Shown here in pieces: positions 1-64,000 of a DNA stretch of 64,000 nucleotides (position 1 is its first letter; the number at the start of each line of letters is the position of its first letter). The DNA comes from Haloarcula limicola (lineage in GTDB: Archaea; Halobacteriota; Halobacteria; Halobacteriales; Haloarculaceae): positions 124,001 through 188,000 of the forward strand of contig NZ_WRXM01000001.1 in the NCBI RefSeq assembly GCF_010119205.1, in the 5' to 3' direction. The position numbers were made by a program, and so were the translations under genes. Under the pieces are notes generated by a model that was not told where the DNA came from, did no database searches, and saw only the letters and a list, made by a program, of their open reading frames with translations.

Positions 1-602
1 TGCCCGTCGCCGCCGCCCATGACGTCGGCGGCGTCGACGCTCGTCCCCTTCTGTTTCGTCTCGCCGTCCTGCTCGGTCGGGTCGGGCACCGCGTCGGGCA
101 TCTGGTCGGGGGCGGGGTCTGCGGTTCGCTCGCCCGACTGGTCGGCGGTCGCCGTCGGTTCGCCGTCGGCGTCGTCGGTGGCCGGCGAGTCGCCGCCGAC
201 GGCCCCGGCGGGCGCGTCGCCCGCGATGACGTCTAAGACGTGTTCGCGGTTCGACTCGATGGAGTCGACCATCGACTCGAAGAGGTGTTCCTCTTCCTGT
301 GTCAGACCGTCGTCCTCGGTCGGCATGTCCGCGGCCGCGAGCGACGCCATCTTCACGATCTTGCCGATTCGGCGCTCGTAGATGGCCTCGACGGTCTGTT
401 CGGCGGTCTTGATGTCGTCGGTCAGGCGGTTGACCTCCGGCGAGTCGAAGGGGTCGTCGGCGCGGTCGGCCGCGCGGTCGCGTTCCTCCCTGAGCTGGGC
501 GACGAACGTTCCGGCCTCCTCGTAGAACGTCGAGCGCAGCTGCTGTAGCTGGTCGGTCTGGCGCTCGCGTGACTGGACCGATTGGAGTTCGTCGAGATTC
601 AT
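1..602 (-). CDS. Archaeal GINS replication factor (partial, C-terminus off the window)
   Basis: Reading the minus strand from the ATG at 602 gives 200 open codons that run off the left edge. The protein starts MNLDELQSVQSRERQ and has an alpha-helical, Glu/Arg-rich N-terminal half typical of the GINS A-domain, followed after about residue 115 by an acidic Ala/Pro/Asp-rich linker that would lead to the small B-domain outside the window. The start overlaps the stop of the primase gene by 4 nt (ATGA), and GINS next to priS is a standard archaeal arrangement. GINS activates the MCM helicase and contacts primase at the fork. The call rests on context plus the helical N-terminus, because the diagnostic B-domain is not visible. 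Confidence 0.75.
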   Translation of the reverse strand, partial: MNLDELQSVQSRERQTDQLQQLRSTFYEEAGTFVAQLREERDRAADRADDPFDSPEVNRLTDDIKTAEQTVEAIYERRIGKIVKMASLAAADMPTEDDGLTQEEEHLFESMVDSIESNREHVLDVIAGDAPAGAVGGDSPATDDADGEPTATADQSGERTADPAPDQMPDAVPDPTEQDGETKQKGTSVDAADVMGGGDG

Positions 603-1777
603 TCTGCCCCCTTCTCAGCGCGACCGCGGGCCATCAGGAACACGCCCACGTGCTCTGGTACTGTGTGATGACCCGCCTCCACCGTAAAGCTATCCCCATC
701 GAATTCGACGAGGCCGCCCTCGGTCACTTCGACGGTGATCTCGTGGCCCCGGAAGGTCTCGGGCACGGCGTCGGAGAGCGGGTCGAACGCCTCGATCGCG
801 TCCCGATCGATGCGCTGGACTTCGAGCCCGCTGCCGCCGTGAAGCGACCCCGGCAGGCGGATGAGGCGGTTCGTGTCGGTGGTCACAGGTTCGTCGATCG
901 GGGCGTTGTCGGCGGCGACCGCTTCGAGGGCCAGCACCTTCGAGATCTGGTAGAACGCCGAGTGGACGTCGATGTTGCCGGCGGCCACCCGGTCGTAGTT
1001 GTCCCGGGCGGCGTTGAGCGCGGCGGTCGCCTTCCCCTCGCCGATACCGTCGTACTGCCGCAACCGGGCGATCGCGTCGTCCTCGTCCATCTCGCGCAGT
1101 CGGTCGACCTCGGCGAGGATGTGGCGGTGCGCGCGAGCGCTCCACCCGCCCTCGGTCGTCAGCGTCCGCTTCTCGGCGGGGCTGGACCGACCGGACGTGC
1201 CGGCCACCGTCTCCACGTCGACGAGCTCGTCGAACTCCAGTCCGATACCCCGGACGTAGTCGACGATCTCGCGGCGCGCGTCGCGTTCGAGGCCGCGGAT
1301 CCCCTCGTCGCGGACGTGGACGTGGTAGCCGCGGCCGCCCGAGAAGACGACGGTCAGGTCCTCGAAGCCGAAGTCGTTCTCAAGGAAGTCCAAGAGGCGA
1401 AAGAGGGCGTCCTTGCACTTCGCGAGCATCTCGGCGTAGGTGTCCTCGCCCAGCGTGACCGACGGGAGGTGGTCGGCGTCTAAGTCGAAGACGAGGTCCG
1501 AGGAGCGCCACCCCTTCTCGCCCATCGACGAGGCGCTCGGGTCGTCGTACCGGCCCGCCGAGAAGTAGACGTGGCGGGGCTTCTTGCGGCCGAGGAACGC
1601 CTCGACGTCGCCGAGGTCGAGCAGCGAGCGATGGCGGACCATCGTCTCGCCGGGGCCGTCGGTCCACGGGATGAACCCCCACTCGCGCTCGTTCGCGGCC
1701 GGCGGCGGCGAGATATCCGCCTGTCGATAGTGGTCGCCGAACCGGCCGCGGAGATACGTTTGCGTCCGCGATTCCAT
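599..1777 (-). CDS. priS: DNA primase small (catalytic) subunit PriS
   Basis: This 392-residue protein matches the archaeo-eukaryotic primase catalytic subunit in length and motifs. The metal-binding acidic motif is VFDLDADHL (about residues 95-103), and the SGGRGYHVHV block that binds nucleotide lies near residue 145. It synthesises RNA/DNA primers for replication together with PriL, which is not in this window. It sits between a GNAT acetyltransferase (45 nt upstream) and GINS (4-nt overlap downstream), so it is co-transcribed with a replication partner. The ATG at 1777 fits the family N-terminus, which begins with a short helix (MESRTQTYLRGRF) before the catalytic fold. Confidence 0.95.
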   Translation of the reverse strand: MESRTQTYLRGRFGDHYRQADISPPPAANEREWGFIPWTDGPGETMVRHRSLLDLGDVEAFLGRKKPRHVYFSAGRYDDPSASSMGEKGWRSSDLVFDLDADHLPSVTLGEDTYAEMLAKCKDALFRLLDFLENDFGFEDLTVVFSGGRGYHVHVRDEGIRGLERDARREIVDYVRGIGLEFDELVDVETVAGTSGRSSPAEKRTLTTEGGWSARAHRHILAEVDRLREMDEDDAIARLRQYDGIGEGKATAALNAARDNYDRVAAGNIDVHSAFYQISKVLALEAVAADNAPIDEPVTTDTNRLIRLPGSLHGGSGLEVQRIDRDAIEAFDPLSDAVPETFRGHEITVEVTEGGLVEFDGDSFTVEAGHHTVPEHVGVFLMARGRAEKGAE

Positions 1778-1822
1778 CGGCTACTCGGTTAGGGGGACCC
1801 GTTCAAAAGGATACGGATTCTC

Positions 1823-2302
1823 CTACCCGCGCAGGAACTTCGAGAGCTTGTCGGCGATCGTCTGCTCGCCGAGTTTGAGGTAGTAGGCGTCGCCGCCGTC
1901 CTCGTAGTAGTTGTCGATGCGACGGCGCACCTCGAAGCCGATGTGCTTGTAGAACTCCAGGGCTGACTCGTTCGTCGAGCGCGCGTGACAGGTGACGCTG
2001 CCGTAGTCCTCGGCGACGCGCGCGATGAGACGCTTGCCGAAGCCGTCGCCGCGGTAGTCGCGGTCGACGGCCAGAAAGAGGATGTAGCCGTCCCGCCGGA
2101 CAGCCGCGAAGCCGACGAGAGCGTCCGTAGAGCGGTCGAGATAGAGGTAGACCGTCGAGCGTCGGTAGGCGTTCCGGAAGAATCCCCGTCGCTGCCGGAG
2201 GACGCCGTCCTCCTGTCGGATGGTCTCCTTGAGCCGCCACGCGGCATCGACGTACTCGTCGCTCCCCCGGTCGATGACCCGTGTCTCTATGTTGACGCTC
2301 AC
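1823..2302 (-). CDS. GNAT family N-acetyltransferase (RimI-like)
   Basis: A 159-residue single-domain GNAT. The acetyl-CoA pyrophosphate-binding loop is seen as RGDGFGKRL (about residues 84-92), after the beta-4 strand YILFLAVDRDY, and the C-terminal half has the usual NESALEFYKHIGFE signature. Such proteins acetylate N-termini or small amines; the substrate cannot be read from sequence. The start codon is GTG at 2302, with a TATA-like element centred about 29 nt upstream, so the mRNA is probably leaderless. It is the first gene of a probable GNAT-priS-GINS transcript and is divergent from the DUF502 gene. Confidence 0.87.
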   Translation of the reverse strand: MSVNIETRVIDRGSDEYVDAAWRLKETIRQEDGVLRQRRGFFRNAYRRSTVYLYLDRSTDALVGFAAVRRDGYILFLAVDRDYRGDGFGKRLIARVAEDYGSVTCHARSTNESALEFYKHIGFEVRRRIDNYYEDGGDAYYLKLGEQTIADKLSKFLRG

Positions 2303-2326
2303 TGGCCAAGTGGTAGTAGGGGCACG

Positions 2327-2335
2327 AATATAATT
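2327..2335 (-). promoter_or_regulatory. TATA-like box for the GNAT-priS-GINS run
   Basis: The minus strand reads AATTATATT, centred about 29 nt before the GTG start at 2302. That spacing places the transcription start at or next to the start codon, as expected for a haloarchaeal leaderless transcript. Confidence 0.5.
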
Positions 2336-2392
2336 CCACCGCCCGATACGCTGACGTACAGTTTTTTCTCCCTCCGCCTACTTCTGATTGGC

Positions 2393-3547
2393 ATGGCTGA
2401 TAGGAGGGTGCCCGAGCAGGTCGCGCCGACGACGGTGAAGAAGTCGGTTCGGCAGGCGTTCATCACGGGCTTTGCGATGATGATTCCGCTGATAGTCACG
2501 CTGCTCATCATCGGGTTCGTCGTCAACTCTCTCTCTAACGTGTTGGACCCGGTGGTCGCGTTCACGTTCCGGATATCGGGGTCGGAGATCAACCCCGCCG
2601 AGACGCCGGCGTATCTGGTGAAGGTGCTGGCGCTGGTCGTCTTCGTCGCCGCCATGTTCTGTATCGGCTTAATCGCGGAGCGCCAGCCCGGCGGCGGGCG
2701 CATCGAGGACGTCTTCGATACGATGATGAAGCGGATCCCGGCGATCGGGTCGCTGTATCGGAGTTTCGACGAGATGAGCGAGATGCTGCTCGACAACGAC
2801 ACGCAGAGCTTCAAGGACGTCGTCCTCGTCGAGTACCCGACGAGAGGGTCCTACACCGTCGCGTTCGTCACCGCGAGCACGCCCCGGTCCATCGAGGACG
2901 CGACGGACAACGAGGAGATGGTGACGCTGTTCATGCCGATGGCACCGAACCCGGTGATGGGCGGATACGTCATCCACGTCGACATCGACCGAGTGTACGA
3001 CGCGGACATGACCGTCGAGGAGGGCGTCCGCTCTATCGTCACCAGCGGCGTCGCCATCGGCGAGGGGAACATCTCGCGGCCGATCGGCGAGTCGACCTCC
3101 GTCCCCGGCGTCGGTCACCCCGCGGAGGCCCAGTATCGGCCCTCGGACGCGACGCGGGAACCGACGCCGCGGACCGGCATCTCGAAGCGGGAAGACGCCT
3201 ACAGCGACGACGTCTCCCCCGAACACGCGGACACGCCGGAGGGCGTCGCCCGCCAGCACACCGAGGACACGCCGACCACTCGCGACGCAGAGTACCCTTC
3301 CGACCTCGAACGCGGCGAGGGAACCATCGGGAACGACGCGGACCACCCCGGAGAGATCGACCGGAGCGACACGACGGTCGGGCGGGACGCCTCGCGCCCC
3401 GAGGACATCGAGCGAGGCGACGGGACCATCGGCGACGACGCCGACCGACCGGCGGACGTAGAGCGCGGCGAGGGGACCCTCGGCGACGACGCCGACCACC
3501 CCGAAGACATCGAGGCGGACGAGGGGAGCGGCGAGGAACAGGGTTAG
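2393..3547 (+). CDS. DUF502 family membrane protein with tandem-repeat acidic tail
   Basis: A 384-residue protein starting MADRRVPEQV. Two hydrophobic segments (about residues 25-50 and 73-93) precede the conserved DUF502 core (IPAIGSLYRSFDEM, then LVEYPTRGSYTVAFVT and VTLFMPMAPNPVMGGYV). The family is membrane-bound and uncharacterised. The C-terminal 130 residues are not family sequence: they are a highly acidic, probably disordered tail that includes four complete 17-residue repeats of the type D-[IV]-E-R-G-[ED]-G-T-[IL]-G-D-D-A-D-x-P. I chose the ATG at 2393 because the in-frame extension upstream lies antisense to the GNAT gene and has no family character. Confidence 0.85.
   Translation: MADRRVPEQVAPTTVKKSVRQAFITGFAMMIPLIVTLLIIGFVVNSLSNVLDPVVAFTFRISGSEINPAETPAYLVKVLALVVFVAAMFCIGLIAERQPGGGRIEDVFDTMMKRIPAIGSLYRSFDEMSEMLLDNDTQSFKDVVLVEYPTRGSYTVAFVTASTPRSIEDATDNEEMVTLFMPMAPNPVMGGYVIHVDIDRVYDADMTVEEGVRSIVTSGVAIGEGNISRPIGESTSVPGVGHPAEAQYRPSDATREPTPRTGISKREDAYSDDVSPEHADTPEGVARQHTEDTPTTRDAEYPSDLERGEGTIGNDADHPGEIDRSDTTVGRDASRPEDIERGDGTIGDDADRPADVERGEGTLGDDADHPEDIEADEGSGEEQG
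3302..3505 (+). repeat. Four tandem 51-bp units encoding a 17-residue acidic repeat
   Basis: Units start at 3302, 3353, 3404 and 3455, each 51 bp, followed by a partial fifth (DIEADEGSG). The third and fourth units are the most alike (DIERGDGTIGDDADRPA and DVERGEGTLGDDADHPE). The second is the most diverged. The repeat lies wholly inside the DUF502 gene and keeps its frame. Confidence 0.9.
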
Positions 3548-3571
3548 GTACCCGCCTGTCCGAGGTCCGGT

Positions 3572-4669
3572 ATGGTCACTCGCTCGATACGCGGCGCGCT
3601 CGGTGTCGCGCTGGTGGTCACCGTTCTCAGCCGGCCCGCGGCGGCGCACGTAGACTACGTCACCGACGGCCCCGGCGCGGCGATGAACGCCCTCGCCTTC
3701 CTCCTCGAAGTCCTCTCCGATCCGACGAACGCGCTCCTCTTCGGCGGCGTCTCCGTCGCCGGCGCGGTCGGCGTCGCCGCGTATCTGTGGGTGCGGCCGA
3801 CCATCACCGATGTCGTCGTCCTCCGGGAGAAACTCGCCGGCTACGCCGACCTCGTCCCGTGGATGCTCAGACTGGCCGGCGGCCTGCCGCTGGTCGGAGC
3901 CGGCTTCCAGGGCTACCTGTTCGCGCCGACGGTCGCCTTCGACCTGAGCGCGAACCCGCTCCTGCGGGTGCTGTTCATCGGGCTCGGGTTCTGCGTCCTC
4001 TTCGGCCTCGCGACGCGCATCGTCTCCGCTATCGGTCTCCTCACCTACGCGTGGGCGTTCACCGTCGACCCCGCCGTCGTCCTCGCCGTCGAATACGTCC
4101 CGATCTTCCTCTCCCTGCTCGTCGTCGGCGGCGGTCGCCCGAGCGCCGACGACATGCTACAGGACGTGGCGAGCACTCCGGGGACCTACTACGGCCGCGT
4201 GGACCCGATCCACCACCTGAAGGCGTTCCTCGACGACGCGACCGACCCGTACCGGGCGTACGTCCCGACGATTCTCCGAGTCGGAATGGGGGTCTCCTTC
4301 GTCTATCTGGGCCTGTTCCAGAAGCTCGCCGACCCGGGCAGCGCCCTGCTCGTCGTCGCGAAGTACGACCTCACCGCCGTCGTCCCGGTTGACCCCGGCC
4401 TCTGGGTCGTCGGTGCCGGCGTGACCGAGATGGCGGTCGGGCTCGCGCTGATCGCCGGCTTCTTCACCCGCGGCGCGGCCGCGGCGTCGTTCGTCCTGTT
4501 CACGACGACGCTGTTCGGTCTGCCGGACGACCCGGTGCTGGCCCACGTCACCCTCTTCGGGATGGCCTCGGCCGTCTTCACGATGGGTGCCGGGCCGTTC
4601 TCGCTGGACCACCGCATCGGCCGCCCGGCCCTGAAAGACGACGACGAGACGGTCTCGCCCGCCGACTGA
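3572..4669 (+). CDS. DoxX-family multi-pass membrane protein
   Basis: A 365-residue hydrophobic protein. The N-terminus (about 25 residues ending PAAAH) looks like a signal sequence or signal anchor. About eight further transmembrane stretches follow in two similar halves (near 50-190 and 235-350). The second half contains the DoxX-type pattern LRVGMGVSFVYLGLFQKLADP and a GAGVTEMAVGLALIAGF helix. DoxX proteins are linked to oxidative stress or quinone-associated membrane complexes, but no specific role can be assigned here. It starts 24 nt after the DUF502 stop on the same strand, so the two may be co-transcribed. Confidence 0.75.
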   Translation: MVTRSIRGALGVALVVTVLSRPAAAHVDYVTDGPGAAMNALAFLLEVLSDPTNALLFGGVSVAGAVGVAAYLWVRPTITDVVVLREKLAGYADLVPWMLRLAGGLPLVGAGFQGYLFAPTVAFDLSANPLLRVLFIGLGFCVLFGLATRIVSAIGLLTYAWAFTVDPAVVLAVEYVPIFLSLLVVGGGRPSADDMLQDVASTPGTYYGRVDPIHHLKAFLDDATDPYRAYVPTILRVGMGVSFVYLGLFQKLADPGSALLVVAKYDLTAVVPVDPGLWVVGAGVTEMAVGLALIAGFFTRGAAAASFVLFTTTLFGLPDDPVLAHVTLFGMASAVFTMGAGPFSLDHRIGRPALKDDDETVSPAD

Positions 4670-4751
4670 GACCGGTCGCGCTCGCGAACGGTTCCGGTTT
4701 CCGAACTGGACCGGGCATACACATTTGCCCGTCCGCGTCGGACCTTCAGCT

Positions 4752-7634
4752 ATGACGACATACGACGCGGGCGAGGTCACGCTCGAAAAGGTCCGCGAGT
4801 ACGTCTGGGAGATCCCGCGGGAAGGGGGGATGCGCGTCCCCGCGCGTGTCCTCGCCAGCGAGAAACTGCTGGACGAGATCAGCGACGACAAGACCCTCGA
4901 ACAGCTGAAGAACTCCGCGCACCTCCCGGGCGTCCGCAAGCACGCGCTGTGCATGCCCGACGGCCATCAGGGGTACGGCTTCCCGGTCGGCGGCGTCGCC
5001 GGCATCGACGCCGAGGACGGCTGTATTTCGCCCGGAGCGGTCGGCTACGATATAAACTGCCTTTCCGGTGATACAGAAGTACAACTCTCACACGGGCGCC
5101 GGATTCCGATCGCGGACCTCGCAACGCGGTTCGAAGGCGAACAGGCGATGGTCGCTGGCGAGACGATCACTCGATCCCCGATTCAACTGTTTACCGCCTC
5201 TGGTGAGCAGCCCGTATACGAGATCGAAACGACGACTGGAAGGCGAATCGAGGCGACGGCCGACCATCCGTTCCGTACGCCGGACGGCATGTGCCCCCTC
5301 AACGAACTCGAAGCCGGTGACGAGATTGCCGTTCGGCCGTTCCGGGGACTAGAAGACGAAGACCCGCACGGTCGAACCATCCTCACTGAAGCCGACTTCG
5401 CCGACCAGCATCCGCAACTCGTTCGAGCGTTGAGTCAACGCGGCCTTCTCCCGCTGACGACGGCCGACGAGAGTTTCCACCGTCTGTTGAAGCTCGTCGG
5501 ATTCTTCACCGGTGATGGCTCGTTCGGTGGGGAAGGGCAGACGTGGTTCTATGGGGACCCGACTGATTTAGAGCAAATTCGCGCTGACGTACGAGAAATC
5601 GGGTTCACGCCCTCGAAAGTGTATTCCAGAGAGAGAAGCCACGATATCGAGGGCAAGACGTTCGAACGCACGGAATATAGCTTCAAGACGACATCCAAAG
5701 CGCTCCGGCTCCTTCTTCGGAAGCTCGGCGCACCTGTCGGAAAGAAGATCGAATCGGGATTCACCACGCCGTGGTACTTCGAGCACCTCACGAACTGGCA
5801 GAAGGCCCTGTACTACTCGGCATATTTCGGCGCTGAGATGAGTGCACCGGCAGCACAACACGAGAAGACCCTTTACTGTCCGAAGGTCTCGCAAAACCGC
5901 ACCATGGAGACCGCAGACGCCGGTAGAGCGTTTTTGCGCGACCTCACGACCTTTCTCGAAGATATCGGTATCGAGACCAACGCTGTCGAAGCCTTCGAAA
6001 CGGATTCGAACGCAAATCGAGATGTCGTTCGCCTCCGCGTCGGTGTCAAGAACAACTCCGTGAACCTCGTTCGCTTTTTCTCGACGGTCGGATACCGATA
6101 CAACCGTTCGAAGCAGCGGAAATCAGCTATCGCTATCCAGTATTTGAAGACGAAAGGGCGAGAGATTGCGCGACGGGAAGCCATCGCCACGGAAGCGCGG
6201 ACAATGGCGGATGGTGGGATATCGATCGGTGAAATCAAGTCCGCGTTCGAAATTAACGAGCGATTCATCGAGCGGAGTATCTGGAGCGGTCGGTCTGGTC
6301 GTCCGCGTCCGGGTTCTGAGTTCCCAAGTTTCGAAGAGTTTAGAGCTTCGTGTGAGGTCGCCGAAGACATGACTATTCGGGAGGGAATCGTCTCTATCGA
6401 GCCACTTGGCCGGAAACCCGTTTACGATATCGGTGTGGAACACGAGGCTCACAACTTCCTCGCAAACGGATTCGTCGTCTCTAACTGCGGCGTCAGAATG
6501 TTGACAACTCCCCTCGAATACGACGACGTTCGGGGCCACGAAGAGGAACTGGTGAATCGCCTCTTCGAGGCCGTCCCGTCGGGGCTGGGCGGCGGCGGCG
6601 TCTTCGAGGGGACCGTCGAAGACGTGGAGGCCATCCTCGAACGCGGGATGGACTGGGCCTTAGAGCACGGGTTCGCCACCGAGGCGGACTTAGAACACTG
6701 CGAGGACGAGGGGTACCGCCCGGAGGCCGACGCTGGCGTCGTCTCCGAGAAGGCCAAGAACAGAGGGAAGACGCAGGTCGGCTCGCTCGGGTCGGGCAAC
6801 CACTTCCTGGAGGTCCAGCGCGTGACCGACGTCTACCGCGAGGACGTGGCGAGGGAGTTCGGGCTCGAAGCCGAGCAGATCGTCGTGCTCATCCACTGCG
6901 GATCGCGCGGACTCGGCCATCAGGTGTGTACCGACTACCTTCGGAAGATCGAGCAGACACACGGCGACCTGCTGGCGGAGCTACCGGACAGGGAACTGGC
7001 GGCCGCCCCCGCGGGGTCGCAGTTGGCCGACGAGTACTACCGCGCGATGTGCGCGGCCATCAACTTCGCGTGGACGAACCGGCAGCTCATCATGGACCGG
7101 ACGCGGGACGTGCTGACCGACGTGTTCGACGTTCGGCGCGACGACCTCGAACTGCTGTACGACGTGGCGCACAACATCGCCAAGAAGGAGGTCCACACCG
7201 TCGACGGCGAGGACCGAGAACTCTATGTCCACCGGAAGGGCGCGACGCGGGCGTTCCCGGCCGGCCGACCCGAACTGCCGCCCGCTTACGCCGACGTGGG
7301 CCAACCGGTCATCATCCCCGGAAGCATGGGTGCAGGGTCGTACGTGCTCCGCGGCGGCGAGCGCTCGATGGCGGAGACGTTCGGGTCGACGGCCCACGGA
7401 GCGGGGCGGCTGATGAGTCGCACGCAGGCCAAACAGGAGTTCTGGGGCGAGGACGTGCGCGACGACCTGCGCGAACGACAGCAGGTCTACGTCAAGGCCC
7501 AGTCGGGCGCGACCGTCGCGGAGGAAGCGCCGGGGGTCTACAAGGACGTAGACGAAGTGATCCGCGTCTCGGACGCGCTGGGGATCGGCGAACGGGTCGC
7601 TCGGACGTTCCCGGTCTGTAACATCAAAGGGTGA
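4752..7634 (+). CDS. rtcB: tRNA-splicing RNA ligase RtcB, interrupted by an intein
   Basis: The open frame encodes 960 residues: an N-extein of 102, a 476-residue intein, and a C-extein of 382. The joined 484-residue host is the normal RtcB size. RtcB joins RNA 3'-phosphate and 5'-OH ends (tRNA exon ligation, RNA repair) using GTP and Mn. Visible motifs are MPDGHQGYGFPVGG, the metal-binding DIN/CGVR split by the intein directly before its Cys, GSLGSGNHFLEV, LIHCGSRGLGH, and the guanylylated-His motif TAHGAGR near the C-terminus. The ATG at 4752 matches the usual haloarchaeal N-terminus (MTTYDAG). Activity requires protein splicing, because the intein separates a catalytic metal ligand. Confidence 0.96.
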   Translation: MTTYDAGEVTLEKVREYVWEIPREGGMRVPARVLASEKLLDEISDDKTLEQLKNSAHLPGVRKHALCMPDGHQGYGFPVGGVAGIDAEDGCISPGAVGYDINCLSGDTEVQLSHGRRIPIADLATRFEGEQAMVAGETITRSPIQLFTASGEQPVYEIETTTGRRIEATADHPFRTPDGMCPLNELEAGDEIAVRPFRGLEDEDPHGRTILTEADFADQHPQLVRALSQRGLLPLTTADESFHRLLKLVGFFTGDGSFGGEGQTWFYGDPTDLEQIRADVREIGFTPSKVYSRERSHDIEGKTFERTEYSFKTTSKALRLLLRKLGAPVGKKIESGFTTPWYFEHLTNWQKALYYSAYFGAEMSAPAAQHEKTLYCPKVSQNRTMETADAGRAFLRDLTTFLEDIGIETNAVEAFETDSNANRDVVRLRVGVKNNSVNLVRFFSTVGYRYNRSKQRKSAIAIQYLKTKGREIARREAIATEARTMADGGISIGEIKSAFEINERFIERSIWSGRSGRPRPGSEFPSFEEFRASCEVAEDMTIREGIVSIEPLGRKPVYDIGVEHEAHNFLANGFVVSNCGVRMLTTPLEYDDVRGHEEELVNRLFEAVPSGLGGGGVFEGTVEDVEAILERGMDWALEHGFATEADLEHCEDEGYRPEADAGVVSEKAKNRGKTQVGSLGSGNHFLEVQRVTDVYREDVAREFGLEAEQIVVLIHCGSRGLGHQVCTDYLRKIEQTHGDLLAELPDRELAAAPAGSQLADEYYRAMCAAINFAWTNRQLIMDRTRDVLTDVFDVRRDDLELLYDVAHNIAKKEVHTVDGEDRELYVHRKGATRAFPAGRPELPPAYADVGQPVIIPGSMGAGSYVLRGGERSMAETFGSTAHGAGRLMSRTQAKQEFWGEDVRDDLRERQQVYVKAQSGATVAEEAPGVYKDVDEVIRVSDALGIGERVARTFPVCNIKG
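5058..6485 (+). mobile_element. Intein with LAGLIDADG homing-endonuclease domain inserted in RtcB
   Basis: The 476-residue in-frame insertion begins with Cys (CLSGDTEV, block A), has block B as TADHPF (intein residues 67-72), and ends with VYDIGVEHEAHNFLANGFVVSN followed by the +1 Cys of the host. The first LAGLIDADG helix is LLKLVGFFTGDGSFG (about 143-157). The second, near 250-262 (LYYSAYFGAEMS), keeps an acidic Glu where Asp is usual. A helix-turn-helix-like stretch follows near residue 385. The penultimate residue is Ser rather than the common His. The DNA is visibly more AT-rich and uses rarer codons than the flanking exteins, as expected for a horizontally acquired element. Inteins at this DIN/C site of RtcB are known in other archaea. 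Confidence 0.95.
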
Positions 7635-7658
7635 GTCCGCTCGCGACGGCTCGACGGC

Positions 7659-8093
7659 TCACCCGCCGTTCCATCGGTCGAGCCGCGTTCGATTGCCGCT
7701 CTGATTGTAGTAGATCGTGACGGTGTCCCGCCCGCTCACCCGACGGCCGTAGGCGTTGCCGCTGCTCAACTGCGCGAGGTCGCCGGGTTCGACCATCGCC
7801 GTCTCGTTGCGGTTCGCCACTGCGGCCCACGTCGTCGTGGCCTCCGGCCCCTCGAACTCGATGCGCCCGGCTTCGAGCGCGTCGCCGCGGCTGTGGGTGA
7901 CGATGAGCAGTTCGTTGCTCTCGACGTAGTCGTAGGTGAAGTTCGCCTGCGGCCCCCCTCCGGCGTCGGAATCGACGACGAGGACGCTCAGGCCGACGAC
8001 CGCCGTCACGAGAATCGTCATCCCGACGAGGACGGCGACGCCGATGGACTCGGACATCGCGACCGTATCGTCGTCGAGACTGCGCGCCCTCAT
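7659..8093 (-). CDS. Type IV pilin-like protein (pilin N-terminal domain)
   Basis: A 144-residue protein with one N-terminal hydrophobic helix (SIGVAVLVGMTILVTAVVGLSVLVV, about residues 15-39) preceded by a short charged leader, as in haloarchaeal pilins and pilin-like proteins processed by PibD. The rest is a beta-rich, Asn-containing extracellular domain with several N-x-T/S sites (NFT, NET, NQS, NRT) that could be glycosylated. It is convergent with rtcB (24 nt apart) and divergent from the eIF2B-like gene. It may be a minor pilin; no pilus cluster is nearby. Confidence 0.75.
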   Translation of the reverse strand: MRARSLDDDTVAMSESIGVAVLVGMTILVTAVVGLSVLVVDSDAGGGPQANFTYDYVESNELLIVTHSRGDALEAGRIEFEGPEATTTWAAVANRNETAMVEPGDLAQLSSGNAYGRRVSGRDTVTIYYNQSGNRTRLDRWNGG

Positions 8094-8209
8094 CCTGTCC
8101 GAGATATAGACAGACCACGTTAAATGCTGTTCGGCCCGTTATCACTCCGGAAAACGCCACTCTCGTCGGAGGAGCGGCTTCGGAGGGCCCTCCGACGAGG
8201 GGAAGACAC

Positions 8210-9088
8210 ATGTCGGTTCGGGTCACAGCGAACCGTATGATAGACGAGACAGTCGAGGAGATCGAGGAGATGCAGACGCACGGCTCCTCGGTCGTCGCCA
8301 TCAAGGCGGCGAAGTCGTTGCGGGCGCTGACCGAACGGGAGTTCCCCACCGTCGAGGAGTACCTCCGCACGCTCGAACGCAACAGCAACGCTCTCCGGCG
8401 GGCGAACCCCTCGCACGCCTCGCTGTACAGCACGCAACACGAGATCGTCGAGGCGGTGACCGACGCCGACCCCGCCGACGTCTCGACGGCGAAGCGGCTC
8501 ACGCTCGAAGCCATCGAGTCGGTCGTCGACGAGGTGGAGTCGGCGAAGGAGCGCGCCGCGGCGCGGGCCGCGACGCTCATCGCGGACGACGACGTGCTGT
8601 TGATCCACGACTACTCCTCGACGGTCATGACCGCGATCGACGACGCGCTGGCGGCCGGGCACTCCTTCGAAGTGTACGCCACGGAGTCCCGGCCGCGCTA
8701 TCTCGGGCGGAAGGCCGCGCGGAAACTCGCCGAGCGCGACGGCGTGGACGTGACGCTCATCGTCGACAGCGCCGCCGGTCACTTCATGCCCGAGTGCGAC
8801 CGCGTCGTCGTCGGCATGGACTGTATCGTCGAGGACGTGCTTTACAACCGAGTGGGGACGTACCCCATCGCCACGGCGGCCAACGACACGGGCGTCCCGG
8901 TGACGGTGGTCGGTGCCGACTCGAAGTACGTCGACGGCGCGTTCGCCTTCGAGAATGAGTCCCGCTCGCCGTCGGAAGTGCTGTTGGAACCGGCCGAAGG
9001 GTTCGACGTGGCGAACCCGGCCTACGACGCGACGCCGGTGAAGCTACTCGACTCCGTCGTCACGGACGAGACGATACACGAGTACTGA
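8210..9088 (+). CDS. eIF2B alpha/beta/delta-like protein (IF-2B family)
   Basis: A 292-residue protein of the eIF2B/methylthioribose-1-phosphate isomerase superfamily. The N-terminal helical region runs to about residue 115. The Rossmann-like C-terminal half has LIHDYSSTVMTAI, VYATESRPRYLGRKAARKL and VVVGMDCIVEDVLYNRVGTYPIATAANDTGVPV, the last being the typical family block with its Asp. Archaeal members include ribose-1,5-bisphosphate isomerases and 2B-like proteins of uncertain role, and I cannot separate these from sequence. An internal ATG at 8237 is a possible alternative start. It is divergent from the pilin-like gene, with about 116 nt between them. Confidence 0.85.
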   Translation: MSVRVTANRMIDETVEEIEEMQTHGSSVVAIKAAKSLRALTEREFPTVEEYLRTLERNSNALRRANPSHASLYSTQHEIVEAVTDADPADVSTAKRLTLEAIESVVDEVESAKERAAARAATLIADDDVLLIHDYSSTVMTAIDDALAAGHSFEVYATESRPRYLGRKAARKLAERDGVDVTLIVDSAAGHFMPECDRVVVGMDCIVEDVLYNRVGTYPIATAANDTGVPVTVVGADSKYVDGAFAFENESRSPSEVLLEPAEGFDVANPAYDATPVKLLDSVVTDETIHEY

Positions 9089-9110
9089 GAAAATCGGTGC
9101 GGTCTGAACG

Positions 9111-9305
9111 CTACCGGTCGCTGACGACTGTCTGACACTCGGGACAGCGCAGAACGCGTTCGTCGCCGGTCCCGTCGACGGCCCAGTTCTCCCCGGCGCG
9201 GCTCTCGTAGCCACAGGCCGGACAGAACAGCACGCCCTTGCGTCGTTGCCGGCGCGGCCGCTCGGCGTCGGCGGCGTCTGCCGCGCGAGTTTCGATGGAG
9301 GTCAT
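9111..9305 (-). CDS. Small zinc-ribbon protein
   Basis: A 64-residue protein with two CxxC pairs: CPAC (residues 28-31) and CPEC (residues 54-57), a spacing that fits a zinc ribbon. The N-terminal 25 residues are Ala/Arg-rich and probably unstructured. Proteins of this type are abundant and mostly uncharacterised in haloarchaea. It is convergent with the eIF2B-like gene. A TATA-like stretch and a 6-bp inverted repeat lie upstream at 9333-9365. Confidence 0.75.
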   Translation of the reverse strand: MTSIETRAADAADAERPRRQRRKGVLFCPACGYESRAGENWAVDGTGDERVLRCPECQTVVSDR

Positions 9306-9342
9306 CGGCTAGAGGGAGGTACCGCGACCGGAAGTATTTGTT

Positions 9343-9365
9343 GGTGAACTGTGTAATTATTCACC
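9343..9365. promoter_or_regulatory. Inverted repeat GGTGAA-N11-TTCACC, possible operator
   Basis: A perfect 6-bp inverted repeat with an 11-bp AT-rich centre lies 38-60 bp upstream of the zinc-ribbon start at 9305. It could be an operator or simply a hairpin between two minus-strand genes. Confidence 0.35.
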
Positions 9366-9430
9366 GAAGACGTCCCCGTCCCCCATCGAAGACCGTTAGC
9401 AAATTCGTGATATGTCTTCTCGAAGCGCGG

Positions 9431-10177
9431 TCACATGTACATTCGGTCGTCGGGCGTCGCCTCCGCCTCGGCGGCCTCGATCCGCTCGGCGAGCGCGCGG
9501 TACTGCGCCTCGACGTTCGCCGCGAAGGCCTCCAAGGGTTCGGTGTCGACTTCGATACTGTGGGTGCGAACGAGCGCGTCCACGAGGCGAATCGCGGCGG
9601 CGGCGTCGGGGGCCTGCGGGTGAGCGGGCGTCGTGAAGACGCCGACGGGACGCTCGTCGTCCTCGATGCCGCGCGAGACGAGTTCGGCCGTGACGCCGTC
9701 TAGGAACCCGGTCCCCATCGAACGGACGTCGGTGTCGGCGAGGTAGCGGTCCCGGTAGTCCTCGGTGGCGATGTAGAACGGGACGTGGTCCTCCGGGCCG
9801 TGCGCGACGGGGACCCCCGAGAGAATCGTCAGGTTCGACGGTTCGAGTTCGGCGTAGAGGGCGTCGACGGCGTCGGCGAACGCTTCGGCGGTCGGTACCG
9901 GGACGAACCGCTCGCTGATGACGACGCCGAGCGAGGTCTCGGCGTGGGCGTACACTCGCGTGTGGTGGCGCGGAACGCCGTTCTCGAACGGGGTGATCAG
10001 CGGCGGCCCGCCCGCTTCGAGGTGGCCGACCTGCGTCATCGACAGCTGGTCGATCAGGTAGTCGACGGCGGTCAGACCGGCGAGCCCGTACTCGCTGAAC
10101 CCGAGGACGAGCGTCTCGATCTCGGGCGGTTCGGCTGTCGCTTCGAAGCGCGGCGTCCGCGTCTCGTCTGTCGCCAT
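9431..10177 (-). CDS. PAC2 family protein (proteasome-assembly-chaperone-like)
   Basis: A 248-residue protein. Features of the archaeal PAC2/DUF75 family are FSEYGLAGLTAVDYLIDQL near the N-terminus, a central ISERFVPVPTAEAF and LTILSGVPVAHGP stretch, and the later block GTGFLDGVTAELVSRGIEDDERPVGVFTTPAHPQAPDAAAAIRLVDAL. Eukaryotic PAC2 helps assemble proteasomes; the archaeal role is unproved. I took the ATG at 10177 because the upstream in-frame extension overlaps the start of the divergent MscS gene and lacks family sequence. Confidence 0.88.
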   Translation of the reverse strand: MATDETRTPRFEATAEPPEIETLVLGFSEYGLAGLTAVDYLIDQLSMTQVGHLEAGGPPLITPFENGVPRHHTRVYAHAETSLGVVISERFVPVPTAEAFADAVDALYAELEPSNLTILSGVPVAHGPEDHVPFYIATEDYRDRYLADTDVRSMGTGFLDGVTAELVSRGIEDDERPVGVFTTPAHPQAPDAAAAIRLVDALVRTHSIEVDTEPLEAFAANVEAQYRALAERIEAAEAEATPDDRMYM

Positions 10178-10253
10178 ACCGGGTGGTCGCTCGCCGTCGG
10201 CTAATCGTTTCGGGAGGGGAACCCTTTTTTCGTGTGACCGTGGACTGTACGCC

Positions 10254-11333
10254 ATGCGTTCCGGTCACGTCCGGTTGTTTCAGGGGGATGGAACCCCCAC
10301 GCCGCCGACGCCCACGGACACTCCCGCGGAAGTGACGCAGACGCTGTTCTCGTGGCTCCCGTTCCACATCCCGACGTGGGCCGCGGACCTCCTCGCCTCG
10401 ATCGTCGTCATCGCGCTGGCCTACGGCGTCTCTCGGCTGCTGGTCCGACTGCTCGGCCGCCGGGTCGCTCAGCAGTTCCGTCGGCCGAGCCTCACGCGGA
10501 CCGTCCTCCGCGGCATCCGCGCGGCCGTCTACGTCTTCGCGCTGCTCACCATCATGGGCATCTACGGGCTCGAAATCGGGGATATCGGGCTCTCGGTGGC
10601 CGTCTTCTCGGCCGTCATCGGTGTCGTCGTCGCGCCCATCGTCGGCAGTTTCATCTCCGGGGTCTTCCTGCTGGCCGACCAGCCCTACGAGATCGGCGAC
10701 ATGATAGAGCTCGCCGACCGCGAGCAGACCGGCTTCGTCGAGGACATCACGCTCAGACACACCAAGGTGTTCACGCTCGACAACACGTTTCTGGTCATCC
10801 CGAACGGGTCGATGCGGGACCGCGACGTCGTCAACTACTCCGCGGAGGACCCCCGGACCCGCCTCGCGCTCGACGTGCTGGTCACTTACGAGAGCGACGT
10901 CCCCGAGGCGCGGTCGCTCATCGAGCGGGCCGCGCGGAACGTGGACAACGTCATCGAGGGCGGGCCGAACATCCGCGTGGGGGCCGCCCGCTACCCGGCC
11001 GCGCCGACGGCGTACATCAACAACTTCGCCGACCACGGCGTCCTGCTGACCGTTCGCTACTGGGTGACCGAGCCGTACAAGCTGCTGGCCACCCGCTCGA
11101 AGGTCCAGACCAACGTCTGGGACGCCCTGGAGGACGTCGACGTGGAGATCGCCTATCCGCACTCGCACCTGTACTTCGACGAGACGAGCGGGGAGATGCA
11201 GGTGTCGGTGGAGAACCGCGACCGACTCACCGGGCGGCCGCCGGCCGACGCGGCGAGGGACCCGGAGCGGGACGTCCCGAGCGACGCTCAGTCGTCCGAG
11301 GAGCGCGACGACGGCGAGTACCGCGAGGGCTGA
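10254..11333 (+). CDS. MscS-family mechanosensitive ion channel
   Basis: A 359-residue channel of the small-conductance type. It has three hydrophobic helices (about 42-68, 83-106 and 113-147), the last being the pore-lining TM3 (VFSAVIGVVVAPIVGSFISGVFLLADQPYEIGD). The beta domain then reads TGFVEDITLRHTKVFTLDNTFLVIPNGSM, the family hallmark, followed by the alpha/beta vestibule. Such channels release osmolytes on hypo-osmotic shock, which is relevant to a halophile. The last 46 nt overlap the convergent universal-stress-protein gene. The C-terminal 35 residues are a charged, poorly conserved tail. Confidence 0.93.
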   Translation: MRSGHVRLFQGDGTPTPPTPTDTPAEVTQTLFSWLPFHIPTWAADLLASIVVIALAYGVSRLLVRLLGRRVAQQFRRPSLTRTVLRGIRAAVYVFALLTIMGIYGLEIGDIGLSVAVFSAVIGVVVAPIVGSFISGVFLLADQPYEIGDMIELADREQTGFVEDITLRHTKVFTLDNTFLVIPNGSMRDRDVVNYSAEDPRTRLALDVLVTYESDVPEARSLIERAARNVDNVIEGGPNIRVGAARYPAAPTAYINNFADHGVLLTVRYWVTEPYKLLATRSKVQTNVWDALEDVDVEIAYPHSHLYFDETSGEMQVSVENRDRLTGRPPADAARDPERDVPSDAQSSEERDDGEYREG

Positions 11334-11737
11334 CTGTTCGGGCTCACCGTGACCACGTCGCAGTCCAGCTCGTCCCGGAGGTAGCGTTCGATGTCGGGGT
11401 CGTCCACGAGACGGCGGATCATCGACCGCCAGCGACTCACCTGTTTGTCGCCGATAACGACCACGTCGGCGTCCTGCGCGGCGACCTCGTCGAGGATCGT
11501 CTCCTCGACGAGCATCCCCGAGCGGACGACGTAGCGCGTCCGGGGCAGGTGACCGAACTCCCGTTCGACGGCGCTCTTCAGTTGCGCCCGTGAGACGTTG
11601 TGGCCGCCCTGATAGAGGTTGACGTGCAGAACTGTCAGATCAGCGTCCTCCTCCTCGGCGACGTCGACGGCCGCCGAGAGGGTCGCACGCGAGTTCTCGG
11701 AGAGCGGATACCGGACCGGGACGACGACCTGTGGCAT
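11288..11737 (-). CDS. Universal stress protein (UspA family)
   Basis: A 149-residue single-domain Usp. It starts with the typical strand (MPQVVVPVRYPLSENSRATLSAAVDVA) and contains LTVLHVNLY and VVVIGDKQVSRWRSMIRRL. The ATP-binding G-x2-G-x9-G-S/T loop is not intact, so this copy may not bind ATP. The end of the protein (NSQPSRYSPSSRSSDD) is encoded within the 46-nt overlap with the MscS gene on the other strand. Confidence 0.85.
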   Translation of the reverse strand: MPQVVVPVRYPLSENSRATLSAAVDVAEEEDADLTVLHVNLYQGGHNVSRAQLKSAVEREFGHLPRTRYVVRSGMLVEETILDEVAAQDADVVVIGDKQVSRWRSMIRRLVDDPDIERYLRDELDCDVVTVSPNSQPSRYSPSSRSSDD

Positions 11738-11769
11738 CGACGGAGAGTTCGACGGCGGGGGTTAAATCC

Positions 11770-13128
11770 CTAGCGACGCACCACGCGACCGGTCACCGAC
11801 GCGTCGATGCCCTCGCTGCGAGCGTAGTCGGCGAGCACCTCGTACTGGAGGTCGTACGCGGCGACGCGGTGGGACTCGGTCAGCGTCGGGAACTCGACGG
11901 TCGTGTGCAGGAGGTACTCCGATGTGGCGAGCGTGTACGTCTCCGCGTCGACTACGGGCTCGCCGCCGACGCGAAGCCGCTCGACGGACTGCGTCTCGCG
12001 GTCCCAGACCAGTTCGAGACCGCTGACGTGGGCGTGCCACCAGTCGGCGTCGCCGTGGTCGACCACCCGACCGCTGGCCTCCCGGCAGATAGAGCGCAGT
12101 TCCGCGCCCGTGACTTCGGCGACGACGACCGGTTCCTCGAAGGGGACGACCGAGACAAGGTCCGCGACGGTCACGTCGCCCGCGAGCGGTGACTCGTCGC
12201 GCCGGATGCCGCCGCCGTTCTGGAGACCCACGTCCGCGCCGGTCGCCCAGCGGTAGGCGTCGGCGACGACGTTGCCGATGCGGCTCTCGCCGCCGTAGGC
12301 GTCGGTCTGCTCGCGCGAGATCGGCTCCTCGACGCGGGCGACGACCTCGTTCAGCCCCGTCTCCGCGAGGCGTCCCTCGATGGCCGACGCGACCCTCTCC
12401 ATGGGTTCGCCGTCCTCGACGGCCCGGAACTCGGCGGTCGGCCGCGCGCCGCCGAGGTCGACGTCGACGACGGCGTGACCGTTCGACCCCGGACGCGTGA
12501 GGAGTGTGTCGTCGATGCGGTCGATGCGTCGCTCGTGGACGTGCCCGCCGAGAATCACGTCCACGTCGCAGCGGCGCGCGAGTTCGTCGTCGTCCCGGCC
12601 GAGGTGCGAGACGACGACCACCAGATCCGCGCCCCGCGCCCTGAGCGCGGCCGCGGCGTCGGCGACGGCGGCGAACGGGTCGGTGAACGCCAGCGGGTCG
12701 GCCGACGGGTTGGCGGCCCCGGTGGCGGTGTTGGTCACGCCGACGAACCCGACGGTCGTGCCGACCACCTCCCGCAGCGCCCGCGACTCCGTCTCGTCGG
12801 CGAGGAAGCGGTCGCCGTCGCGGCGGACGTTCGCGGTCAGCCATGTCTGCGGGGAGCGCTCGACGACCTCGCGCGTGGCGGCCAGGCCGTGATCGAAATC
12901 GTGGTTTCCGAAGGTCTCGAAGTCCGGTTCGACCGCCGCGAAGAAGTCGAGCGACTGCCGTCCCTCGGTCACCATCGAGAGGACCCCTGGAGCGGTGTTG
13001 TCGCCGCTGCCGACGAGCAGCGTCTCGGCGTCGTTCAGCGAGGTCAGCGTCCCGGCCAACCGCCCGATGCGGTCGGGGTCGTCGTGGGCGCTCTCGACGT
13101 CGGAGTAGTGGAGGAGGCGAGGACCCAT
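11770..13128 (-). CDS. 5'-nucleotidase / UshA-type metallophosphoesterase
   Basis: A 452-residue two-domain enzyme. The N-terminal calcineurin-like domain has its metal ligands in HYSDVE, GSGDN, FGNHDFDHG, VVSHLG and GGHVHE. The C-terminal 5'-nucleotidase domain begins near residue 245 and contains GNVVADAYRWATGADVGLQNGGGIR and the substrate-binding aromatic region near ATSEYLL. It would hydrolyse nucleotides or related phosphate esters. There is no signal peptide, unlike most bacterial UshA, so it is predicted to be cytoplasmic. It is divergent from the small zinc protein at 13201. Confidence 0.9.
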   Translation of the reverse strand: MGPRLLHYSDVESAHDDPDRIGRLAGTLTSLNDAETLLVGSGDNTAPGVLSMVTEGRQSLDFFAAVEPDFETFGNHDFDHGLAATREVVERSPQTWLTANVRRDGDRFLADETESRALREVVGTTVGFVGVTNTATGAANPSADPLAFTDPFAAVADAAAALRARGADLVVVVSHLGRDDDELARRCDVDVILGGHVHERRIDRIDDTLLTRPGSNGHAVVDVDLGGARPTAEFRAVEDGEPMERVASAIEGRLAETGLNEVVARVEEPISREQTDAYGGESRIGNVVADAYRWATGADVGLQNGGGIRRDESPLAGDVTVADLVSVVPFEEPVVVAEVTGAELRSICREASGRVVDHGDADWWHAHVSGLELVWDRETQSVERLRVGGEPVVDAETYTLATSEYLLHTTVEFPTLTESHRVAAYDLQYEVLADYARSEGIDASVTGRVVRR

Positions 13129-13200
13129 TAACCCGCCGTAGGGGACCGTTCGACAAATCGGTTCCGCAGTGAATTAGGCGCTCGAACCCGACGTCACGGT

Positions 13201-13440
13201 ATGGAAGAACGCACTGGTCCGGACGGCGAGACGCTCTTCGTGGACCGCGAGGACGGCGACATCGGGACGAAGGGGCCGTTCTACACCGTCTACGTCGAGG
13301 CCGACCGCGAGCGCCGCTGGGGGTACTTCTGTGGCAACTGCGAGACGTTCAACAACGCGATGGACTCGATGGGGCGCATCCGCTGTAACGAGTGCAGCAA
13401 CCTCCGGAAGGCCGAGGAGTGGGACGCGGCCCACGAGTGA
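13201..13440 (+). CDS. Small zinc-finger protein (DUF5816-like)
   Basis: A 79-residue protein with CGNC (residues 45-48) and CNEC (residues 63-66) pairs and a conserved core (GPFYTVYVEADRERRWGYFCGNC). It resembles the haloarchaeal family I know as DUF5816, though that name is from memory. The function is unknown. A short hairpin, GCTGG-TGA-CCAGC, begins right after the stop at 13441 and may end the transcript. Confidence 0.75.
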   Translation: MEERTGPDGETLFVDREDGDIGTKGPFYTVYVEADRERRWGYFCGNCETFNNAMDSMGRIRCNECSNLRKAEEWDAAHE

Positions 13441-13453
13441 GCTGGTGACCAGC
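13441..13453 (+). terminator. Short hairpin after the zinc-finger gene
   Basis: A perfect 5-bp stem GCTGG/CCAGC with loop TGA directly follows the TGA stop at 13440. No T-run follows, so the terminator role is tentative. Confidence 0.3.
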
Positions 13454-13480
13454 CGACAACTATAGATCTATTGTCAGGTG

Positions 13481-13490
13481 TAAACGTTTA
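13481..13490 (+). promoter_or_regulatory. TATA-like box for the 13519 gene
   Basis: TAAACGTTTA lies about 30 nt before the ATG at 13519, which fits a leaderless transcript. A palindrome ATAGATCTAT sits just upstream at 13462-13471. Confidence 0.45.
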
Positions 13491-13518
13491 TGCCACCCCC
13501 ACTGGTAGGTCTTCACAG

Positions 13519-13815
13519 ATGGGGGTCGTTACCACATCCCTCGGCGAGCGGGCCCAGTCGATTTTCGACGACATCGGATACTCCGTGTCGCGCACAGAGT
13601 CCGGCATCCGAGCCGAACACGAGTGGCGCAACGTCCACGTCACCGTCGTCGAAGACCAGGAGACGCTTCCGGAGACAGGGGAGTTGCGCTGTTTCGTCAC
13701 CTGGGCGGCCGACGCCTCGGACCTCGGCCGTCGCCTCGGTGGTATGGACGTGGAGTACGACTGGGCCGTCATCGGCGTCCGCGAGGACGGCGGCTACGAC
13801 GTCGTTCACCCGTAG
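13519..13815 (+). CDS. Haloarchaeal conserved protein of unknown function
   Basis: A 98-residue soluble acidic protein starting MGVVTTSLGERAQSIFDDIGYSVSR. It has no membrane segment or zinc motif. The predicted fold is alpha then beta (VTVVEDQETLPETGELRCFVTWA, YDWAVIGVREDGGYDVVHP). I chose the ATG at 13519 because a TATA box lies about 30 nt upstream and the extension before it looks non-coding. It is followed 31 nt later by the small MscS-like gene. I recognise it only as a haloarchaeal conserved protein. Confidence 0.7.
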   Translation: MGVVTTSLGERAQSIFDDIGYSVSRTESGIRAEHEWRNVHVTVVEDQETLPETGELRCFVTWAADASDLGRRLGGMDVEYDWAVIGVREDGGYDVVHP

Positions 13816-13846
13816 CATCTTAGGGCGACGGGTCCGACCATCGAGC

Positions 13847-14380
13847 GTGCAAGCCAGCGTCGTCGTCTCCGCGCTCGAACAGTTGCTCGGTGGCATCCGC
13901 GAGACGCTTCCGAACGTCCTCGCGGGGATCGTCTTCCTGACCATCGCGGCGGTCGGTATCAAACTCGTCATGCTCGTCGTCAGGGCGGTTCTCCGGCGGG
14001 CACTACCCGGCGAAGCGCCGGTGTATCGCCAGTTCATCGCCAGCCTCGTCCTGGTGTTCCTCTGGTTCGGCGTCGGCCTCTCCTTTCTTTCCATCGTCGG
14101 TCTCACACTCGTCGCGGCGTCGCTCGGAACGGCCACGGGATTTCTGGCGCTGGGGGTCTCCTACGCCCTTTCAGACATGATCGCCGACGCCGTCTCCGGC
14201 GTCTACCTCCTGCGCGACCCGGATTTCAACCCCGGTGACACGGTCACGGTGAAGGACACTACCGGCGAGGTGCTCGCCATCGAACTGCGCAAGACGCGCT
14301 TCGACGTGGACGGAAACGTCGTCGTCAGAGCCAACGCCGACATCGAGCAACAGTGGACGAAAGTGCGCGCCGACGACTAA
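13847..14380 (+). CDS. Small MscS-like membrane protein
   Basis: A 177-residue protein starting at a GTG (13847). It has three hydrophobic segments and a TM3-like block (TATGFLALGVSYALSDMIADAVSGVYLLRDPDFNPGDTV) followed by the MscS beta-domain pattern VKDTTGEVLAIELRKTRFDVDGNVVVRAN. It ends at the beta domain and lacks the C-terminal vestibule domain of full channels, so it is a minimal MscS homologue. It is the second MscS-family gene in this window and is much shorter than the one at 10254. Confidence 0.82.
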   Translation: MQASVVVSALEQLLGGIRETLPNVLAGIVFLTIAAVGIKLVMLVVRAVLRRALPGEAPVYRQFIASLVLVFLWFGVGLSFLSIVGLTLVAASLGTATGFLALGVSYALSDMIADAVSGVYLLRDPDFNPGDTVTVKDTTGEVLAIELRKTRFDVDGNVVVRANADIEQQWTKVRADD

Positions 14381-14451
14381 CCATGCGGTTCACGCGGTGT
14401 CCCACCGTCTGACACGCGATACTTATATTCGCTGACGACGAACACGGGGGC

Positions 14452-15369
14452 ATGTTTATCGGCCATGCCCTCCTCGCGTTCGCGCTCGTGGCGCTCGGGG
14501 CCAGACGGCTGGACGCGCGCCCCGAGCGCGCGCTCCAGCTGGGCGCGGTGGCCGGCCTCTTCGCCGCCGTGCCGGACGTAGACGTGGTGTACGCGCCCGT
14601 CGGACTGCTCGTCCAGTCGGTGGGGACGCTCAGCCCCGACGTGTTCTGGGAGACGGCCAACGTCGTCCACCGAGGGCCGACCCACTCGCTGGTGATGGGC
14701 GCGCTCCTCGCGCTGGCCGTCGCGCTCTGGGTCACGGAGACGCGGCGGTGGCGTGCGCTCTCGCTCGCGCTCGTCGGCTCGCTCGTCGCGGTCGCGACGA
14801 GCGTCAGCGGCATCGTCGGCGGTGCCGTCGTCCTCGTCTTCGCCGTCGCCGGGCTCGGCGTCGGTGCGTTCGCCGCCCACCGCTTGGAGATCGCCCCCCG
14901 GCCGCTGTCCGCCGTCGCGGCCGCGGGGCTGTTCTCCCACCCGTTCGGCGACCTCTTCACCGGCGGTCCGCCGCCCTTCCTCTACCCGTTCGACGTGACG
15001 CTGGTCGCCGAGCGCGTCCTGCTCCACCCCGACCCGACCGGGCACCTGTTGGCGGCCTTCGCCGTCGAACTGGGGACCGTCTGGCTGGCCGTCTGGACCT
15101 ACGCGCGCCTCTCGGGCTACCGGTTGCCCGCGCTGGTCCATCCGCGCGCCGCAGTGGGTGCCGGCTACGCCGCCGCGGCGCTCTTGCTTCCGGCTCCGAC
15201 GCTGGAGCAGTCCGCGCACTTCGTCTTCAGCGTCCTCGCCATCGGCGTCGTCGGCGCGCCGGTGCGCCCGTTCAGGCACGGCGTCGACTGGCTCGAGACC
15301 GTCGTGACCGGGCTGGCGGCCGTGACCGTCGCGGCGGTGGCCTACGCGCTGGCCTACGGCGTGCTATAG
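14452..15369 (+). CDS. Membrane-bound metal-dependent hydrolase (YdjM/DUF457 family)
   Basis: A 305-residue multi-pass membrane protein. The conserved family residues are visible in MFIGHALLAFAL (His near the N-terminus), AAVPDVDVV and VVHRGPTHSLVMG (His/Asp cluster), and FSHPFGDLFTGG. In this family these form a predicted metal site at the membrane face. The substrate is unknown. The C-terminal half is a series of hydrophobic helices. It sits in a run of same-strand membrane genes (13847-16694). Confidence 0.85.
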   Translation: MFIGHALLAFALVALGARRLDARPERALQLGAVAGLFAAVPDVDVVYAPVGLLVQSVGTLSPDVFWETANVVHRGPTHSLVMGALLALAVALWVTETRRWRALSLALVGSLVAVATSVSGIVGGAVVLVFAVAGLGVGAFAAHRLEIAPRPLSAVAAAGLFSHPFGDLFTGGPPPFLYPFDVTLVAERVLLHPDPTGHLLAAFAVELGTVWLAVWTYARLSGYRLPALVHPRAAVGAGYAAAALLLPAPTLEQSAHFVFSVLAIGVVGAPVRPFRHGVDWLETVVTGLAAVTVAAVAYALAYGVL

Positions 15370-15411
15370 GGCGATACCGGCGATAGTGTTTTCCACGTCC
15401 GCTCGTACCTG

Positions 15412-16038
15412 ATGGACATGGATTCCGACGTGACCGCGCTGTTGCACGACCAACGGACGAACGCGCTCCTCGCGTGGTTGGTCGTCGCGCTCTTGCTGGC
15501 CGTCGTCGGTGGAAGCGTCGTGGAGGGAGAGCTGCTCTGGGCCGCCTTCGCCGCCGGCGTCGCGGTGCTGGCCCTACTGCCGCCGCTGTTGCTCCTGAAC
15601 CGTCACGCGATGTTGCCGTGGGAGATTCTCCTGCTCGCGGCGCTGCCCGTCGTCGGTCGCGTGTTCGCCACGCTCTCGGTCACGGGGAACCTCGCCACGT
15701 ACCTCTCGGTGGCGGCCATCGCGCTCATCGTCGCCGTCGAACTCCACGTCTTCACGCCGGTCCGGATGACGCCCCGCTTCGCCGTGGTCTTCGTCGTCGT
15801 GACGACGATGGCGACCGCCGGCGTGTGGGCCGTCGTCCGCTGGGTCGCCGACCAGACGCTCGGGACGGCGTTCCTCCTCGACCCGGCGCTCACCGAACAC
15901 GCCATCGAGGAGGCAGTTATGTGGGAGTTCGTCGCCTCGACCGTCGCCGGCGTCGGGGCCGGCGTCGTCTTCGCGTACTACGTGCGCCGAGAGATGGGGG
16001 CGACGCGGGTCCCCGAGGAGGTCCGACCGGAGCTATGA
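15412..16038 (+). CDS. Multi-pass membrane protein of unknown function
   Basis: A 208-residue protein with about six hydrophobic helices spread over residues 18-190 and almost no soluble loops apart from the short acidic N-terminus (MDMDSDVTALLHDQ). No catalytic motif is evident. Its stop overlaps the start of the next membrane gene by 4 nt (ATGA), so the two are translationally coupled and may form one complex. Confidence 0.75.
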   Translation: MDMDSDVTALLHDQRTNALLAWLVVALLLAVVGGSVVEGELLWAAFAAGVAVLALLPPLLLLNRHAMLPWEILLLAALPVVGRVFATLSVTGNLATYLSVAAIALIVAVELHVFTPVRMTPRFAVVFVVVTTMATAGVWAVVRWVADQTLGTAFLLDPALTEHAIEEAVMWEFVASTVAGVGAGVVFAYYVRREMGATRVPEEVRPEL

Positions 16039-16694
16039 GGATTCGGGACTATCTCGGCATCAGCGACCGCCGCCAGCGACAGGCCTCGCGCGCGATGACC
16101 CTCTCGATGGTCGCTATCTTCGTCATCGGCGTCTGGACGGGCAACACGGGTATCATCGTCAACACGGCCCTCGGGCTCGCGGTCACGCAGATCCCGCCGC
16201 TGCTGGAGCGAGACTACGGCATCGCGCTCGACCCGGCGCTGACGCTGTGGATTACGTCGGCCGTCTTCCTCCACGCGGTCGGCGTCATCGGCATCCCGTG
16301 GTCCCCGACGAACTTCTACGCGAGCGTCCCGGGCTGGGACCACGTCACACACGCCCTCTCGTCCTCGCTGGTAGCCGCCGTCGGCTACACCACCGTCCGG
16401 GCGCTGGACCGCCACACCGAGGAGATCTACCTCCCGCCGCGCTTCATGTTCGTGTTCATCCTGCTGTTCGTGCTCGCCTTCGGCGTGCTCTGGGAGGTCA
16501 TCGAGTTCACTATCGGCCTCGCCGCCGAATCGACCGGCAACTCGGCGGTCCTCACGCAGTACGGCCTGCGCGATACGATGCTCGACCTCGTCTTCGACAC
16601 CGTCGGGGCCGTCGTCGTCGCTATCTGGGGGACCGCCCACCTCACCGACGTCGTCGGCCACGTCGAGGGGTGGCTCGGACAGCGGACCAGCTAG
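16035..16694 (+). CDS. Multi-pass membrane protein (DUF2238-like)
   Basis: A 219-residue membrane protein with about six helices. Conserved-looking segments are PGWDHVTHALSSSL, FGVLWEVIEFTIGL and GLRDTMLDLVFDTVGAVVVA, which resemble the DUF2238 family of membrane proteins. Acidic residues lie inside or beside helices (WEVIEF, DTMLDLVFD), which may bind a metal or ion. It is translationally coupled to the gene before it. No biochemical role can be assigned. Confidence 0.7.
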   Translation: MRIRDYLGISDRRQRQASRAMTLSMVAIFVIGVWTGNTGIIVNTALGLAVTQIPPLLERDYGIALDPALTLWITSAVFLHAVGVIGIPWSPTNFYASVPGWDHVTHALSSSLVAAVGYTTVRALDRHTEEIYLPPRFMFVFILLFVLAFGVLWEVIEFTIGLAAESTGNSAVLTQYGLRDTMLDLVFDTVGAVVVAIWGTAHLTDVVGHVEGWLGQRTS

Positions 16695-16738
16695 CTCGAA
16701 AGACTGAAACTACGGACTGTCCACTTCGAGGGCAAGCG

Positions 16739-17590
16739 ATGGAACTGCGATACGAGACCGACGACGGCGAGACGTTCCACGAGGCGTACCTCGGCGACGC
16801 CCTCGACATGGACGAAGTGGTCGCCGACGGAGCGGTCGACCTCGTCGTCACCTCCCCGCCGTACAACATCGGCAAGGAGTACGAGGAGGTGATGGCGCTC
16901 GAGGACTACCTCGATTTCACGCGTCGGTGGATGGGACTCGCCGAGCGGACACTGGCCGCCGACGGCTCCTTCTGGCTCAACATCGGCTTTCGGAAGGAGT
17001 CTGACGGCCGACAGTACGTTCCGTGGGAGTACGACATTTACCCCATCGTCCGCGACGAACTGGACATCTCGCTGGTCCAGCAAGTCGTCTGGCACTACAA
17101 GGCGGGCGTGAACTGCCGAAACCGCTTCTCGCCGAAGAAGGAGACGTGGCTCTACTGCGTCGCCGACTTGGACGACTACACCTTCAACCTGGACGAGGTT
17201 CGCGTCCCGGCGAAGTACCCGAACCAGAAGAAAGACGGCGAGCTGAAGGTCAATCCGAACGGGAAGAACCCGGGCGACGTCTGGGACATCCCGAAGGTGA
17301 CTTCGGGCACGGACAGGGCGTCGCCGGAGCGCACCGACCACCCCGCGCAGTTTCCCGAAGCGGTCATCGAGCGCATCGTCGAGGCCAGTTCCGACCCGGG
17401 CGACGTGATCCTCGACCCGTTCCTCGGCAGCGGGACGACGATGAAAGTGGCCCGCGACCTCGGGCGGAGCTGCATCGGCTTCGAACGCGACGAGGAGTAC
17501 GTGGACGACATCGTCCGCGACCGCGTCTTCACCGACTACGAACCGCCCGTAGACGACGACGCGCAGATGAGCCTAGACGAGCTGACGTGA
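16739..17590 (+). CDS. Orphan DNA methyltransferase, beta class (probable N4-cytosine)
   Basis: A 283-residue site-specific DNA methyltransferase. The catalytic motif TSPPY (residues 38-42) precedes the S-adenosylmethionine motif FLGSGTT (about 232-238), the order of the beta class, and SPPY is usual for N4-cytosine enzymes. The target-recognition region lies between (about 110-210) and includes HYKAGVNCRNRFSPKKETW. No restriction endonuclease gene is adjacent. Haloarchaea widely carry an orphan CTAG-methylating enzyme of this type (Zim in Haloferax), and this may be its counterpart; that identification is inference. The ATG at 16739 is preferred because upstream in-frame sequence belongs to the neighbouring membrane gene. 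Confidence 0.9.
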   Translation: MELRYETDDGETFHEAYLGDALDMDEVVADGAVDLVVTSPPYNIGKEYEEVMALEDYLDFTRRWMGLAERTLAADGSFWLNIGFRKESDGRQYVPWEYDIYPIVRDELDISLVQQVVWHYKAGVNCRNRFSPKKETWLYCVADLDDYTFNLDEVRVPAKYPNQKKDGELKVNPNGKNPGDVWDIPKVTSGTDRASPERTDHPAQFPEAVIERIVEASSDPGDVILDPFLGSGTTMKVARDLGRSCIGFERDEEYVDDIVRDRVFTDYEPPVDDDAQMSLDELT

Positions 17591-17716
17591 CACGCCGTCT
17601 GCGTGTCGGCCGCTCGCCGCCGATAGCCCCAACGGTTACAAAAACCGCAAGCCAACATCCGGGTACAGCACCGGGTCGCGACCGCTCGGTCGCGGCAACG
17701 GTGTTAGTACACACCA

Positions 17717-17917
17717 ATGGTATTCAAGAAAATCACGCTCATCGGGACGAGTTCGGAGAGCTTCGACGACGCCGCAGACGACGCCATCGAACGCGCGGAA
17801 CGGACGCTGGACAACCTGAAGTGGGTCGAAGTGGACGAACTCGGCGTCGAGATCGCCAACGCCGACGGACGGGAGTACCAGGCGGAAGTGACCGTCGCCT
17901 TCGAACTCGAGGAGTAG
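17717..17917 (+). CDS. Dodecin, flavin-binding storage protein
   Basis: A 66-residue protein, the normal dodecin length. The residues that sandwich flavin in the Halobacterium protein are conserved at the same positions: Trp36, Glu45 and Gln55. Twelve subunits form a hollow shell that stores riboflavin and related lumichrome in pairs, which buffers free flavin and limits photo-oxidation. The stop at 17915-17917 is followed immediately by the convergent stop of the A-type Fe-S carrier gene, with no spacer. Confidence 0.97.
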
Positions 17918-18292
17918 CTACGTTCGGAACGACTCGCCGCAACCGCACTCGCTGACCACGTTGGGGTTCTCGACGTGGAACCCCGCGCCCTGTAGCCCGC
18001 CTTCGTACGCGAGGACCGACCCCTCGATGTAGTCGATGCTCGCGCCGTCGACGAACACGCGCAGGTCATTGCGCTCGAAGACGGTGTCGCCGTCTTCCGG
18101 TTCGTGCTCGAAGCGCATCCCGTAGGAGAGCCCCGCGCAACCGCCCTGCTGGACGAACAGGCGTAGGCCGGCCACGTCCGTGTCCATCCCCTCTCCCTCC
18201 AGCAGGTCCAGTGCCTCCGCGGCGGCCTCCTCCGTGACGCCCACGTCGGAGCCGCCGAGTTCAGGTTCACCGTCCTCTGCGGTACTGCTCAT
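17918..18292 (-). CDS. A-type iron-sulfur carrier (HesB/IscA/ErpA family)
   Basis: A 124-residue protein with the three conserved cysteines of A-type carriers: Cys52 in GGCAGLSYG and Cys116 and Cys118 in CGCGESF. These bind an Fe-S cluster for delivery to apo-proteins. The N-terminal 20 residues are an acidic haloarchaeal extension. The gene is convergent with dodecin with no bases between the two stop codons, so the two 3' ends must share or overlap termination signals. Confidence 0.93.
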   Translation of the reverse strand: MSSTAEDGEPELGGSDVGVTEEAAAEALDLLEGEGMDTDVAGLRLFVQQGGCAGLSYGMRFEHEPEDGDTVFERNDLRVFVDGASIDYIEGSVLAYEGGLQGAGFHVENPNVVSECGCGESFRT

Positions 18293-18371
18293 ACGGATAC
18301 GTGTGCTCCCGAGCGTGTTAACCCTGACGCCGGTGGGCGTTCCGGCCCGACTCTCGCAGTCGACAGCCGTC

Positions 18372-18764
18372 TCACTCCGTCTCGCCGTCGAGTCCCTCGC
18401 TGAACTCCGCTTCGGCGAGATCCTGCAGGACGCTCTTGGCCTTTGCTCGGGTCCCCTCGCTCATGCCGTCGATAGCTTTGACGCTGCGGCCGCCGCTGTA
18501 GGCTCGCCGTATCCCCTCCAGGTTGAGCTCGCCGTCCGTATCGACCACGGGGAGTTCGAGGTCGCTGAACTTCTCGGGCGGGAAGCCGCCCTTCGCCACC
18601 ACGAAGTGGTCCGCGATCTCGGTGAGCTCGTCCGTCTCGAAGTCGCTCAACGCCGGGGCGTCCCACGGCTCGGTCGTCACGGAGTCGTAGGAGACGGTCG
18701 CGGCTTCGTATGCTGTCACACTCGTTCTGTTCGCTCCCCGGAAAAAAGCGGAACGCTTGCTCAC
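18372..18764 (-). CDS. Uncharacterised protein, tandem paralogue A
   Basis: A 130-residue protein clearly paralogous to the next gene (18800-19138). They share FETDEL/FETDDL, GFPPEKFSDLELPVV / GFPPEEFSDLQIPVV, the run DGELNL/DGSLNL and AYSGGRSVKAIDG / AYSGGHSVEAVDG. The pattern W-x-A-P-x-x-S-D-F ... DHF ... PPE-x-F-x-D-L ... LP-V resembles a segment I know from proteins of phage head-protease/portal modules (PPE.FGDLKLPHH type). No phage gene is nearby. The function is unknown. The start may be a few codons later than 18764. Confidence 0.72.
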   Translation of the reverse strand: MSKRSAFFRGANRTSVTAYEAATVSYDSVTTEPWDAPALSDFETDELTEIADHFVVAKGGFPPEKFSDLELPVVDTDGELNLEGIRRAYSGGRSVKAIDGMSEGTRAKAKSVLQDLAEAEFSEGLDGETE

Positions 18765-18799
18765 GCTCCCGAGTAACGGTTCGCGGTTCGAGGGGCGGC

Positions 18800-19138
18800 T
18801 CAGTCGCCGATCTCGTGGTCGAACCCCTCGCTGGCGAGTCGCTGGATAATGCCCTTGACCTGTCCGACGGTCTCGCCGTCGATTCCGTCGACGGCTTCGA
18901 CGCTGTGGCCGCCGCTGTAGGCCGTCTGGAGCGCGTTCAGGTTCAGGCTCCCGTCCGGGTCGACGACCGGGATCTGCAGGTCGCTGAACTCCTCCGGCGG
19001 GAAGCCCGACGACGACAGCAGGTAGTGGTCGTCGACGGTCGAGAGGTCGTCCGTCTCGAAGTCGCTCTCGGACGGGGCGCTCCAGTCCGCTTCCGTCGTT
19101 CCCGAGTACGAGACCGAGTGCGCTTCGTAACTCGACAT
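18800..19138 (-). CDS. Uncharacterised protein, tandem paralogue B
   Basis: A 112-residue partner of the gene at 18372, in the same orientation and 35 nt away. It is about half identical over the central 80 residues and lacks the basic 15-residue N-terminal extension of copy A. The C-terminal helix (SVEAVDGIDGETVGQVKGIIQRLASEGF) is amphipathic and aligns with KAIDGMSEGTRAKAKSVLQDLAEAEF of copy A. The pair evidently arose by local duplication. There is no membrane segment, zinc site or catalytic motif that I recognise. Confidence 0.72.
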   Translation of the reverse strand: MSSYEAHSVSYSGTTEADWSAPSESDFETDDLSTVDDHYLLSSSGFPPEEFSDLQIPVVDPDGSLNLNALQTAYSGGHSVEAVDGIDGETVGQVKGIIQRLASEGFDHEIGD

Positions 19139-19197
19139 GGGCGACGCTACGGGCCGACGGAGCCGAAAAAGTGCACCTTGCGCATTCCGGAGTGCCG

Positions 19198-20466
19198 CTA
19201 CTCGAACCGCTTGCGGACGCTCTCGGCGTGGCCCTCCAGCCCCTCGGCCTCCGCGAGTGTCGTGATCGTCTCGCTGATGTCCGAGAGCGAGTCTTCGCTG
19301 AGGCGCTGGACGGTCGTCGACCGGACGAAGGTGTCCACGGAGAGGCCGCCGGTGACCCGCGCAGCGCCGCCGGTCGGCAGGACGTGGTTCGTCCCGGCGG
19401 CGTAGTCGCCGGCCGCCACGGGGCTGTACGGGCCGAGGAACGCGGAGCCGGCGGAGGGAATTCGCTCTAAGAGCTCCTCGTCGTCCTCGGCCTGAATCGA
19501 GAGGTGCTCGGCGGCGTACTCCTCGGCGAACAGCACCGCTTCGCTCATCGACCGGGCGCGGAAGACGCCCGAGGCGTCGCTTTCGAGCGCCGCTCGAATC
19601 ACCGCCTCGCGCTCTCGCTCGCCGGCCTGTTCCTCGACGCTCTCGGCGACGGCCTCGGCCACTCCCTCGTCGTCGGTGACAGCGACGACGGAAGCGTTCT
19701 CGTCGTGTTCGGCCTGCGCGACGAGGTCCGCCGCGACCAGTTCCGGGTCGGCGGTCGCGTCGGCGACGACCATGATCTCCGACGGTCCGGCGAGGAAGTC
19801 GATGGCCACGTCGCCGCGCACCTCGGCCTTCGCCGCCGTGACCCAGCGGTTGCCCGGCCCGACCACGATGTCGGTGGCGTTGACCGTCTCGGTGCCGTAG
19901 GCCAGCGCCGCGATGGCCTGCGCGCCGCCGACCTGATAGACGGCGTCCGCGCCGGCAACGTGGATCGCCGCCAGCGTGACCGGATTGACCGTCTCCGCGG
20001 GCGGCGTGGCGACGGCGACGTGTTCCACGCCCGCGACCTTCGCCGGGATCACACCCATCAGCGCGCTGGAGGGGTAGGCGGCGGTGCCGCCGGGCGCGTA
20101 GACGCCGGCGCTGTCGAGCGGCCGATAGCGGCGGCCCAGCTCCCGCCCCTCGAAGTCCTCGCGCCAGTCCTCGGGGACCTGCCGCTCGTGGAACGCCCGG
20201 ATGTTCTCGGCGGCGTCCTCGATGGCCGCTCGCACGTCGTCGTCTACTTCTTCGTAGGCGCGCTCGGCGGCGTCGGTGATGTCGACGTTGCCCACCTCGA
20301 CGCCGTCGAACTCGCTGGCGAAGCGCCGGAGCGCCACGTCGCCCTCCTCGCGGACCTGCGAGACGATGTCCTGAACGTCGTCCCTGACCGCCTCGACGCC
20401 CGCGTCCCGGTCGAACAGCGCCGACCGCTCGTCGGGCCCGAGGTCGGCGATAGTGTGTACGTCCAT
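19198..20466 (-). CDS. hisD: Histidinol dehydrogenase HisD
   Basis: A 422-residue enzyme for the last two steps of histidine synthesis (L-histidinol to histidine, two NAD reductions, Zn-dependent). Typical blocks are YVPGG-like GVYAPGGTAAYPSSALM, QVGGAQAIAALAYGT, VVGPGNRWVTAAKAEVRG, LVAQAEHDENA and the C-terminal GTNHVLPTGGAARVTGGLSV. The ATG at 20466 is preferred over an in-frame ATG 17 codons upstream because the protein then begins with the family start (MDVHTIADLGPDER). No other his genes are near, which is normal for dispersed haloarchaeal his genes. Confidence 0.96.
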   Translation of the reverse strand: MDVHTIADLGPDERSALFDRDAGVEAVRDDVQDIVSQVREEGDVALRRFASEFDGVEVGNVDITDAAERAYEEVDDDVRAAIEDAAENIRAFHERQVPEDWREDFEGRELGRRYRPLDSAGVYAPGGTAAYPSSALMGVIPAKVAGVEHVAVATPPAETVNPVTLAAIHVAGADAVYQVGGAQAIAALAYGTETVNATDIVVGPGNRWVTAAKAEVRGDVAIDFLAGPSEIMVVADATADPELVAADLVAQAEHDENASVVAVTDDEGVAEAVAESVEEQAGEREREAVIRAALESDASGVFRARSMSEAVLFAEEYAAEHLSIQAEDDEELLERIPSAGSAFLGPYSPVAAGDYAAGTNHVLPTGGAARVTGGLSVDTFVRSTTVQRLSEDSLSDISETITTLAEAEGLEGHAESVRKRFE

Positions 20467-20546
20467 GGACCGCCTTCGAGACGGGCGGAAAAACGGGTTT
20501 CCCTTCGCCGCTAGCATCCCTGATTATGTCTGGTTTTGCAACTGCC

Positions 20547-20825
20547 GTGACCGAGAGCCAGAAAGCCCCCGACGCGCTCCAGTCCCGCGACTCGCTGCGC
20601 GCTCACTGCGTTCGCGTGCTTGCTTCGTCGGGGTTCCCGGAGCGCGTCGGCCCCTTTCAGTCCACCCGTGTCGGCTGATTGGCCAGCTACGGGGTGGGAC
20701 TGAAAGGGGCCGGACGCTCGATTAGCCCGGACGACGTAAGCACCGCAAGGAGCGGAGCGACTGAGGCGCGCAACGAGTCCCGGCAATCGAGCGTTCGGGG
20801 GCTTTCTGGCTGTTCGAATCGGTCA
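20547..20825. repeat. Long imperfect inverted repeat between hisD and the spoVR operon
   Basis: The left arm (20547-20667) and right arm (20693-20825) are reverse complements of each other with small differences and a spacer of about 25 bp. Matching blocks include GTGACCGA..., CCAGAAAGCCCCCGA, GGGACTCGTTGCGCGC-like and GGCCCCTTTCAGTCCCACC at the inner end. No coding frame in it has haloarchaeal character. The 412 bases from 20467 to 20879 contain nothing else that I can identify. The structure could be a non-autonomous mobile element or a bidirectional terminator between two minus-strand transcription units. Confidence 0.85.
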
Positions 20826-20879
20826 CCCTTCCGAACCCGGCGTAACCAGAACTAGCCCTCTCAGAGAAAACAGATGCGT

Positions 20880-22925
20880 TCAGGCGGTCCACTCGTCGGG
20901 CTTGGTGTTGTAGTCGATGTCCGTCGCCGCGAGGTGTTCGACCTCGCTCCACGGCACGTCCTCGACGGTGATCTCCTTGCCGTCGTAGCGCAGACGTTTC
21001 CCGACCTCTTCGGGTTCGGGTTCGCGGTCCCGGCGCTTGGCGACCTCCACGTCGTGGTCGTCGAACTCCTTGACGATGGTCAGAAGGTTCACCGGGCGGC
21101 CCCAGAGCTCGAAGGTGCGTTCGAGGACGTCCGCGGCCTGCTTGGTGTCGAGCATCACGCCGTTGTACTGGTGGGCCAACAGCAGCTCGTTGCGGTTCTG
21201 GTAGTTGCCGTCCTGGACGACGACGGTGGGCTTGCCGAAGTTGGTGAACTGCAGCATCAACTTCTTCTTGACGTCCTCGTGGTCCGTCGACGTCACGCGG
21301 TAGTCGCCCGAGGCGTGGGTGTACTCGTAGGTGAAGTAGTCGTTGTCGTCGACGAACTCCTGGGTGAGGAACTCATCGAGGAAGGTCACGTCGTTGTGGC
21401 TCTCGCGGATCTCGCGCATGCGCTCCCAGCCGCGGGTGTAGTCCACGTCGGCGAGCGCCGCCTCGACGCTGTCGTACCGGGAGTCGTCGAACATGTACCG
21501 CGAGACGCGCTCTAACTCCTCCTGGCTGACACGCGAGACGAACCCGCGGTACTGGGGCTTGACCAGCGAGTAGTGCCGTTGGGCCAGCCCCTCGTAGGTC
21601 AGCACCTTCCAGGGGTACTTCTCGGCGTCGAGGTCGCCGTCGCGGGCGCGTTCGAGCGACTCGGCGTCCACGCGCGGGTCCTCGGGGTCGAGTTCGTCGA
21701 GGTGTTCGACCGCGTTCTGCAACCACTCGGGCGGTTCGAGGCGGTCCTGTACCTCGGTGAAGTCGATCACGTCGTGGAACGTCCGCCAGGTGACGCCGTC
21801 GACGCGGAGCAGCCTGTCGACGACCTCCCGGCGGTTCTCCGTGTTCTCGACGTACTCCCAGATCTCCAGCCCGAGCTTGTAGGGATTCAGCCCCGGCGAC
21901 CCCAGCACTCGCGCCATGTGGTCGGCGTAGAGGACGAACTCGTCGTCGCCGGCGAAGCGCTCGCCGGTCATCATCAGCGACTCCCAGTAGGCCGCCCAGC
22001 CCTCGTTCATCACCTTCGTCATCTTCTGGGGGGCGAAGTAGTACGCCTCCCGGCGCAGGAGTTCGAGGATCTCCGCCTGCCAGTCCTCCATCTCGACGGC
22101 CTTCCCGGCGTCCTCGTCGTAGGCCATCCCGTGCTTTCGCAGGAAGCCCAGCACGTCCTTGTCGGGCTGGGCGGGGAAGGTGACGCCGTCCTCGTCGTCG
22201 GCCTGCGCGTCTAACCACTCGTCGTCGAACACCTGCCGCTTGACCTCGTCCGAGAGGTCGAGTTCGTCCAGCTGGTCGACCACGTCGACGCCCTCGATGT
22301 CCTCGAAGTGCTCGGCGGCCGTCTCGACGGGGCTGTAGGGCTGGTGCTGGTCGATGTTGTCCTCCAGACAGAGGACGTGGTCGATGAACCGCTCGACCTC
22401 GCCCCGCTCGATGTCGGGGTCCTGCATGTACTCCCGAATCGTGTCGCCGTGGCGAGCGAGCATTCCGGCGGCGTCCGGGCCTCTGTCGGGGCCGCCTTCC
22501 GTGGCCTCGCTGGCGGCCCGCGGCGGCGCGCCGTCGCTGAACATCTTGAACCAGCGGTTGTTGGCGAAGAAGTCGGCGTGGGCCTCGACGTGGGTGATGA
22601 CCGCCTTCTGGTCGGCCAGCGTGTTCGACTCCTGGAGGAAGGCGTGGGCCGGGTCGTCGTTGTTGACGATCTCGAAGGCCTTCCCGCCGAGGAACTGGCC
22701 CTGCTTCTGCTGGCGGTCGTACTGCATCCCCCAGCGCCAGTGGGGGTACCGCTTCTGGAACCCGCCGTAGGCGATGAGCTCGTTCATCTCGTCGTAGTCG
22801 ACGACCCAGTAGTTCACCGGGTAGGGCGTCAGCCCGAGCTTCCGGGCGAGATTGCCGGCCTCGTCGACCGGCTCCTCGAGGTCGTCGGCGATGCGTTGCT
22901 TGGCGAATCTGTCGTCTTTGCTCAT
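20880..22925 (-). CDS. SpoVR family protein
   Basis: A 681-residue protein of the SpoVR family, similar in core to E. coli YcgB. Family blocks include [76 protein letters not shown] and the helical region [20 protein letters not shown]. The biochemical role is unknown; in bacteria it is co-expressed with PrkA and YeaH. Here it is the last gene of a four-gene minus-strand operon, with its ATG (22925) overlapping the DUF444 stop by 4 nt. About 150 C-terminal residues (from about residue 530) form a separate charged domain. Confidence 0.93.
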
Positions 22926-24238
22926 CCCTCTTCCTCCGTGCTGAGTATCTCGTAGATGGCGTCGATGACGTCCTCCGGCGAGGAGACGTACGCCACCGCC
23001 ACGTTGTCGCTGTCGCGGAAGCTCCGCTCGACCTCCTCGGCGTGGGTCGCGTTGATGGCGTTGCCGCTCGGCTGGGTCTCCACGTAGGCGTGGAGGTTCG
23101 CCGGAATCTGCTCCATCATCGGGATGACCTTCTCCTCGGTGTCGTTCGAGGAGTTCTCCGAGTCGCCGGCGGCGAAGACGTAGCGGTTCCACTCGCTCCA
23201 GGGGTACTCCTCTTCGAGGATCGCCGCCGCGAGGTCGTACGCGCTGGAGATGCGGGTCCCGCCACCGGAGCGGATGCCGAAGAACTCGTCGCGGTCGACC
23301 TCCCAGGCGTCGGCGTCGTGGGCGATGTAGACGAACTCGGCGTTGTCGTACTTCCCCTGGAGATACCAGTCCAGCGGCGTGAACGTCCGCTCGACGAGCT
23401 CACGCTTCTTCTGGCGCATCGACCCGGAGACGTCCCGGATGTTGACGACGACGACGTTCTTCTCGCGCTCCTCGACGATCTCGGGGTAGCGGTAGCGCTC
23501 GTCCTCCCGGCGGAACGGGATCTCGTCGACGCCCTCCCGGCGGATGCGCTGTGGGGTGTCCGTCTGCTCGACGTTTTCCTCCATCTCCTCGATGGACGCC
23601 CACTTCGTCTTCTCCTCGTCTGGGATGCCCTCGTAGGCGTCTTCGATCCACGCCTTCGAGACGACGATATTCTTCTCGCGCGCCCACTCGAAGACGGTCG
23701 CCGGTCCCCAGCCGTCGACCTTCAACGCCTCGCGGACGTAGTCCTCGTCGAAGTCCATCGCCAACTTGCGCTTCAAGCCCTGCTTGAACAGGCGCTCGAA
23801 GTCCAGCGTCGAGGACGGCCCCGTCCGCGTGATGTCGGTGAAGTCGCCCTCAGTCTCCTCGATGACCTTCTTCCCCTTCGGGTCCAGGTCCAGGCCGAGG
23901 CGCTCGTCCAACTCCTCGGCGAACTCCTCGGGGTCCATCTCGTAGTACTCGTGCTCGCCGCCCTCCTCGCCGGGTTCGCCGTCCTCGTCGCCGTCCTCAC
24001 CGGGCTGGGGCTGCGGCTGGCCGACCGGGTCGCCCGGTTCGGCCCCTTCGCCCTGCCCGACGCCGCCCTTGTCCCGCTGGTCGTAGGCGAACTCGGGCAG
24101 ATCGACGATCTTGATCGGGATGCGCACTTCGTCGCCGCGCGAACCACCGAGGTCGCCGTACTGGATGAACTCGGCGAGGTCCTGCCGGCGCTCCTCGCCG
24201 ATCTCGCGGTACCGTTCGAGGTCGTCTTTCAGTCCCAT
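22922..24238 (-). CDS. DUF444 / YeaH-type protein with von Willebrand A domain
   Basis: A 438-residue protein of the YeaH/YhbH (DUF444) family. The N-terminal part is acidic and Gly/Pro-rich (about residues 55-100, unstructured). The C-terminal vWA domain has the MIDAS metal motif DVSGS (residues 269-273). Family members accompany PrkA kinases and SpoVR in stress or starvation operons; the molecular role is unknown. The start at 24238 overlaps the upstream kinase gene by 10 nt, and the stop overlaps spoVR by 4 nt, so translation is coupled along the operon. Confidence 0.92.
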
Positions 24239-26511
24239 CTGTAACTCACCTGACTCATGACGTGTCGGCTGGTCAGCTCGGCGGTGGCCTCGCTGTACCC
24301 GCGCATGTCGACCATGTTCTCGACGGTCTTCTCCTTGAGGCGGGCCGTCTCGGTCCCCGACGGAGGGTTGTCCCACTGCCGGGGGTCGAAGTCCTCGTAG
24401 GTCCGCTTGACGTCGTCCCAGTCGTGGCTCCCCAGCACCGTCTTGATGACCGGGATCTCCTTCGGGGAGACGTCGCCGACGCGGAACTCCTCGTCGCGGC
24501 GCTGCCACGCGTGGCGGTTCAGCGCCGTGATTATCTTGTCCGTGCGGAACGCCTCGACGGCCTCGTCGGGGTCGTTGTCGTCGTAGTTGTCCTCGTCGAA
24601 CCGGCCGAGGTGCTCGATCTCGAACACCTTCATCTTCAGCGGGTCCGGGTCGACGTACTCGCCGCGGGCGTTCTCTATCTGCTCGTCGCTCGCCCACGCG
24701 TAGACGTGCTCGATGTACTCCTCGACGGTGGACTCGTCGACGCGCTTATCGCGCATCATCGCGTCCAGCACGTCCCGCTCCTGCTCGCCGAAGACGTGGT
24801 TCTTCACGGGCACGACGCGCTCCTCGTACTCGCCGGCCTCCGCCGCAGAGAACACCGGCGCGTCGCCGAGCCCCTCCGCGATGGCGTTGAGGACGTCCCG
24901 CGGCATGATGACGTGTTCGACGGGTAAATCGGGGTGGTGGCGGTCCTGCGTCTCGTGAAGCAGGTCGGCGACGATATCTCGGACGTAGGTCACGGGGATG
25001 CCGTGGTCGCCGTCGGCGTCGGTCTTCTCGACGTCGTAGTCGTCGATGTCGACCCGCTCGTCGCCCTCCATCAGGTAGCCGCGGTCGAACAGCAGCGCCT
25101 TGTCGACGAGGTCCAGTCCGTTCGGGATCGGCGAGGCGTCCAGCCGGGAGACGACGGCGTACAGCGCCGCCGCCTCGATGGTGTGGGGGGCCAGTTCCTT
25201 CTCGGTGGCCGTCTCGGCCTCGTCGCGGACGGCGACGGTCACCGGCTCCTGAATCCACGTCTCCAGCTCCTCCCACGAGTCGGGGTCCCAGACGCTCGTC
25301 TCGTTGGTCAGCTCCCGGCGGAGCAACTGCGCTTCCAGCGAGAGGTTCGTCAGGTACGTGAACTCGTGTTTGTCCAGCCGCCGCTTCAGCGCCTTCAGCG
25401 GGTCCTGTCCCTCGCGCTCGGCGTGCTGGTTCAACTGGGCTTCGAGGTCGGGATTCGAGATGATGACCAATTGGGTATCGACGTCCATCCCGATGCCCTT
25501 ATCGAGCTTGACGCGGCTCTCGTCGGGGACGTTCAGTAGCTTCTGGAGCAGATCGGCGTGCTGGGCGGCGTCTTCGACCACCGTCAGCAGGCCGTTGCCC
25601 TGCGAGAGGACGCCGTCGTAGGAGAACGCCTGCGGGTTCTTCCGGCCTCGCGAGTCCAGTTCGCGTAACATTCCGTGCATCCACGACCCGACCAGCCGCT
25701 CTTTCGGCGTGCCCTCGTCCTCGGAGTGGAGGACGCCGATGCCGCGACCGATGTCCACGACGAAGTTCTTCACCCGGAGGTGTCCGGGGTCCGTGACCGC
25801 CGAGAACAGGTCTTCGGTCCCCTGTCGGCGGTACTGCTCCTCTAAGTAGTCGTAGGCCTCCCGCGAGAACGGGTCCAAGTCGCCGTCGACGTGGATCTCG
25901 ATGTGATCGTCCAGTTTCTCGTTGATCGCCGCCAACAGGTCCGCGCGGACGTCCTGCGGGAACACCGTCAGCGGGTGGACCTGCACCGGGCTCTCGTACC
26001 AGTCGTCCTCGTCCTCGACCGGCACGTCGCCGTAGGTCAGGGCGCTGTCGCTCCCGCCCGCGCCGGCGACGTTCCACTCGACGGTGTACCGCCGCCCCTC
26101 GGGCGTCTTCGAGTACTCCCGCAGGCCGTTGATGAGACACCGCTTCAGCTCTGACTTGCCGGTCGCCGTCGGCCCTTCGAGCCAGACGATCTTCTCGTCT
26201 TTCCCCCGCCCGGCCGCGATGGAGCGCAGGTCGTCGACGAAGGCGTTCAGCACCTCCGTGTTGCCGAGGATGGCGTGTTCCCCGTCGTTGTGCGGGTCGT
26301 CGAAGAAGCGGTAGCGCTCCTTCTCTTCGCCCTCCTCGATGACGGTGCGCGTCCCGGCCGCCTCGATGGCCGCGAGCAGGTACTTCGAGGCGTGGGCGGC
26401 TATCTCGGGCGTCTCGAGGACCGTGTCGACGTACTCCGCGAGGCTCATCGGGGCCTCGTAGGTCGCATCGAGCGACTCGTCCGCCCGGCCGATGTACTCC
26501 TCGCCGTTCAT
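24229..26511 (-). CDS. PrkA-family serine kinase / AAA ATPase (second copy)
   Basis: A 760-residue PrkA homologue. The AAA P-loop is GPTATGKS (residues 113-120). Other family blocks are the [26 protein letters not shown]-terminus, the [27 protein letters not shown] segment and a C-terminal PrkA domain. PrkA proteins are AAA+ enzymes reported to act as serine kinases or proteases on stress targets. It directly abuts its paralogue (stop at 26512, start at 26511) and has a longer middle region. It overlaps the DUF444 gene by 10 nt. Confidence 0.92.
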
Positions 26512-28584
26512 CTAGTCCTCCATCTCGCTCTTGGCGACCTCCGCGCCGGCGAACTCGAGCACTTCGCGCGCGCCCTCCTCGGAGTAGCCCTGTTCGATGA
26601 GCGCGTCGATCCACTGGTTGCGCTCGTCGTCGTCCATCTCGCCGGAGGAGACCAGCGCCGAGAAGTTGATGTTGTGCTTCTTGTCCTCCCAGAGCTTGCG
26701 CTCTAAGGCGCGGCGCAGGCGGTCGTTGTCCTGCGGGTTAAACGTGTCGCCCTCGCGGGCGCGACGAGAGACCCAGTTCGAGACCTCCTGTCGGAAGTCG
26801 TCTTTGCGGTCCTCGGGCAGGTTGAGCTTCTCCTCGACCGACCGGAGGAACTGCTCGTCGGGCTCCTGTTCCCGACCCGTGAGCTCGTCCTCGACGGTGT
26901 CGTCGTCGATGTAGGCCATGACGTGGTCCATGTACTTCTCACCCTGACGCTGGATCTCGTCCATGTCGTAGGCCAGCGCGTGGCGCACGTCCTCGATAGC
27001 CCGCTCCTTGTACTCCTCGCGGACGAGTTCGAGGTAGCGGTAGTACTGGTCGAAGGACTCCTCGTCGATGGAGCCGTGGTTCTCCAGGTTCCCTTCGAGG
27101 TGGTTGAACGTCGTCAGCGGCGAGAGGAAGTCCCGCTCGCGGTGCATCGAGTCCATGATGGCCTCCGCGATCTCGTCGCCGATGAACCGCGGGGAGACGC
27201 CCTCCATCCCCTCGCCGATCTCGGCGGTCTTCGAGGCCTCGTCGCGGAGCTTCTTCACGTCGATGTCGTCGGCCTCGTCGATCTCGCCGTTGTAGGCCTT
27301 GGCCTTCTGGACGAGGTCGACGGACTCGGTGTCGGGCTCCTCGATGCGCGTGAGGACGCCGAACAGGCCCGCCATCTCCAGCGTGTGGGGCTCGACCTGG
27401 ATGTCCGGGAGGTCCGCGTTCCGGAGCATCTTCCGGTAGATCTTGGCCTCCTCCTCGTACTGGAGGACGTACGGGAAGTCGATGCGTTTCGTCCGGTCGT
27501 TGAACGCCTCCATCTTCTCGTCGCCCTTCTTGTCGCGGTACTCGGGCATGTTCGTCCGACCGACGATGACCTGGTCGATGTCGATTCGGGGGTTGTTCTT
27601 CGGCTTTATCGTCTGTTCCTGACTGGCATGGAGGAAGTCATAGAGGAACTCGCGCTGGAGCTTCAGCAGCTCCTCGCCGGAGAAGATGCCCCGGTTGGCG
27701 TTACAGAACGCGCCGGAGTAATCGAACGCCCGCGGGTCGCTCTCGCCGTAGATGGCGATCTTCGAGTAGTTGACGTCGCCGGTGAGCTCCGTCTCGTCCT
27801 GGTTCTTCTTGTCCTTCGGTTCGAACGTCTCGATCCCCTGTCGCTGGTTCTCGTCGGCGACGAAGCGGATGATCTCGACGTGGTTCTCCAGGACGGCCTG
27901 TAAGTCGTCGTCGTAGTGGGCGAGCAGGCGGTCCATGTAGAACTCGCTGGCCGGGTCGAGCGCCTGCTCGTTGCGGATCGTGTAGGGCGCGTCGAGTTCC
28001 CCGTTGATGTCCTCGATCACCTTATCGCGTTGCTCCTGCGGGAGCAGGACCATCGGGTCCTGGTTCATCGGCGACTGCACCACGTCGTCGGCCGGGTCCT
28101 GGTCGCCGACCACGTCACAGAGGTTGGTCCAGCGGAACGTGTACATCCGCCCCTCGTCGCGGCGGGTGTAGTTCTCGTAGTAGCGCCGGGCCTGCCGGTC
28201 GAAGTCGGACTTCCCGGAGCCGACCGGTCCCAGCAGCAGTTTGATGCGCTTCTCGGGCCCCAGCCCGCGCGCGCCGGACTTGACCTTGTTGACGAACTCG
28301 TGGATGGACTCGTGGACCTCCCGGCCGTAGAACGTGTTCTCGCCGTCGTGGAGGGGGTCCTCGCTGGCGAGTTCGTACTCGACGACCCCGGCGTCCTCGT
28401 CGTAGCTCGTCCCGTAGTAGTCGAACATGTCCGCGACGCGCTGGTGGGCGTTCCGAGCGATGCGCGGCTCGTCGTACAGTTGGTCGAGATACCAGTCGAA
28501 CGAGTGGGTCGTCCGCAGGTCCGCTGGTATCGTGTCCCGGTACTCCTGACTCAGTGCCTCGAGTGTCTCTTTGTTCTTGCTCAT
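26512..28584 (-). CDS. PrkA-family serine kinase / AAA ATPase (first copy)
   Basis: A 690-residue PrkA homologue and first gene of the operon. The P-loop GPVGSGKS lies at residues 119-126, preceded by the family segment DPLHDGENTFYGREVHESIHEFVNKVKSG. NARGIFSGEELLKL-like sequence (CNANRGIFSGEELLKLQREFLYDFLHASQEQTIK) and DQVIVGRTNMPEYRDKKGDEKMEAFNDRTKRIDFPYVLQ match conserved PrkA regions. With the other kinase copy it forms a paralogous pair, an arrangement known in other haloarchaea. The leader upstream is long (about 200 nt to the nearest TATA-like stretch). Confidence 0.93.
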   Translation of the reverse strand: MSKNKETLEALSQEYRDTIPADLRTTHSFDWYLDQLYDEPRIARNAHQRVADMFDYYGTSYDEDAGVVEYELASEDPLHDGENTFYGREVHESIHEFVNKVKSGARGLGPEKRIKLLLGPVGSGKSDFDRQARRYYENYTRRDEGRMYTFRWTNLCDVVGDQDPADDVVQSPMNQDPMVLLPQEQRDKVIEDINGELDAPYTIRNEQALDPASEFYMDRLLAHYDDDLQAVLENHVEIIRFVADENQRQGIETFEPKDKKNQDETELTGDVNYSKIAIYGESDPRAFDYSGAFCNANRGIFSGEELLKLQREFLYDFLHASQEQTIKPKNNPRIDIDQVIVGRTNMPEYRDKKGDEKMEAFNDRTKRIDFPYVLQYEEEAKIYRKMLRNADLPDIQVEPHTLEMAGLFGVLTRIEEPDTESVDLVQKAKAYNGEIDEADDIDVKKLRDEASKTAEIGEGMEGVSPRFIGDEIAEAIMDSMHRERDFLSPLTTFNHLEGNLENHGSIDEESFDQYYRYLELVREEYKERAIEDVRHALAYDMDEIQRQGEKYMDHVMAYIDDDTVEDELTGREQEPDEQFLRSVEEKLNLPEDRKDDFRQEVSNWVSRRAREGDTFNPQDNDRLRRALERKLWEDKKHNINFSALVSSGEMDDDERNQWIDALIEQGYSEEGAREVLEFAGAEVAKSEMED

Positions 28585-29025
28585 GCTATCTCTGTGAGTT
28601 CGGCACGCGGCGTGGGGGTGCCGGACCGGACCCAGTCAGTCGGTTGCCACCGTCTGTCGCTCCGTGTGTTCTCGCGGGCGGCCGTCACAGGACCCGCCGA
28701 CGCAGGCCGATGAGTGTTCGCTGTCATGCGTGGTCTGGCCGGGTGGACACGGGGACGGTCCCACCCCATTGGTAGCGGGTGACAGTGCGTAACTGTTTCC
28801 GATACTATTTATTACATGAGAACTGCACCCCTAAGTACCTTTTCCCGACACACATATACCACCGCCTCTCGGCACGTCGCTTTTGCCCCCTAATACGGGG
28901 ACGGCTCAGCCGAGGTGCGTCACCATCGATCACACCTTTCGCTCGGCATTTATATACCACCGCTGAATACGACCGCGGGCACCGCCGGCCGACAGAGTAT
29001 TGGACGGCGGCGAGAACGCCCCCGT
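28585..29025. other. Divergent promoter region without a gene
   Basis: This 441-base spacer holds no credible coding frame. It carries two nearly identical plus-strand TATA-type motifs reading ATATACCACCGC (near 28854 and 28952), about 98 bp apart. An AT-rich stretch AATAAATAG on the minus strand near 28808-28816 could drive the PrkA operon. That would leave a leader of about 200 nt before the ATG at 28584. Confidence 0.5.
28949..28956 (+). promoter_or_regulatory. TATA box TTTATATA for the 29026 gene
   Basis: TTTATATA followed by CCACCGC lies about 70 nt before the ATG at 29026, so transcription would begin about 45 nt before the start codon. A sister motif (CATATACCACCGC) lies about 98 bp upstream. 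Confidence 0.5.
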
Positions 29026-29403
29026 ATGGACCTCGACGCGCTCGTCGACGACTGGACGGTGTGGAACGAGACCGACGAGAAACTCATCCTCGCGTACCGC
29101 CCGGATGTCTTCGACAGCGAGAACTTCCCGGCCCCTTGCCTCCCGACGATCTATCTCACGCGGGGCAAGCGCACGCGCCGACCCGGTGCCGACCGTACGG
29201 GCGAGGACTGGTACGTCACGCTGTATCTGGAACCCGAGGTGTCCCGCGACGCCGACTCCTTTTCCGACCGGGGCGCCGCCGTCGAGGCCGCCGTCTCCCT
29301 CGCCAACCGCTTCGCGTCGGGAGAGCTGGACTATCGAGCGTTGTATCAGGTCCCCCGCGAGGCGTACCTCGACGAACTGGACGACCTGACCGGACGTTCC
29401 TGA
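29026..29403 (+). CDS. Haloarchaeal conserved protein of unknown function
   Basis: A 125-residue acidic soluble protein. It begins MDLDALVDDWTVWNETDEKLILAYRPDVFD and contains a basic patch (RGKRTRRPG) and YVTLYLEPEVSRDADSFSDRGAAVEAAVSLANRFASGELDY. No known motif. I set the start at the ATG at 29026 because codons upstream are not acidic and overlap the promoter. It is followed 31 nt later by the UPF0179 gene on the same strand. Haloarchaeal homologues are expected from its composition, but I do not recognise a named family with certainty. Confidence 0.75.
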   Translation: MDLDALVDDWTVWNETDEKLILAYRPDVFDSENFPAPCLPTIYLTRGKRTRRPGADRTGEDWYVTLYLEPEVSRDADSFSDRGAAVEAAVSLANRFASGELDYRALYQVPREAYLDELDDLTGRS

Positions 29404-29434
29404 CGCTTATCTGCCGCGCTGTTCTATCCCCGCT

Positions 29435-29887
29435 ATGACCTCCGTGACGCTCGTCGGCACGCGCCTCGCCGAGGTGGGCGAGGAGTTCGTCTACCGCGGC
29501 GAGGCCGACGGCTGTGCCGGCTGTCCGTACCGCGATCAATGTCTCAATCTCACCCCCGGCCGCCGCTACCGCATCACCAGCGTCCGCGAGAGCGGACAGA
29601 CCCTCGACTGCGCAATCCACGATACCGGCGTCCGCGCCGTCGAAGTCGAACCCGCGCCCATCCCCGCGAACGTCCCCGATAAAGGTGCCTACGCCGGCAG
29701 TAAAGCTTCCCTCGCCGGCTCCTGTCCCCACACCGAGTGCCCGAGCCACCAGTACTGCGAACCGATGGGCGCGGAGTTCGACACCGAGTACCGCATCGAG
29801 AAGATCGTCGGCGACCCGCCCCACGACTACTGCATGCTCGACCGCGACCTCACGCTGGTCGAACTCGAAGCGCCCGAGGACGCTTGA
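29435..29887 (+). CDS. UPF0179 family protein
   Basis: A 150-residue archaeal protein of the UPF0179 family, known only as conserved and uncharacterised. It has ten cysteines in a pattern suggestive of a metal or Fe-S site: CAGCPYRDQC near residues 27-36, a Cys near 59, then CPHTECPSHQYC in the middle and a late YCMLD. The first half reads MTSVTLVGTRLAEVGEEFVYRGEADGC. It follows the unknown gene at 29026 on the same strand. Confidence 0.9.
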   Translation: MTSVTLVGTRLAEVGEEFVYRGEADGCAGCPYRDQCLNLTPGRRYRITSVRESGQTLDCAIHDTGVRAVEVEPAPIPANVPDKGAYAGSKASLAGSCPHTECPSHQYCEPMGAEFDTEYRIEKIVGDPPHDYCMLDRDLTLVELEAPEDA

Positions 29888-29974
29888 TACGGGTTATCGT
29901 AGCCATTTACCGGTAATCGTCGCACCGGGGTTGACGTTACCGGTAAGAGACCGCGACAGCTCGTATGACGCGCC

Positions 29975-30763
29975 TCAGTCGAGGGCACCGACGTGGTCGG
30001 CGGTGTACCCGAAGACCTCCTCGTACCCCTCCGCGGAGAGGAGGACGGGGTGGAACGGCTCGTCGGAGACGAGTTGCTCCCCGTCGGCGGCGGCGATCGG
30101 TTCTCCGGCCGGGTGCTCCTCGAAGTTCCGGGCGTATACCTCGTACTGGTCGGCCGCGGCCTTCGGGATGGGGTCGCCGAGCCGGAACACCGGCAGGGAC
30201 TCGCGTCTCGCGGGCAGTTTCTCGTCGGTGACGCCCGTCGCGGCGAGGAACTCCCTGATGACCTGCTCGGCGTTTTCGGCGGCCTCGGGCGACCCCTGAT
30301 AGCCGCACTCCACTTCGATGGCCCCGGGCGCGACGGAGAAGATCCGGCCCTCGCTGGCCGCCTCCGTCTCGACGACCGCGTCGACCGACAGGTTCGGGAG
30401 GACGTCCCGAAGCGCCGGCGACAGCTCCTCGACGAGGGCGAACATGCCGTCGTAGGACTGCGTCGAGTGGAGGCCGAGGACGGTACAGCCGCGAAGTTCC
30501 TCGGTCAGCTCCGCGGCCAGTCGCTCCTCGTGGAGCGCCGAGTCGGGGTCCCCCGGGAACGCGCGGTTCAGATCGGTTTCGAGGTAGCGCTCCCCCGCTT
30601 CGAGCGCCTCCTCGTTGGCGACGATGAACTTCACCGGGCGATTCACGGACGGCGGGTCCGCCAGGATCGACTCGATGGCGTCCGGGCCGCACGGTTCGTC
30701 GCCGTGAATGCCGCCGACCACGACTATTTCCGGCGCTCCGTCGCCCAGTTGTTCGACTCGCAT
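29975..30763 (-). CDS. Succinylglutamate desuccinylase / aspartoacylase family protein
   Basis: A 262-residue zinc-dependent amidohydrolase-fold protein. The Zn-ligand motif GGIHGDEP (about residues 18-25) is followed by the catalytic-type RAFPGDP region and the third His ligand in GLHSTQ (about residue 99). A Glu near the C-terminal half (EVECGYQ) fits the family catalytic glutamate. The family releases acyl groups from amino acids or, in some cases, modifies lipids or phosphonates; the substrate is unknown. I took the ATG at 30763, since the 17-residue extension upstream has no similarity to the family. Confidence 0.85.
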   Translation of the reverse strand: MRVEQLGDGAPEIVVVGGIHGDEPCGPDAIESILADPPSVNRPVKFIVANEEALEAGERYLETDLNRAFPGDPDSALHEERLAAELTEELRGCTVLGLHSTQSYDGMFALVEELSPALRDVLPNLSVDAVVETEAASEGRIFSVAPGAIEVECGYQGSPEAAENAEQVIREFLAATGVTDEKLPARRESLPVFRLGDPIPKAAADQYEVYARNFEEHPAGEPIAAADGEQLVSDEPFHPVLLSAEGYEEVFGYTADHVGALD

Positions 30764-30861
30764 TTGTAGGCCTTTGGGCGGCCTGCCTTTAGAGTCGTGT
30801 GGATTCCACGTCACCGCGTTACTGTGTCACTTTGTAACGGGGTGCGGAAAATCGGCCGCGC

Positions 30862-31341
30862 TCAATCGAGCGTCTCGGCGTAGGCGAAGTCCGCCTCGTC
30901 GGCGGTCGGATACTCGTCGTCTAAGCGGATCTGCCACCCCTCTAGCACACTCGGATCGTCCAGCGCGTTCGAGACGGTGGTCCGGACGTCGAGGACGTCC
31001 ACGCCGTAGTAGTCGCTCGGGACGCCGCGGAAGTAGTCGAGGGAGGTGCGAAACAGCGAGCGCATCCCGTCGTCGTCCTCGAAGTCGAAGTGCTTGTACG
31101 CGCCGGCGGCGACCTGGACCATCGCGTGGAGGAACTTGCTCTCCGTCGAACCGTTGCCGTAGTTGTACCACTCGTCCTCGAAGCAGTCGTGCGACTCGTG
31201 GAACTCCCCGACGTTGTACAGGCGGACCCCGTGGACGACGGCTCGGCGGAGCGTCGCGTGTTCCCACTGCCCGTCCGTTCGCCAGCCGGTCGGGTTACCG
31301 GCCGGCGGTTCGACGGTCGGGTCCCGCGTGTGGTCGTCCAT
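30862..31341 (-). CDS. DUF309 family protein
   Basis: A 159-residue protein. The helical core [49 protein letters not shown] contains the DUF309 signature (FHEAHE-like, here [12 protein letters not shown]). DUF309 proteins are small helical bundles of unknown function. The N-terminal 30 residues are a Pro/Thr-rich haloarchaeal leader. It is divergent from the PAS/GAF histidine kinase gene at 31478, with 136 nt between them. Confidence 0.85.
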
Positions 31342-31477
31342 ACGCCACCTTCGGCGGCCGGCCGGGTGAATCCACCGGTCCGGGCCGATACTGTCGATAC
31401 GCCGATACGAACTCCGAGTGACAACGCCGACGTTGCTAATGCAGAGCTTTTTTGTGCGACAGTTCGAACCATCCGTC

Positions 31478-32971
31478 ATGACAGAGAAGCGAGAGCCGCC
31501 GGACCCGCCCGACGGACCGGGCGGGGCGGCGGTCCTTTCACGTATGACCGACCCGGTCGTGGCGCTGGACGGGGAGCTACGAGTCACCTTCTGCAACGAC
31601 GCGGCCGAGGAGGTCCTCGCCAGCGCCGATGCCGACCTGCCCGGGACAGCAGTCGGGGAGCTGCTGCCCGAGGCGATAGCGGCGGCGTTTCGAGACGAGT
31701 GCGAACGCGCGATGGAGACACAGTCGCCGTCGACGTTCGGGATCGACTACCCGCCGTCCGACGGCCGGTTCGAGGGACGGCTGTACCCCTCCCGGACCGG
31801 GCTGTCCGTCTTCTTCCGCGACGTCTCCCCGCGCGTCCGAGAACGGAGCCGACTCGAGACTCGCGAGCGCGCGCTCCAGCGGACCTACGAGATCGTCGGC
31901 GACGTCGACCGACCGTTCGACCGACAGGTGACGGAGTTACTGTCGGTCGTCAGCGACGCGCTCGGGACGGAGTACGGGGTGCTGTCGCGGATCGACGCCG
32001 ACGCGGACACCTACGTCTTCGAGGCGCTCTCCGGCCCGACCGACTGTGACTTCGAGGCCGGCGACGCCGTCTCGCTCGGCGCGACGAACTGCGAGCGCGT
32101 CGTCCGGTCGGGGGAGCCGCTCGTGGTAGACGATATCGAGACCGACGCGCCGGACCTCGCCGACCGGACCGGCAACGCGGAGTGGGGGATCGCCTGTTAT
32201 CTGGGCGTCCCGGTCTCGGTGGAGGGGTCCTCCTACGGGACGTTCTGTTTCTACGATACGGAACCGCGGACGGAGTCGTTCTCGGAGTGGGACGTGACGC
32301 TCGTCGAACTGCTCGGCAACTGGGTGAGCGCCGAGCTGGAGAGCGAGCGGACGAACGCGCGGCTCGAATCGTTCGCGGGGATGCTGGCCCACGAACTCCG
32401 CAATCCGCTCCAGATCGCGCACCTCTACCGACAGCAGGCCGCGACCGGCGACGAGGCGGCGGCCGAGGAGCTGGCGGCGGCGCTCGACCGCATGGCGGAG
32501 TTGATCGACGTCATCCTCGTCACCGCCGGCGGGACGGACTCGGTCATCGAGTGGGAGGAAGTCGCGCTGGCCGACGCCGCCAGCGAGGCCTGGAAGGAGG
32601 CGAGAGACGACGAGTCCGGACTGGTGCTCGAGACTGAGCAGGTCGTCGAAGCCGACCCGATGCACCTGCGATACGTCCTCGAGAACCTGTTCTCGAACGC
32701 CGTCGTTCACGCCGGTCCCGACGTGACCGTTCGCGTCGGGGACCTGCCCACCGGCTTCTACATCGCGGACGACGGCCACGGAATCGAGGCGGCCGAGCGC
32801 AGTCAGGTGTTCGAACCCGGCTACACCACCGACGGCGGCGGCATCGGCCTCGGGCTTACCTACGTCGACCAGTTGGCCGACACCTACGACTGGGACTGTA
32901 CTGTCACCGAGAGCCACGACGGCGGCGCGCGCTTCGAGTTCACCGGCACCGAACCGAACGCCGCCGACTGA
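31478..32971 (+). CDS. Soluble sensor histidine kinase (PAS-GAF-HisKA-HATPase)
   Basis: A 497-residue cytoplasmic histidine kinase. A PAS-like domain spans about residues 15-115 ([19 protein letters not shown]) and a GAF domain about 145-285 ([39 protein letters not shown]). The phospho-acceptor is His305 in AHELRNPL. The ATPase domain has the N box [13 protein letters not shown], the G1 box ADDGHGIE and G2 [11 protein letters not shown]. There are no transmembrane segments and no cognate response regulator next to it, as is common for haloarchaeal kinases. It follows a DUF309 gene on the opposite strand. Confidence 0.93.
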
Positions 32972-33019
32972 GACGCGTCGCCGCCGGTCTGCCCGCTCGC
33001 GGACCGAGAGTGTAAGAGG

Positions 33020-33026
33020 TTTATAT
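33020..33026 (+). promoter_or_regulatory. TATA box upstream of tRNA-Leu
   Basis: TTTATAT lies about 45 nt before the tRNA 5' end, a spacing that suits transcription of a short pre-tRNA leader. Confidence 0.5.
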
Positions 33027-33067
33027 CCCGATATCGTTGGTCGAACTGCACGACCGCGAGACAGCGT

Positions 33068-33151
33068 GCGAGGGTAGCCAAGCCAGGAAACGGCGGCGGA
33101 CTCAAGATCCGCTCCCGTAGGGGTCCAAGGGTTCAAATCCCTTCCCTCGCA
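33068..33151 (+). tRNA. tRNA-Leu (anticodon CAA)
   Basis: The 84-base gene starts GCGAGGG, which pairs exactly with CCCTCGC at the 3' end, followed by discriminator A. The anticodon stem is GCGGA/TCCGC with loop CTCAAGA, giving anticodon CAA for UUG codons. A long variable arm (TCCCGTAGGGGTCC) is typical of type-II tRNAs. The T arm is AAGGG-TTCAAAT-CCCTT. CCA is not encoded. There is no intron. Confidence 0.97.
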
Positions 33152-33156
33152 CTGTT

Positions 33157-33222
33157 GGACCTAATACGGTCCCTCGCACACAGTGCCGGAAGACTCGCAC
33201 GGAGCGATCTTCCCTCGCAACT
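33157..33222 (+). repeat. 66-bp direct repeat, copy 1, after tRNA-Leu
   Basis: GGACCTAATACGGTCCCTCGCACACAG... up to ...CCTCGCAACTTTC. An identical copy sits at 33452-33517, so the two are 295 bp apart. Each copy contains two CCCTCGCA octamers. Confidence 0.9.
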
Positions 33223-33254
33223 TTCCCTGATGTATTCTGTGGAGTGACCTCTGT

Positions 33255-33376
33255 AAACGGCGGCGGACTCGAAATCCGCTCCCGTAGGGTCGTCGCGAGC
33301 GTCAGCGAGCGACTGCTCGGAAGGCGAGCGAAGCGAGTCTTCCGGCGGTCCAAGGGTTCAAATCCCTTCCCTCGCA
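33255..33376 (+). pseudogene. Truncated, interrupted copy of tRNA-Leu
   Basis: The sequence AAACGGCGGCGGACTCGAAATCCGCTCCCGTAGGG matches the middle of the intact tRNA from its D-arm end through the anticodon stem. The T arm and acceptor strand (GGTCCAAGGGTTCAAATCCCTTCCCTCGCA) then follow after a 58-bp insertion of palindromic repeat in the variable arm. The 5' acceptor strand and D-arm start are missing, and the loop reads CTCGAAA (anticodon CGA). It cannot fold as a tRNA, so it is a broken duplicate. Confidence 0.85.
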
Positions 33377-33451
33377 CTGACCGACCGCTATCGCCGTCGG
33401 GCGGTGTCGCCGAAGGCGACGACGCCCGAGACGTGAAAGGGGTCGGGACGA

Positions 33452-33517
33452 GGACCTAATACGGTCCCTCGCACACAGTGCCGGAAGACTCGCACGGAGC
33501 GATCTTCCCTCGCAACT
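33452..33517 (+). repeat. 66-bp direct repeat, copy 2
   Basis: Identical to 33157-33222. It follows the broken tRNA copy and a second small palindromic insertion (33396-33431). Confidence 0.9.
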
Positions 33518-33640
33518 TTCGATAGAACGCCGCTGAGAGGGGTCTGCGAGCAGCGGCGACTCCTTCTCTCCTCTATTCGTTATCCTAACGGTTTGTAATA
33601 TATGGGTACTTTTATACTGTAACGTGAGTTATTGACTGGC
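33518..33640. other. Spacer upstream of the 33641 gene, promoter only
   Basis: The bases between the second direct repeat and the next gene contain an AT-rich stretch and the TATA box TTTATACT at 33611-33618, about 26 nt before the ATG at 33641. That spacing suggests a leaderless transcript. Confidence 0.5.
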
Positions 33641-33841
33641 ATGGCAACCGATCAGGCCGACGGTTCGGGTGTCCGAGTGCCGCCGCTGGAGAACACGGCG
33701 TTCTTCTCCATCGATTCGGACGACGGCTACGTCCGCATCGAGCAATCGCTCGGGAATCAGGTACTGTACACGCCGGAGGAGGCCCGCGACATCGCCGAGT
33801 CCATCCTCGCGACCGTCGAGGAAGTGTCCGATCAGAAGTAG
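33641..33841 (+). CDS. Small haloarchaeal protein of unknown function
   Basis: A 66-residue acidic protein (MATDQADGSGVRVPPLENTAFFSIDSDDGYVRIEQSLGNQVLYTPEEARDIAESILATVEEVSDQK, given here in outline only as an N-terminal flexible stretch, a short beta segment FFSIDSDDGYVRIE and a C-terminal helix EEARDIAESILATVEE). There is no known motif. The start at 33641 has a TATA box 26 nt upstream. It precedes the inositol-phosphatase gene by 54 nt. Confidence 0.7.
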   Translation: MATDQADGSGVRVPPLENTAFFSIDSDDGYVRIEQSLGNQVLYTPEEARDIAESILATVEEVSDQK

Positions 33842-33895
33842 CGTTCTTTTGCTGGATACCGAGTTGGTAAGGCCCCTGGCCTGCCAGCCCCCGCC

Positions 33896-34732
33896 ATGTC
33901 GGACGCACATCATCGTGCAGCGCTCGCGGAGCGGGCCGCGCGGGCCGGGGGCGTCGTCGCGCGAAAGCGGTTCCGCGGCGACCTCGCCGTCGAGACGAAA
34001 GCCAACAAGAACGACCTCGTCACGGAGGTCGACCGCGACGCACAGAGTCAGGTGGTGGCGACCGTCCGCGAGGAGTTCCCCGACGACCCGTTCGTCCTCG
34101 AAGAGGAGGCGGTCACCCTCGCCGGCCCCGAGACCGGCGAGACGGACCCCCGCGTGCTCGACGGCGTCCCCGATAGCGGGGCGGCGTGGGTCGTCGACCC
34201 CATCGACGGCACCGCGAACTACGTCCGGGGCAACCGGACGTGGGCGACCAGCGTCACCGCGCTCGAGGACGGCGACCCGGTCGGGTCGGCGACGTACATG
34301 CCGTCGGCGGGCGACCTCTACGCCGCCGGGCCGGAGAGCGCGACCCGCGACGGCGCGACGCTGTCGGTGAGCGAACGCGCCGACCCCGAGACGTTCGCCG
34401 TCGCGCCCGTCGGCTGGTGGGACCGCGACGACCGCGCGGAGTTCGCTCGACTCTGCGAGGCCGTCGTCGAGCGGTTCGGCGACATGCGCCGCATCGGGAG
34501 CTTTCAGGCGACGCTCGCGCTCGTCGCCGACGGCGGGCTAGAAGGGGCGATCTGTACGGTGCCGATGAACCCCTGGGACACCATCGCCGGCGTTCACATG
34601 GTCCGGCAGGCCGGCGGGACGGTCACCGACCTCGACGGCGAGGCGTGGCGACACGACAGCCCGGCGCTCGTCGCCTCCAACGGCGAGGCCCACGACGAGC
34701 TGGTGGCCGCCGGCAACGAAGCGGTGCAGTAG
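33896..34732 (+). CDS. Inositol monophosphatase family enzyme
   Basis: A 278-residue Mg-dependent phosphatase. The metal-binding signature is WVVDPIDGTANYVRG (about residues 99-113) with an upstream acidic LEEEA (about 68-72), and the second signature is NPWDTIAGVHMVRQAGG near residue 225. In archaea such enzymes act on inositol phosphates, fructose-1,6-bisphosphate or PAP, and the substrate cannot be set from sequence. It follows the 66-residue gene and precedes DUF63 by about 90 nt. Confidence 0.92.
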   Translation: MSDAHHRAALAERAARAGGVVARKRFRGDLAVETKANKNDLVTEVDRDAQSQVVATVREEFPDDPFVLEEEAVTLAGPETGETDPRVLDGVPDSGAAWVVDPIDGTANYVRGNRTWATSVTALEDGDPVGSATYMPSAGDLYAAGPESATRDGATLSVSERADPETFAVAPVGWWDRDDRAEFARLCEAVVERFGDMRRIGSFQATLALVADGGLEGAICTVPMNPWDTIAGVHMVRQAGGTVTDLDGEAWRHDSPALVASNGEAHDELVAAGNEAVQ

Positions 34733-34822
34733 GCCCGAGCCGTCGGCGGCCCCGCCGCCGATGTCGCGCCCTCCGCGCACGCGACCGGAAACCTGAAACC
34801 GACGCACGCCGCTCACTCGCCC

Positions 34823-35971
34823 ATGAACACGTTCGAGCGGGTCGTCGACGACTACGGGGCCGGCCGCCTCTGGGTCGCCTCCTTGGTCGCCATCGTCGCC
34901 GTCGCCTGGGGCGCGGTACTCGCGGCGCGAGAGGCCGTCTGGGACCGCTTCCTCTGGCACTACTTCTGGGGACCGGTGTACGCCGACGCGAAGGCCGCCG
35001 GCTGTGCGGTCATGACCGACAGCGGCCCGGAACCGCTGTACGAGGGCTGTCAGGCGGCCGTCCAGAGCGGGCGCGTCGTCGCCGAACCGGGGTACACTAT
35101 CGTCTCCGAGATCGGCTACATGCTGATCCTGGTGTACATGCTCGTCGGCGTCTACTTCCTGCTGGAGCGACTCGACATCGCGGAGGACCCGAAGCTCTAC
35201 TTCGCGTTCGTCCCGTTCATGCTGCTCGGCGGGGCGCTCCGGGTCGTTGAGGACGGGACCGACCGAGCGATAGAGGCCGGGGTCTCGCCGCTGGTCGAGT
35301 ACCCGCTGAGCTCGCTCATCATCAGTCCCATCATCTACGGTACCGTCTTTCTCATGACGCTGCTGACCCTCGTCGCCTGCGTCCTCCTCGACAGGCGCGG
35401 TTACATCGGGAGCTACTACCGCGCGACGGCCGGGGTCGGGACGGCGCTCGTCCTCGGGACGCTCGTCTACCTCTACGGCGTCGCGGCGACGACGGACTAC
35501 TCGACGCTGTACCCCTCGGTGTTGATCTCGACGGTCGGAATCGCCTCGCTTCTCGCTTACGGCCTCTACAAGGCGTTCGACGCGTACGCGCCGGAAGTCA
35601 ACGACGGCACCGGTTACATCGGGCTGTTCGTCATCTGGGGCCACGCCATCGACGGCGTCGCCAACGTCATCCTCGCCGACTGGCTGAACGCGCTGAACGT
35701 CCCGCTCGAATACTACCCCAAGCACCCGGCCAACGCCTTCATCATCTCGGTGACCGAGGCGCTCCAGCCGGCGGGACTCACGGCCGCCATCGGCACCTCG
35801 TGGCCGTTCCTGATCGTCAAGCTCGTCGTCGCGTCGCTGGTCGTCTGGCTGTTCAACGAGGAGTTCATCGACGAGAGCCCGCGCTACGCGTTGCTGTTGC
35901 TCGTCGCCGTCACCGCCGTCGGTCTCGGACCCGGCACGCGCGATATGCTCCGGGCCACGTTCGCCATCTAA
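34823..35971 (+). CDS. DUF63 family multi-pass membrane protein
   Basis: A 382-residue archaeal membrane protein with about nine hydrophobic helices. The region around FHYFWGP (here [12 protein letters not shown]) and the second half [26 protein letters not shown] fit the family. The function is unknown. Its stop (35969-35971) overlaps the stop of the small convergent zinc-finger gene by 2 nt. Confidence 0.9.
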
Positions 35972-36120
35972 ATCTGTCGCAGCGCCGACTCGGGGTAGTG
36001 CCGTCCGCCGCAGTTCTGACACTCCGCGACCACCAGCGCCGACCCGTCCGCCGTCGTCACTTCGGCGCGGACGAGGCTGTCTCCACACTCGCTACACGGG
36101 AGGTCGTACTCGGATACCAT
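35968..36120 (-). CDS. 50-residue CxxC zinc-finger protein
   Basis: The minus-strand frame from the ATG at 36118-36120 encodes 50 residues with two zinc-type pairs, CSEC (residues 9-12) and CQNC (residues 34-37), then [13 protein letters not shown]. The composition is haloarchaeal-acidic and the two pairs are correctly spaced for a zinc finger. Such very short CPxCG-type proteins are frequent in haloarchaea and often missed by annotation. It is convergent with DUF63, sharing stop-codon bases. Confidence 0.72.
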
Positions 36121-36335
36121 GTGTTAGTTGCTGAGCCGTCGGTATCGGCTCTCCGTGTCAATTGACATCACCCAACACTATAACGATTCGGGCGGGAATC
36201 CCACCGCTGGGAGCCGTAGCGGCGTATCCTCGCTCGTCCTCGAATCGCACGACGTGGGCGAGATTCTCGCCTGCTGGTGCAGGCAGGCTACTGATTGCCG
36301 AATCGGCGCTGAAACCGACAGCGGGAACCCCGATT

Positions 36336-37505
36336 ATGACTATCGATGCGACGGTCTACAGAGGACCGCACGAGATGGAAGTCGAGGAGATAGAAGAGCC
36401 CGAGCTGGAGGGGCCCAACGACGCGATTCTGGACATCACGACGACCGCGATCTGCGGCTCGGACCTCCACATGTACGAGGGGCGAACCACGATCGACGAG
36501 GGCCGCGCGTTCGGTCACGAGATCATGGGGATCATCGAGGAAGTCGGCGACGGCGTCGAGAGCCTCGAACCCGGCGACCGGGTCGTCCTGCCGTTCAACA
36601 TCGCCTGCGGCTACTGTCGCAACTGCGTGGACAACTACACCGCCTTCTGTCTGAACGCCGACTCAGAGACCCCCGGCGGCGTCTACGGCTACGCGATGAT
36701 GGGACCCTATCAGGGCGGACAGGCCGAGAAGGTCCGGGTCCCTCACGCCGACTTCAACGCGCTGAAACTCCCCGACGGCGACGAACACGAGGACGACTTC
36801 GTCATGCTCGCCGACGTGTTCCCGACCGGGTGGCACGGCACGGAGCTCGCCGACCTCGAAGCCGGCGAGTCTGTGGTCGTCTACGGCGGCGGTCCCGTCG
36901 GACTGATGGCGGCCTACAGCGCGAAGCTCAAGGGCGCATCGGACATCTACCTCGTGGACAGGGTCGAGAGCCGCCTCGAACTCGCCGAGGAGCACTGCGA
37001 CGCGACGACGGTCAACTTCGAGGAGGAAGACCCGACGGAGGTCATCCCCGAGCAGCACGGCGGCAAGGTCGACAAGGGCGTCGACGCGGTCGGCTATCAG
37101 GCCATCGACGGCGGCCGGCACAGCCACGGCGACGGCGCGTACGACAAGTCCCGCGAGGACCCCTCGCAGGTCATCAACGACCTCATCGGGACCGTCCGCG
37201 CGACGGGGAAGGTCGGCATCGTCGGCGTCTACTTCTCGTCGGACCCGAACCCGCCCGAGCACGTCGACGAACCGGGCGAACTGCGCGTCGACTTCGGCAA
37301 GCTCTTCGAGAGCGGACTGCGGATCGGCACCGGCCAGTGCGACGTCAAGCGGTACGACCGACGGCTGCGCGACATGATCATCGAGGGCCGCGCGGAACCG
37401 AGCTTCATCGTCTCCCACCGCGTGGGGCTCGACGAAGCCCCCGAGATGTACGAGCGGTTCGACGAGCGCGAAGAGGGCGTGACGAAAGTCCTCTTGAAGC
37501 CCTGA
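36336..37505 (+). CDS. Zinc-dependent alcohol / formaldehyde dehydrogenase (MDR family)
   Basis: A 389-residue medium-chain dehydrogenase. The catalytic Zn site uses Cys40 (CGSD) and His61-Glu62 (GHE). The structural Zn uses Cys91, Cys94, Cys97 and Cys105. The NAD-binding GGGPVG lies near residue 187. The insertion around VDAVGYQAIDGG and the later VGIVGVYFSSDPNP resemble glutathione-independent formaldehyde dehydrogenases, so formaldehyde or a small aldehyde/alcohol is a likely substrate. I chose the ATG at 36336 because the preceding 58 codons are non-acidic and lie in the promoter region. Confidence 0.9.
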   Translation: MTIDATVYRGPHEMEVEEIEEPELEGPNDAILDITTTAICGSDLHMYEGRTTIDEGRAFGHEIMGIIEEVGDGVESLEPGDRVVLPFNIACGYCRNCVDNYTAFCLNADSETPGGVYGYAMMGPYQGGQAEKVRVPHADFNALKLPDGDEHEDDFVMLADVFPTGWHGTELADLEAGESVVVYGGGPVGLMAAYSAKLKGASDIYLVDRVESRLELAEEHCDATTVNFEEEDPTEVIPEQHGGKVDKGVDAVGYQAIDGGRHSHGDGAYDKSREDPSQVINDLIGTVRATGKVGIVGVYFSSDPNPPEHVDEPGELRVDFGKLFESGLRIGTGQCDVKRYDRRLRDMIIEGRAEPSFIVSHRVGLDEAPEMYERFDEREEGVTKVLLKP

Positions 37506-37530
37506 GAACGCCAGAATCGCCCGCCCCAGA

Positions 37531-39243
37531 TCAGGGGAACGGGTGGTGCGCCCGGTCGAGGCGCGGTTCGAACCCGAGGTCGGCCGGCACGCGCTCCGCC
37601 CGGTCGCCGAAGTAGGCGTCGTCGAAGAAGAGCGGCTGGGCCGTCGGGCAGAACACGCGCACCGCCTCGAACCCCATCCCGTCGAGGTCCCGCGTCGTGA
37701 GCCGCGTCGCGTAGGGCGTCAGGCCCGCGTCGGTCGCGCGCTCGACGAGCGCGTCCAGTTCCGCCTCGCCCTCGGGCGGGGCGTCGGGACCGATGCTCGA
37801 CAGCGGGACAGCCGTCTCCGCCTCGACCAGCGACGCCGCGTCCTCGGGTCGGTCGGCGTACTGTCCGATAGCACCGTCCTCCTCGCGCGCCTTTTCTTCG
37901 CCCATCCCCCGCAGTTCCATCCAGTTCTGCAGCGCCTCTTCGAGCGCGCCGACGGCGGCCGACTCGGCGTCGAGCGACGCCGACGTGCCCAGCGCGAACC
38001 TCGGCCACGCCTCCCGACGCACGGCGACGGTCACGACCGGCACGTCGACGTCCTGCGTGAGCGAGAGCGCCGTCACGGAGAGGTCCTCCGAGCGAGCGCG
38101 GCGGCGGAGCGTGTCGAAGGCCTCGCTGTCCTCGACGACGGCTTCCAGCGGGTCGTACGTCGAGTACCACGCGAGCATCGCCGCGTCGCGCTCGATCACC
38201 TCGTAGAGCCCCGAGAGCAGCGCCTCGGTCTCCGAACTCCCGAGTCCGAGCCCGGTCGTCGTCGCCGGCCGGACCGTCCGCGAGGGCGGCGGGTAGACGG
38301 CGACTTCGGCGGGCGCGGCGACTTCCTCGCCGGTAGCGAGGGCCTCGGCGGGCACCCACGGCAGTTCGCCGTCGGCCGCCCACCCCCCGCCGCCGGGCGC
38401 GACGAACGACGCCGGGTCCAGCGCCCCCTCGATACGCTCCGCGGTTCCCTTCGCCATCGCCGCTTCGCGGTAGGTGCCGGCGGCGTAGCGCTCGTAGCCC
38501 TCGCCCAGCGCCTTCATGAACGCGGCGTCCCAGTCGACGGCGACGCCCGCGGCCTGCTGGGGCGCGGTCGCGTCGCTGAACCCCGACGTGTCGGTGAGCG
38601 ACGCGAGGTAGTACGGCGCGGGGAACGACTCGCCCTCCCCGACGTCTCGGACGACGCCCACCCGCCGGTCGAGTCCGGCCTCGGCCCGTTCGAGCGCCTC
38701 CCGCTCGTGGGCTGGACTCCCCGACCGTCGCAGCCGCCACCGCGAGGAGTCGTCGCAGCGACACCCCGGAACCGGGAGGAACTGCCGTTCGGTGTGGGGT
38801 AGTTCGACGACGGTGCCGGCCAGCGCGCCATCGCCCGCGAGCGCCCGCTCGATGCGCCGCCCGGCGACCGCGCCCGCGAACCGCTGGGTGCCGGTCGACG
38901 GCGCTTCGGCGGGCGCTTGTCCCTGATCGACGTTTGCCCGGACTCGCTGTCGGAGACAGTCGTAACAGCCGGTCTGCGGGCCGAACCCGCTGACCGCCGC
39001 GTCGACCGCCGGCACGCCGCCGATACCGCCGAGTTCGACGGCGACCCACGCTCTCCCCGTCTCGATAGCCCGGTCGTTCGCCGACTGGAAGGTGTCCGCG
39101 GTGACCGGGCCGACGACGACGGTGAGGTCGGCGGCGGCTTCGAACGGTCCCTCGCTCCGCGCGACGGTCGCGTCCGCGTCCTCGACCGCGGCGACGAGCG
39201 ACTCGGCGGCCGGTCCGCTCCCGACGACTTCGACAGTGGTCAT
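37531..39243 (-). CDS. YcaO-domain cyclodehydratase-type protein with N-terminal zinc-binding domain
   Basis: A 570-residue protein. An N-terminal Rossmann-like half (about 1-165, start VEVVGSGPAAESL) carries four cysteines, Cys93-Cys96 and Cys161-Cys163, that match the zinc clamp of E1-like TOMM cyclodehydratase partners. A C-terminal YcaO domain (about 200-570) has ATP-site-type elements such as ALGEGYERYA and LYEVIERDAAMLAWY. YcaO enzymes use ATP to activate peptide amide bonds to make azolines, thioamides or amidines. No precursor peptide, dehydrogenase or leader-binding gene is nearby, so the substrate is unknown. It is the distal gene of a probable tbsP-ycaO transcript (31 nt apart). 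Confidence 0.85.
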   Translation of the reverse strand: MTTVEVVGSGPAAESLVAAVEDADATVARSEGPFEAAADLTVVVGPVTADTFQSANDRAIETGRAWVAVELGGIGGVPAVDAAVSGFGPQTGCYDCLRQRVRANVDQGQAPAEAPSTGTQRFAGAVAGRRIERALAGDGALAGTVVELPHTERQFLPVPGCRCDDSSRWRLRRSGSPAHEREALERAEAGLDRRVGVVRDVGEGESFPAPYYLASLTDTSGFSDATAPQQAAGVAVDWDAAFMKALGEGYERYAAGTYREAAMAKGTAERIEGALDPASFVAPGGGGWAADGELPWVPAEALATGEEVAAPAEVAVYPPPSRTVRPATTTGLGLGSSETEALLSGLYEVIERDAAMLAWYSTYDPLEAVVEDSEAFDTLRRRARSEDLSVTALSLTQDVDVPVVTVAVRREAWPRFALGTSASLDAESAAVGALEEALQNWMELRGMGEEKAREEDGAIGQYADRPEDAASLVEAETAVPLSSIGPDAPPEGEAELDALVERATDAGLTPYATRLTTRDLDGMGFEAVRVFCPTAQPLFFDDAYFGDRAERVPADLGFEPRLDRAHHPFP

Positions 39244-39274
39244 GCCCGTGACGAGACGGAGGGGAAAGAAAAAC

Positions 39275-40093
39275 CTAGGCGGCCAGCAGGCTCTGTGCGA
39301 CCGTCGCCAGCTCGTCGGCGTCGGCGTCTTCGAGTCGCTCGTCGCCGAGCATCAGGCGCAGTCGGGGACGGCCCACGTCGATGGGGACCTTCTCGGTGTC
39401 GATGAGGCCCATGTCTTCGAGTTTCGTCTTCGTGCGGGAGAACGTCGCCTTGCTCGCCAGGCCGACGTCCTCGCCCCACTTGCTGATGTCGTACAGCAGT
39501 TCGCCGTTGCGGGCGGCCACCAGCAGGCTGATGGTGACCTCGTCGAGGCCGTCGCCGTCGCCGCGTGCGGTGGCGAGCGAGCCCAGAACCGCGTCGAAGT
39601 CCTCGGCGGCCGCCTCGCCGATATCCTCCTCCAGCGTCGTGCGGACACGCGAGATGGCCGGGGTTCGCAGCGAGTACTCCTCGGCATCCTCCCAGGCCGT
39701 CTCGTAGTAGTCGTAGGCGTTCCCGACGAAGTCGTCGTCGTCGGTGCCCAGCCCGCCGACGGCGTCGCCGATCGCCACGAGCGCGTAGACGTTCTCCGGC
39801 GTCACCGCGACGGAGTGAGCCGGCACGTCTTCGAGTATCCGCATCGAGAGGGTGTCCGCCTCGATGAGGTCCGCGGCCGTACTGGCGACGAGGAAGTCGT
39901 CCATGACGTCTTTCAGCACGCGCTCGTCGGCGAGGAGCCGGACCGGCGAGGGGTCGCCCTGCTCGTCCAGGGTCGAGACGAGCGCCGACACGGCGTCTCT
40001 GTCCGGGTTGACCACGTACACCGTCTCCTCGGCCTCCTCGAACACCGCCGACAGCATCGAACCGATGTCGTCTTGGAGTAGGGTTGCACTCAT
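39275..40093 (-). CDS. tbsP: TbsP-like transcriptional regulator
   Basis: A 272-residue protein with an N-terminal helical region and ligand-type alpha/beta domain (VYVVNPDRDAVSALVSTLDEQG, HSVAVTPENVYALVAIGD), then a winged helix near the C-terminus (LLYDISKWGEDVGLASKATFSRTKTKLEDMGLIDTEKVP). The sequence matches TbsP, a haloarchaeal regulator reported to work with TrmB on sugar metabolism. The ATG at 40093 is preferred because the preceding in-frame codons are not family-like. It sits between a CHAT-domain gene and the YcaO gene, all on the minus strand. Confidence 0.8.
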   Translation of the reverse strand: MSATLLQDDIGSMLSAVFEEAEETVYVVNPDRDAVSALVSTLDEQGDPSPVRLLADERVLKDVMDDFLVASTAADLIEADTLSMRILEDVPAHSVAVTPENVYALVAIGDAVGGLGTDDDDFVGNAYDYYETAWEDAEEYSLRTPAISRVRTTLEEDIGEAAAEDFDAVLGSLATARGDGDGLDEVTISLLVAARNGELLYDISKWGEDVGLASKATFSRTKTKLEDMGLIDTEKVPIDVGRPRLRLMLGDERLEDADADELATVAQSLLAA

Positions 40094-40286
40094 TCTCCTA
40101 GCGGGTGTATTGTGCCTTGAACCATTTAATTTCATCGGCCGTTTCGGGTTGATTTCTTGAACACATCACACAGACGCACCTTACCGATGGGTTAAATGTA
40201 TGTGGTACGCGAGCTACTGGAAATCGATATACGACTGCCGAGTAGGCGCACCCTACCTCGACAGTAGATTCGTATGAGGCGGGGAT
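40094..40286. promoter_or_regulatory. Promoter region of the tbsP-ycaO unit
   Basis: The 193 bases between the CHAT stop and the tbsP start contain several AT-rich stretches. The one at about 40123-40132 reads AAATTAAATG on the minus strand and lies about 33 nt before the tbsP start. No coding frame is evident. Confidence 0.4.
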
Positions 40287-42353
40287 TCAGACCGATTCGG
40301 CGAGCCGGGTCGCCAGGTCGCCCGACCAGTGGAAGTCGCCGTCGTAGACGACGGGGACCGAGACGGATTCGAGCGTCTCGACGAGCGTCGCGGCGTCCAC
40401 CGAGAGGGCGGTCCGCCTGCCGTTGAGCGCGGTCACGCTCCCGAACGGGAGGCGGTATCGCTCCCCGGCCCGCGGCGTCACGACTTCGCAGACGACGTCG
40501 TAACCCGCGTCGGTCTCCGTCAGCCAGACCACCGCGGGATTGGTCGGACTCGGCACGAGCGCGTGCGTCCCGTCGCCGACGACGGCGTAGTCCTTCCCCA
40601 TCACGATGCGTCGGCGGGCGAGTGAGAGCGCGCGGTGGATGCTGAATCCGTTGCTCAGCAGCCGTGCGAAGGCCGTCCCGACCATCGCCGCGTGACGGTC
40701 GAGGACGTCGGTGAACGTGACGGCCCCGGCGACCGCACCGCTCTCGACGAGGGCCAACCCCTCGTCGTAGGAGCCGCAGGCGTTCAGGAAGAAAGTCCGC
40801 GTCCGGACGTCCGAGAGGGTCTCCGCCGAGAGCGTCCCGTCTGGACAGCGAAGCCCGTCGCTCTCGCAGTGGCCGATGAAGTGGACGAAGTCGTTCCGGG
40901 ACTCGAAGACGTCCGCGAGTTCGGCCCTCGTCAGTCGCTCGGTGACGGTCACGTCCATCGGCAGATCCGCCGCCCGGTAGATGTCGGTCACCGCGCCGCG
41001 CTCGTCCGACATCGTCGAGTCGTTCAGCACGACCGACACCCGGAGGCGGTCGCCGCCCCGATCGCGGTAGCGATAGCGGTTCTCGTAGGCCGCGGTCGTC
41101 GGCTTGAAGGCGTCGACCGGCGTCCCCGGCGCCAGCCACGCACGGACGCGAGCCGAATCGCCGCTCGGTTCGACCCTCGCCGCCGTCGCGGGGGTCCCGC
41201 GCGTCGGATACGCGTCGGTGAGCGTCCGGTCGAGGAGGTCCCGTCGGTCGAGTTCAGCGCCATCGGGCAGATAGACGAGACTCAACTTGTCGAGCAGGAA
41301 CGGGAGGCACCGGGCCCGACCGAGCGAGGGGTCTACATGCGTCGAGAGATGCCACTCGGGGAGGCCATCCTGTATCGCGGCCGACGGGAACGAGAGGTAT
41401 CGCTCCAGTCGGCCCGCCGGCGAGAGCGCTCGCACCGCCTCGGGATCCAGCGAGCACGCCTCGACGAGGTCGGCGTTCCGTTCGGGGTCCACCCGCCGGA
41501 CCAGACAGTCGAGGTAGAACACCCGCCTGAGCATCGCGGCGGCCTCCGTCTGGAAGCCCGGGAGCGGTGAGAACTCGCGGTCGACGTCCGTCCCCGCCGC
41601 GGTCAACACGGGGCGGTCGCGGTCGCCGACAGTGACCGACGCGCCGAGGTAGAACGCGAGCGGCGCGGCGACGAAGACGGACTCGACCGTCTCGGGGAGG
41701 CGCAGTTCGATACCGGTCTCGGGGCGCTGTCGCGCGATTTCGTCGGGAATCGACGCGGTCTCGCCGGTCGTCAGGAGCGGCGGATGGTCGCGCTGTGCCG
41801 GATGGGACCGCGAGGGGGCCATCGCGTGGTGGGCGGCACTCAGACAGGAGAAGCCTTCGGCGAGTCCGGCGACCGTCTCGGGGACCTGTACCCGTTCGAG
41901 GCCGGTCGTCGCCTCGCTGAACCCCAACGTGATCGGGGTAGACTCCCACAGCGAGAGGACCGTCCCCTCGCGCGTCGGCCGCAGCGAGGCCGGCCCGTCG
42001 AACCGGACGTGGACCCGGACTCCGTCGGTCGCGAACGGGTCGTCTCGCTCGCCCGTCGCCCGTTCGACCGTCCCGGTGACGAGGAAGGCACCTTCGGGCA
42101 GTTCCGCGGCGCGCGAGAGGTGATACTGCGCGTTACACTCCAGTCCGGTCACCGTCACGTCCGTCCCCGGGAGGTGGAGCCGCCCGGTCTCGGCGCTGAA
42201 ACTCTCGTCGGTCGGACGCGGAATCGGCCACGTGGCAGACTCTCGCACCGAATCTAACTGTTCCCGTATCGCTTCCGGACAGAGAGACCCACCGTCGTCG
42301 GTCGCGAGGGAGTCCCCACCGTTCCTCGCATCCGCCGTCCCCCTTATTACCAT
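40287..42353 (-). CDS. CHAT-domain (caspase-like) protein
   Basis: A 688-residue protein with a C-terminal CHAT protease-like domain. The putative catalytic pair is His495 in HFIGHCES and Cys526 in LNACGSYDEG, the standard CHAT dyad arrangement, followed by the family GAVTFTDVLDRHAAMVGTAF region. The N-terminal 400 residues are mainly beta-rich and of no recognised family. CHAT proteins are often effectors cleaved or activated by partner sensors, but no TPR, gasdermin or toxin partner is adjacent. It is convergent with none and heads the minus-strand row CHAT-tbsP-ycaO, though a 193-bp gap suggests its own transcript. Confidence 0.8.
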   Translation of the reverse strand: MVIRGTADARNGGDSLATDDGGSLCPEAIREQLDSVRESATWPIPRPTDESFSAETGRLHLPGTDVTVTGLECNAQYHLSRAAELPEGAFLVTGTVERATGERDDPFATDGVRVHVRFDGPASLRPTREGTVLSLWESTPITLGFSEATTGLERVQVPETVAGLAEGFSCLSAAHHAMAPSRSHPAQRDHPPLLTTGETASIPDEIARQRPETGIELRLPETVESVFVAAPLAFYLGASVTVGDRDRPVLTAAGTDVDREFSPLPGFQTEAAAMLRRVFYLDCLVRRVDPERNADLVEACSLDPEAVRALSPAGRLERYLSFPSAAIQDGLPEWHLSTHVDPSLGRARCLPFLLDKLSLVYLPDGAELDRRDLLDRTLTDAYPTRGTPATAARVEPSGDSARVRAWLAPGTPVDAFKPTTAAYENRYRYRDRGGDRLRVSVVLNDSTMSDERGAVTDIYRAADLPMDVTVTERLTRAELADVFESRNDFVHFIGHCESDGLRCPDGTLSAETLSDVRTRTFFLNACGSYDEGLALVESGAVAGAVTFTDVLDRHAAMVGTAFARLLSNGFSIHRALSLARRRIVMGKDYAVVGDGTHALVPSPTNPAVVWLTETDAGYDVVCEVVTPRAGERYRLPFGSVTALNGRRTALSVDAATLVETLESVSVPVVYDGDFHWSGDLATRLAESV

Positions 42354-42518
42354 GTGACACGGGGTTTGCGCTAATACGTTATATGCGTGGCTATACGTTT
42401 GTTGATATAATTCCTCGTCTTACGATACGCTCGCCCGGTATCCCATTTTTCCTGTCACTCGGTCGCACGCCCTCGGCCAAAGGGTAGATTATTGGCGGAC
42501 GGGATTCGAGAGTGCGAT

Positions 42519-43766
42519 ATGACCTACGACACCGTCCGCGAGACGGACCCTGCGGTCGCCGACGCCCTCGAGGGCGAGCGCGCACGCCAGAACGACACAC
42601 TCGCGATGATCGCCAGCGAGAACCACGTCTCCGAGGCCGTCATGGAGGCCCAGAGTTCCGAACTCACCAACAAGTACGCCGAGGGCTACCCCGGCGAGCG
42701 CTACTACGGTGGTTGTGAGTACGCTGACGACGTCGAGGAACTCGCCATCGAACGCGCCCAGGAACTGTGGGGTGCGGACCACGTCAACGTCCAGCCCCAC
42801 TCGGGCTCGCAGGCCAACATGGGCGTCTATCTGGCCGTCCTCGACCCGGGCGACAAGATCCTCTCTCTGGACCTCACCCACGGCGGCCACCTCTCGCACG
42901 GCCACCCCGCGAACTTCGCCGGGCAGGTCTACGAAGTCGAACAGTACGAAGTGGACGCCGAAACCGGGTACATCGACTACGAGGGCCTCGCAGACCACGC
43001 CGAAGAGTTCGACCCCGACATCATCGTCTCGGGCTACTCGGCGTACCCCCGAGAGGTCGACTTCGAGCGGATTCAGGAAACCGCCGACGCCGCCGACGCC
43101 TACCACCTCGCGGACATCGCCCACATCACGGGCTTGGTCGCCGCAGGCGTCCACGAGTCGCCCGTCGGCGTCGCCGACTTCGTCACTGGCTCGACGCACA
43201 AGACCATCCGCGCGGGCCGGGGCGGCATCATCATGTGCGAGGAGGAGTACGCCGACGACGTCGACGCGGCGGTGTTCCCCGGTTCGCAGGGCGGCCCGCT
43301 GATGCACAACGTCGCGGGCAAAGCGGTCGGCTTCGGCGAGGCGCTCGACCCCGAGTTCGAGGCGTACGCCGAACAGACCGTCGCCAACGCGAAGGCGCTG
43401 GGCGACCGTCTCCAAGAGCACGGCCTGGACCTCGTCTCCGATGGCACGGACAACCACCTCGTCCTCGTCGATTTGCGACCCTCCCATCCCGACACGACCG
43501 GCAAGGCAGTCGAAGAAGCCCTCGAAGACGCGGGCATCGTCCTCAACGCGAACACGGTGCCGGGCGAGACCCGGTCGGCGTTCAACCCCTCGGGTATCCG
43601 CGCGGGGACGCCGGCGCTGACGACGCGGGGCTTCGACGAGGACGCCTGTCGCGAAGTGGCCGACCTCATCTACGACGTCGTCGACGCCCCCGGCGACGAG
43701 GACGTGGTCGCGAAGGTCGGCGACCGCGTCGACGAACTGACCGACGAGTACACGCTCTACGAGTAA
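42519..43766 (+). CDS. glyA: Serine hydroxymethyltransferase GlyA
   Basis: A 415-residue PLP enzyme that converts serine and tetrahydrofolate to glycine and methylene-tetrahydrofolate. The PLP-binding lysine is Lys228 in GSTHKTIRAG. Other family blocks are IASENHVSEAVMEAQ, YGGCEYADDVE, PHSGSQAN and GGHLSHGHPANF. The ATG at 42519 is preferred over an in-frame ATG nine codons earlier, since the family begins MTYDTVR. It is followed by folD, giving a one-carbon pair. Confidence 0.97.
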   Translation: MTYDTVRETDPAVADALEGERARQNDTLAMIASENHVSEAVMEAQSSELTNKYAEGYPGERYYGGCEYADDVEELAIERAQELWGADHVNVQPHSGSQANMGVYLAVLDPGDKILSLDLTHGGHLSHGHPANFAGQVYEVEQYEVDAETGYIDYEGLADHAEEFDPDIIVSGYSAYPREVDFERIQETADAADAYHLADIAHITGLVAAGVHESPVGVADFVTGSTHKTIRAGRGGIIMCEEEYADDVDAAVFPGSQGGPLMHNVAGKAVGFGEALDPEFEAYAEQTVANAKALGDRLQEHGLDLVSDGTDNHLVLVDLRPSHPDTTGKAVEEALEDAGIVLNANTVPGETRSAFNPSGIRAGTPALTTRGFDEDACREVADLIYDVVDAPGDEDVVAKVGDRVDELTDEYTLYE

Positions 43767-43849
43767 CCCTCGCACCGCTGGCCGGTGCGCTCGACGCTCC
43801 GACCGCGTCATAGTGACGCTTTTTGCCTCCGCGTGTCCCTCTCCACGTG

Positions 43850-44743
43850 ATGACAGAGATAATCGACGGTGACGCCGTCGCCCAGTCGATTCGCGACGAC
43901 CTCTCGACGGCCATCGACCAGCTGGACGCCGAGGGGATTCGGCCGTCGCTGGCGACGGTCCTCATGAGCGACGACCCGGCCAGCGAGACGTACGTCTCGA
44001 TGAAACAGGACGACTGCGCCGAGGTCGGCATCGAGGCCATCGACATCGAGATCGACCCCGACGCCGACGGGAGCGAACTGTACGACACCATCGACGACCT
44101 GAACGCCGACGGGAACGTCGACGGCATTCTCGTTCAGATGCCAGTCCCCGACCACGTCTCCGACCGCGAGGTCCTGCGAGCCATCGACCCCGAGAAGGAC
44201 GTCGACGGCTTCCACCCCGAGAACGTCGGTCGCCTCGTGGCTGGTGACGCCCGCTACAAGCCCTGTACGCCCCATGGGATTCAGAAGCTCATCGAGTCCG
44301 CGGGCGTCGATACCGAGGGCAAGGAGGCGGTCGTCGTCGGGCGGTCGGACATCGTCGGCAAGCCGATGGCGAACCTGTTCATCCAGAAAGCGCCGGGCGG
44401 GAACGCGACGACGACGGTGTGTCACTCCCGGACCGAGGACCTCGCGGCGAAGACCCGCGAGGCGGACGTCCTCGTCGCCGCGGCGGGCGTCCCCGAGATG
44501 ATCGACGGCGACATGATTCAGGAGGGCGCGACGGTCATCGACGTGGGCATCAACCGCGTGGACGCCGACAACGAGAAGGGCTACGAGTTAGTCGGCGACG
44601 TGGCGTACGAGAGCGCGAAGGAGCGGGCGGGCGCGATCACGCCGGTCCCCGGCGGCGTCGGCCCGATGACCCGCGCGATGTTGCTGTACAACACCGTCAA
44701 AGCGGCGGGCCTCCAGCACGGCGTCGCGGTCGACCTCCCGTAG
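43850..44743 (+). CDS. folD: Methylenetetrahydrofolate dehydrogenase / cyclohydrolase FolD
   Basis: A 297-residue bifunctional enzyme that takes methylene-tetrahydrofolate to 10-formyl-tetrahydrofolate. The catalytic Lys lies in SMKQDDC (Tyr-x-x-x-Lys context ETYVSMKQ). Other signatures are GILVQMPVPDHV, DVDGFHPENVG, PCTPHGIQKLI and the nucleotide-binding GRSDIVGKPMANL. It uses the product of GlyA encoded just upstream and directly abuts the Nudix gene. Confidence 0.96.
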   Translation: MTEIIDGDAVAQSIRDDLSTAIDQLDAEGIRPSLATVLMSDDPASETYVSMKQDDCAEVGIEAIDIEIDPDADGSELYDTIDDLNADGNVDGILVQMPVPDHVSDREVLRAIDPEKDVDGFHPENVGRLVAGDARYKPCTPHGIQKLIESAGVDTEGKEAVVVGRSDIVGKPMANLFIQKAPGGNATTTVCHSRTEDLAAKTREADVLVAAAGVPEMIDGDMIQEGATVIDVGINRVDADNEKGYELVGDVAYESAKERAGAITPVPGGVGPMTRAMLLYNTVKAAGLQHGVAVDLP

Positions 44744-45223
44744 ATGCCCTCGCTCTCGACCTTCGAGGACGACGCGTTTACCCGGCGGGTCACCCGGGCG
44801 GTCGACGAAAGCACGTTCGAGACGTACCGCGCGCGCATCCAGAACGGACTGGAGTGGGCCGTCGGCGCGCTGACCGAAGACGGGGAGGGCCGCGTGCTGT
44901 TCGTCTACGACGACGGCCGGTGGATGCTCCCCGGCGGCGGCGTCGAGGCCGGCGAGAGCCGCGAGACGGCGCTGGTCCGCGAGGTCCGCGAGGAGACCGG
45001 TGTCGAGATCGCCGTGGGGGAACTGCTCGCCGTGACCGAGGTGACGCTGACCGAGGGCGACCGCGAGACGCGGTTCCACTTCGGCACCTATCGCGCGACG
45101 CCCGAGGACACCGAACTGTCGTCTGATCCCGGCCTCGCCGACGAGGGGATCGAACGCGTCGAGTGGAAAGGGGAGCTTCCGGACGGCTGTCTGGATCACG
45201 ACCTCATACGGCGCGTGCGGTGA
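44744..45223 (+). CDS. Nudix hydrolase
   Basis: A 159-residue protein with a complete Nudix box at residues 65-87 (G-x5-E-x7-REVREETGV). Nudix enzymes hydrolyse nucleoside diphosphates linked to another group. The N-terminal 35 residues are helical, and the substrate cannot be inferred. The ATG directly follows the folD stop (TAG at 44741-44743), so translation is coupled; a role connected with folate or nucleotide housekeeping is possible but unproved. Confidence 0.9.
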   Translation: MPSLSTFEDDAFTRRVTRAVDESTFETYRARIQNGLEWAVGALTEDGEGRVLFVYDDGRWMLPGGGVEAGESRETALVREVREETGVEIAVGELLAVTEVTLTEGDRETRFHFGTYRATPEDTELSSDPGLADEGIERVEWKGELPDGCLDHDLIRRVR

Positions 45224-45253
45224 CCGGTCGGGCGACAGTCGAGCCGCGGCGTC

Positions 45254-46753
45254 TCAGTCGTCTCCCGCGACGGTCTCTTCCGCTTCCATGCGTCCCATAT
45301 CTCGACTGGCGAGCTCGCGGACCCGGCTGACGTCGAAGCGCTCGCCCCCGTCGTAGAGTTTGCTCACGAGCCAGATGGTGACGATGGCCGCGAGCGTCGC
45401 CGGGACCGCCGGTTCGACCTGCCCCTCGCCGAAGAACGTGGGCGATCCGAGGGCGAACTCCCAGACGGCGAAGACGAGGCCGCCGACGACGAACCCGGGC
45501 AGGCCCGCTTCCCGGACGGTCCCGTCCCAGAGCATCATCACGAGGCCGGCGAAGAGGACGGACATGATGCCCATCCCGAGCGTGTTGATGGCGATTATCT
45601 GGATGCCGCTCTGGGCTATCAGCGCGGCGCCGACGCCGAAGACGAGGACCGTCACCCGCGTCACCGCGACGAGGTGCCCGTCGTCGAGCCCCTCCTTCCC
45701 GCCGCGGAGCGGGATGTAGAGGTCGTTGACGAAGCTCGTCGCGCCGGCGAGCAGGAACGAGTCCGCGCCGGTGATGACCGCCGAGACGGCCGCCGCCAGC
45801 AGGAGACCGGCGAGCACCGGGGGGAGCGTGTTCGTAATGGTCCAGGCGAACGCCATCGAGGACTCGATCTGCGCGCCCTGCGCGTTGGCGATCATCCCGG
45901 CGGCCGCGGTGAGCACGCCGTAGCCGGTTATGATCGCGCCGGCGAGGAACGTCCCGAACATGGCGACTCGCTTGCTCCGAGCCGACCACGTCCGCTGGAG
46001 CATCTGTTGCTGTGCGCCGGCGACGGTGATGTACATCAGGTACCACGAGCCGATCTGCACGAGGCCGACGCCGAACCAGTTCATGTGGCCGGAGGGGACG
46101 CTCCCGGCGATCGCGCCCACGCCGCCGGCGTTCATGACCGCGATGGGCGTCGCGATGAGCATTCCGACGATGATGACCACGCCGTGTAAGGTGTCCGTGT
46201 ACGCGACGGTGCTCATCCCGCCGTAGGCGGTGAGACCGACGAATATCGCGACGCTCACCCAGAAGGCGACCGACAGCGAGACGTCCGTGACGACGGAGAT
46301 GATCGACGCCATCCCGATGGTCTGGCCGGCGGTGAGCGCCACCTGCCCGACGACGGTGAACAGCCCGGCGAAGTACTGGGTGTACTCCCCGTAGACCCGG
46401 CCCAGCAGCCCGGGGACGCTGACGACCTCGAAGGAGTAGAGGAAGCCGATGAACACCGTGATGGTCATCCACGCGAGGCCCTCGGCCATCGCGTACCACT
46501 GGGCGCTGATGCCGTCGACGAACGCCCGCTGTGCGATGCCCATCGTGAGGCCGCCGCCGGTGAACGTCGCGAAGTACGTCATCATGTAGACCGGGAGGCT
46601 CAGGTCCCGCCCCGCGAGCGTGAACTCCACGTACCCCTCGCCGGCGCCGCGCCCGAACCAGATGCCGACGGCGAGCGTGACGAGGAAGTAGACGATCATC
46701 GTCAGGATCAGCGGATCGGTGACGTCTACCACGGAGTCACCCCCGATCGCCAC
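45254..46753 (-). CDS. Sodium/solute symporter (SSS family)
   Basis: A 499-residue transporter with about 13 hydrophobic helices. The SSS signature regions are visible: the N-terminal helix PLILTMIVYFLVTLAVGIWFGR, FTLAGRDLSLPVYMMTYFATFTGGGLTMG and the central GGMSTVAYTDTLHGVVIIVGML. The segment AAAVSAVITGADSFLLAGATSFVNDLY carries the Na-site type pattern SxxxxxDSxLL. Substrates of the family include proline, pantothenate and sugars. The C-terminal 40 residues are charged and cytoplasmic. Confidence 0.92.
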   Translation of the reverse strand: MAIGGDSVVDVTDPLILTMIVYFLVTLAVGIWFGRGAGEGYVEFTLAGRDLSLPVYMMTYFATFTGGGLTMGIAQRAFVDGISAQWYAMAEGLAWMTITVFIGFLYSFEVVSVPGLLGRVYGEYTQYFAGLFTVVGQVALTAGQTIGMASIISVVTDVSLSVAFWVSVAIFVGLTAYGGMSTVAYTDTLHGVVIIVGMLIATPIAVMNAGGVGAIAGSVPSGHMNWFGVGLVQIGSWYLMYITVAGAQQQMLQRTWSARSKRVAMFGTFLAGAIITGYGVLTAAAGMIANAQGAQIESSMAFAWTITNTLPPVLAGLLLAAAVSAVITGADSFLLAGATSFVNDLYIPLRGGKEGLDDGHLVAVTRVTVLVFGVGAALIAQSGIQIIAINTLGMGIMSVLFAGLVMMLWDGTVREAGLPGFVVGGLVFAVWEFALGSPTFFGEGQVEPAVPATLAAIVTIWLVSKLYDGGERFDVSRVRELASRDMGRMEAEETVAGDD

Positions 46754-46978
46754 TGCCGATCGATTGCCGCCCGGTTCGCAGGTCGTTGGCGAGCGTCCTC
46801 ACTCGCCGAAGGCTGTGTTGACATGTGCGTGACTGCTCGGCCGGCCACCTGTGCCTCGATACAGGGGGTGCTCGCAGACGTGGCCACGTTCGCGTCGCTG
46901 TACGCAGACGGTTCTGCTTGCTAACGCAGGCTAAGTACTGTCGCACTTTGACACAACCCACCGACGCCGCGGTCCGGA
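46754..46978. other. Upstream spacer of the symporter gene
   Basis: The 225 bases between the symporter start and the next gene contain no credible coding frame. An inverted-type AT-poor region and a possible promoter for the symporter are all that can be claimed. Confidence 0.4.
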
Positions 46979-47692
46979 CTACGCCGCGTCCAGTCCGCTC
47001 AGCCAGTTGTCGGCGGTGACGTAGGCGCTCTCGTCGCCGCTGACGAACCGGCCGAGGTCGCGGGCGGCGTGGAGCAGGCGGTTCGCGTTCTCCGGGTCGA
47101 CGTCCCCATCTAGGGCCTCGACTCGCTTGCGGTGGTCGCGGATGCGACCCGAGAGCTGTCGAGCCGTCTCGTCCGGGTGGTCGTCGAGGTATCTGCGCAC
47201 GTCACGCTGGTAGGCGTCGACGGCCTCGGCCACGGCGAGCCCGAACGCCGTGCGGAGCCCGTCCGGGACTTCGTCGGCTCTCGGCCGCTCCCCGGCGTCG
47301 GCCCCGCCGAGCAGGTCGAGGAAGTACAGCTCCGTCGCGTCGTCCGGGCGCATCTCACGCGCGAGGGCAGTGGCGACGTGCTGGAGGATACTGGCGGCGA
47401 CGTACGTCTCGTCGAGGGGTTGGAGCTCGCCCGCGTCGATGAACCCCCGTTTGCGCGTGTACTCCCGGCACGTCTCCGCGGCGGCGCGGGCGACCTCGTC
47501 GGCCGGGTCGTCGTCCACGCGGTTCCGTATCCGCGTCAGATCCAGCGAGACGGGCGTGTCGGTGTGTTCCGTGTGATCGTCGACGCCGACGCTGTGGACG
47601 CTGCCGCACTCCGGGCACTCGACGCTCCCGGTGTCGTAGTACGACCACCGGGTCCCGCAGGACTGGCACTCGCGGTCCCCTCGGATCTTCAT
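46979..47692 (-). CDS. Haloarchaeal protein with N-terminal TFIIB-like zinc ribbon
   Basis: A 237-residue protein. The first 35 residues hold a zinc ribbon (CQSCGTRW...CPECGSV, Cys at about 9, 12, 27 and 30) and the rest is helical, with an Asp/Arg-rich segment after residue 60 (CREYTRKRGF, ASILQHVATALAREM). The C-terminal helices (DAYQRDVRRYLDDHPDETARQLSGRIRDHRKRVEAL) resemble those of a helical bundle. The function is unknown. The ATG at 47692 follows a short leader and precedes the clear MKIRGDRECQSCG start. Confidence 0.75.
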   Translation of the reverse strand: MKIRGDRECQSCGTRWSYYDTGSVECPECGSVHSVGVDDHTEHTDTPVSLDLTRIRNRVDDDPADEVARAAAETCREYTRKRGFIDAGELQPLDETYVAASILQHVATALAREMRPDDATELYFLDLLGGADAGERPRADEVPDGLRTAFGLAVAEAVDAYQRDVRRYLDDHPDETARQLSGRIRDHRKRVEALDGDVDPENANRLLHAARDLGRFVSGDESAYVTADNWLSGLDAA

Positions 47693-47738
47693 GTCTCCCT
47701 CTCTATTCGCCGGCCTCAAGATTGTTCCGTGAGGGGTG

Positions 47739-47862
47739 GCGAGAGCCTGACCGAAGGGAAGGGTCTCGAAGAAGCACAGCGGCGAACGCAGTGAGCCGCG
47801 AGCAGTAGCGCGATTCGAAGCGAGCGAAGTGAGTGTGAACCGCGAACGCGATCACGGTGAGG
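47739..47862 (+). repeat. Intergenic repeat, copy A (homologous to 61479-61600)
   Basis: The block from GCGAGAGCCTGACCGAAGGGAA to GCGATCACGGTGAGG aligns along its length with 61479-61600. Shared pieces include CCGCGAGCAGTAGCGCG / GTGAGCAGTAGCGCGG, CGAGCGAAGTGAG / CGAACGAAGTGAG and ACCGCGAACGC. It lies in the divergent spacer before the gene at 47910. Confidence 0.85.
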
Positions 47863-47909
47863 CGCTGACGGGCGGAAGACCCTCGAACCGCGAGCGACAA
47901 CACCCGCGT

Positions 47910-48056
47910 ATGCGTTCGGAATCCGAGGTCCGCGAGCAGTACGAGTTCCTGACCGAGCAGCTGGAGAGCGAGGAAATGAGCCACGAGCGCATCCGAATGA
48001 TGTTCACCCACTACAAGCGGGCGCTGGGATGGGTGCTCGAAGAGGAGCATATATAG
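47910..48056 (+). CDS. Small haloarchaeal protein of unknown function
   Basis: A 48-residue helical protein: MRSESEVREQYEFLTEQLE then SEEMSHERIRMMFTHYKRALGWVLEEEHI. The helix pattern and acidic/basic balance make it a credible gene, but it has no motif I know. I place the start at 47910 because the codons before it come from the repeat block. A candidate conserved small protein rather than a certain one. Confidence 0.6.
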   Translation: MRSESEVREQYEFLTEQLESEEMSHERIRMMFTHYKRALGWVLEEEHI

Positions 48057-48314
48057 CGCTTATATTCCGTTCTTATCCGATTCGATAACTAACACCAGTC
48101 GCGGCGTGCCGGTACTTTTAAGTTCATCACCCTCCTTCTGTCAAGTGACGCTTCGCTTGGAGGGCCGAAGCGTCAGCGGGGACCAATTCAGGGCGGCAAG
48201 CGGTCGCGTTTTTCGCGACCGCTTTCCACTTACTTCGCTACATTATACGACTCAGACGCTTCTCTGCGGGTCGTTTCTCCGAGATGTCGAAACCGACGAG
48301 CGCCGAGAGCGGCG
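48057..48314. other. Spacer with two strong hairpins
   Basis: No gene is evident. The 258 bases include perfect inverted repeats at 48146-48175 (10-bp stem TGACGCTTCG/CGAAGCGTCA) and 48198-48224 (11-bp stem AAGCGGTCGCG/CGCGACCGCTT with a T5 loop). A stretch at 48115-48122 (TTTTAAGT) is AT-rich and could be a promoter. Confidence 0.6.
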
Positions 48315-48602
48315 TCACTCGATCCGCAGGTCGCCGTCCGCGGACTCGCTCTCGGACGCGTTCTCGGGCCACTCCAGTTCGACTTCGATGCTCAGCTCGC
48401 CGTCGCCGTCGGTCGGTCCCTCTCGCTCCGCTTTGACCTCGAACTCCACCGTCTCGGGAGGGTCGAGCGTGACGGACTGGTCGCCCGCGCGAAGCGTCAC
48501 GTCCGACCCGGACTCCAGCGAGTCGGCGAGCGTTCGGAGGTAGTCGGCGACGGCGTCTCGGCCGAGCGGTCGTTCTGTCTCGAACAGCGTCTCTTCTGGC
48601 AT
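48315..48602 (-). CDS. Amphi-Trp domain protein
   Basis: A 95-residue acidic protein matching the amphi-Trp domain family: an N-terminal helix (LGRDAVADYLRTLADSLESGSDVTL) and a C-terminal beta-sheet with alternating residues (VEFEVKAEREGPTDGDGELSIEVELEWPE). The domain is widespread in haloarchaea and its function is unknown. A TATA-like motif at 48623-48632 lies about 25 nt before the start, suggesting a leaderless transcript. Confidence 0.85.
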   Translation of the reverse strand: MPEETLFETERPLGRDAVADYLRTLADSLESGSDVTLRAGDQSVTLDPPETVEFEVKAEREGPTDGDGELSIEVELEWPENASESESADGDLRIE

Positions 48603-48622
48603 ACCCCTCCTTGGCGGCGTCG

Positions 48623-48632
48623 CTAAATAATA
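48623..48632 (-). promoter_or_regulatory. TATA-like box for the amphi-Trp gene
   Basis: On the minus strand it reads TATTATTTAG, centred about 25 nt before the ATG at 48602, consistent with a leaderless transcript. Confidence 0.45.
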
Positions 48633-48768
48633 TCATCGGCATCACCTTTCCGGGAATGATGAAATACTGACTCGAACTTTCGGTGTGATAATTCGGCGCG
48701 ATTCGCCTTGATGCCTCTGGAAAGCGGATTCGATGTGGGGGAGGGAAACGCGAAACTCTCCGATTCGA

Positions 48769-48806
48769 CATATTTAAACGATTTAGACAATAATACTAGT
48801 TTAGAC
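48769..48806 (+). promoter_or_regulatory. PadR-gene promoter with two TTTAGAC direct repeats
   Basis: The TATA element CATATTTAAAC (48769-48779) is followed by TTTAGAC at 48782-48788 and again at 48800-48806. The repeats start 18 bp apart and lie around the expected transcription start, just before the ATG at 48814. Such placement is typical of an autoregulator's operator. Confidence 0.55.
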
Positions 48807-48813
48807 CAGAGCG

Positions 48814-49089
48814 ATGCACGACTTGACCGGATTCCAGCGCGACCTCCTCTACGTCATCTCGGGGCTGGAGGAGCCACACGGGCTGGCGATAAAGGAGGAA
48901 CTGGAGGAGTACTACGAGAAGGAGATCCACCACGGCCGGCTGTATCCGAACCTCGATACGCTCGTCGACAAGGGACTCGTCGAGAAGGGCCAGCGGGACC
49001 GGCGGACGAACTTCTATACGCTCACGCGACGCGGCCGCCGCGAGATCGAGGCTCGGCAGGACTGGGAGACGCAGTACCTCGACGCGTGA
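48814..49089 (+). CDS. PadR-family transcriptional regulator
   Basis: A 91-residue winged-helix protein. The PadR pattern is clear: MHDLTGFQRDLLYVISGLEEPHGLAIKEELEEYYEKEIHHGRLYPNLDTLVDKGLVEKG then a beta wing DRRTNFYTLTRRGRREIE. This short form has only the DNA-binding domain, without the usual C-terminal dimerisation helix. Direct repeats in its own promoter suggest autoregulation. The next gene, on the opposite strand, is an AI-2E-type transporter. Confidence 0.93.
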   Translation: MHDLTGFQRDLLYVISGLEEPHGLAIKEELEEYYEKEIHHGRLYPNLDTLVDKGLVEKGQRDRRTNFYTLTRRGRREIEARQDWETQYLDA

Positions 49090-49128
49090 GACGACCCGAC
49101 CTCGGCCGGTACTGATTCCCCGACCCGC

Positions 49129-50415
49129 TCAGCTAGCTTCGGGATCGTCCGGCGTCGTCGACCTCGCGGTACCTGCCGGTCGGTACTCCGCGGTCGGCCG
49201 GTCCTCGCTCTGTCTGCCGCTCTCGTTCTCGCCCTCGTCCCCGGTCTCACTCGCTCCGTCTTCTCGTAGGTCCTCGACGAAGTTCGTCGGATCGACCGCT
49301 CGCGGCTGTATCTCTCTGCCCTCGACGAGTTCCGGGAGGACGAACCGAGCGAAGTGGACGACGAGCACCAGCAGCATCGGCGCGAGGAAGATGCCCGGCC
49401 AGCCGAAGAGGAACGGGCCGAGGATGTACGCGAACATCAACATCCCCGTGTGGAGACCGGGCGCAGGGTCCCGGTCGCCCGCGGTCCGCCCGAACCGACC
49501 GAGCGAGAAAGAGACGCCGCTGGAGACGTACGGGCGGACCAGCAGGTCGGGAATCGTATCGACGACGACGAACGCGACCGCGACGAAGAGCGCGACGAAC
49601 CACCAGCCGTCGCTGGCGAAGAACGCCTGCGCCGAGAGGTACGCTCCCATCGGGACGTAGACGAGTTTCATGCCGACGATGGGGATGAGGCTCGCGGCCC
49701 CGGCCAGCAGTCCGGTCAGGGCGGGATACGGCACGGCGTGGCCGGCCGGCGCGACCATGTCGACGAGGCTGAACGAGATAGCCCCGATCGCACCGGTGAC
49801 GATGGCGTTGAGGATGTTGCCGTAGAACACCTTGTGGAAACTCCGGTCGACCTCGTGGAAGTAGCGGTCTAAGACCCCGCGGTGGTCGAGGAAGTTCTTC
49901 CCCCACTCGGCCAGTCGCGGCCCGTCCCGGAGGAGGTAGAACGCGAAGGCGAACATGACGAAGACGTGGACGAGGCCGGTGCCGATGAACCCGACGTAGT
50001 CGAGGAACTGCGCGAGCGTCTCGACGAGGGTGTCGGTTCCGGCATCCGTCAGGAGGGCCTGGGGGTTCTGGACGGCGTCGGAGACGTCGAGATACGGTTC
50101 GGCGACGGCGGCGTAGGGACCGAGGTCTGCGGTCGCGGCGACCCGTTCGAACTCCTGGAGGGCGATGGCGAGCGTGTAGTAGAGCAGGCCGAGGACGGGC
50201 AGTGCGAGCAGGAACAGCGAGAGCAGCGCCGAGAGCGTTCGCTGGCGGAGGCGGCGGTAGACGCGGCGGTACAGCGGCCGCGTCGCGTAGTAGAGGAAGA
50301 TCCCGAAGACGAACGTGCCTATGAAGGTATACAGGATGAACAGGAGCGTCGCCGCGAGGAGGGCGCCGAAGCCGATCCAGAAGGCGCGGGGCCAGTCCAC
50401 GTCGGACGGTACCAT
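49129..50415 (-). CDS. AI-2E/PerM-type transporter family protein
   Basis: A 428-residue membrane protein with about eight helices in the PerM/AI-2E exporter pattern. The hallmark region is present: AFAFYLLRDGPRLAEWGKNFL, HKVFYGNILNAIVTGAIGAISF, ASLIPIVGMKLVYVPMGAYL and a C-terminal GPFLFGWPGIFLAPMLLVLVVHFARFVLP. The last 60 residues are a low-complexity Glu/Asp/Ser tail. Substrates in archaea are unknown. The start at 50415 was chosen because it gives the family N-terminus and the upstream frame crosses the next gene. It is divergent from the MgtC-like gene. Confidence 0.9.
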   Translation of the reverse strand: MVPSDVDWPRAFWIGFGALLAATLLFILYTFIGTFVFGIFLYYATRPLYRRVYRRLRQRTLSALLSLFLLALPVLGLLYYTLAIALQEFERVAATADLGPYAAVAEPYLDVSDAVQNPQALLTDAGTDTLVETLAQFLDYVGFIGTGLVHVFVMFAFAFYLLRDGPRLAEWGKNFLDHRGVLDRYFHEVDRSFHKVFYGNILNAIVTGAIGAISFSLVDMVAPAGHAVPYPALTGLLAGAASLIPIVGMKLVYVPMGAYLSAQAFFASDGWWFVALFVAVAFVVVDTIPDLLVRPYVSSGVSFSLGRFGRTAGDRDPAPGLHTGMLMFAYILGPFLFGWPGIFLAPMLLVLVVHFARFVLPELVEGREIQPRAVDPTNFVEDLREDGASETGDEGENESGRQSEDRPTAEYRPAGTARSTTPDDPEAS

Positions 50416-50467
50416 GCGTTTCACTTTCGCAGCGCCCAATAAAAAGGTGTGCGCTCGCTGGCCGTAG

Positions 50468-50475
50468 TATTTTAC
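50468..50475 (+). promoter_or_regulatory. TATA-like box for the MgtC-like gene
   Basis: TATTTTAC lies about 28 nt before the GTG at 50498, suggesting a leaderless transcript. Confidence 0.4.
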
Positions 50476-50497
50476 TGTCCGGCCGAGTACGGGGACT

Positions 50498-51760
50498 GTG
50501 ACTTTGATACAGTTGGTCTCCTCGCCGGGGTACGACGTCATCCTCAACATCCTGTTGGCGGGTGCGCTCGGGATGTTCCTCGGCCTGGAACGCGAGTGGT
50601 CGGAGAAGTCGGCCGGAATCCGGACGTTCGCGCTCATCAGCCTCCTGGCGGCGGTGTTCACGCTGACGGAGAACAGCACGCTCCTCATCGTCGGCGGGAT
50701 TCTCGTCATCACGCAGGGCGTACTGCTGGCGATACAGGGGCTCATGGCGGACCGAGAGCGCCTCTCGCTGACCACCTCCGTCTCGATGCTGGTCGCCTAC
50801 GGTATCGGCTCGCTCGCCGCGTCGGGGGCCAGACTCGAGGCGGTGACCGTGGCCGTCATCTCCTCGCTGCTGCTCGTCCTCAAGCGGGAGCTCCACAGTT
50901 TCGCGGGGGGGCTCTCGCGGGAAGAGGTGCGGTCGGCGACGGAGTTCGCCATCATCGCCTTCGTCGTCTATCCGCTGTTGCCGCCCGACCCGGTGTCGGT
51001 GCCGAGAATCGACGTCACGCTCGAACTCCGCACGATCTGGCTGATGGTCGTCTTCGTCGCGGGCATCGGCATCCTCAACTACGCCGTCGTCCAGAGCTAC
51101 GGCGGGCGCGGCATCGCTATCACCGGCTTCTTCGGCGGACTGGCGTCCTCGACGGCGGTCGTCGGCACGATGATGGACCACGTCAAACAGCGCCCGGAGG
51201 CCAGTTCCTACGCGGTGGCGGCCATCCTCCTCGCCGACGCCGCGATGGCGCTTCGGAACCTCCTCATCACCGTCCTGTTCACGATCAGCCAGGGCGTACT
51301 GGTGGAGGCGATCGTCCCGTTGGGGGCCGTCATCGTCGGGAGCATTGTGGTCGCAGCCTACACGGCCGACTGGTCTCAGACCATCGAGATGAACCTCGAC
51401 AGCCCGTTCTCGCTGCAGAACGCACTGACGTTCGGCGGGGTGTTCCTGCTGGTCGTCGTGGCCGGCGGCGTCGCCAGCGCGCGGTTCGGGACGGCGGGAC
51501 TGTACGTCACGTCGGCGATAAGCGGCCTCGTCTCCAGCGCGGGCGCGACCACGTCCGCGGTGTTGCTCTACCGGAGCGGGACGATCCAGAGCGAGCAGAC
51601 GGCGATGATCGCGATCCTCATCGCGACGGCCTCCAGCATCGTCGTCAAGGCGGCGCTCACCGCGCCCAGCCCGAACCGGAAGTTCGCCACGCAGGTGGCC
51701 ATCTGGAGTTCGGTCGTCCTCGGCGGCGCGAGCCTGATGGCCGTCGCGCTCCTGATGTGA
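50498..51760 (+). CDS. MgtC/SapB-type membrane protein with DUF4010-like C-terminus
   Basis: A 420-residue protein that starts with GTG. The N-terminal region contains the MgtC-type pattern ALGMFLGLEREWSEKSAGIRTFALISLLAA, then many hydrophobic helices. The C-terminal half resembles the DUF4010 domain often fused to it. MgtC proteins affect Mg homeostasis and ATP synthase activity; here the exact role is unknown. The closing hydrophobic helix ends directly before the convergent small gene at 51776. Confidence 0.88.
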   Translation: MTLIQLVSSPGYDVILNILLAGALGMFLGLEREWSEKSAGIRTFALISLLAAVFTLTENSTLLIVGGILVITQGVLLAIQGLMADRERLSLTTSVSMLVAYGIGSLAASGARLEAVTVAVISSLLLVLKRELHSFAGGLSREEVRSATEFAIIAFVVYPLLPPDPVSVPRIDVTLELRTIWLMVVFVAGIGILNYAVVQSYGGRGIAITGFFGGLASSTAVVGTMMDHVKQRPEASSYAVAAILLADAAMALRNLLITVLFTISQGVLVEAIVPLGAVIVGSIVVAAYTADWSQTIEMNLDSPFSLQNALTFGGVFLLVVVAGGVASARFGTAGLYVTSAISGLVSSAGATTSAVLLYRSGTIQSEQTAMIAILIATASSIVVKAALTAPSPNRKFATQVAIWSSVVLGGASLMAVALLM

Positions 51761-51775
51761 GGCCCGCGGGCGGAT

Positions 51776-52102
51776 TCAGAACTGGTAGCGCCGGTCGTCG
51801 TCGTCCTGTTGCTGGGGGAACTGGTTGCCGGTCATCTCGTCGAAGGTCATCCCCGAGAGGTACTCGTCGTAGGTGCAGTCGTAGCCCGACCGGAGGTGGA
51901 AATCGAGCGTCCCGCGTTCGACCGTCGCCTGGAAGAAGTCGTGGACGGCGCGGCGGACGAGCTCGTCGACGTCCTCGGGGTCGAGCGCGACCGAGAGCAT
52001 CGCCAGTTCGTTGCGCGTCTCCCGGTCGAGGTCCACGGAGAGGTCCTCGCCGGCGGCGGCGTACTCGGCTTCGATCTCGTCTTGCAGATCGTCGAGACTC
52101 AT
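51776..52102 (-). CDS. Acidic haloarchaeal protein of unknown function
   Basis: A 108-residue soluble protein with MSLDDLQDEIEAEYAAAGEDLSVDLDRETRNELAMLSVALDPEDVDELVRRAVHDFFQATVERGTLDFHLRSGYDCTY in outline: an acidic N-terminal half and a helix-rich centre. The end is Gln/Asp-rich (PQQQDDDDRRYQF). No known motif. The start at 52102 is preferred because codons upstream include non-acidic stretches and the promoter of the neighbouring kinase gene. It is convergent with the MgtC-like gene and divergent from the kinase. Confidence 0.7.
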   Translation of the reverse strand: MSLDDLQDEIEAEYAAAGEDLSVDLDRETRNELAMLSVALDPEDVDELVRRAVHDFFQATVERGTLDFHLRSGYDCTYDEYLSGMTFDEMTGNQFPQQQDDDDRRYQF

Positions 52103-52209
52103 GTCTCCCGGGTAGTGGAGGCCGCGGAAACGCTTTGCGACTCGGCGGCCGGAACGCTCGTGAATCGACGCCTCGCGCCGTTCCGGGTCCGGAGCCGCCA
52201 ATATCACAA

Positions 52210-52219
52210 ATTTTATACT
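52210..52219 (+). promoter_or_regulatory. TATA box for the membrane histidine kinase gene
   Basis: ATTTTATACT at 52210-52219 lies about 65 nt before the ATG at 52280, giving a leader of about 40 nt. A purine-rich AGGAGGTG (52224-52231) falls close to the predicted start of transcription and is not spaced as a ribosome-binding site for the ATG. Confidence 0.45.
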
Positions 52220-52279
52220 TATTAGGAGGTGACACTCGGGGAGAGTGGCGGCTCGACGTACTGGGGACACCGACGATAG

Positions 52280-54187
52280 ATGACTGGAGACGACGACGGC
52301 GCTCATTCGCGGGGCCGGACAGCGGACGCTCCGACTGGGCGAACCAACGAACCGGAGCGCGAGCGGACGCTTCGCGGTCGATTCCGGCGCGTAGTGCCGT
52401 CGGTCGTCCGACGAAACTACGCCGCCAGACTGGTGGTGACTCTCGCTGTCGTCGCGCTTCTCGTCGGTGCCGCTGGGTTAACGGGCTACGTTCAGGTCCG
52501 GAAGGCGGTCGAGGACGACCGGACCGAGATGCTGACGGAGACGGCGACGCTCCGCGCGTCGTCGCTCGGCGAGTGGCAGTCCGGCGTTCGAGCGCAGGCA
52601 CGGACTTTCTCCGGTACGCCGGCGCTCGGCGGCGGAAACGGGACGGACCGCCGACAGGCGCTCCGGCGGCTCACGGCGACGTCGTCGTCGAACGTGGTCG
52701 AAATCCACTACGTCGACGTCTCGGGGGCACAGGCGGTGGTCGCGGCCAGCGCCGAGCGGTCCGCGACCGAACGGTCGGTTGCGTCCATGCGACCCGCGTG
52801 GCGGCCCGCCGTCCGCGAGGCGGGGGCCTCGACCGATCCGACGGCGGTGGTGCCGTCGGCCGCCTACGAGCGAGACGGGCGGCAGGCGATGGCGTTCGCC
52901 AGCCCGGTCGCCGGCCGCGACGCCGTCTTGCTGGTCGTCGGGACGGTAGACGGTCGACAGCTCGACGGCGGTGCGATGGGAACGACGGCGGTCCTCGACG
53001 GAGCGGGCGACCCCGTGTTTCCGACGGCGGCGAGAGACACCGAGCGGTACGCCGCGCACGCGGGATTCGAGACCGCCAGAGGCGGCGCGACCGCGACCGG
53101 CGAGGCGGGCGACGAGGCGTTCGCGTACGCGCCGGTCGACGGGACGCCGTGGGTCGTGGTGACCGCTGCCGACCGGGCGACGCTCTTCGGGCCGTCGGGG
53201 GTAGTCGGTCGCACTCTCGCCGCCGTTGTCGCCCTCGCGGTTCTCTCGCTGGGCGTCGCGGCGCTCGTCGTCTCCCGCGAGACGGTGACCCCGCTCGTCC
53301 GGCTCCGAGCGCGCATCGAGTCGATCGAGGACGGCAACCTCGGTGCGGACCTCTCGACCGACCGCGAGGACGAGATCGGCCGGCTCTACGACGCCGTCTC
53401 CGACGCGCGCGACGCCCTCGCCGAGCAGATACGACAGGCCCGCGAGGCCCGGGAGATGGCGGAGCAGTCCAAACGGGAACTGGAGCGACAGAACGACCGC
53501 CTCGACCAGTTCGCCTCGACGCTGTCACACGACCTCCGGAACCCGCTGACGGTCGCCCGCGGCCACCTCGAACTGCTCTCGGCGCAGCTGACGACGCTGG
53601 ACGGGGAAACGGATAGGGCGGAGTTACAGACCCACGTCGAGAAGGTCGAGGGCTCTCACGACCGCATCGAGTCCATCATCGACGACGTGCTCACGCTGAC
53701 GCGGGAAGGGGAGAGCATCGAACAGACGGAAGAAGTCGCCCTCGACACCGTGGCCCGCGACGCGTGGGAGAACGTAGACAGCGGGGACGCGACCCTCGAA
53801 ATCGCGGGGAACCGTTCCATCCGCGCCGACCGTTCGCGTCTCCTCCGCGGACTGGAGAACCTGTTTCGCAACTCCGTGGATCACGTCGGCGGGGACGTCA
53901 CGGTCGAAGTCGGGTTGCTCTCGGACGGGTTCTACGTCGCCGACGACGGGCCGGGCATCCCCGAGTCGCAGTTAGACGAGATCTTCGAGTACGGGCACAC
54001 GACCAGCGAGGACGGGACCGGACTGGGGCTGTCCATCGTCAAGACCATCGCGGAGGCCCACGGCTGGCGGCTCTACGTCGACAGCACGTACGAGGACGGC
54101 GCGATGTTCGTCTTCTCGGACGTGGCGAGCGGCGACGACCTCGACTGGTCGGACAGCGAGTTCGAGCGGGTCGACGTAGACGACTGA
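52280..54187 (+). CDS. Membrane-bound sensor histidine kinase (extracellular sensor-HAMP-HisKA-HATPase)
   Basis: A 635-residue transmembrane kinase. TM1 is at about 50-72 and TM2 at about 309-331, flanking a 235-residue extracellular domain that resembles a Cache-type sensor. A HAMP domain (about 332-383) and a short coiled coil (EQIRQAREAREMAEQSKRELERQNDRL) follow. The phospho-acceptor is His417 in SHDLRNPL. The N box is LENLFRNSVDHVGG and the G boxes are ADDGPGIP and DGTGLGLSIV. The ligand is unknown and no response regulator is adjacent. Confidence 0.94.
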   Translation: MTGDDDGAHSRGRTADAPTGRTNEPERERTLRGRFRRVVPSVVRRNYAARLVVTLAVVALLVGAAGLTGYVQVRKAVEDDRTEMLTETATLRASSLGEWQSGVRAQARTFSGTPALGGGNGTDRRQALRRLTATSSSNVVEIHYVDVSGAQAVVAASAERSATERSVASMRPAWRPAVREAGASTDPTAVVPSAAYERDGRQAMAFASPVAGRDAVLLVVGTVDGRQLDGGAMGTTAVLDGAGDPVFPTAARDTERYAAHAGFETARGGATATGEAGDEAFAYAPVDGTPWVVVTAADRATLFGPSGVVGRTLAAVVALAVLSLGVAALVVSRETVTPLVRLRARIESIEDGNLGADLSTDREDEIGRLYDAVSDARDALAEQIRQAREAREMAEQSKRELERQNDRLDQFASTLSHDLRNPLTVARGHLELLSAQLTTLDGETDRAELQTHVEKVEGSHDRIESIIDDVLTLTREGESIEQTEEVALDTVARDAWENVDSGDATLEIAGNRSIRADRSRLLRGLENLFRNSVDHVGGDVTVEVGLLSDGFYVADDGPGIPESQLDEIFEYGHTTSEDGTGLGLSIVKTIAEAHGWRLYVDSTYEDGAMFVFSDVASGDDLDWSDSEFERVDVDD

Positions 54188-54271
54188 GTCTGGCGGCGGT
54201 CCCGGCCCAGCGGCCGCCGGCAGCGACGCCGACCGCTACACACAAACCGCGACGATTCTAACGGCGGGCCA

Positions 54272-55207
54272 ATGAGTGAGCAGTCGGCGACTGCGGATCT
54301 CCCCGGTGACGTGCCCGCGGACCCGTCCTCAGTGCAGCGGGCGCTGATCGAGTGGTACGAGGCCGACCATCGAGCGTACCCGTGGCGGCAGACCGACGAC
54401 CCCTACGAGATCCTCGTCTCGGAGGTGATGAGCCAGCAGACCCAGCTCGACCGCGTCGTCGGTGCGTGGGAGGACTTCCTCGACCGCTGGCCCGCCGTCT
54501 CGGACCTCGCGGCGGCCGACCGGAGCGACGTGGTCGGCTTCTGGACCGACCACTCGCTGGGGTACAACAACCGCGCGAAGTACCTCCACGAGGCCGCGAG
54601 GCAGATCCGCGACGACCACGGCGGCGAGTGGCCCCGCGACCCCGACGGCCTCTCGAAGTTGATGGGCGTCGGTCCCTACACCGCCAACGCCGTCGCCTCC
54701 TTCGCGTTCAATAACGGAAATGCCGTCGTGGATACCAACGTGAAGCGGGTGCTGTACCGCGCCTTCGACGTGCCCGACGACGACGACGCCTTCGAGGAAG
54801 TCGCACAGGCGCTCATGCCCGAGGGGGAGTCCCGCGTCTGGAACAACGCCGTCATGGAGCTGGGCGGCGTCGCCTGCCAGAAGACGCCGGACTGCGACGG
54901 CGCGGAGTGCCCGTGGCGCGAGTGGTGCTCCGCCTACGCGACCGGGGACTTCACCGCGCCGGACGTGCCGACCCAACCCGAATTTGACGGGAGTCGCCGG
55001 CAGTTCCGCGGGCGCGTCGTCTCGACGCTGAAGGAGTACGACGAGCTCGCGCTGGACGACCTCGGCCCGCGCATCCGCGTCGATTACGCGCCGGAGGGCG
55101 AGTACGGCCGGGAGTGGCTCCGCGGACTGGTCGGCGACCTCGCCGACGACGAGTTAGTGACCGTCGATGAGCGGGACGGCGAGACGGTCGCCCGACTCCG
55201 GCGGTAG
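54272..55207 (+). CDS. mutY: A/G-specific adenine DNA glycosylase MutY
   Basis: A 311-residue MutY that removes adenine mispaired with 8-oxoguanine. The catalytic Glu is in EVMSQQTQ, the helix-hairpin-helix is LMGVGPYTANAVASFAF, and VVDTNVKRVLYRAF carries the catalytic Asp. The [4Fe-4S] cysteines are arranged as CQKTPDCDGAECPWREWC, i.e. C-x5-C-x4-C-x5-C, different from the bacterial C-x6-C-x2-C-x5-C. The C-terminal region is short and lacks the MutT-like recognition domain of bacterial MutY. The start at 54272 follows the kinase gene by 84 nt. Confidence 0.95.
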   Translation: MSEQSATADLPGDVPADPSSVQRALIEWYEADHRAYPWRQTDDPYEILVSEVMSQQTQLDRVVGAWEDFLDRWPAVSDLAAADRSDVVGFWTDHSLGYNNRAKYLHEAARQIRDDHGGEWPRDPDGLSKLMGVGPYTANAVASFAFNNGNAVVDTNVKRVLYRAFDVPDDDDAFEEVAQALMPEGESRVWNNAVMELGGVACQKTPDCDGAECPWREWCSAYATGDFTAPDVPTQPEFDGSRRQFRGRVVSTLKEYDELALDDLGPRIRVDYAPEGEYGREWLRGLVGDLADDELVTVDERDGETVARLRR

Positions 55208-55252
55208 CGCCCCACCGAAACCGAGATACCGGTTCGCCGTCAGAGAGGTGGT

Positions 55253-57007
55253 ATGTCGGGCGATATCGGGCTGGACGGGCGGGACGAGCCGTCGCGGACG
55301 GCCGAGGACCACGTCGAACTGCTCTCCGAACTGGATTCGCACGACCTCGCGCTGGCGATGGACCTCGTCGAGTCGGGCGACGCCGACGTCTTCGATATCC
55401 ACGGGGAGAGCGACCCGGACGCGGTGTTCCCCCAGTCGGTGGCGAGCGGCGGACCGACGCCGAGCGGCGTCATCCTCTGGACGCGCGTCGACCCCGAGCG
55501 GTTCGACACGGAGACGCCGCTCGGCGTGCAGGTGGCGACGGACGAGGCGTTCGAGGACGTGGTCTACGACGGCGTCGTGACCGACGGCGAGCGCATCGCC
55601 GCCCACGACTACACGGTGAAAGTCGACGTCGACGGCCGCCTCGACCCCGATACCGAGTACCGCTATCGGTTCGTCTACGACGGCGTCGCCTCCCGGACCG
55701 GGCGCTGTCAGACGCTTCCGCGTCCCGAGGACTCTCCCGATTCGCTCCGCATTGCCGTCCTCGCCTGCCAGAACTACCTCAACGGCTACTTCCCGGCGCT
55801 GGGCCACGTCGCCGAAGAGGACGTGGACTTCGTCGTCCACCTGGGCGACTTCATCTACGAGTCCGGCGACGGCCACTTCAAGGGCCTCGGGTCCTACGAG
55901 TACGAGGGCCGGGAGCTGTCGCTGCCCAGCGGCTACGACCGCGTGCGGAACCTCGACGACTACCGCTACCTCCACCGGACCTACCGCTCGGACCGCTTCC
56001 TTCAGCGCGCCCTGGAGTCGCACACGCTCGTCGCCGGCTGGGACGACCACGAGATGGTCAACGACGTCTACTGGGACAGTCGGACCGACGCGCCCGCGGG
56101 CGATCACCCGCGCGGCGGCGACCCCGAGTTCATGACCGAACTCGTCGCCGACGCGATGCACGCGTGGTGGGAGTACATGCCCGCACGCGTCGAGTACGAC
56201 CCCAACGGCGAGTCCCTCCAGGAGCGGTTCAGACTCTGGCGGACGCTGGAGTTCGGCGACCTCGTCTCGCTGTCGCTGACCGACGAGCGCCTCTTTCGGG
56301 ACCCGCCGCGGGAGGCGATCCCGACGCCCGATAACGTCGGCCCCCACCGCGAACCGCCGGGGCGGACGATGCTCGGCGAGGAGCAACGCGAGTGGCTCGT
56401 CGACACCATCGTCGACTCCGAAGCCAAGTGGACGGTGTGGGCCGACGAGGTGCTGACCATCCCGTTCCGCCTCGGCTCCGGGCCGCTGTCGGTCTACCCC
56501 GTTCAGGGCGGCTGGGACGGCTACACGCGCGAGCGCCTGCAGGTGGTCGAGGCCATCGCCGCCGCCGACGTGACGAACTTCGTGACGCTGACCGGCGACA
56601 TGCACTGTTACATAGCCGGCTATCAGCAGACCTCCTATCCCGGCCGCGTCACCGGCGGCGAGGGGGTCGCGCAGGGCGAGCGCATCGGCGTCGAGTTCAT
56701 GACCCCTGCCGTCACGTCGCTCAACGCCGCCGAAGCGCTCCATCTCACTCGCGGACTCCGCGGGAAACTGACCGAACCGCTGCTGAGTAAACTCGTCGCC
56801 GCGATGAACCCCCACATCGAGTTCTTCGACAGCCACAACTGGGGCTACTCGGTCGTGGAGTTCACTCGCGAGGACTGCACCTACGTCGGATACGGCGTGG
56901 ACAAGACCGTCGATTCGATAGACGGCGACCGCTCGGTGGTCGTCGCCTACCGCGTCCCCGACGGCGTCGTCGACCTCGTCGACGTGACCCACGAGTACCG
57001 AACATAG
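55253..57007 (+). CDS. PhoD-like phosphatase/phosphodiesterase family protein
   Basis: A 584-residue PhoD-family protein. The N-terminal domain contains VFPQSVASGGPTPSGVILWTRV and a beta-rich region to about residue 150. The metallophosphoesterase domain has VVHLGDFIYESGDG, LVAGWDDHEMVNDVY and FVTLTGDMHCYIAGY, the expected metal-ligand blocks. PhoD enzymes act on phosphodiesters or phosphomonoesters. There is no Tat or Sec signal in the first 40 residues, so this one is predicted to be cytoplasmic, in contrast to classical exported PhoD. The start is an ATG at 55253. Confidence 0.9.
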   Translation: MSGDIGLDGRDEPSRTAEDHVELLSELDSHDLALAMDLVESGDADVFDIHGESDPDAVFPQSVASGGPTPSGVILWTRVDPERFDTETPLGVQVATDEAFEDVVYDGVVTDGERIAAHDYTVKVDVDGRLDPDTEYRYRFVYDGVASRTGRCQTLPRPEDSPDSLRIAVLACQNYLNGYFPALGHVAEEDVDFVVHLGDFIYESGDGHFKGLGSYEYEGRELSLPSGYDRVRNLDDYRYLHRTYRSDRFLQRALESHTLVAGWDDHEMVNDVYWDSRTDAPAGDHPRGGDPEFMTELVADAMHAWWEYMPARVEYDPNGESLQERFRLWRTLEFGDLVSLSLTDERLFRDPPREAIPTPDNVGPHREPPGRTMLGEEQREWLVDTIVDSEAKWTVWADEVLTIPFRLGSGPLSVYPVQGGWDGYTRERLQVVEAIAAADVTNFVTLTGDMHCYIAGYQQTSYPGRVTGGEGVAQGERIGVEFMTPAVTSLNAAEALHLTRGLRGKLTEPLLSKLVAAMNPHIEFFDSHNWGYSVVEFTREDCTYVGYGVDKTVDSIDGDRSVVVAYRVPDGVVDLVDVTHEYRT

Positions 57008-57070
57008 TGACGACCCGAACGAACCACGCTTTCACCGCCTCTTTTAATCTGTCCGGCCCTGAGCTAACGC

Positions 57071-57649
57071 ATGTCCAGACCGCACGTCGTCGGTATCGCC
57101 GGGAGCCTCCGCGACGAGAGTTACACCCGCGTCGCTATCGAGCGAGCGCTCGCCGAAGCCGAAGTCGCGGGCGGGACGACCGAACTGCTCGATCTCCGGG
57201 AGTTCGACCTCCCGGTCTTCGACGCCGACGCCCGCGAGGCCGGCGACGCGACTCGACTGACCGACGCCGTCGCCGAGGCCGACGCGATCCTCCTCGGGAC
57301 GCCGGTGTATCACGGGTCGTTCTCCGCGCCGCTGAAGAACGCGCTCGACTACTGCGGGTTCGACGAGTTCGAGAACAAGACGGTCGGGCTGCTCGCCGTC
57401 GCCGGCGGCAGCTTCCCAATCACGGCGCTCGAACACCTCCGCTCGGTCTGCCGGGCGCTGAACTGCTGGGTAATCCCCCACCAGGCGGCCATCCCGCGGG
57501 CGAGAAACGCCGTCGAAGCGGGCGCGATAACCGACCCGGACATCGACGAGCGAGTGGCGCGACTCGGCGAGGAGGCGGTGCAGTACGCCAACATCGAACC
57601 GGACCCGCCGTGTTTCGAGAGCACGGAGAACGTCGGCGCGGACGATTAG
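57071..57649 (+). CDS. NAD(P)H-dependent FMN reductase
   Basis: A 192-residue flavodoxin-like protein. The FMN-binding phosphate loop is GSLRDESYTRVAIERAL and the catalytic region is LLGTPVYHGSFSAPLKNALDYCG, which matches the NADPH-dependent FMN reductase family. It reduces free flavin or other acceptors. It follows the PhoD-like gene on the same strand, about 64 nt downstream. Confidence 0.92.
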   Translation: MSRPHVVGIAGSLRDESYTRVAIERALAEAEVAGGTTELLDLREFDLPVFDADAREAGDATRLTDAVAEADAILLGTPVYHGSFSAPLKNALDYCGFDEFENKTVGLLAVAGGSFPITALEHLRSVCRALNCWVIPHQAAIPRARNAVEAGAITDPDIDERVARLGEEAVQYANIEPDPPCFESTENVGADD

Positions 57650-57700
57650 CCGCGGAGACGACTCGCAACTGTCATATCCGACCGGCCGCTACACCGAAAC

Positions 57701-58333
57701 GTGACACAGTGGGTCGAGAACACGACGGGCGGGCGCGACAGGGGGCCGACCGCGCTGGCCCGCGCGTGGGGAGAGATCCTCGTCCGTCCCCGGCGGTTCT
57801 TCCGGACCGGCGTCGCGCCCGGCGACCAGGCGCCGGGGCTGATATTCGCGGCGCTGGTCGTCGCCCTCGAAGAGCTGAGTCGGTTTCTCGTCGTCGACTT
57901 GGCTCGCCGCGGCGTCGTCTCGACCGGGCCGTTCGCGTATCCCGCCATCGGCGAGTTCACGCCGGGCCTCGCGGTTCTCGTCCTGCTCGCGGTCGTCGTC
58001 TTCGTCGCGCCGGCGACGGTCCACCTGACGGCGGCGCTCCAGACGCTGCTGTTGATCCCCGTCGCCTCCGAGCGCGGGGGCGTCAGCGAGACGGTGCAGG
58101 TGCTCTGCTACGCGATGGCCCCCTGCGTCTTCGCGGGACTCCCCTCGCCCGAACTCCGGGTTCTCGTCACGCTCTGGGGGGTGGGGCTGTACGTCGTCGG
58201 TACCGCCGTCGTCCACGAACTCCGCCTGGGCTTCGCGGCCGTTCTCGCGGCGCTCCCCGCCGCGATCGTCTTCGGGTACGGCTTTCGGGGCTTTCACGCC
58301 CTGGCGACGCTCGCGTCGAGTGGTGGGTTTTAG
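57701..58333 (+). CDS. Yip1-like membrane protein
   Basis: A 210-residue protein starting with GTG. Five hydrophobic helices (about 46-68, 88-112, 114-130, 145-170 and 178-205) and the segment ILVRPRRFFRTGVAPGDQAPGLIFAALVVALEELSRFL match the YIP1 family of prokaryotic membrane proteins. The role is unknown. It is preceded by the FMN reductase on the same strand and followed by a small conserved gene after 24 nt. Confidence 0.82.
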   Translation: MTQWVENTTGGRDRGPTALARAWGEILVRPRRFFRTGVAPGDQAPGLIFAALVVALEELSRFLVVDLARRGVVSTGPFAYPAIGEFTPGLAVLVLLAVVVFVAPATVHLTAALQTLLLIPVASERGGVSETVQVLCYAMAPCVFAGLPSPELRVLVTLWGVGLYVVGTAVVHELRLGFAAVLAALPAAIVFGYGFRGFHALATLASSGGF

Positions 58334-58357
58334 GCGTCGGCGGCCCGCGGTTCGGGT

Positions 58358-58621
58358 ATGCTCAGCATCGACATCGAGCAGTTCATGCTGGAACTGAAAG
58401 ACGGCGCGTTCAAGAACGTCGGCCCGTCGAACAAGCAGGCGACCATCAAGATGTACGATGTCGAAGGCGTGGACGTCCGCGAATACGGTGACAAGCGAGT
58501 GAAACTCGCCTTCGAGGACGAACAGGGCAGCGAGGTGGAGATTGCCCTGTTCCCCGAACAGGCCAGAGCGGTCGCTTCAGGCCTCGAACTGCTGGAATCG
58601 GAGAGCGACGTGCTGGACTGA
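58358..58621 (+). CDS. Small haloarchaeal conserved protein
   Basis: An 87-residue soluble protein (MLSIDIEQFMLELKDGAFKNVGPSNKQATIKMYDVEGVDVREYGDKRVKLAFEDEQGSEVEIALFPEQARAVASGLELLES in outline: a helix, a beta-sheet core and a final helix). No recognised motif. Its neighbours in haloarchaea are often DNA-repair or RNA genes, and here it precedes the RecJ-like gene, but no function is assigned. Confidence 0.72.
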   Translation: MLSIDIEQFMLELKDGAFKNVGPSNKQATIKMYDVEGVDVREYGDKRVKLAFEDEQGSEVEIALFPEQARAVASGLELLESESDVLD

Positions 58622-58686
58622 ATCGGCGCGTCGCCGACGCGAGGAATTCGACAACAGTTTTAGGCAGCGCCTGCTTTCGTCGTCTA

Positions 58687-60939
58687 ATGGGTTCGTGTAT
58701 CATTTGCGGCACGTCCGTCGAAGGACGTATCTGTGACCTCCACGAGGAGGACGCCCTGTTCGTATTCCGAGGCAACAGCGCTGACCAACTGACCGTCGAC
58801 CGGTACTACCGCGGTACCGTGGACGGATTCGCCGAGTTCGGCGTCTTCGTCGACATCGGCGACAGCGTCACGGGGCTCCTCCACCGGAGCGAACTGGATC
58901 GCCGGCTCGACTCCCTCGACTGGGACTCGGGCGACGAGGTGTACGTTCAGGTGAAGAACGTCCGCGACAACGGCAACATCGACCTGGGCTGGTCCATCCG
59001 CCAGTCAGAGCGCGAGTTCCGCGGCGTCCTCGTCGACGACCCCGAAGTCGGTCACTCGACGCTGCTCGAAGAGGACGAAGACGACGAAGCGGAGGCGGGT
59101 GCGGCGGATTCGGGAAACGGTAGCACGCGGGACGATTCGACCGGACGGAACGACGAGAGCGGCGAGACCGCCGAAGTCGCCGAGACGGAATCCGACGCCG
59201 GAGCCGTCAGTCGGTCGAGCGACGCCGAGCGCGTAGACGGCGCCGGCAGCGTCGGCTCGACGGAGAGCGAAGTCGACGACGCGGCGACGACGGAGACGGA
59301 CGCCGCCCAGAGCGGCGGGAGCGCGGCGGTCGTCGAGGAACAGACCGAATCCGACACCGAAGCGACAGCGGCCGACTCGACCGACGCCGAAGCGGCCGAC
59401 GCTGAAACGGCCGATGCCGAAGCGACCGACGCGGAACCGCAGACGGTCGCCGTCGGAGCGCTCTCGGAACACGTCGGCGAGGACGTTCGCCTCGAAGGCG
59501 AGGTCGTCGGCATCCGACAGACCTCCGGTCCGACGGTGTTCGAACTCCACGACGAGACCGGCACCGTCGACTGCGCCGCGTTCGTCGAGGCCGGCGTCCG
59601 CGCTTACCCCGACGTCGAGGAGGGCGACTTCGCCCGGTTCGACGGCGAGGTGCGCCGCCGACGCGGCGAGATCCAGGTCGAGACCGAGGACCTCTCGGTC
59701 CTCGAAGACGCGGAGCGCGACGAGGTCGAACAGCGCCTCGCGGACGCGCTGGACGACGAGGCCCGCCCCGACAGCGTCGACCCGCTGGCCGACGACCCGG
59801 CCATCGACGCCCTCTCCGAGGACCTCGTCGAGGTGGCCACGGAGATCAGGAAAGCGGTCCTCACTGACCGCCCGGTCATCGTCCGGCACGCCAACACGGC
59901 CGACGGCTACCTCGCGGGCAGCGCGCTCGAACGGGCGACGCTCCCGCTGGTCACCGACCAGCACCGCCGCACCGACGCGCAGTACCACTACTTCGACCGC
60001 CGACCGCTCGAAGGCGGCGTCTACGACATGGACGACGCGACGAAGGACACGTCGACCATGCTCGACAACCGCGCGCGCCACGACGAGCAACTGCCGCTGT
60101 TCGTCTTCGTCGCCGCCGGCGGCACCCGCGAGAGCCTCGACGGCTTCGACCTGCTGAACGTCTACGGCGCGCCGACGGTGCTCGTCGACGACATCGACGT
60201 CGACGGCGCGGTCACCGACGCCGTGGACGCCGCGGTCTCGCCGAGCCTGGCCGACGCGCCCGAGACGACCGCGACGGCGCTGGCCGCCAACGTCGCCGCC
60301 CACGTCAACGACGGCGTGCGCGAGGACCTCCGCCACCTGCCCGCGGTGAGCTTCTGGGAGGGCGTCCCCGACGCCTACCACGAGGCCGCCGGCGAGGCGG
60401 GCTACGACGACGAGGCGGTCACGCAGCTCCGCGAGGCCGTCGCGCTGGAGGCCCACTACCAGTCCTACGAGGACAAGCGCGAGCTCATCACCGACCTCGT
60501 CTTCGGCGACGACGAGGACGACGTGGGCGGTCTCGCCGGTCACATCGCGGAGCAGTTCCGCGAGCGAGTGGACGACGAGGTTTCGACGGCGAAGGCCAAC
60601 CTCGACTACCGCTCCGTCGAGGACGCCGAGGTGGCCGTGCTGGACACGGACGCGTACTCTCACCAGTACGAGTTCCCGCCCGAGACGCTCCTGCTCGACG
60701 AGCTCCACCGCGACGTCCGCGACGAGGCCGACGCCGTCGTCGGCATCTCTACGGACACGCTGTACGTCCGCACCGACGCCGACGTGGACGTCCACGAACT
60801 GGCCGCCACCGTCGCCGAGAACGCGCCGGAAGGCGGCGTCGCCCCGCGGAGCGTCCGCGAGGGCTCGATCCGCTACCTCGCAGGTGAGCGCGACGCCGTG
60901 CTCGACGCGCTCCTGTCGGCGCTCGGCGACGAACTGTAG
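58687..60939 (+). CDS. RecJ/DHH-family protein with zinc finger, S1 and OB domains (catalytic motifs degenerate)
   Basis: A 750-residue protein. Residues 1-17 have a zinc-finger-like CIICGTSVEGRICDLH. An S1 RNA-binding domain follows (about 36-106, GTVDGFAEFGVFVDIGDSVTGLLHRSEL). A 140-residue acidic Ala/Asp/Glu/Thr linker with ADAETADAEATDAE repeats leads to an OB fold (about 255-345). The rest is a DHH phosphoesterase-like domain. The first acidic motif reads RHANTADG rather than the HxDxDG of active enzymes, and no DHH motif is seen, so activity is doubtful. It resembles haloarchaeal RecJ3/RecJ4-type proteins and precedes the cupin and elp3 genes. Confidence 0.83.
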   Translation: MGSCIICGTSVEGRICDLHEEDALFVFRGNSADQLTVDRYYRGTVDGFAEFGVFVDIGDSVTGLLHRSELDRRLDSLDWDSGDEVYVQVKNVRDNGNIDLGWSIRQSEREFRGVLVDDPEVGHSTLLEEDEDDEAEAGAADSGNGSTRDDSTGRNDESGETAEVAETESDAGAVSRSSDAERVDGAGSVGSTESEVDDAATTETDAAQSGGSAAVVEEQTESDTEATAADSTDAEAADAETADAEATDAEPQTVAVGALSEHVGEDVRLEGEVVGIRQTSGPTVFELHDETGTVDCAAFVEAGVRAYPDVEEGDFARFDGEVRRRRGEIQVETEDLSVLEDAERDEVEQRLADALDDEARPDSVDPLADDPAIDALSEDLVEVATEIRKAVLTDRPVIVRHANTADGYLAGSALERATLPLVTDQHRRTDAQYHYFDRRPLEGGVYDMDDATKDTSTMLDNRARHDEQLPLFVFVAAGGTRESLDGFDLLNVYGAPTVLVDDIDVDGAVTDAVDAAVSPSLADAPETTATALAANVAAHVNDGVREDLRHLPAVSFWEGVPDAYHEAAGEAGYDDEAVTQLREAVALEAHYQSYEDKRELITDLVFGDDEDDVGGLAGHIAEQFRERVDDEVSTAKANLDYRSVEDAEVAVLDTDAYSHQYEFPPETLLLDELHRDVRDEADAVVGISTDTLYVRTDADVDVHELAATVAENAPEGGVAPRSVREGSIRYLAGERDAVLDALLSALGDEL

Positions 60940-60994
60940 ATTCGCGGAACTTCTCTCGCGGAGCTTTTTCATCGCGTCCGTCGTCGGCAGTAAC

Positions 60995-61480
60995 ATGAGC
61001 GACGGCCCGGTCAACGCCGACGATCTGGAGTGGACGACGCACGAACACGGACAGCGCACGTTCAAGCGCAAACAGCTGGGCGCGGCTGCCGGCGGCGAGG
61101 AACTCGGGACGAGCCTCTACGAGGTCGAGTCGGGCAAGCGGCTGTGGCTTCGCCACTATCACGAGGGCAACGAGGAGGCGCTGTTCGTCTTAGACGGCGG
61201 CGGGACGCTCTGGCTCGGTCCCGACTCGGCGGAACACACGCTCGAATCCGGTGACTACGTCGCCCTCCCCGCCGGAGAGGAGAGCGCTCACGAGATCGAG
61301 GCGGGCGAGGACGGCCTCCGCCTGCTCGCGGTCTCGACTATGGAGGAGCCGGACATCACGGTCTATCCCGACAGGGAGATGGTCGGTCTCTACGCCGGCT
61401 CAGCCCCCGGTGGGGACAGCGACGAGCGGTCGCTCTCGACGTATCTGGATAGGAATGCGGAGATGGAGTATTGGGAGTAG
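60995..61480 (+). CDS. Cupin-domain protein
   Basis: A 161-residue single cupin. The two conserved motifs are HYHEGNEEALFVLDGGGTLWLG and GDYVALPAGEESAHEIEAG, with the His/Glu ligands for a metal in the first and a final His in the second. The substrate cannot be read. The stop TAG (61478-61480) is itself the first bases of the intergenic repeat motif AGTAGCGAGGG, so the repeat insertion may have set the 3' end. Confidence 0.88.
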   Translation: MSDGPVNADDLEWTTHEHGQRTFKRKQLGAAAGGEELGTSLYEVESGKRLWLRHYHEGNEEALFVLDGGGTLWLGPDSAEHTLESGDYVALPAGEESAHEIEAGEDGLRLLAVSTMEEPDITVYPDREMVGLYAGSAPGGDSDERSLSTYLDRNAEMEYWE

Positions 61481-61600
61481 CGAGGGTCTGACCGCAGGGA
61501 AAACCCTCGAATTGCGAACGAGGAGCGGAGCGACTCGTGAGCAGTAGCGCGGTTTGAGCGAACGAAGTGAGCGAGAACCGCGAACGCAATGCGGTGAGGG
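61479..61600 (+). repeat. Intergenic repeat, copy B (homologous to 47739-47862)
   Basis: Starts at the cupin stop and aligns end to end with the block at 47739. It includes the stems CGAGGGT/ACCCTCG (61481-61509) and CGCGGTT/AACCGCG (61548-61582). Confidence 0.85.
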
Positions 61601-61890
61601 ACGAATCGCAGAGCAGTAGCGAGGGGCGCGCGACTGAAAGGAGCGCGGCCCTCGATAACGCGCAGCGGGGAACGAAGTGACCCGCGAGCAGTAGCGAGGG
61701 ACTGAACGTAGTGCAGTCCCTCGTACCGGAACGGTGACCAACGGGAGCCGTGAAGGAGTAGCGAGACGCCGAGCAGAGAGGGACCGAAGGTCCCTCAGAC
61801 AGTCGGGCGGCGTTGCCGCCCGACGACGAAGCGAGGGGCGCGAACGGAGTGAGCGGCCCTCGATAAGTCGAGCGGGCGATGCCCGCGAGA
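61601..61890. repeat. Array of palindromic hairpin modules
   Basis: Consecutive perfect or near-perfect hairpins: 61620-61654 (CGAGGG/CCCTCG), 61695-61723 (10-bp CGAGGGACTG/CAGTCCCTCG), 61778-61796 (8-bp GAGGGACC-GAA-GGTCCCTC), 61802-61824 (10-bp GTCGGGCGGC/GCCGCCCGAC), 61832-61862 (CGAGGG/CCCTCG) and 61872-61886 (GCGGGC-GAT-GCCCGC). The motif GAGCAGTAGCGAGG recurs between them. No coding frame with haloarchaeal composition is present across 61481-61986. Confidence 0.85.
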
Positions 61891-61986
61891 CAGCGACCTG
61901 CGGAATAGTATCGAGGGGCGCAGTCACACGCTGTATCCAGCGAGCGACACGCTTATTCGCGCGAGACGACGACTTCGGGTAACCCG

Positions 61987-63651
61987 ATGAGTACCGACAC
62001 GTCCGACCCGAGCGAGACGGAGGCCTTCCAGCAGGTGTGCGCGGAGTTGGTCGACCGCATCCTCGCCGGCGAGGTCGAGCGCGACGACGTCGAGCAGGCG
62101 AAGGTGGACGTCTGTCGGGAGTACTCCGCGCCGAAGGTCCCGAAGAACTCCGAGCTGCTGGATTACGCGCCGCAGGAACACCGCGAAGTGCTCGAAGAGG
62201 TGCTCCAGCGCAAACCGGTCAGGACGGCCTCGGGTGTCTCGCCCATCGCCATCATGACCTCGCCGCACCGGTGTCCCCACGGGAAGTGCCTCTACTGCCC
62301 GGGCGGTCCGGACTCGGAGTTCTCCTCCGCGCAGTCCTACACCGGTCACGAACCCGCCGCGGCCCGCGGCGAGCAGAACGACTACGACCCGTACGGGCAG
62401 GTCACGCTCCGCCTGAACCAGCTACGGGAGATCGGCCACCCGGTCGACAAGGCCGAACTCATCGTCATGGGCGGGACGATGACCGCCCGGAGCCACGACT
62501 ATCAGGAGTGGTTCGTCAAGCGGGCGCTGGAGGCGATGAACGACTTCGACGTGGACGCCGAGCCGACGCCGGCCGAGGACGTGAGCTTCGCCGAGGACCC
62601 CGAGGAGTACGAGTTCAAGTATTTAGAGGACGTCATCGAGGAGAACGAGACGGCCGACGTTCGCAACGTCGCCACGACGTTCGAGACCAAGCCCGACTGG
62701 TGTGACCCCGAACAGATCGACCGGATGCTCGACCTCGGCGCGACGAAGGTCGAGGTCGGCGTCCAGACGACGTTCGAGCGCATCAACCGCGAGATGCACC
62801 GCGGCCACGGCGTCCAGGCGAGTATCGACGCCAACCGCCGCCTGCGGGACTCGGCGTTCAAGGTCGGCTTCCACATGATGCCCGGCCAACCCGGCATGTC
62901 CAAGGAGATGTGCTTAGAGGACTTCCGGCGCATCTTCTCGGAGTCGCAGTGGAAGCCCGACTACCTCAAAATCTATCCGACGCTCGTCGTGCCGGGGACG
63001 GTCACCTACGACTGGTGGCAGAAGAACGACTTCGACCCCCTGGGCAATCAGGAGGCCGCCGAACTCGTCGCCGAGATCAAGGACATGATTCCCCGGTACA
63101 CCCGTCTCCAGCGGGTCCAGCGGGACATCCCGGCGGACTTCATCGAGGGCGGCGTCTGGAAGTCCAACCTCCGCCAGCTCGCGTGGAAGGAGATGGACAA
63201 GCACGGCTGGTCCTGTGACTGCATCCGCTGTCGGGAGGCGGGCCACAGCGAGAACGACGCCGAGAACGTCTCCCTCGACGTGATGACCTACGAGGCCTGC
63301 GGCGGGACGGAACATTTCATCTCTTTCGAGGACTTCGAGAACGACGTGCTGGTGGGCTTCTGCCGGCTTCGGTTCCCGAACGATCCGGTCCGCGAGGAGC
63401 TACAGGACGCCGCGCTCGTCCGCGAACTTCACGTCTACGGGAACTCGGTCGGACTCGGACAGGCGGCGGGCGACGACGACCACCAGCACCGCGGTTACGG
63501 CAAGCGGCTGCTGGCGAAAGCCGAGGAGTTGGCCCGCGACGCCGGATTCTCGAAGCTCGCGGTCATCTCCGGCATCGGCGTCCGGGAGTACTACCGGAAC
63601 AAGCTCGACTACGAGCAGGACGGGCCGTACGTCTCGAAGCGGTTGGAGTGA
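61987..63651 (+). CDS. elp3: Elp3-family tRNA uridine-34 modification enzyme (radical SAM and acetyltransferase)
   Basis: A 554-residue archaeal Elp3. The radical-SAM cysteines are Cys96, Cys101 and Cys104 (C-x4-C-x2-C, HRCPHGKCLYC). The central domain carries GGTMTARSHDYQEWFVKRAL and VEVGVQTTFERINREMHRGH, and a C-terminal GNAT domain has the acetyl-CoA loop QHRGYGKRLLAKAEELA. It adds carboxymethyl groups to wobble uridine with acetyl-CoA. The start ATG at 61987 follows a spacer rich in palindromes. The last codons SKRLE are partly repeated 124 nt downstream as a non-coding copy. Confidence 0.97.
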   Translation: MSTDTSDPSETEAFQQVCAELVDRILAGEVERDDVEQAKVDVCREYSAPKVPKNSELLDYAPQEHREVLEEVLQRKPVRTASGVSPIAIMTSPHRCPHGKCLYCPGGPDSEFSSAQSYTGHEPAAARGEQNDYDPYGQVTLRLNQLREIGHPVDKAELIVMGGTMTARSHDYQEWFVKRALEAMNDFDVDAEPTPAEDVSFAEDPEEYEFKYLEDVIEENETADVRNVATTFETKPDWCDPEQIDRMLDLGATKVEVGVQTTFERINREMHRGHGVQASIDANRRLRDSAFKVGFHMMPGQPGMSKEMCLEDFRRIFSESQWKPDYLKIYPTLVVPGTVTYDWWQKNDFDPLGNQEAAELVAEIKDMIPRYTRLQRVQRDIPADFIEGGVWKSNLRQLAWKEMDKHGWSCDCIRCREAGHSENDAENVSLDVMTYEACGGTEHFISFEDFENDVLVGFCRLRFPNDPVREELQDAALVRELHVYGNSVGLGQAAGDDDHQHRGYGKRLLAKAEELARDAGFSKLAVISGIGVREYYRNKLDYEQDGPYVSKRLE

Positions 63652-63742
63652 GAGCGGCCCGAACGACGCGAGGGCCGATTTTTCGCCCACGTTTTCGAGG
63701 CGTGGTGGCCGCAGGCAATCCGAGGGCGAGAAAGATGGCTGC

Positions 63743-63765
63743 GACGGCCCGTACGTCTCGAAGCG
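63743..63765 (+). repeat. Partial duplicate of the elp3 3' end
   Basis: The 23 bases GACGGCCCGTACGTCTCGAAG plus CG match 63619-63641 (the elp3 codons for DGPYVSKR) with one mismatch. The copy is shifted by 124 bp, is out of frame with elp3 and has no gene around it. Confidence 0.8.
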
Positions 63766-63803
63766 ACTGAGATAGATACGAACAGGAGTTCCGTCAAACC
63801 CTC

Positions 63804-64000
63804 CTACCTTCGAAGATAATAGTACGTGAGCGGGACCAGGGCGACGAACAGGAACAGCGTGAAGGCGGTCTCCGAGAGCGGATCCGGCGGTGCGATCGCC
63901 GTTCCGGCGACGGTCGCGCCGAGACTGCTTACCGCGAACAGCCACGCGATACGCTCTCGCTGGGCCACGGGTCTCGCTCGTTCGCGTGCCCGTCGAACGC
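63804..64000 (-). CDS. Partial small membrane protein at the window edge
   Basis: The minus-strand frame ends with TAG at 63804-63806 and runs through the right edge, giving the last 64 residues. It has a basic stretch (RRARERARPVAQRERIAWLF), then two hydrophobic helices (WLFAVSSLGATVAGTAIA and ETAFTLFLFVALVPLTYYYL) and ends LRR. The N-terminus and full length lie beyond the window. It is convergent with elp3. A short hydrophobic membrane protein is the only firm statement. Confidence 0.6.
   Translation of the reverse strand, partial: VRRARERARPVAQRERIAWLFAVSSLGATVAGTAIAPPDPLSETAFTLFLFVALVPLTYYYLRR

Follow-up and report, generated by a model that had tools for sequence, protein, structure and literature searches.

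We propose that the region 3' of the tRNA-Leu(CAA) gene in our window (the whole stretch of 64,000 nucleotides that was analysed) is a conserved, structured 3' trailer of the tRNA precursor and not integration debris. The window belongs to genome G000, that of a Haloarcula-like haloarchaeon. The trailer would switch the fold of the precursor. For this reading as a whole we estimate a probability of about 0.5. The window carries a two-unit version of a structured tRNA-Leu trailer that is found across the class Halobacteria. Conservation and covariation support a trailer that would act as RNA.

Results

A conserved trailer behind tRNA-Leu(CAA)

The region contains the following features, all on the plus strand.

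33020..33027, plus strand: TATA-box-like element TTTATATC, read from the sequence; likely the tRNA promoter
33068..33151, plus strand: intact tRNA-Leu(CAA) (ARAGORN; Rfam tRNA, 53 bits); acceptor 5' strand GCGAGGG, 3' strand CCCTCGC, discriminator A
33149..33186, plus strand: hpA of trailer unit 1; its stem GCACTGT/ACAGTGC takes in the last three tRNA bases (from the fold and from recurrence in Haloarcula and other genera)
33188..33213, plus strand: hpB of trailer unit 1, GGAAGA...TCTTCC (alignment of 61 distinct sequences with compensatory changes)
33212..33219, plus strand: tail CCCTCGCA of unit 1; repeats the acceptor 3' strand with the discriminator and is complementary to the 5' strand of the tRNA (141 of 147 loci have such a copy downstream; covaries with the acceptor)
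33255..33376, plus strand: 5'-truncated tRNA-Leu copy with anticodon arm, variable arm, T arm and acceptor 3' strand, and without the 5' acceptor strand (sequence match; not predicted as a tRNA)
33290..33347, plus strand: 58-nt double-hairpin insert in the variable arm of the copy (same position in 19 of 19 copies with a recognisable 3' part)
33377..33451, plus strand: spacer hairpin CTGACCGACC...GGTCGGGACGA specific to unit 2, between the copy and the second trailer (also in L002)
33452..33520, plus strand: second trailer unit with the nested hairpin, hpB (33483-33508) and tail (33507-33514); identical to unit 1 over 69 nt

ARAGORN predicts the intact gene at 33068-33152, and the mature 3' end, the discriminator A, lies at 33151. 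The initial annotation had described this gene, followed by a copy that lacks its 5' part and has 58 bp inserted in the variable arm. It had also listed six occurrences of the octamer CCCTCGCA (33144, 33171, 33212, 33369, 33466 and 33507). Gene, copy and insert are all there, and the six positions are exact. In an Rfam search of the trailer and the copy, no family matched near or above its gathering score. The tRNA family was found alone, at the intact gene; otherwise there was one sub-threshold match of 16.6 bits on the minus strand within the tRNA. The minus strand of the window also holds an open frame of 91 amino acids (MRGKGFEPL..., 33102-33377), which is the antisense of tRNA and copy and is likely to be misannotated as a protein.

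When the whole region was searched in 60 relatives, many matches extended past the tRNA. We compared the sequence behind tRNA-Leu(CAA) in 30 loci first and then in 147 non-redundant loci from many Halobacteria families. The comparison gives one layout that is common to these families: tRNA, hpA, hpB, tail. HpA starts within the final GCA of the tRNA itself, and UGC closes it. Within hpA of unit 1 there is a nested hairpin (GGACC-TAATAC-GGTCC) followed by CTCGCA. HpB typically reads GGAAGA...TCTTCC, or GGCAAGA...TCTTGCC in some lineages, and is followed by CTCGCA, so that CCCTCGCA is repeated exactly. This acceptor 3' octamer recurs within 450 nt downstream of the tRNA in 141 of the 147 loci and upstream in one, which is far above chance. 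The exact tail is missing in 6 of the 147.

After the tail, about 7-8 nt are conserved (A-rich, then pyrimidines) and conservation is then at background. The drop about 8 nt past the tail would fit the end of an RNA, short of proving it. Strong hairpins that end at a conserved A-rich and then pyrimidine tract could also be solely a transcription terminator or an insulator behind the tRNA. However, a scan for the bacterial-type consensus gave no U-run terminator-like site in the region, and such a role leaves the acceptor-matching tail unexplained. We consider it extremely improbable. As for the structured RNA trailer that we propose, trailers can be transcribed in Halobacteria, because two RNA 3' ends have been mapped behind a tRNA-Pro gene of Haloferax volcanii (PMC7237163). 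We found no account of trailers of the present kind in the literature searched (open-licence papers).

The tail follows the acceptor of its own tRNA

Comparison between loci also establishes that tail and acceptor match. Where the tRNA acceptor reads GCGGGGG, all seven non-redundant genomes carry CCCCCGCA downstream and none carries CCCTCGCA. These genomes have two hpB sequence types (L042 versus the others), which suggests that the change to GCGGGGG took place at least twice independently. The paralogous tRNA-Leu(GAG) has the acceptor GCGTGGG. Behind it, the order hpA-hpB-tail is present in 18 of the 30 loci read, with CCCACGCA as the tail. The hpB of tRNA-Leu(GAG) differs from that of tRNA-Leu(CAA), and its two arms change together (GGTGCA/TGCACC, GGTGAT/ATCACC, GGTGCT/AGCACC). 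With CCCCCGCA for GCGGGGG and CCCACGCA for the GAG gene, three acceptor classes therefore show a tail that tracks the acceptor of the tRNA in front of it.

The same holds in the alignment of 61 distinct sequences. For hpB and the tail-acceptor helix together, 96% of the cells are paired, compared to 37-61% in slid controls, and both sides are changed in 24 cells, compared to 4.7 in shuffles. HpB by itself is paired in 93% of its cells. The helix between tail and 5' strand is paired in 100%; its variable pair is A-U in 54 sequences and G-C in 7, and variation within tRNA-Leu(CAA) is limited to this one of the five acceptor-tail pairs. Since the tail equals the true 3' strand, pairing with the 5' strand is inseparable from selection for identity or gene conversion. 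The aligned hpB and tail, together with the GAG paralogue, provide the conserved trailer structure that would be expected of a functional 3' external transcribed spacer.

A trailer with conserved structure and short exposed repeats might be released as a small regulatory RNA, with the exposed CUCGCA as its seed. There is a precedent in E. coli, where the 3' external transcribed spacer of glyW-cysT-leuZ (3'ETS-leuZ) pairs with RyhB (PMC6191717). Like the trailer described here, it is a 3' trailer of a tRNA-Leu with a role beyond trimming (in our case a proposed one). However, 3'ETS-leuZ is a trans-acting sponge of RyhB, whereas the repeated motif of the haloarchaea is not constant: it tracks its own tRNA acceptor (CCCTCGCA, CCCCCGCA or CCCACGCA), which points to action in cis. 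Hence a cis partner fits better than a trans target, and we regard a released small RNA as doubtful. The two trailers are not homologous by any test made.

Origin of the second unit

The most plausible reading of the window's second unit is that tRNA and trailer were duplicated in tandem and the duplicate then decayed. The two members of the direct repeat, at 33157-33225 and 33452-33520, had been described as identical over 66 bp at a spacing of 295. Identity and spacing are correct, but the length was slightly underestimated: the members are identical in 69 of 69 positions. The partial copy matches the anticodon and variable arms of the tRNA at 33255-33289 (94%) and the T arm and acceptor 3' strand at 33347-33376. 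The insert measures 58 nt, because the spacing between copy and tRNA shifts from 167 to 225.

A partial tRNA-Leu copy stands behind the trailer in 25 of 144 loci. The 5' acceptor strand is intact in none of the 25, and several retain remnants of the D arm. From these partial copies and the second, near-identical trailer we conclude that tRNA and trailer were duplicated in tandem and that the tRNA part then decayed. Within the window, and likewise in L007 and L011, the two units have identical trailers, yet these differ between species. Recent duplication or gene conversion would keep the trailers of both units in step, and recombination between the repeats could remove the second unit. The spacer that is specific to unit 2 lies directly behind the intact tRNA in L003, L008 and L010. 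In L003 and L008, unit 1 was apparently deleted by recombination between the repeated tRNA 3' ends of about 30 bp.

Truncated tRNA pseudogenes are a known kind of sequence. The copy at 33255-33376 resembles them, as it derives from a tRNA, has no 5' acceptor strand with which to form an acceptor stem of its own and is not called by the tRNA prediction. In contrast to such pseudogenes, the copies here carry a structured insert, the double hairpin, at one fixed position of the variable arm in several genera (all 19 copies with a recognisable 3' part). The retained anticodon arm and the missing 5' acceptor strand argue against a split, permuted or intron-bearing tRNA. G000 has one further sequence related to the insert, about 80% identical and located on contig C6, and Haloarcula plasmids carry such sequences too; these relatives are possibly a separate structured RNA or repeat. 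In L213, L214 and L215, relatives of the insert sit in a longer hairpin stretch, away from any tRNA.

Such a history could mean that the entire region is neutral. A tRNA gene undergoing tandem duplication and template switching would have given rise to copies of its 3' end and to inverted arms, which gene conversion would keep alike, with no function involved. The second unit is clearly a decayed duplicate, L003 and L008 resemble deletion products, and extra modules come and go (their presence varies within Halorubrum and within Haloarcula). Neutral debris does not explain, however, why hpA, hpB and tail are near-universal across many families, strictly downstream of the tRNA and in sense orientation. 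Nor does it explain why the tail covers precisely the acceptor 3' strand and the discriminator, or the compensatory changes in hpB and tail. We think that debris is unlikely as an account of the region, although it keeps a real share of the probability.

Integration at tRNA-Leu(CAA)

tRNA genes are classic targets of integration, and in the window direct repeats of the tRNA 3' end flank DNA as they do at attachment-site scars. The region had for this reason been interpreted as the product of successive integration and excision, or of recombination, at the tRNA 3' end. Recombination at repeated tRNA 3' ends is supported by the arrangement in L003 and L008 and by the decayed tandem duplicate. 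Integration and excision at the 3' end are not, and they fail the comparison that the initial annotation itself had set as their test. In relatives the trailer is nearly constant, and its tail is found downstream in 141 of 147 loci across the class rather than being confined to the sites of elements. Between tRNA and trailer, none of the 147 loci contains an integrase element or a remnant of one. No integrase was found on the window's contig, as the initial annotation had said of the present state of the locus. In genus-level genomes, none of the integrases among the matches listed is near tRNA-Leu(CAA); they are tens of kb or more away, and those listed for G000 are located on contigs C2 and C4.

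We searched 1.05 Mb of loci with 12 haloarchaeal integrases (tblastn) and found an integrase in four loci. L067 (3384-6016) contains an integrase-bearing element of about 2.5 kb. On one side of it is an intact tRNA-Leu(CAA), on the other the 5' half of a tRNA-Leu(CAA) that breaks off in the anticodon loop, and the trailer that follows the element is shortened. L067 is a real integration, at the anticodon loop, and its site resembles the 5'-half sites reported for pTN3-type integrases (PMC8371274). In L046 (1-976), a fragment of an integrase starts about 50 nt past a complete hpA-hpB trailer, beside an anticodon-loop-like stretch (AACTCAAGACGCC). The integrases of L062 and L088 are located upstream of the tRNA.

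The element in L067, at the same tRNA gene, and the integrase fragment just past the trailer of L046 speak for integration scars, as do the direct repeats themselves. But the crossover in L067 is in the anticodon loop, and the fragment left over is the 5' half rather than the 3' half. Hence integration can strike this tRNA gene, but it does so through the anticodon loop and would not yield the repeats of the window. The trailer is near-constant, none of the 147 loci has an element in front of it, the integrases listed for the genus are not neighbours of this tRNA, and no plasmid or phage record has the trailer as an att site, so that successive scars are very improbable. Spread by plasmids or viruses was also considered and rejected. 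The generic module (Trp version) had no plasmid match, and the matches of the full Leu region were tRNA-Leu genes or their parts, the plasmid double hairpin and two short matches in Gordonia phages.

Alternatively, the copies of the 3' end could work as DNA. As decoy att sites they would draw SNJ2-type integrases away from the gene, or would allow the host to remove elements that have integrated. SNJ2-type integrases are confined to Halobacteria and have a 14-nt att site at the tRNA 3' end (PMC8371274), and about half of the tRNAs in G000 have copies of their 3' end downstream. However, the tails of hpB share merely 8-11 nt with the tRNA, and there is no integrated element at any copy behind tRNA-Leu(CAA). 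A decoy model also does not require covariation of the RNA type, and overall we judge it quite improbable. The structured trailer does resemble the tRNA att sites of archaeal tyrosine recombinases (SSV, pTN3, pT26-2, SNJ2; PMC8371274) in that parts of a tRNA are repeated beside an intact tRNA. It differs from them because there is no element or neighbouring integrase here and because the trailer is vertically inherited in most of the class.

Elsewhere in G000, tRNA-Thr(CGT) is followed at a distance of about 7 kb by an integrase gene (L284 and L289; contig C4, 72300-80900). This tRNA has no copy of its 3' end within 500 nt downstream, and the locus may hold an integrated element.

Predicted folds with and without the trailer

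Without its trailer, tRNA-Leu(CAA) is predicted to form its own acceptor stem in 85 of 85 cases, and the 5' strand is taken in none. With the cognate trailer, the minimum-energy fold gives the 5' acceptor strand of the tRNA to the trailer in 79 of 85 CAA and 14 of 14 GAG sequences. Dinucleotide-shuffled trailers take it in 81 of 255 (CAA) and 24 of 70 (GAG) cases, that is 32-34%. An earlier calculation, set up slightly differently, favoured the tail-closed state by a median of 6.1 kcal/mol. Positions 33060-33530 of the window fold with z = -5.45. All of these are nearest-neighbour energies of secondary structure, which ignore tertiary contacts of the tRNA, modification, salt and co-transcriptional folding. 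A real tRNA gains stability from tertiary contacts, from modification and from folding during transcription.

Similar modules behind other tRNA genes

Searches and selected stretches, on which our genome-wide statements for G000 rest, show the tRNA's own 3' end copied downstream in 22 of 42 tRNA genes tested; an upstream 12-nt copy occurs in none. Many of these downstream copies belong to modules in which an inverted T-loop arm and an inner hairpin are followed by the T-loop and acceptor 3' strand of the tRNA concerned. Recurring motifs of the inner hairpin are AGTCGCAG/ACCGTCT and CAGGGA/GACCGTG. Modules of this kind were seen at the G000 tRNA loci L050, L177, L199, L206, L209 and others.

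The pattern GATTTGAN{28,58}TTCAAATC is present in 107 of 116 Halobacteria genomes (44 of 45 genera) and sporadic in 101 other genomes of the phylum; a reversed control had nearly no matches. Compared by hand with tRNA positions, its sites are on the sense strand and no more than about 350 nt downstream of a tRNA in 4 of 4 cases in G000, 7 of 7 in G060 and 9 of 10 in G034. A general rule that trailer hairpins enclose the 3' end of the tRNA was rejected as not significant (15 of 22, compared to 10.9 expected). The generic modules may share the role of the tRNA-Leu trailer. Contig C1 of G060 (2635124-2637763) contains a dense cluster of more than 10 tRNA genes, several of which score low as tRNAs.

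Discussion

We infer that the trailer is transcribed together with the tRNA. In such a precursor, the tail and the true 3' strand would compete for the 5' acceptor strand of the tRNA. HpB would occupy the place where the T arm normally stacks, and the pairing of hpA would span the 3' cleavage site. The precursor could thus alternate between the canonical tRNA fold and a tail-closed fold, in which the true acceptor 3' strand is traded for a decoy. The function of this switch would be the timing or gating of end maturation by RNase P and tRNase Z.

A comparable effect has been described for bacterial RNase P, which is slowed when the leader pairs with the 3' RCCA and extends the acceptor stem (PMC9433436). 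In both cases extra pairing at the acceptor end alters the processing of the precursor, as observed there and predicted here. The pairing between leader and RCCA, however, is a short extension of the normal stem, whereas in the haloarchaeal precursor a whole second 3' strand would compete for the 5' strand.

An extension of the proposal to many tRNA genes of the Halobacteria is tentative, and we hold it to be a good deal less probable than the switch at tRNA-Leu. Tandem decoy 3' halves would then allow two mutually exclusive acceptor stems and form a maturation switch across the class. Such an acceptor-stem switch is not described in the sources that we searched.

The 3' trailers of tRNAs are usually regarded as waste for trimming. 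If our reading is true, the trailer of tRNA-Leu would be a new control of tRNA maturation: a trailer that mirrors its own tRNA and is kept over a whole archaeal class, behind two tRNA-Leu genes. Repeated tRNA ends in haloarchaeal genomes should also be read with caution, and not as integration sites by default.
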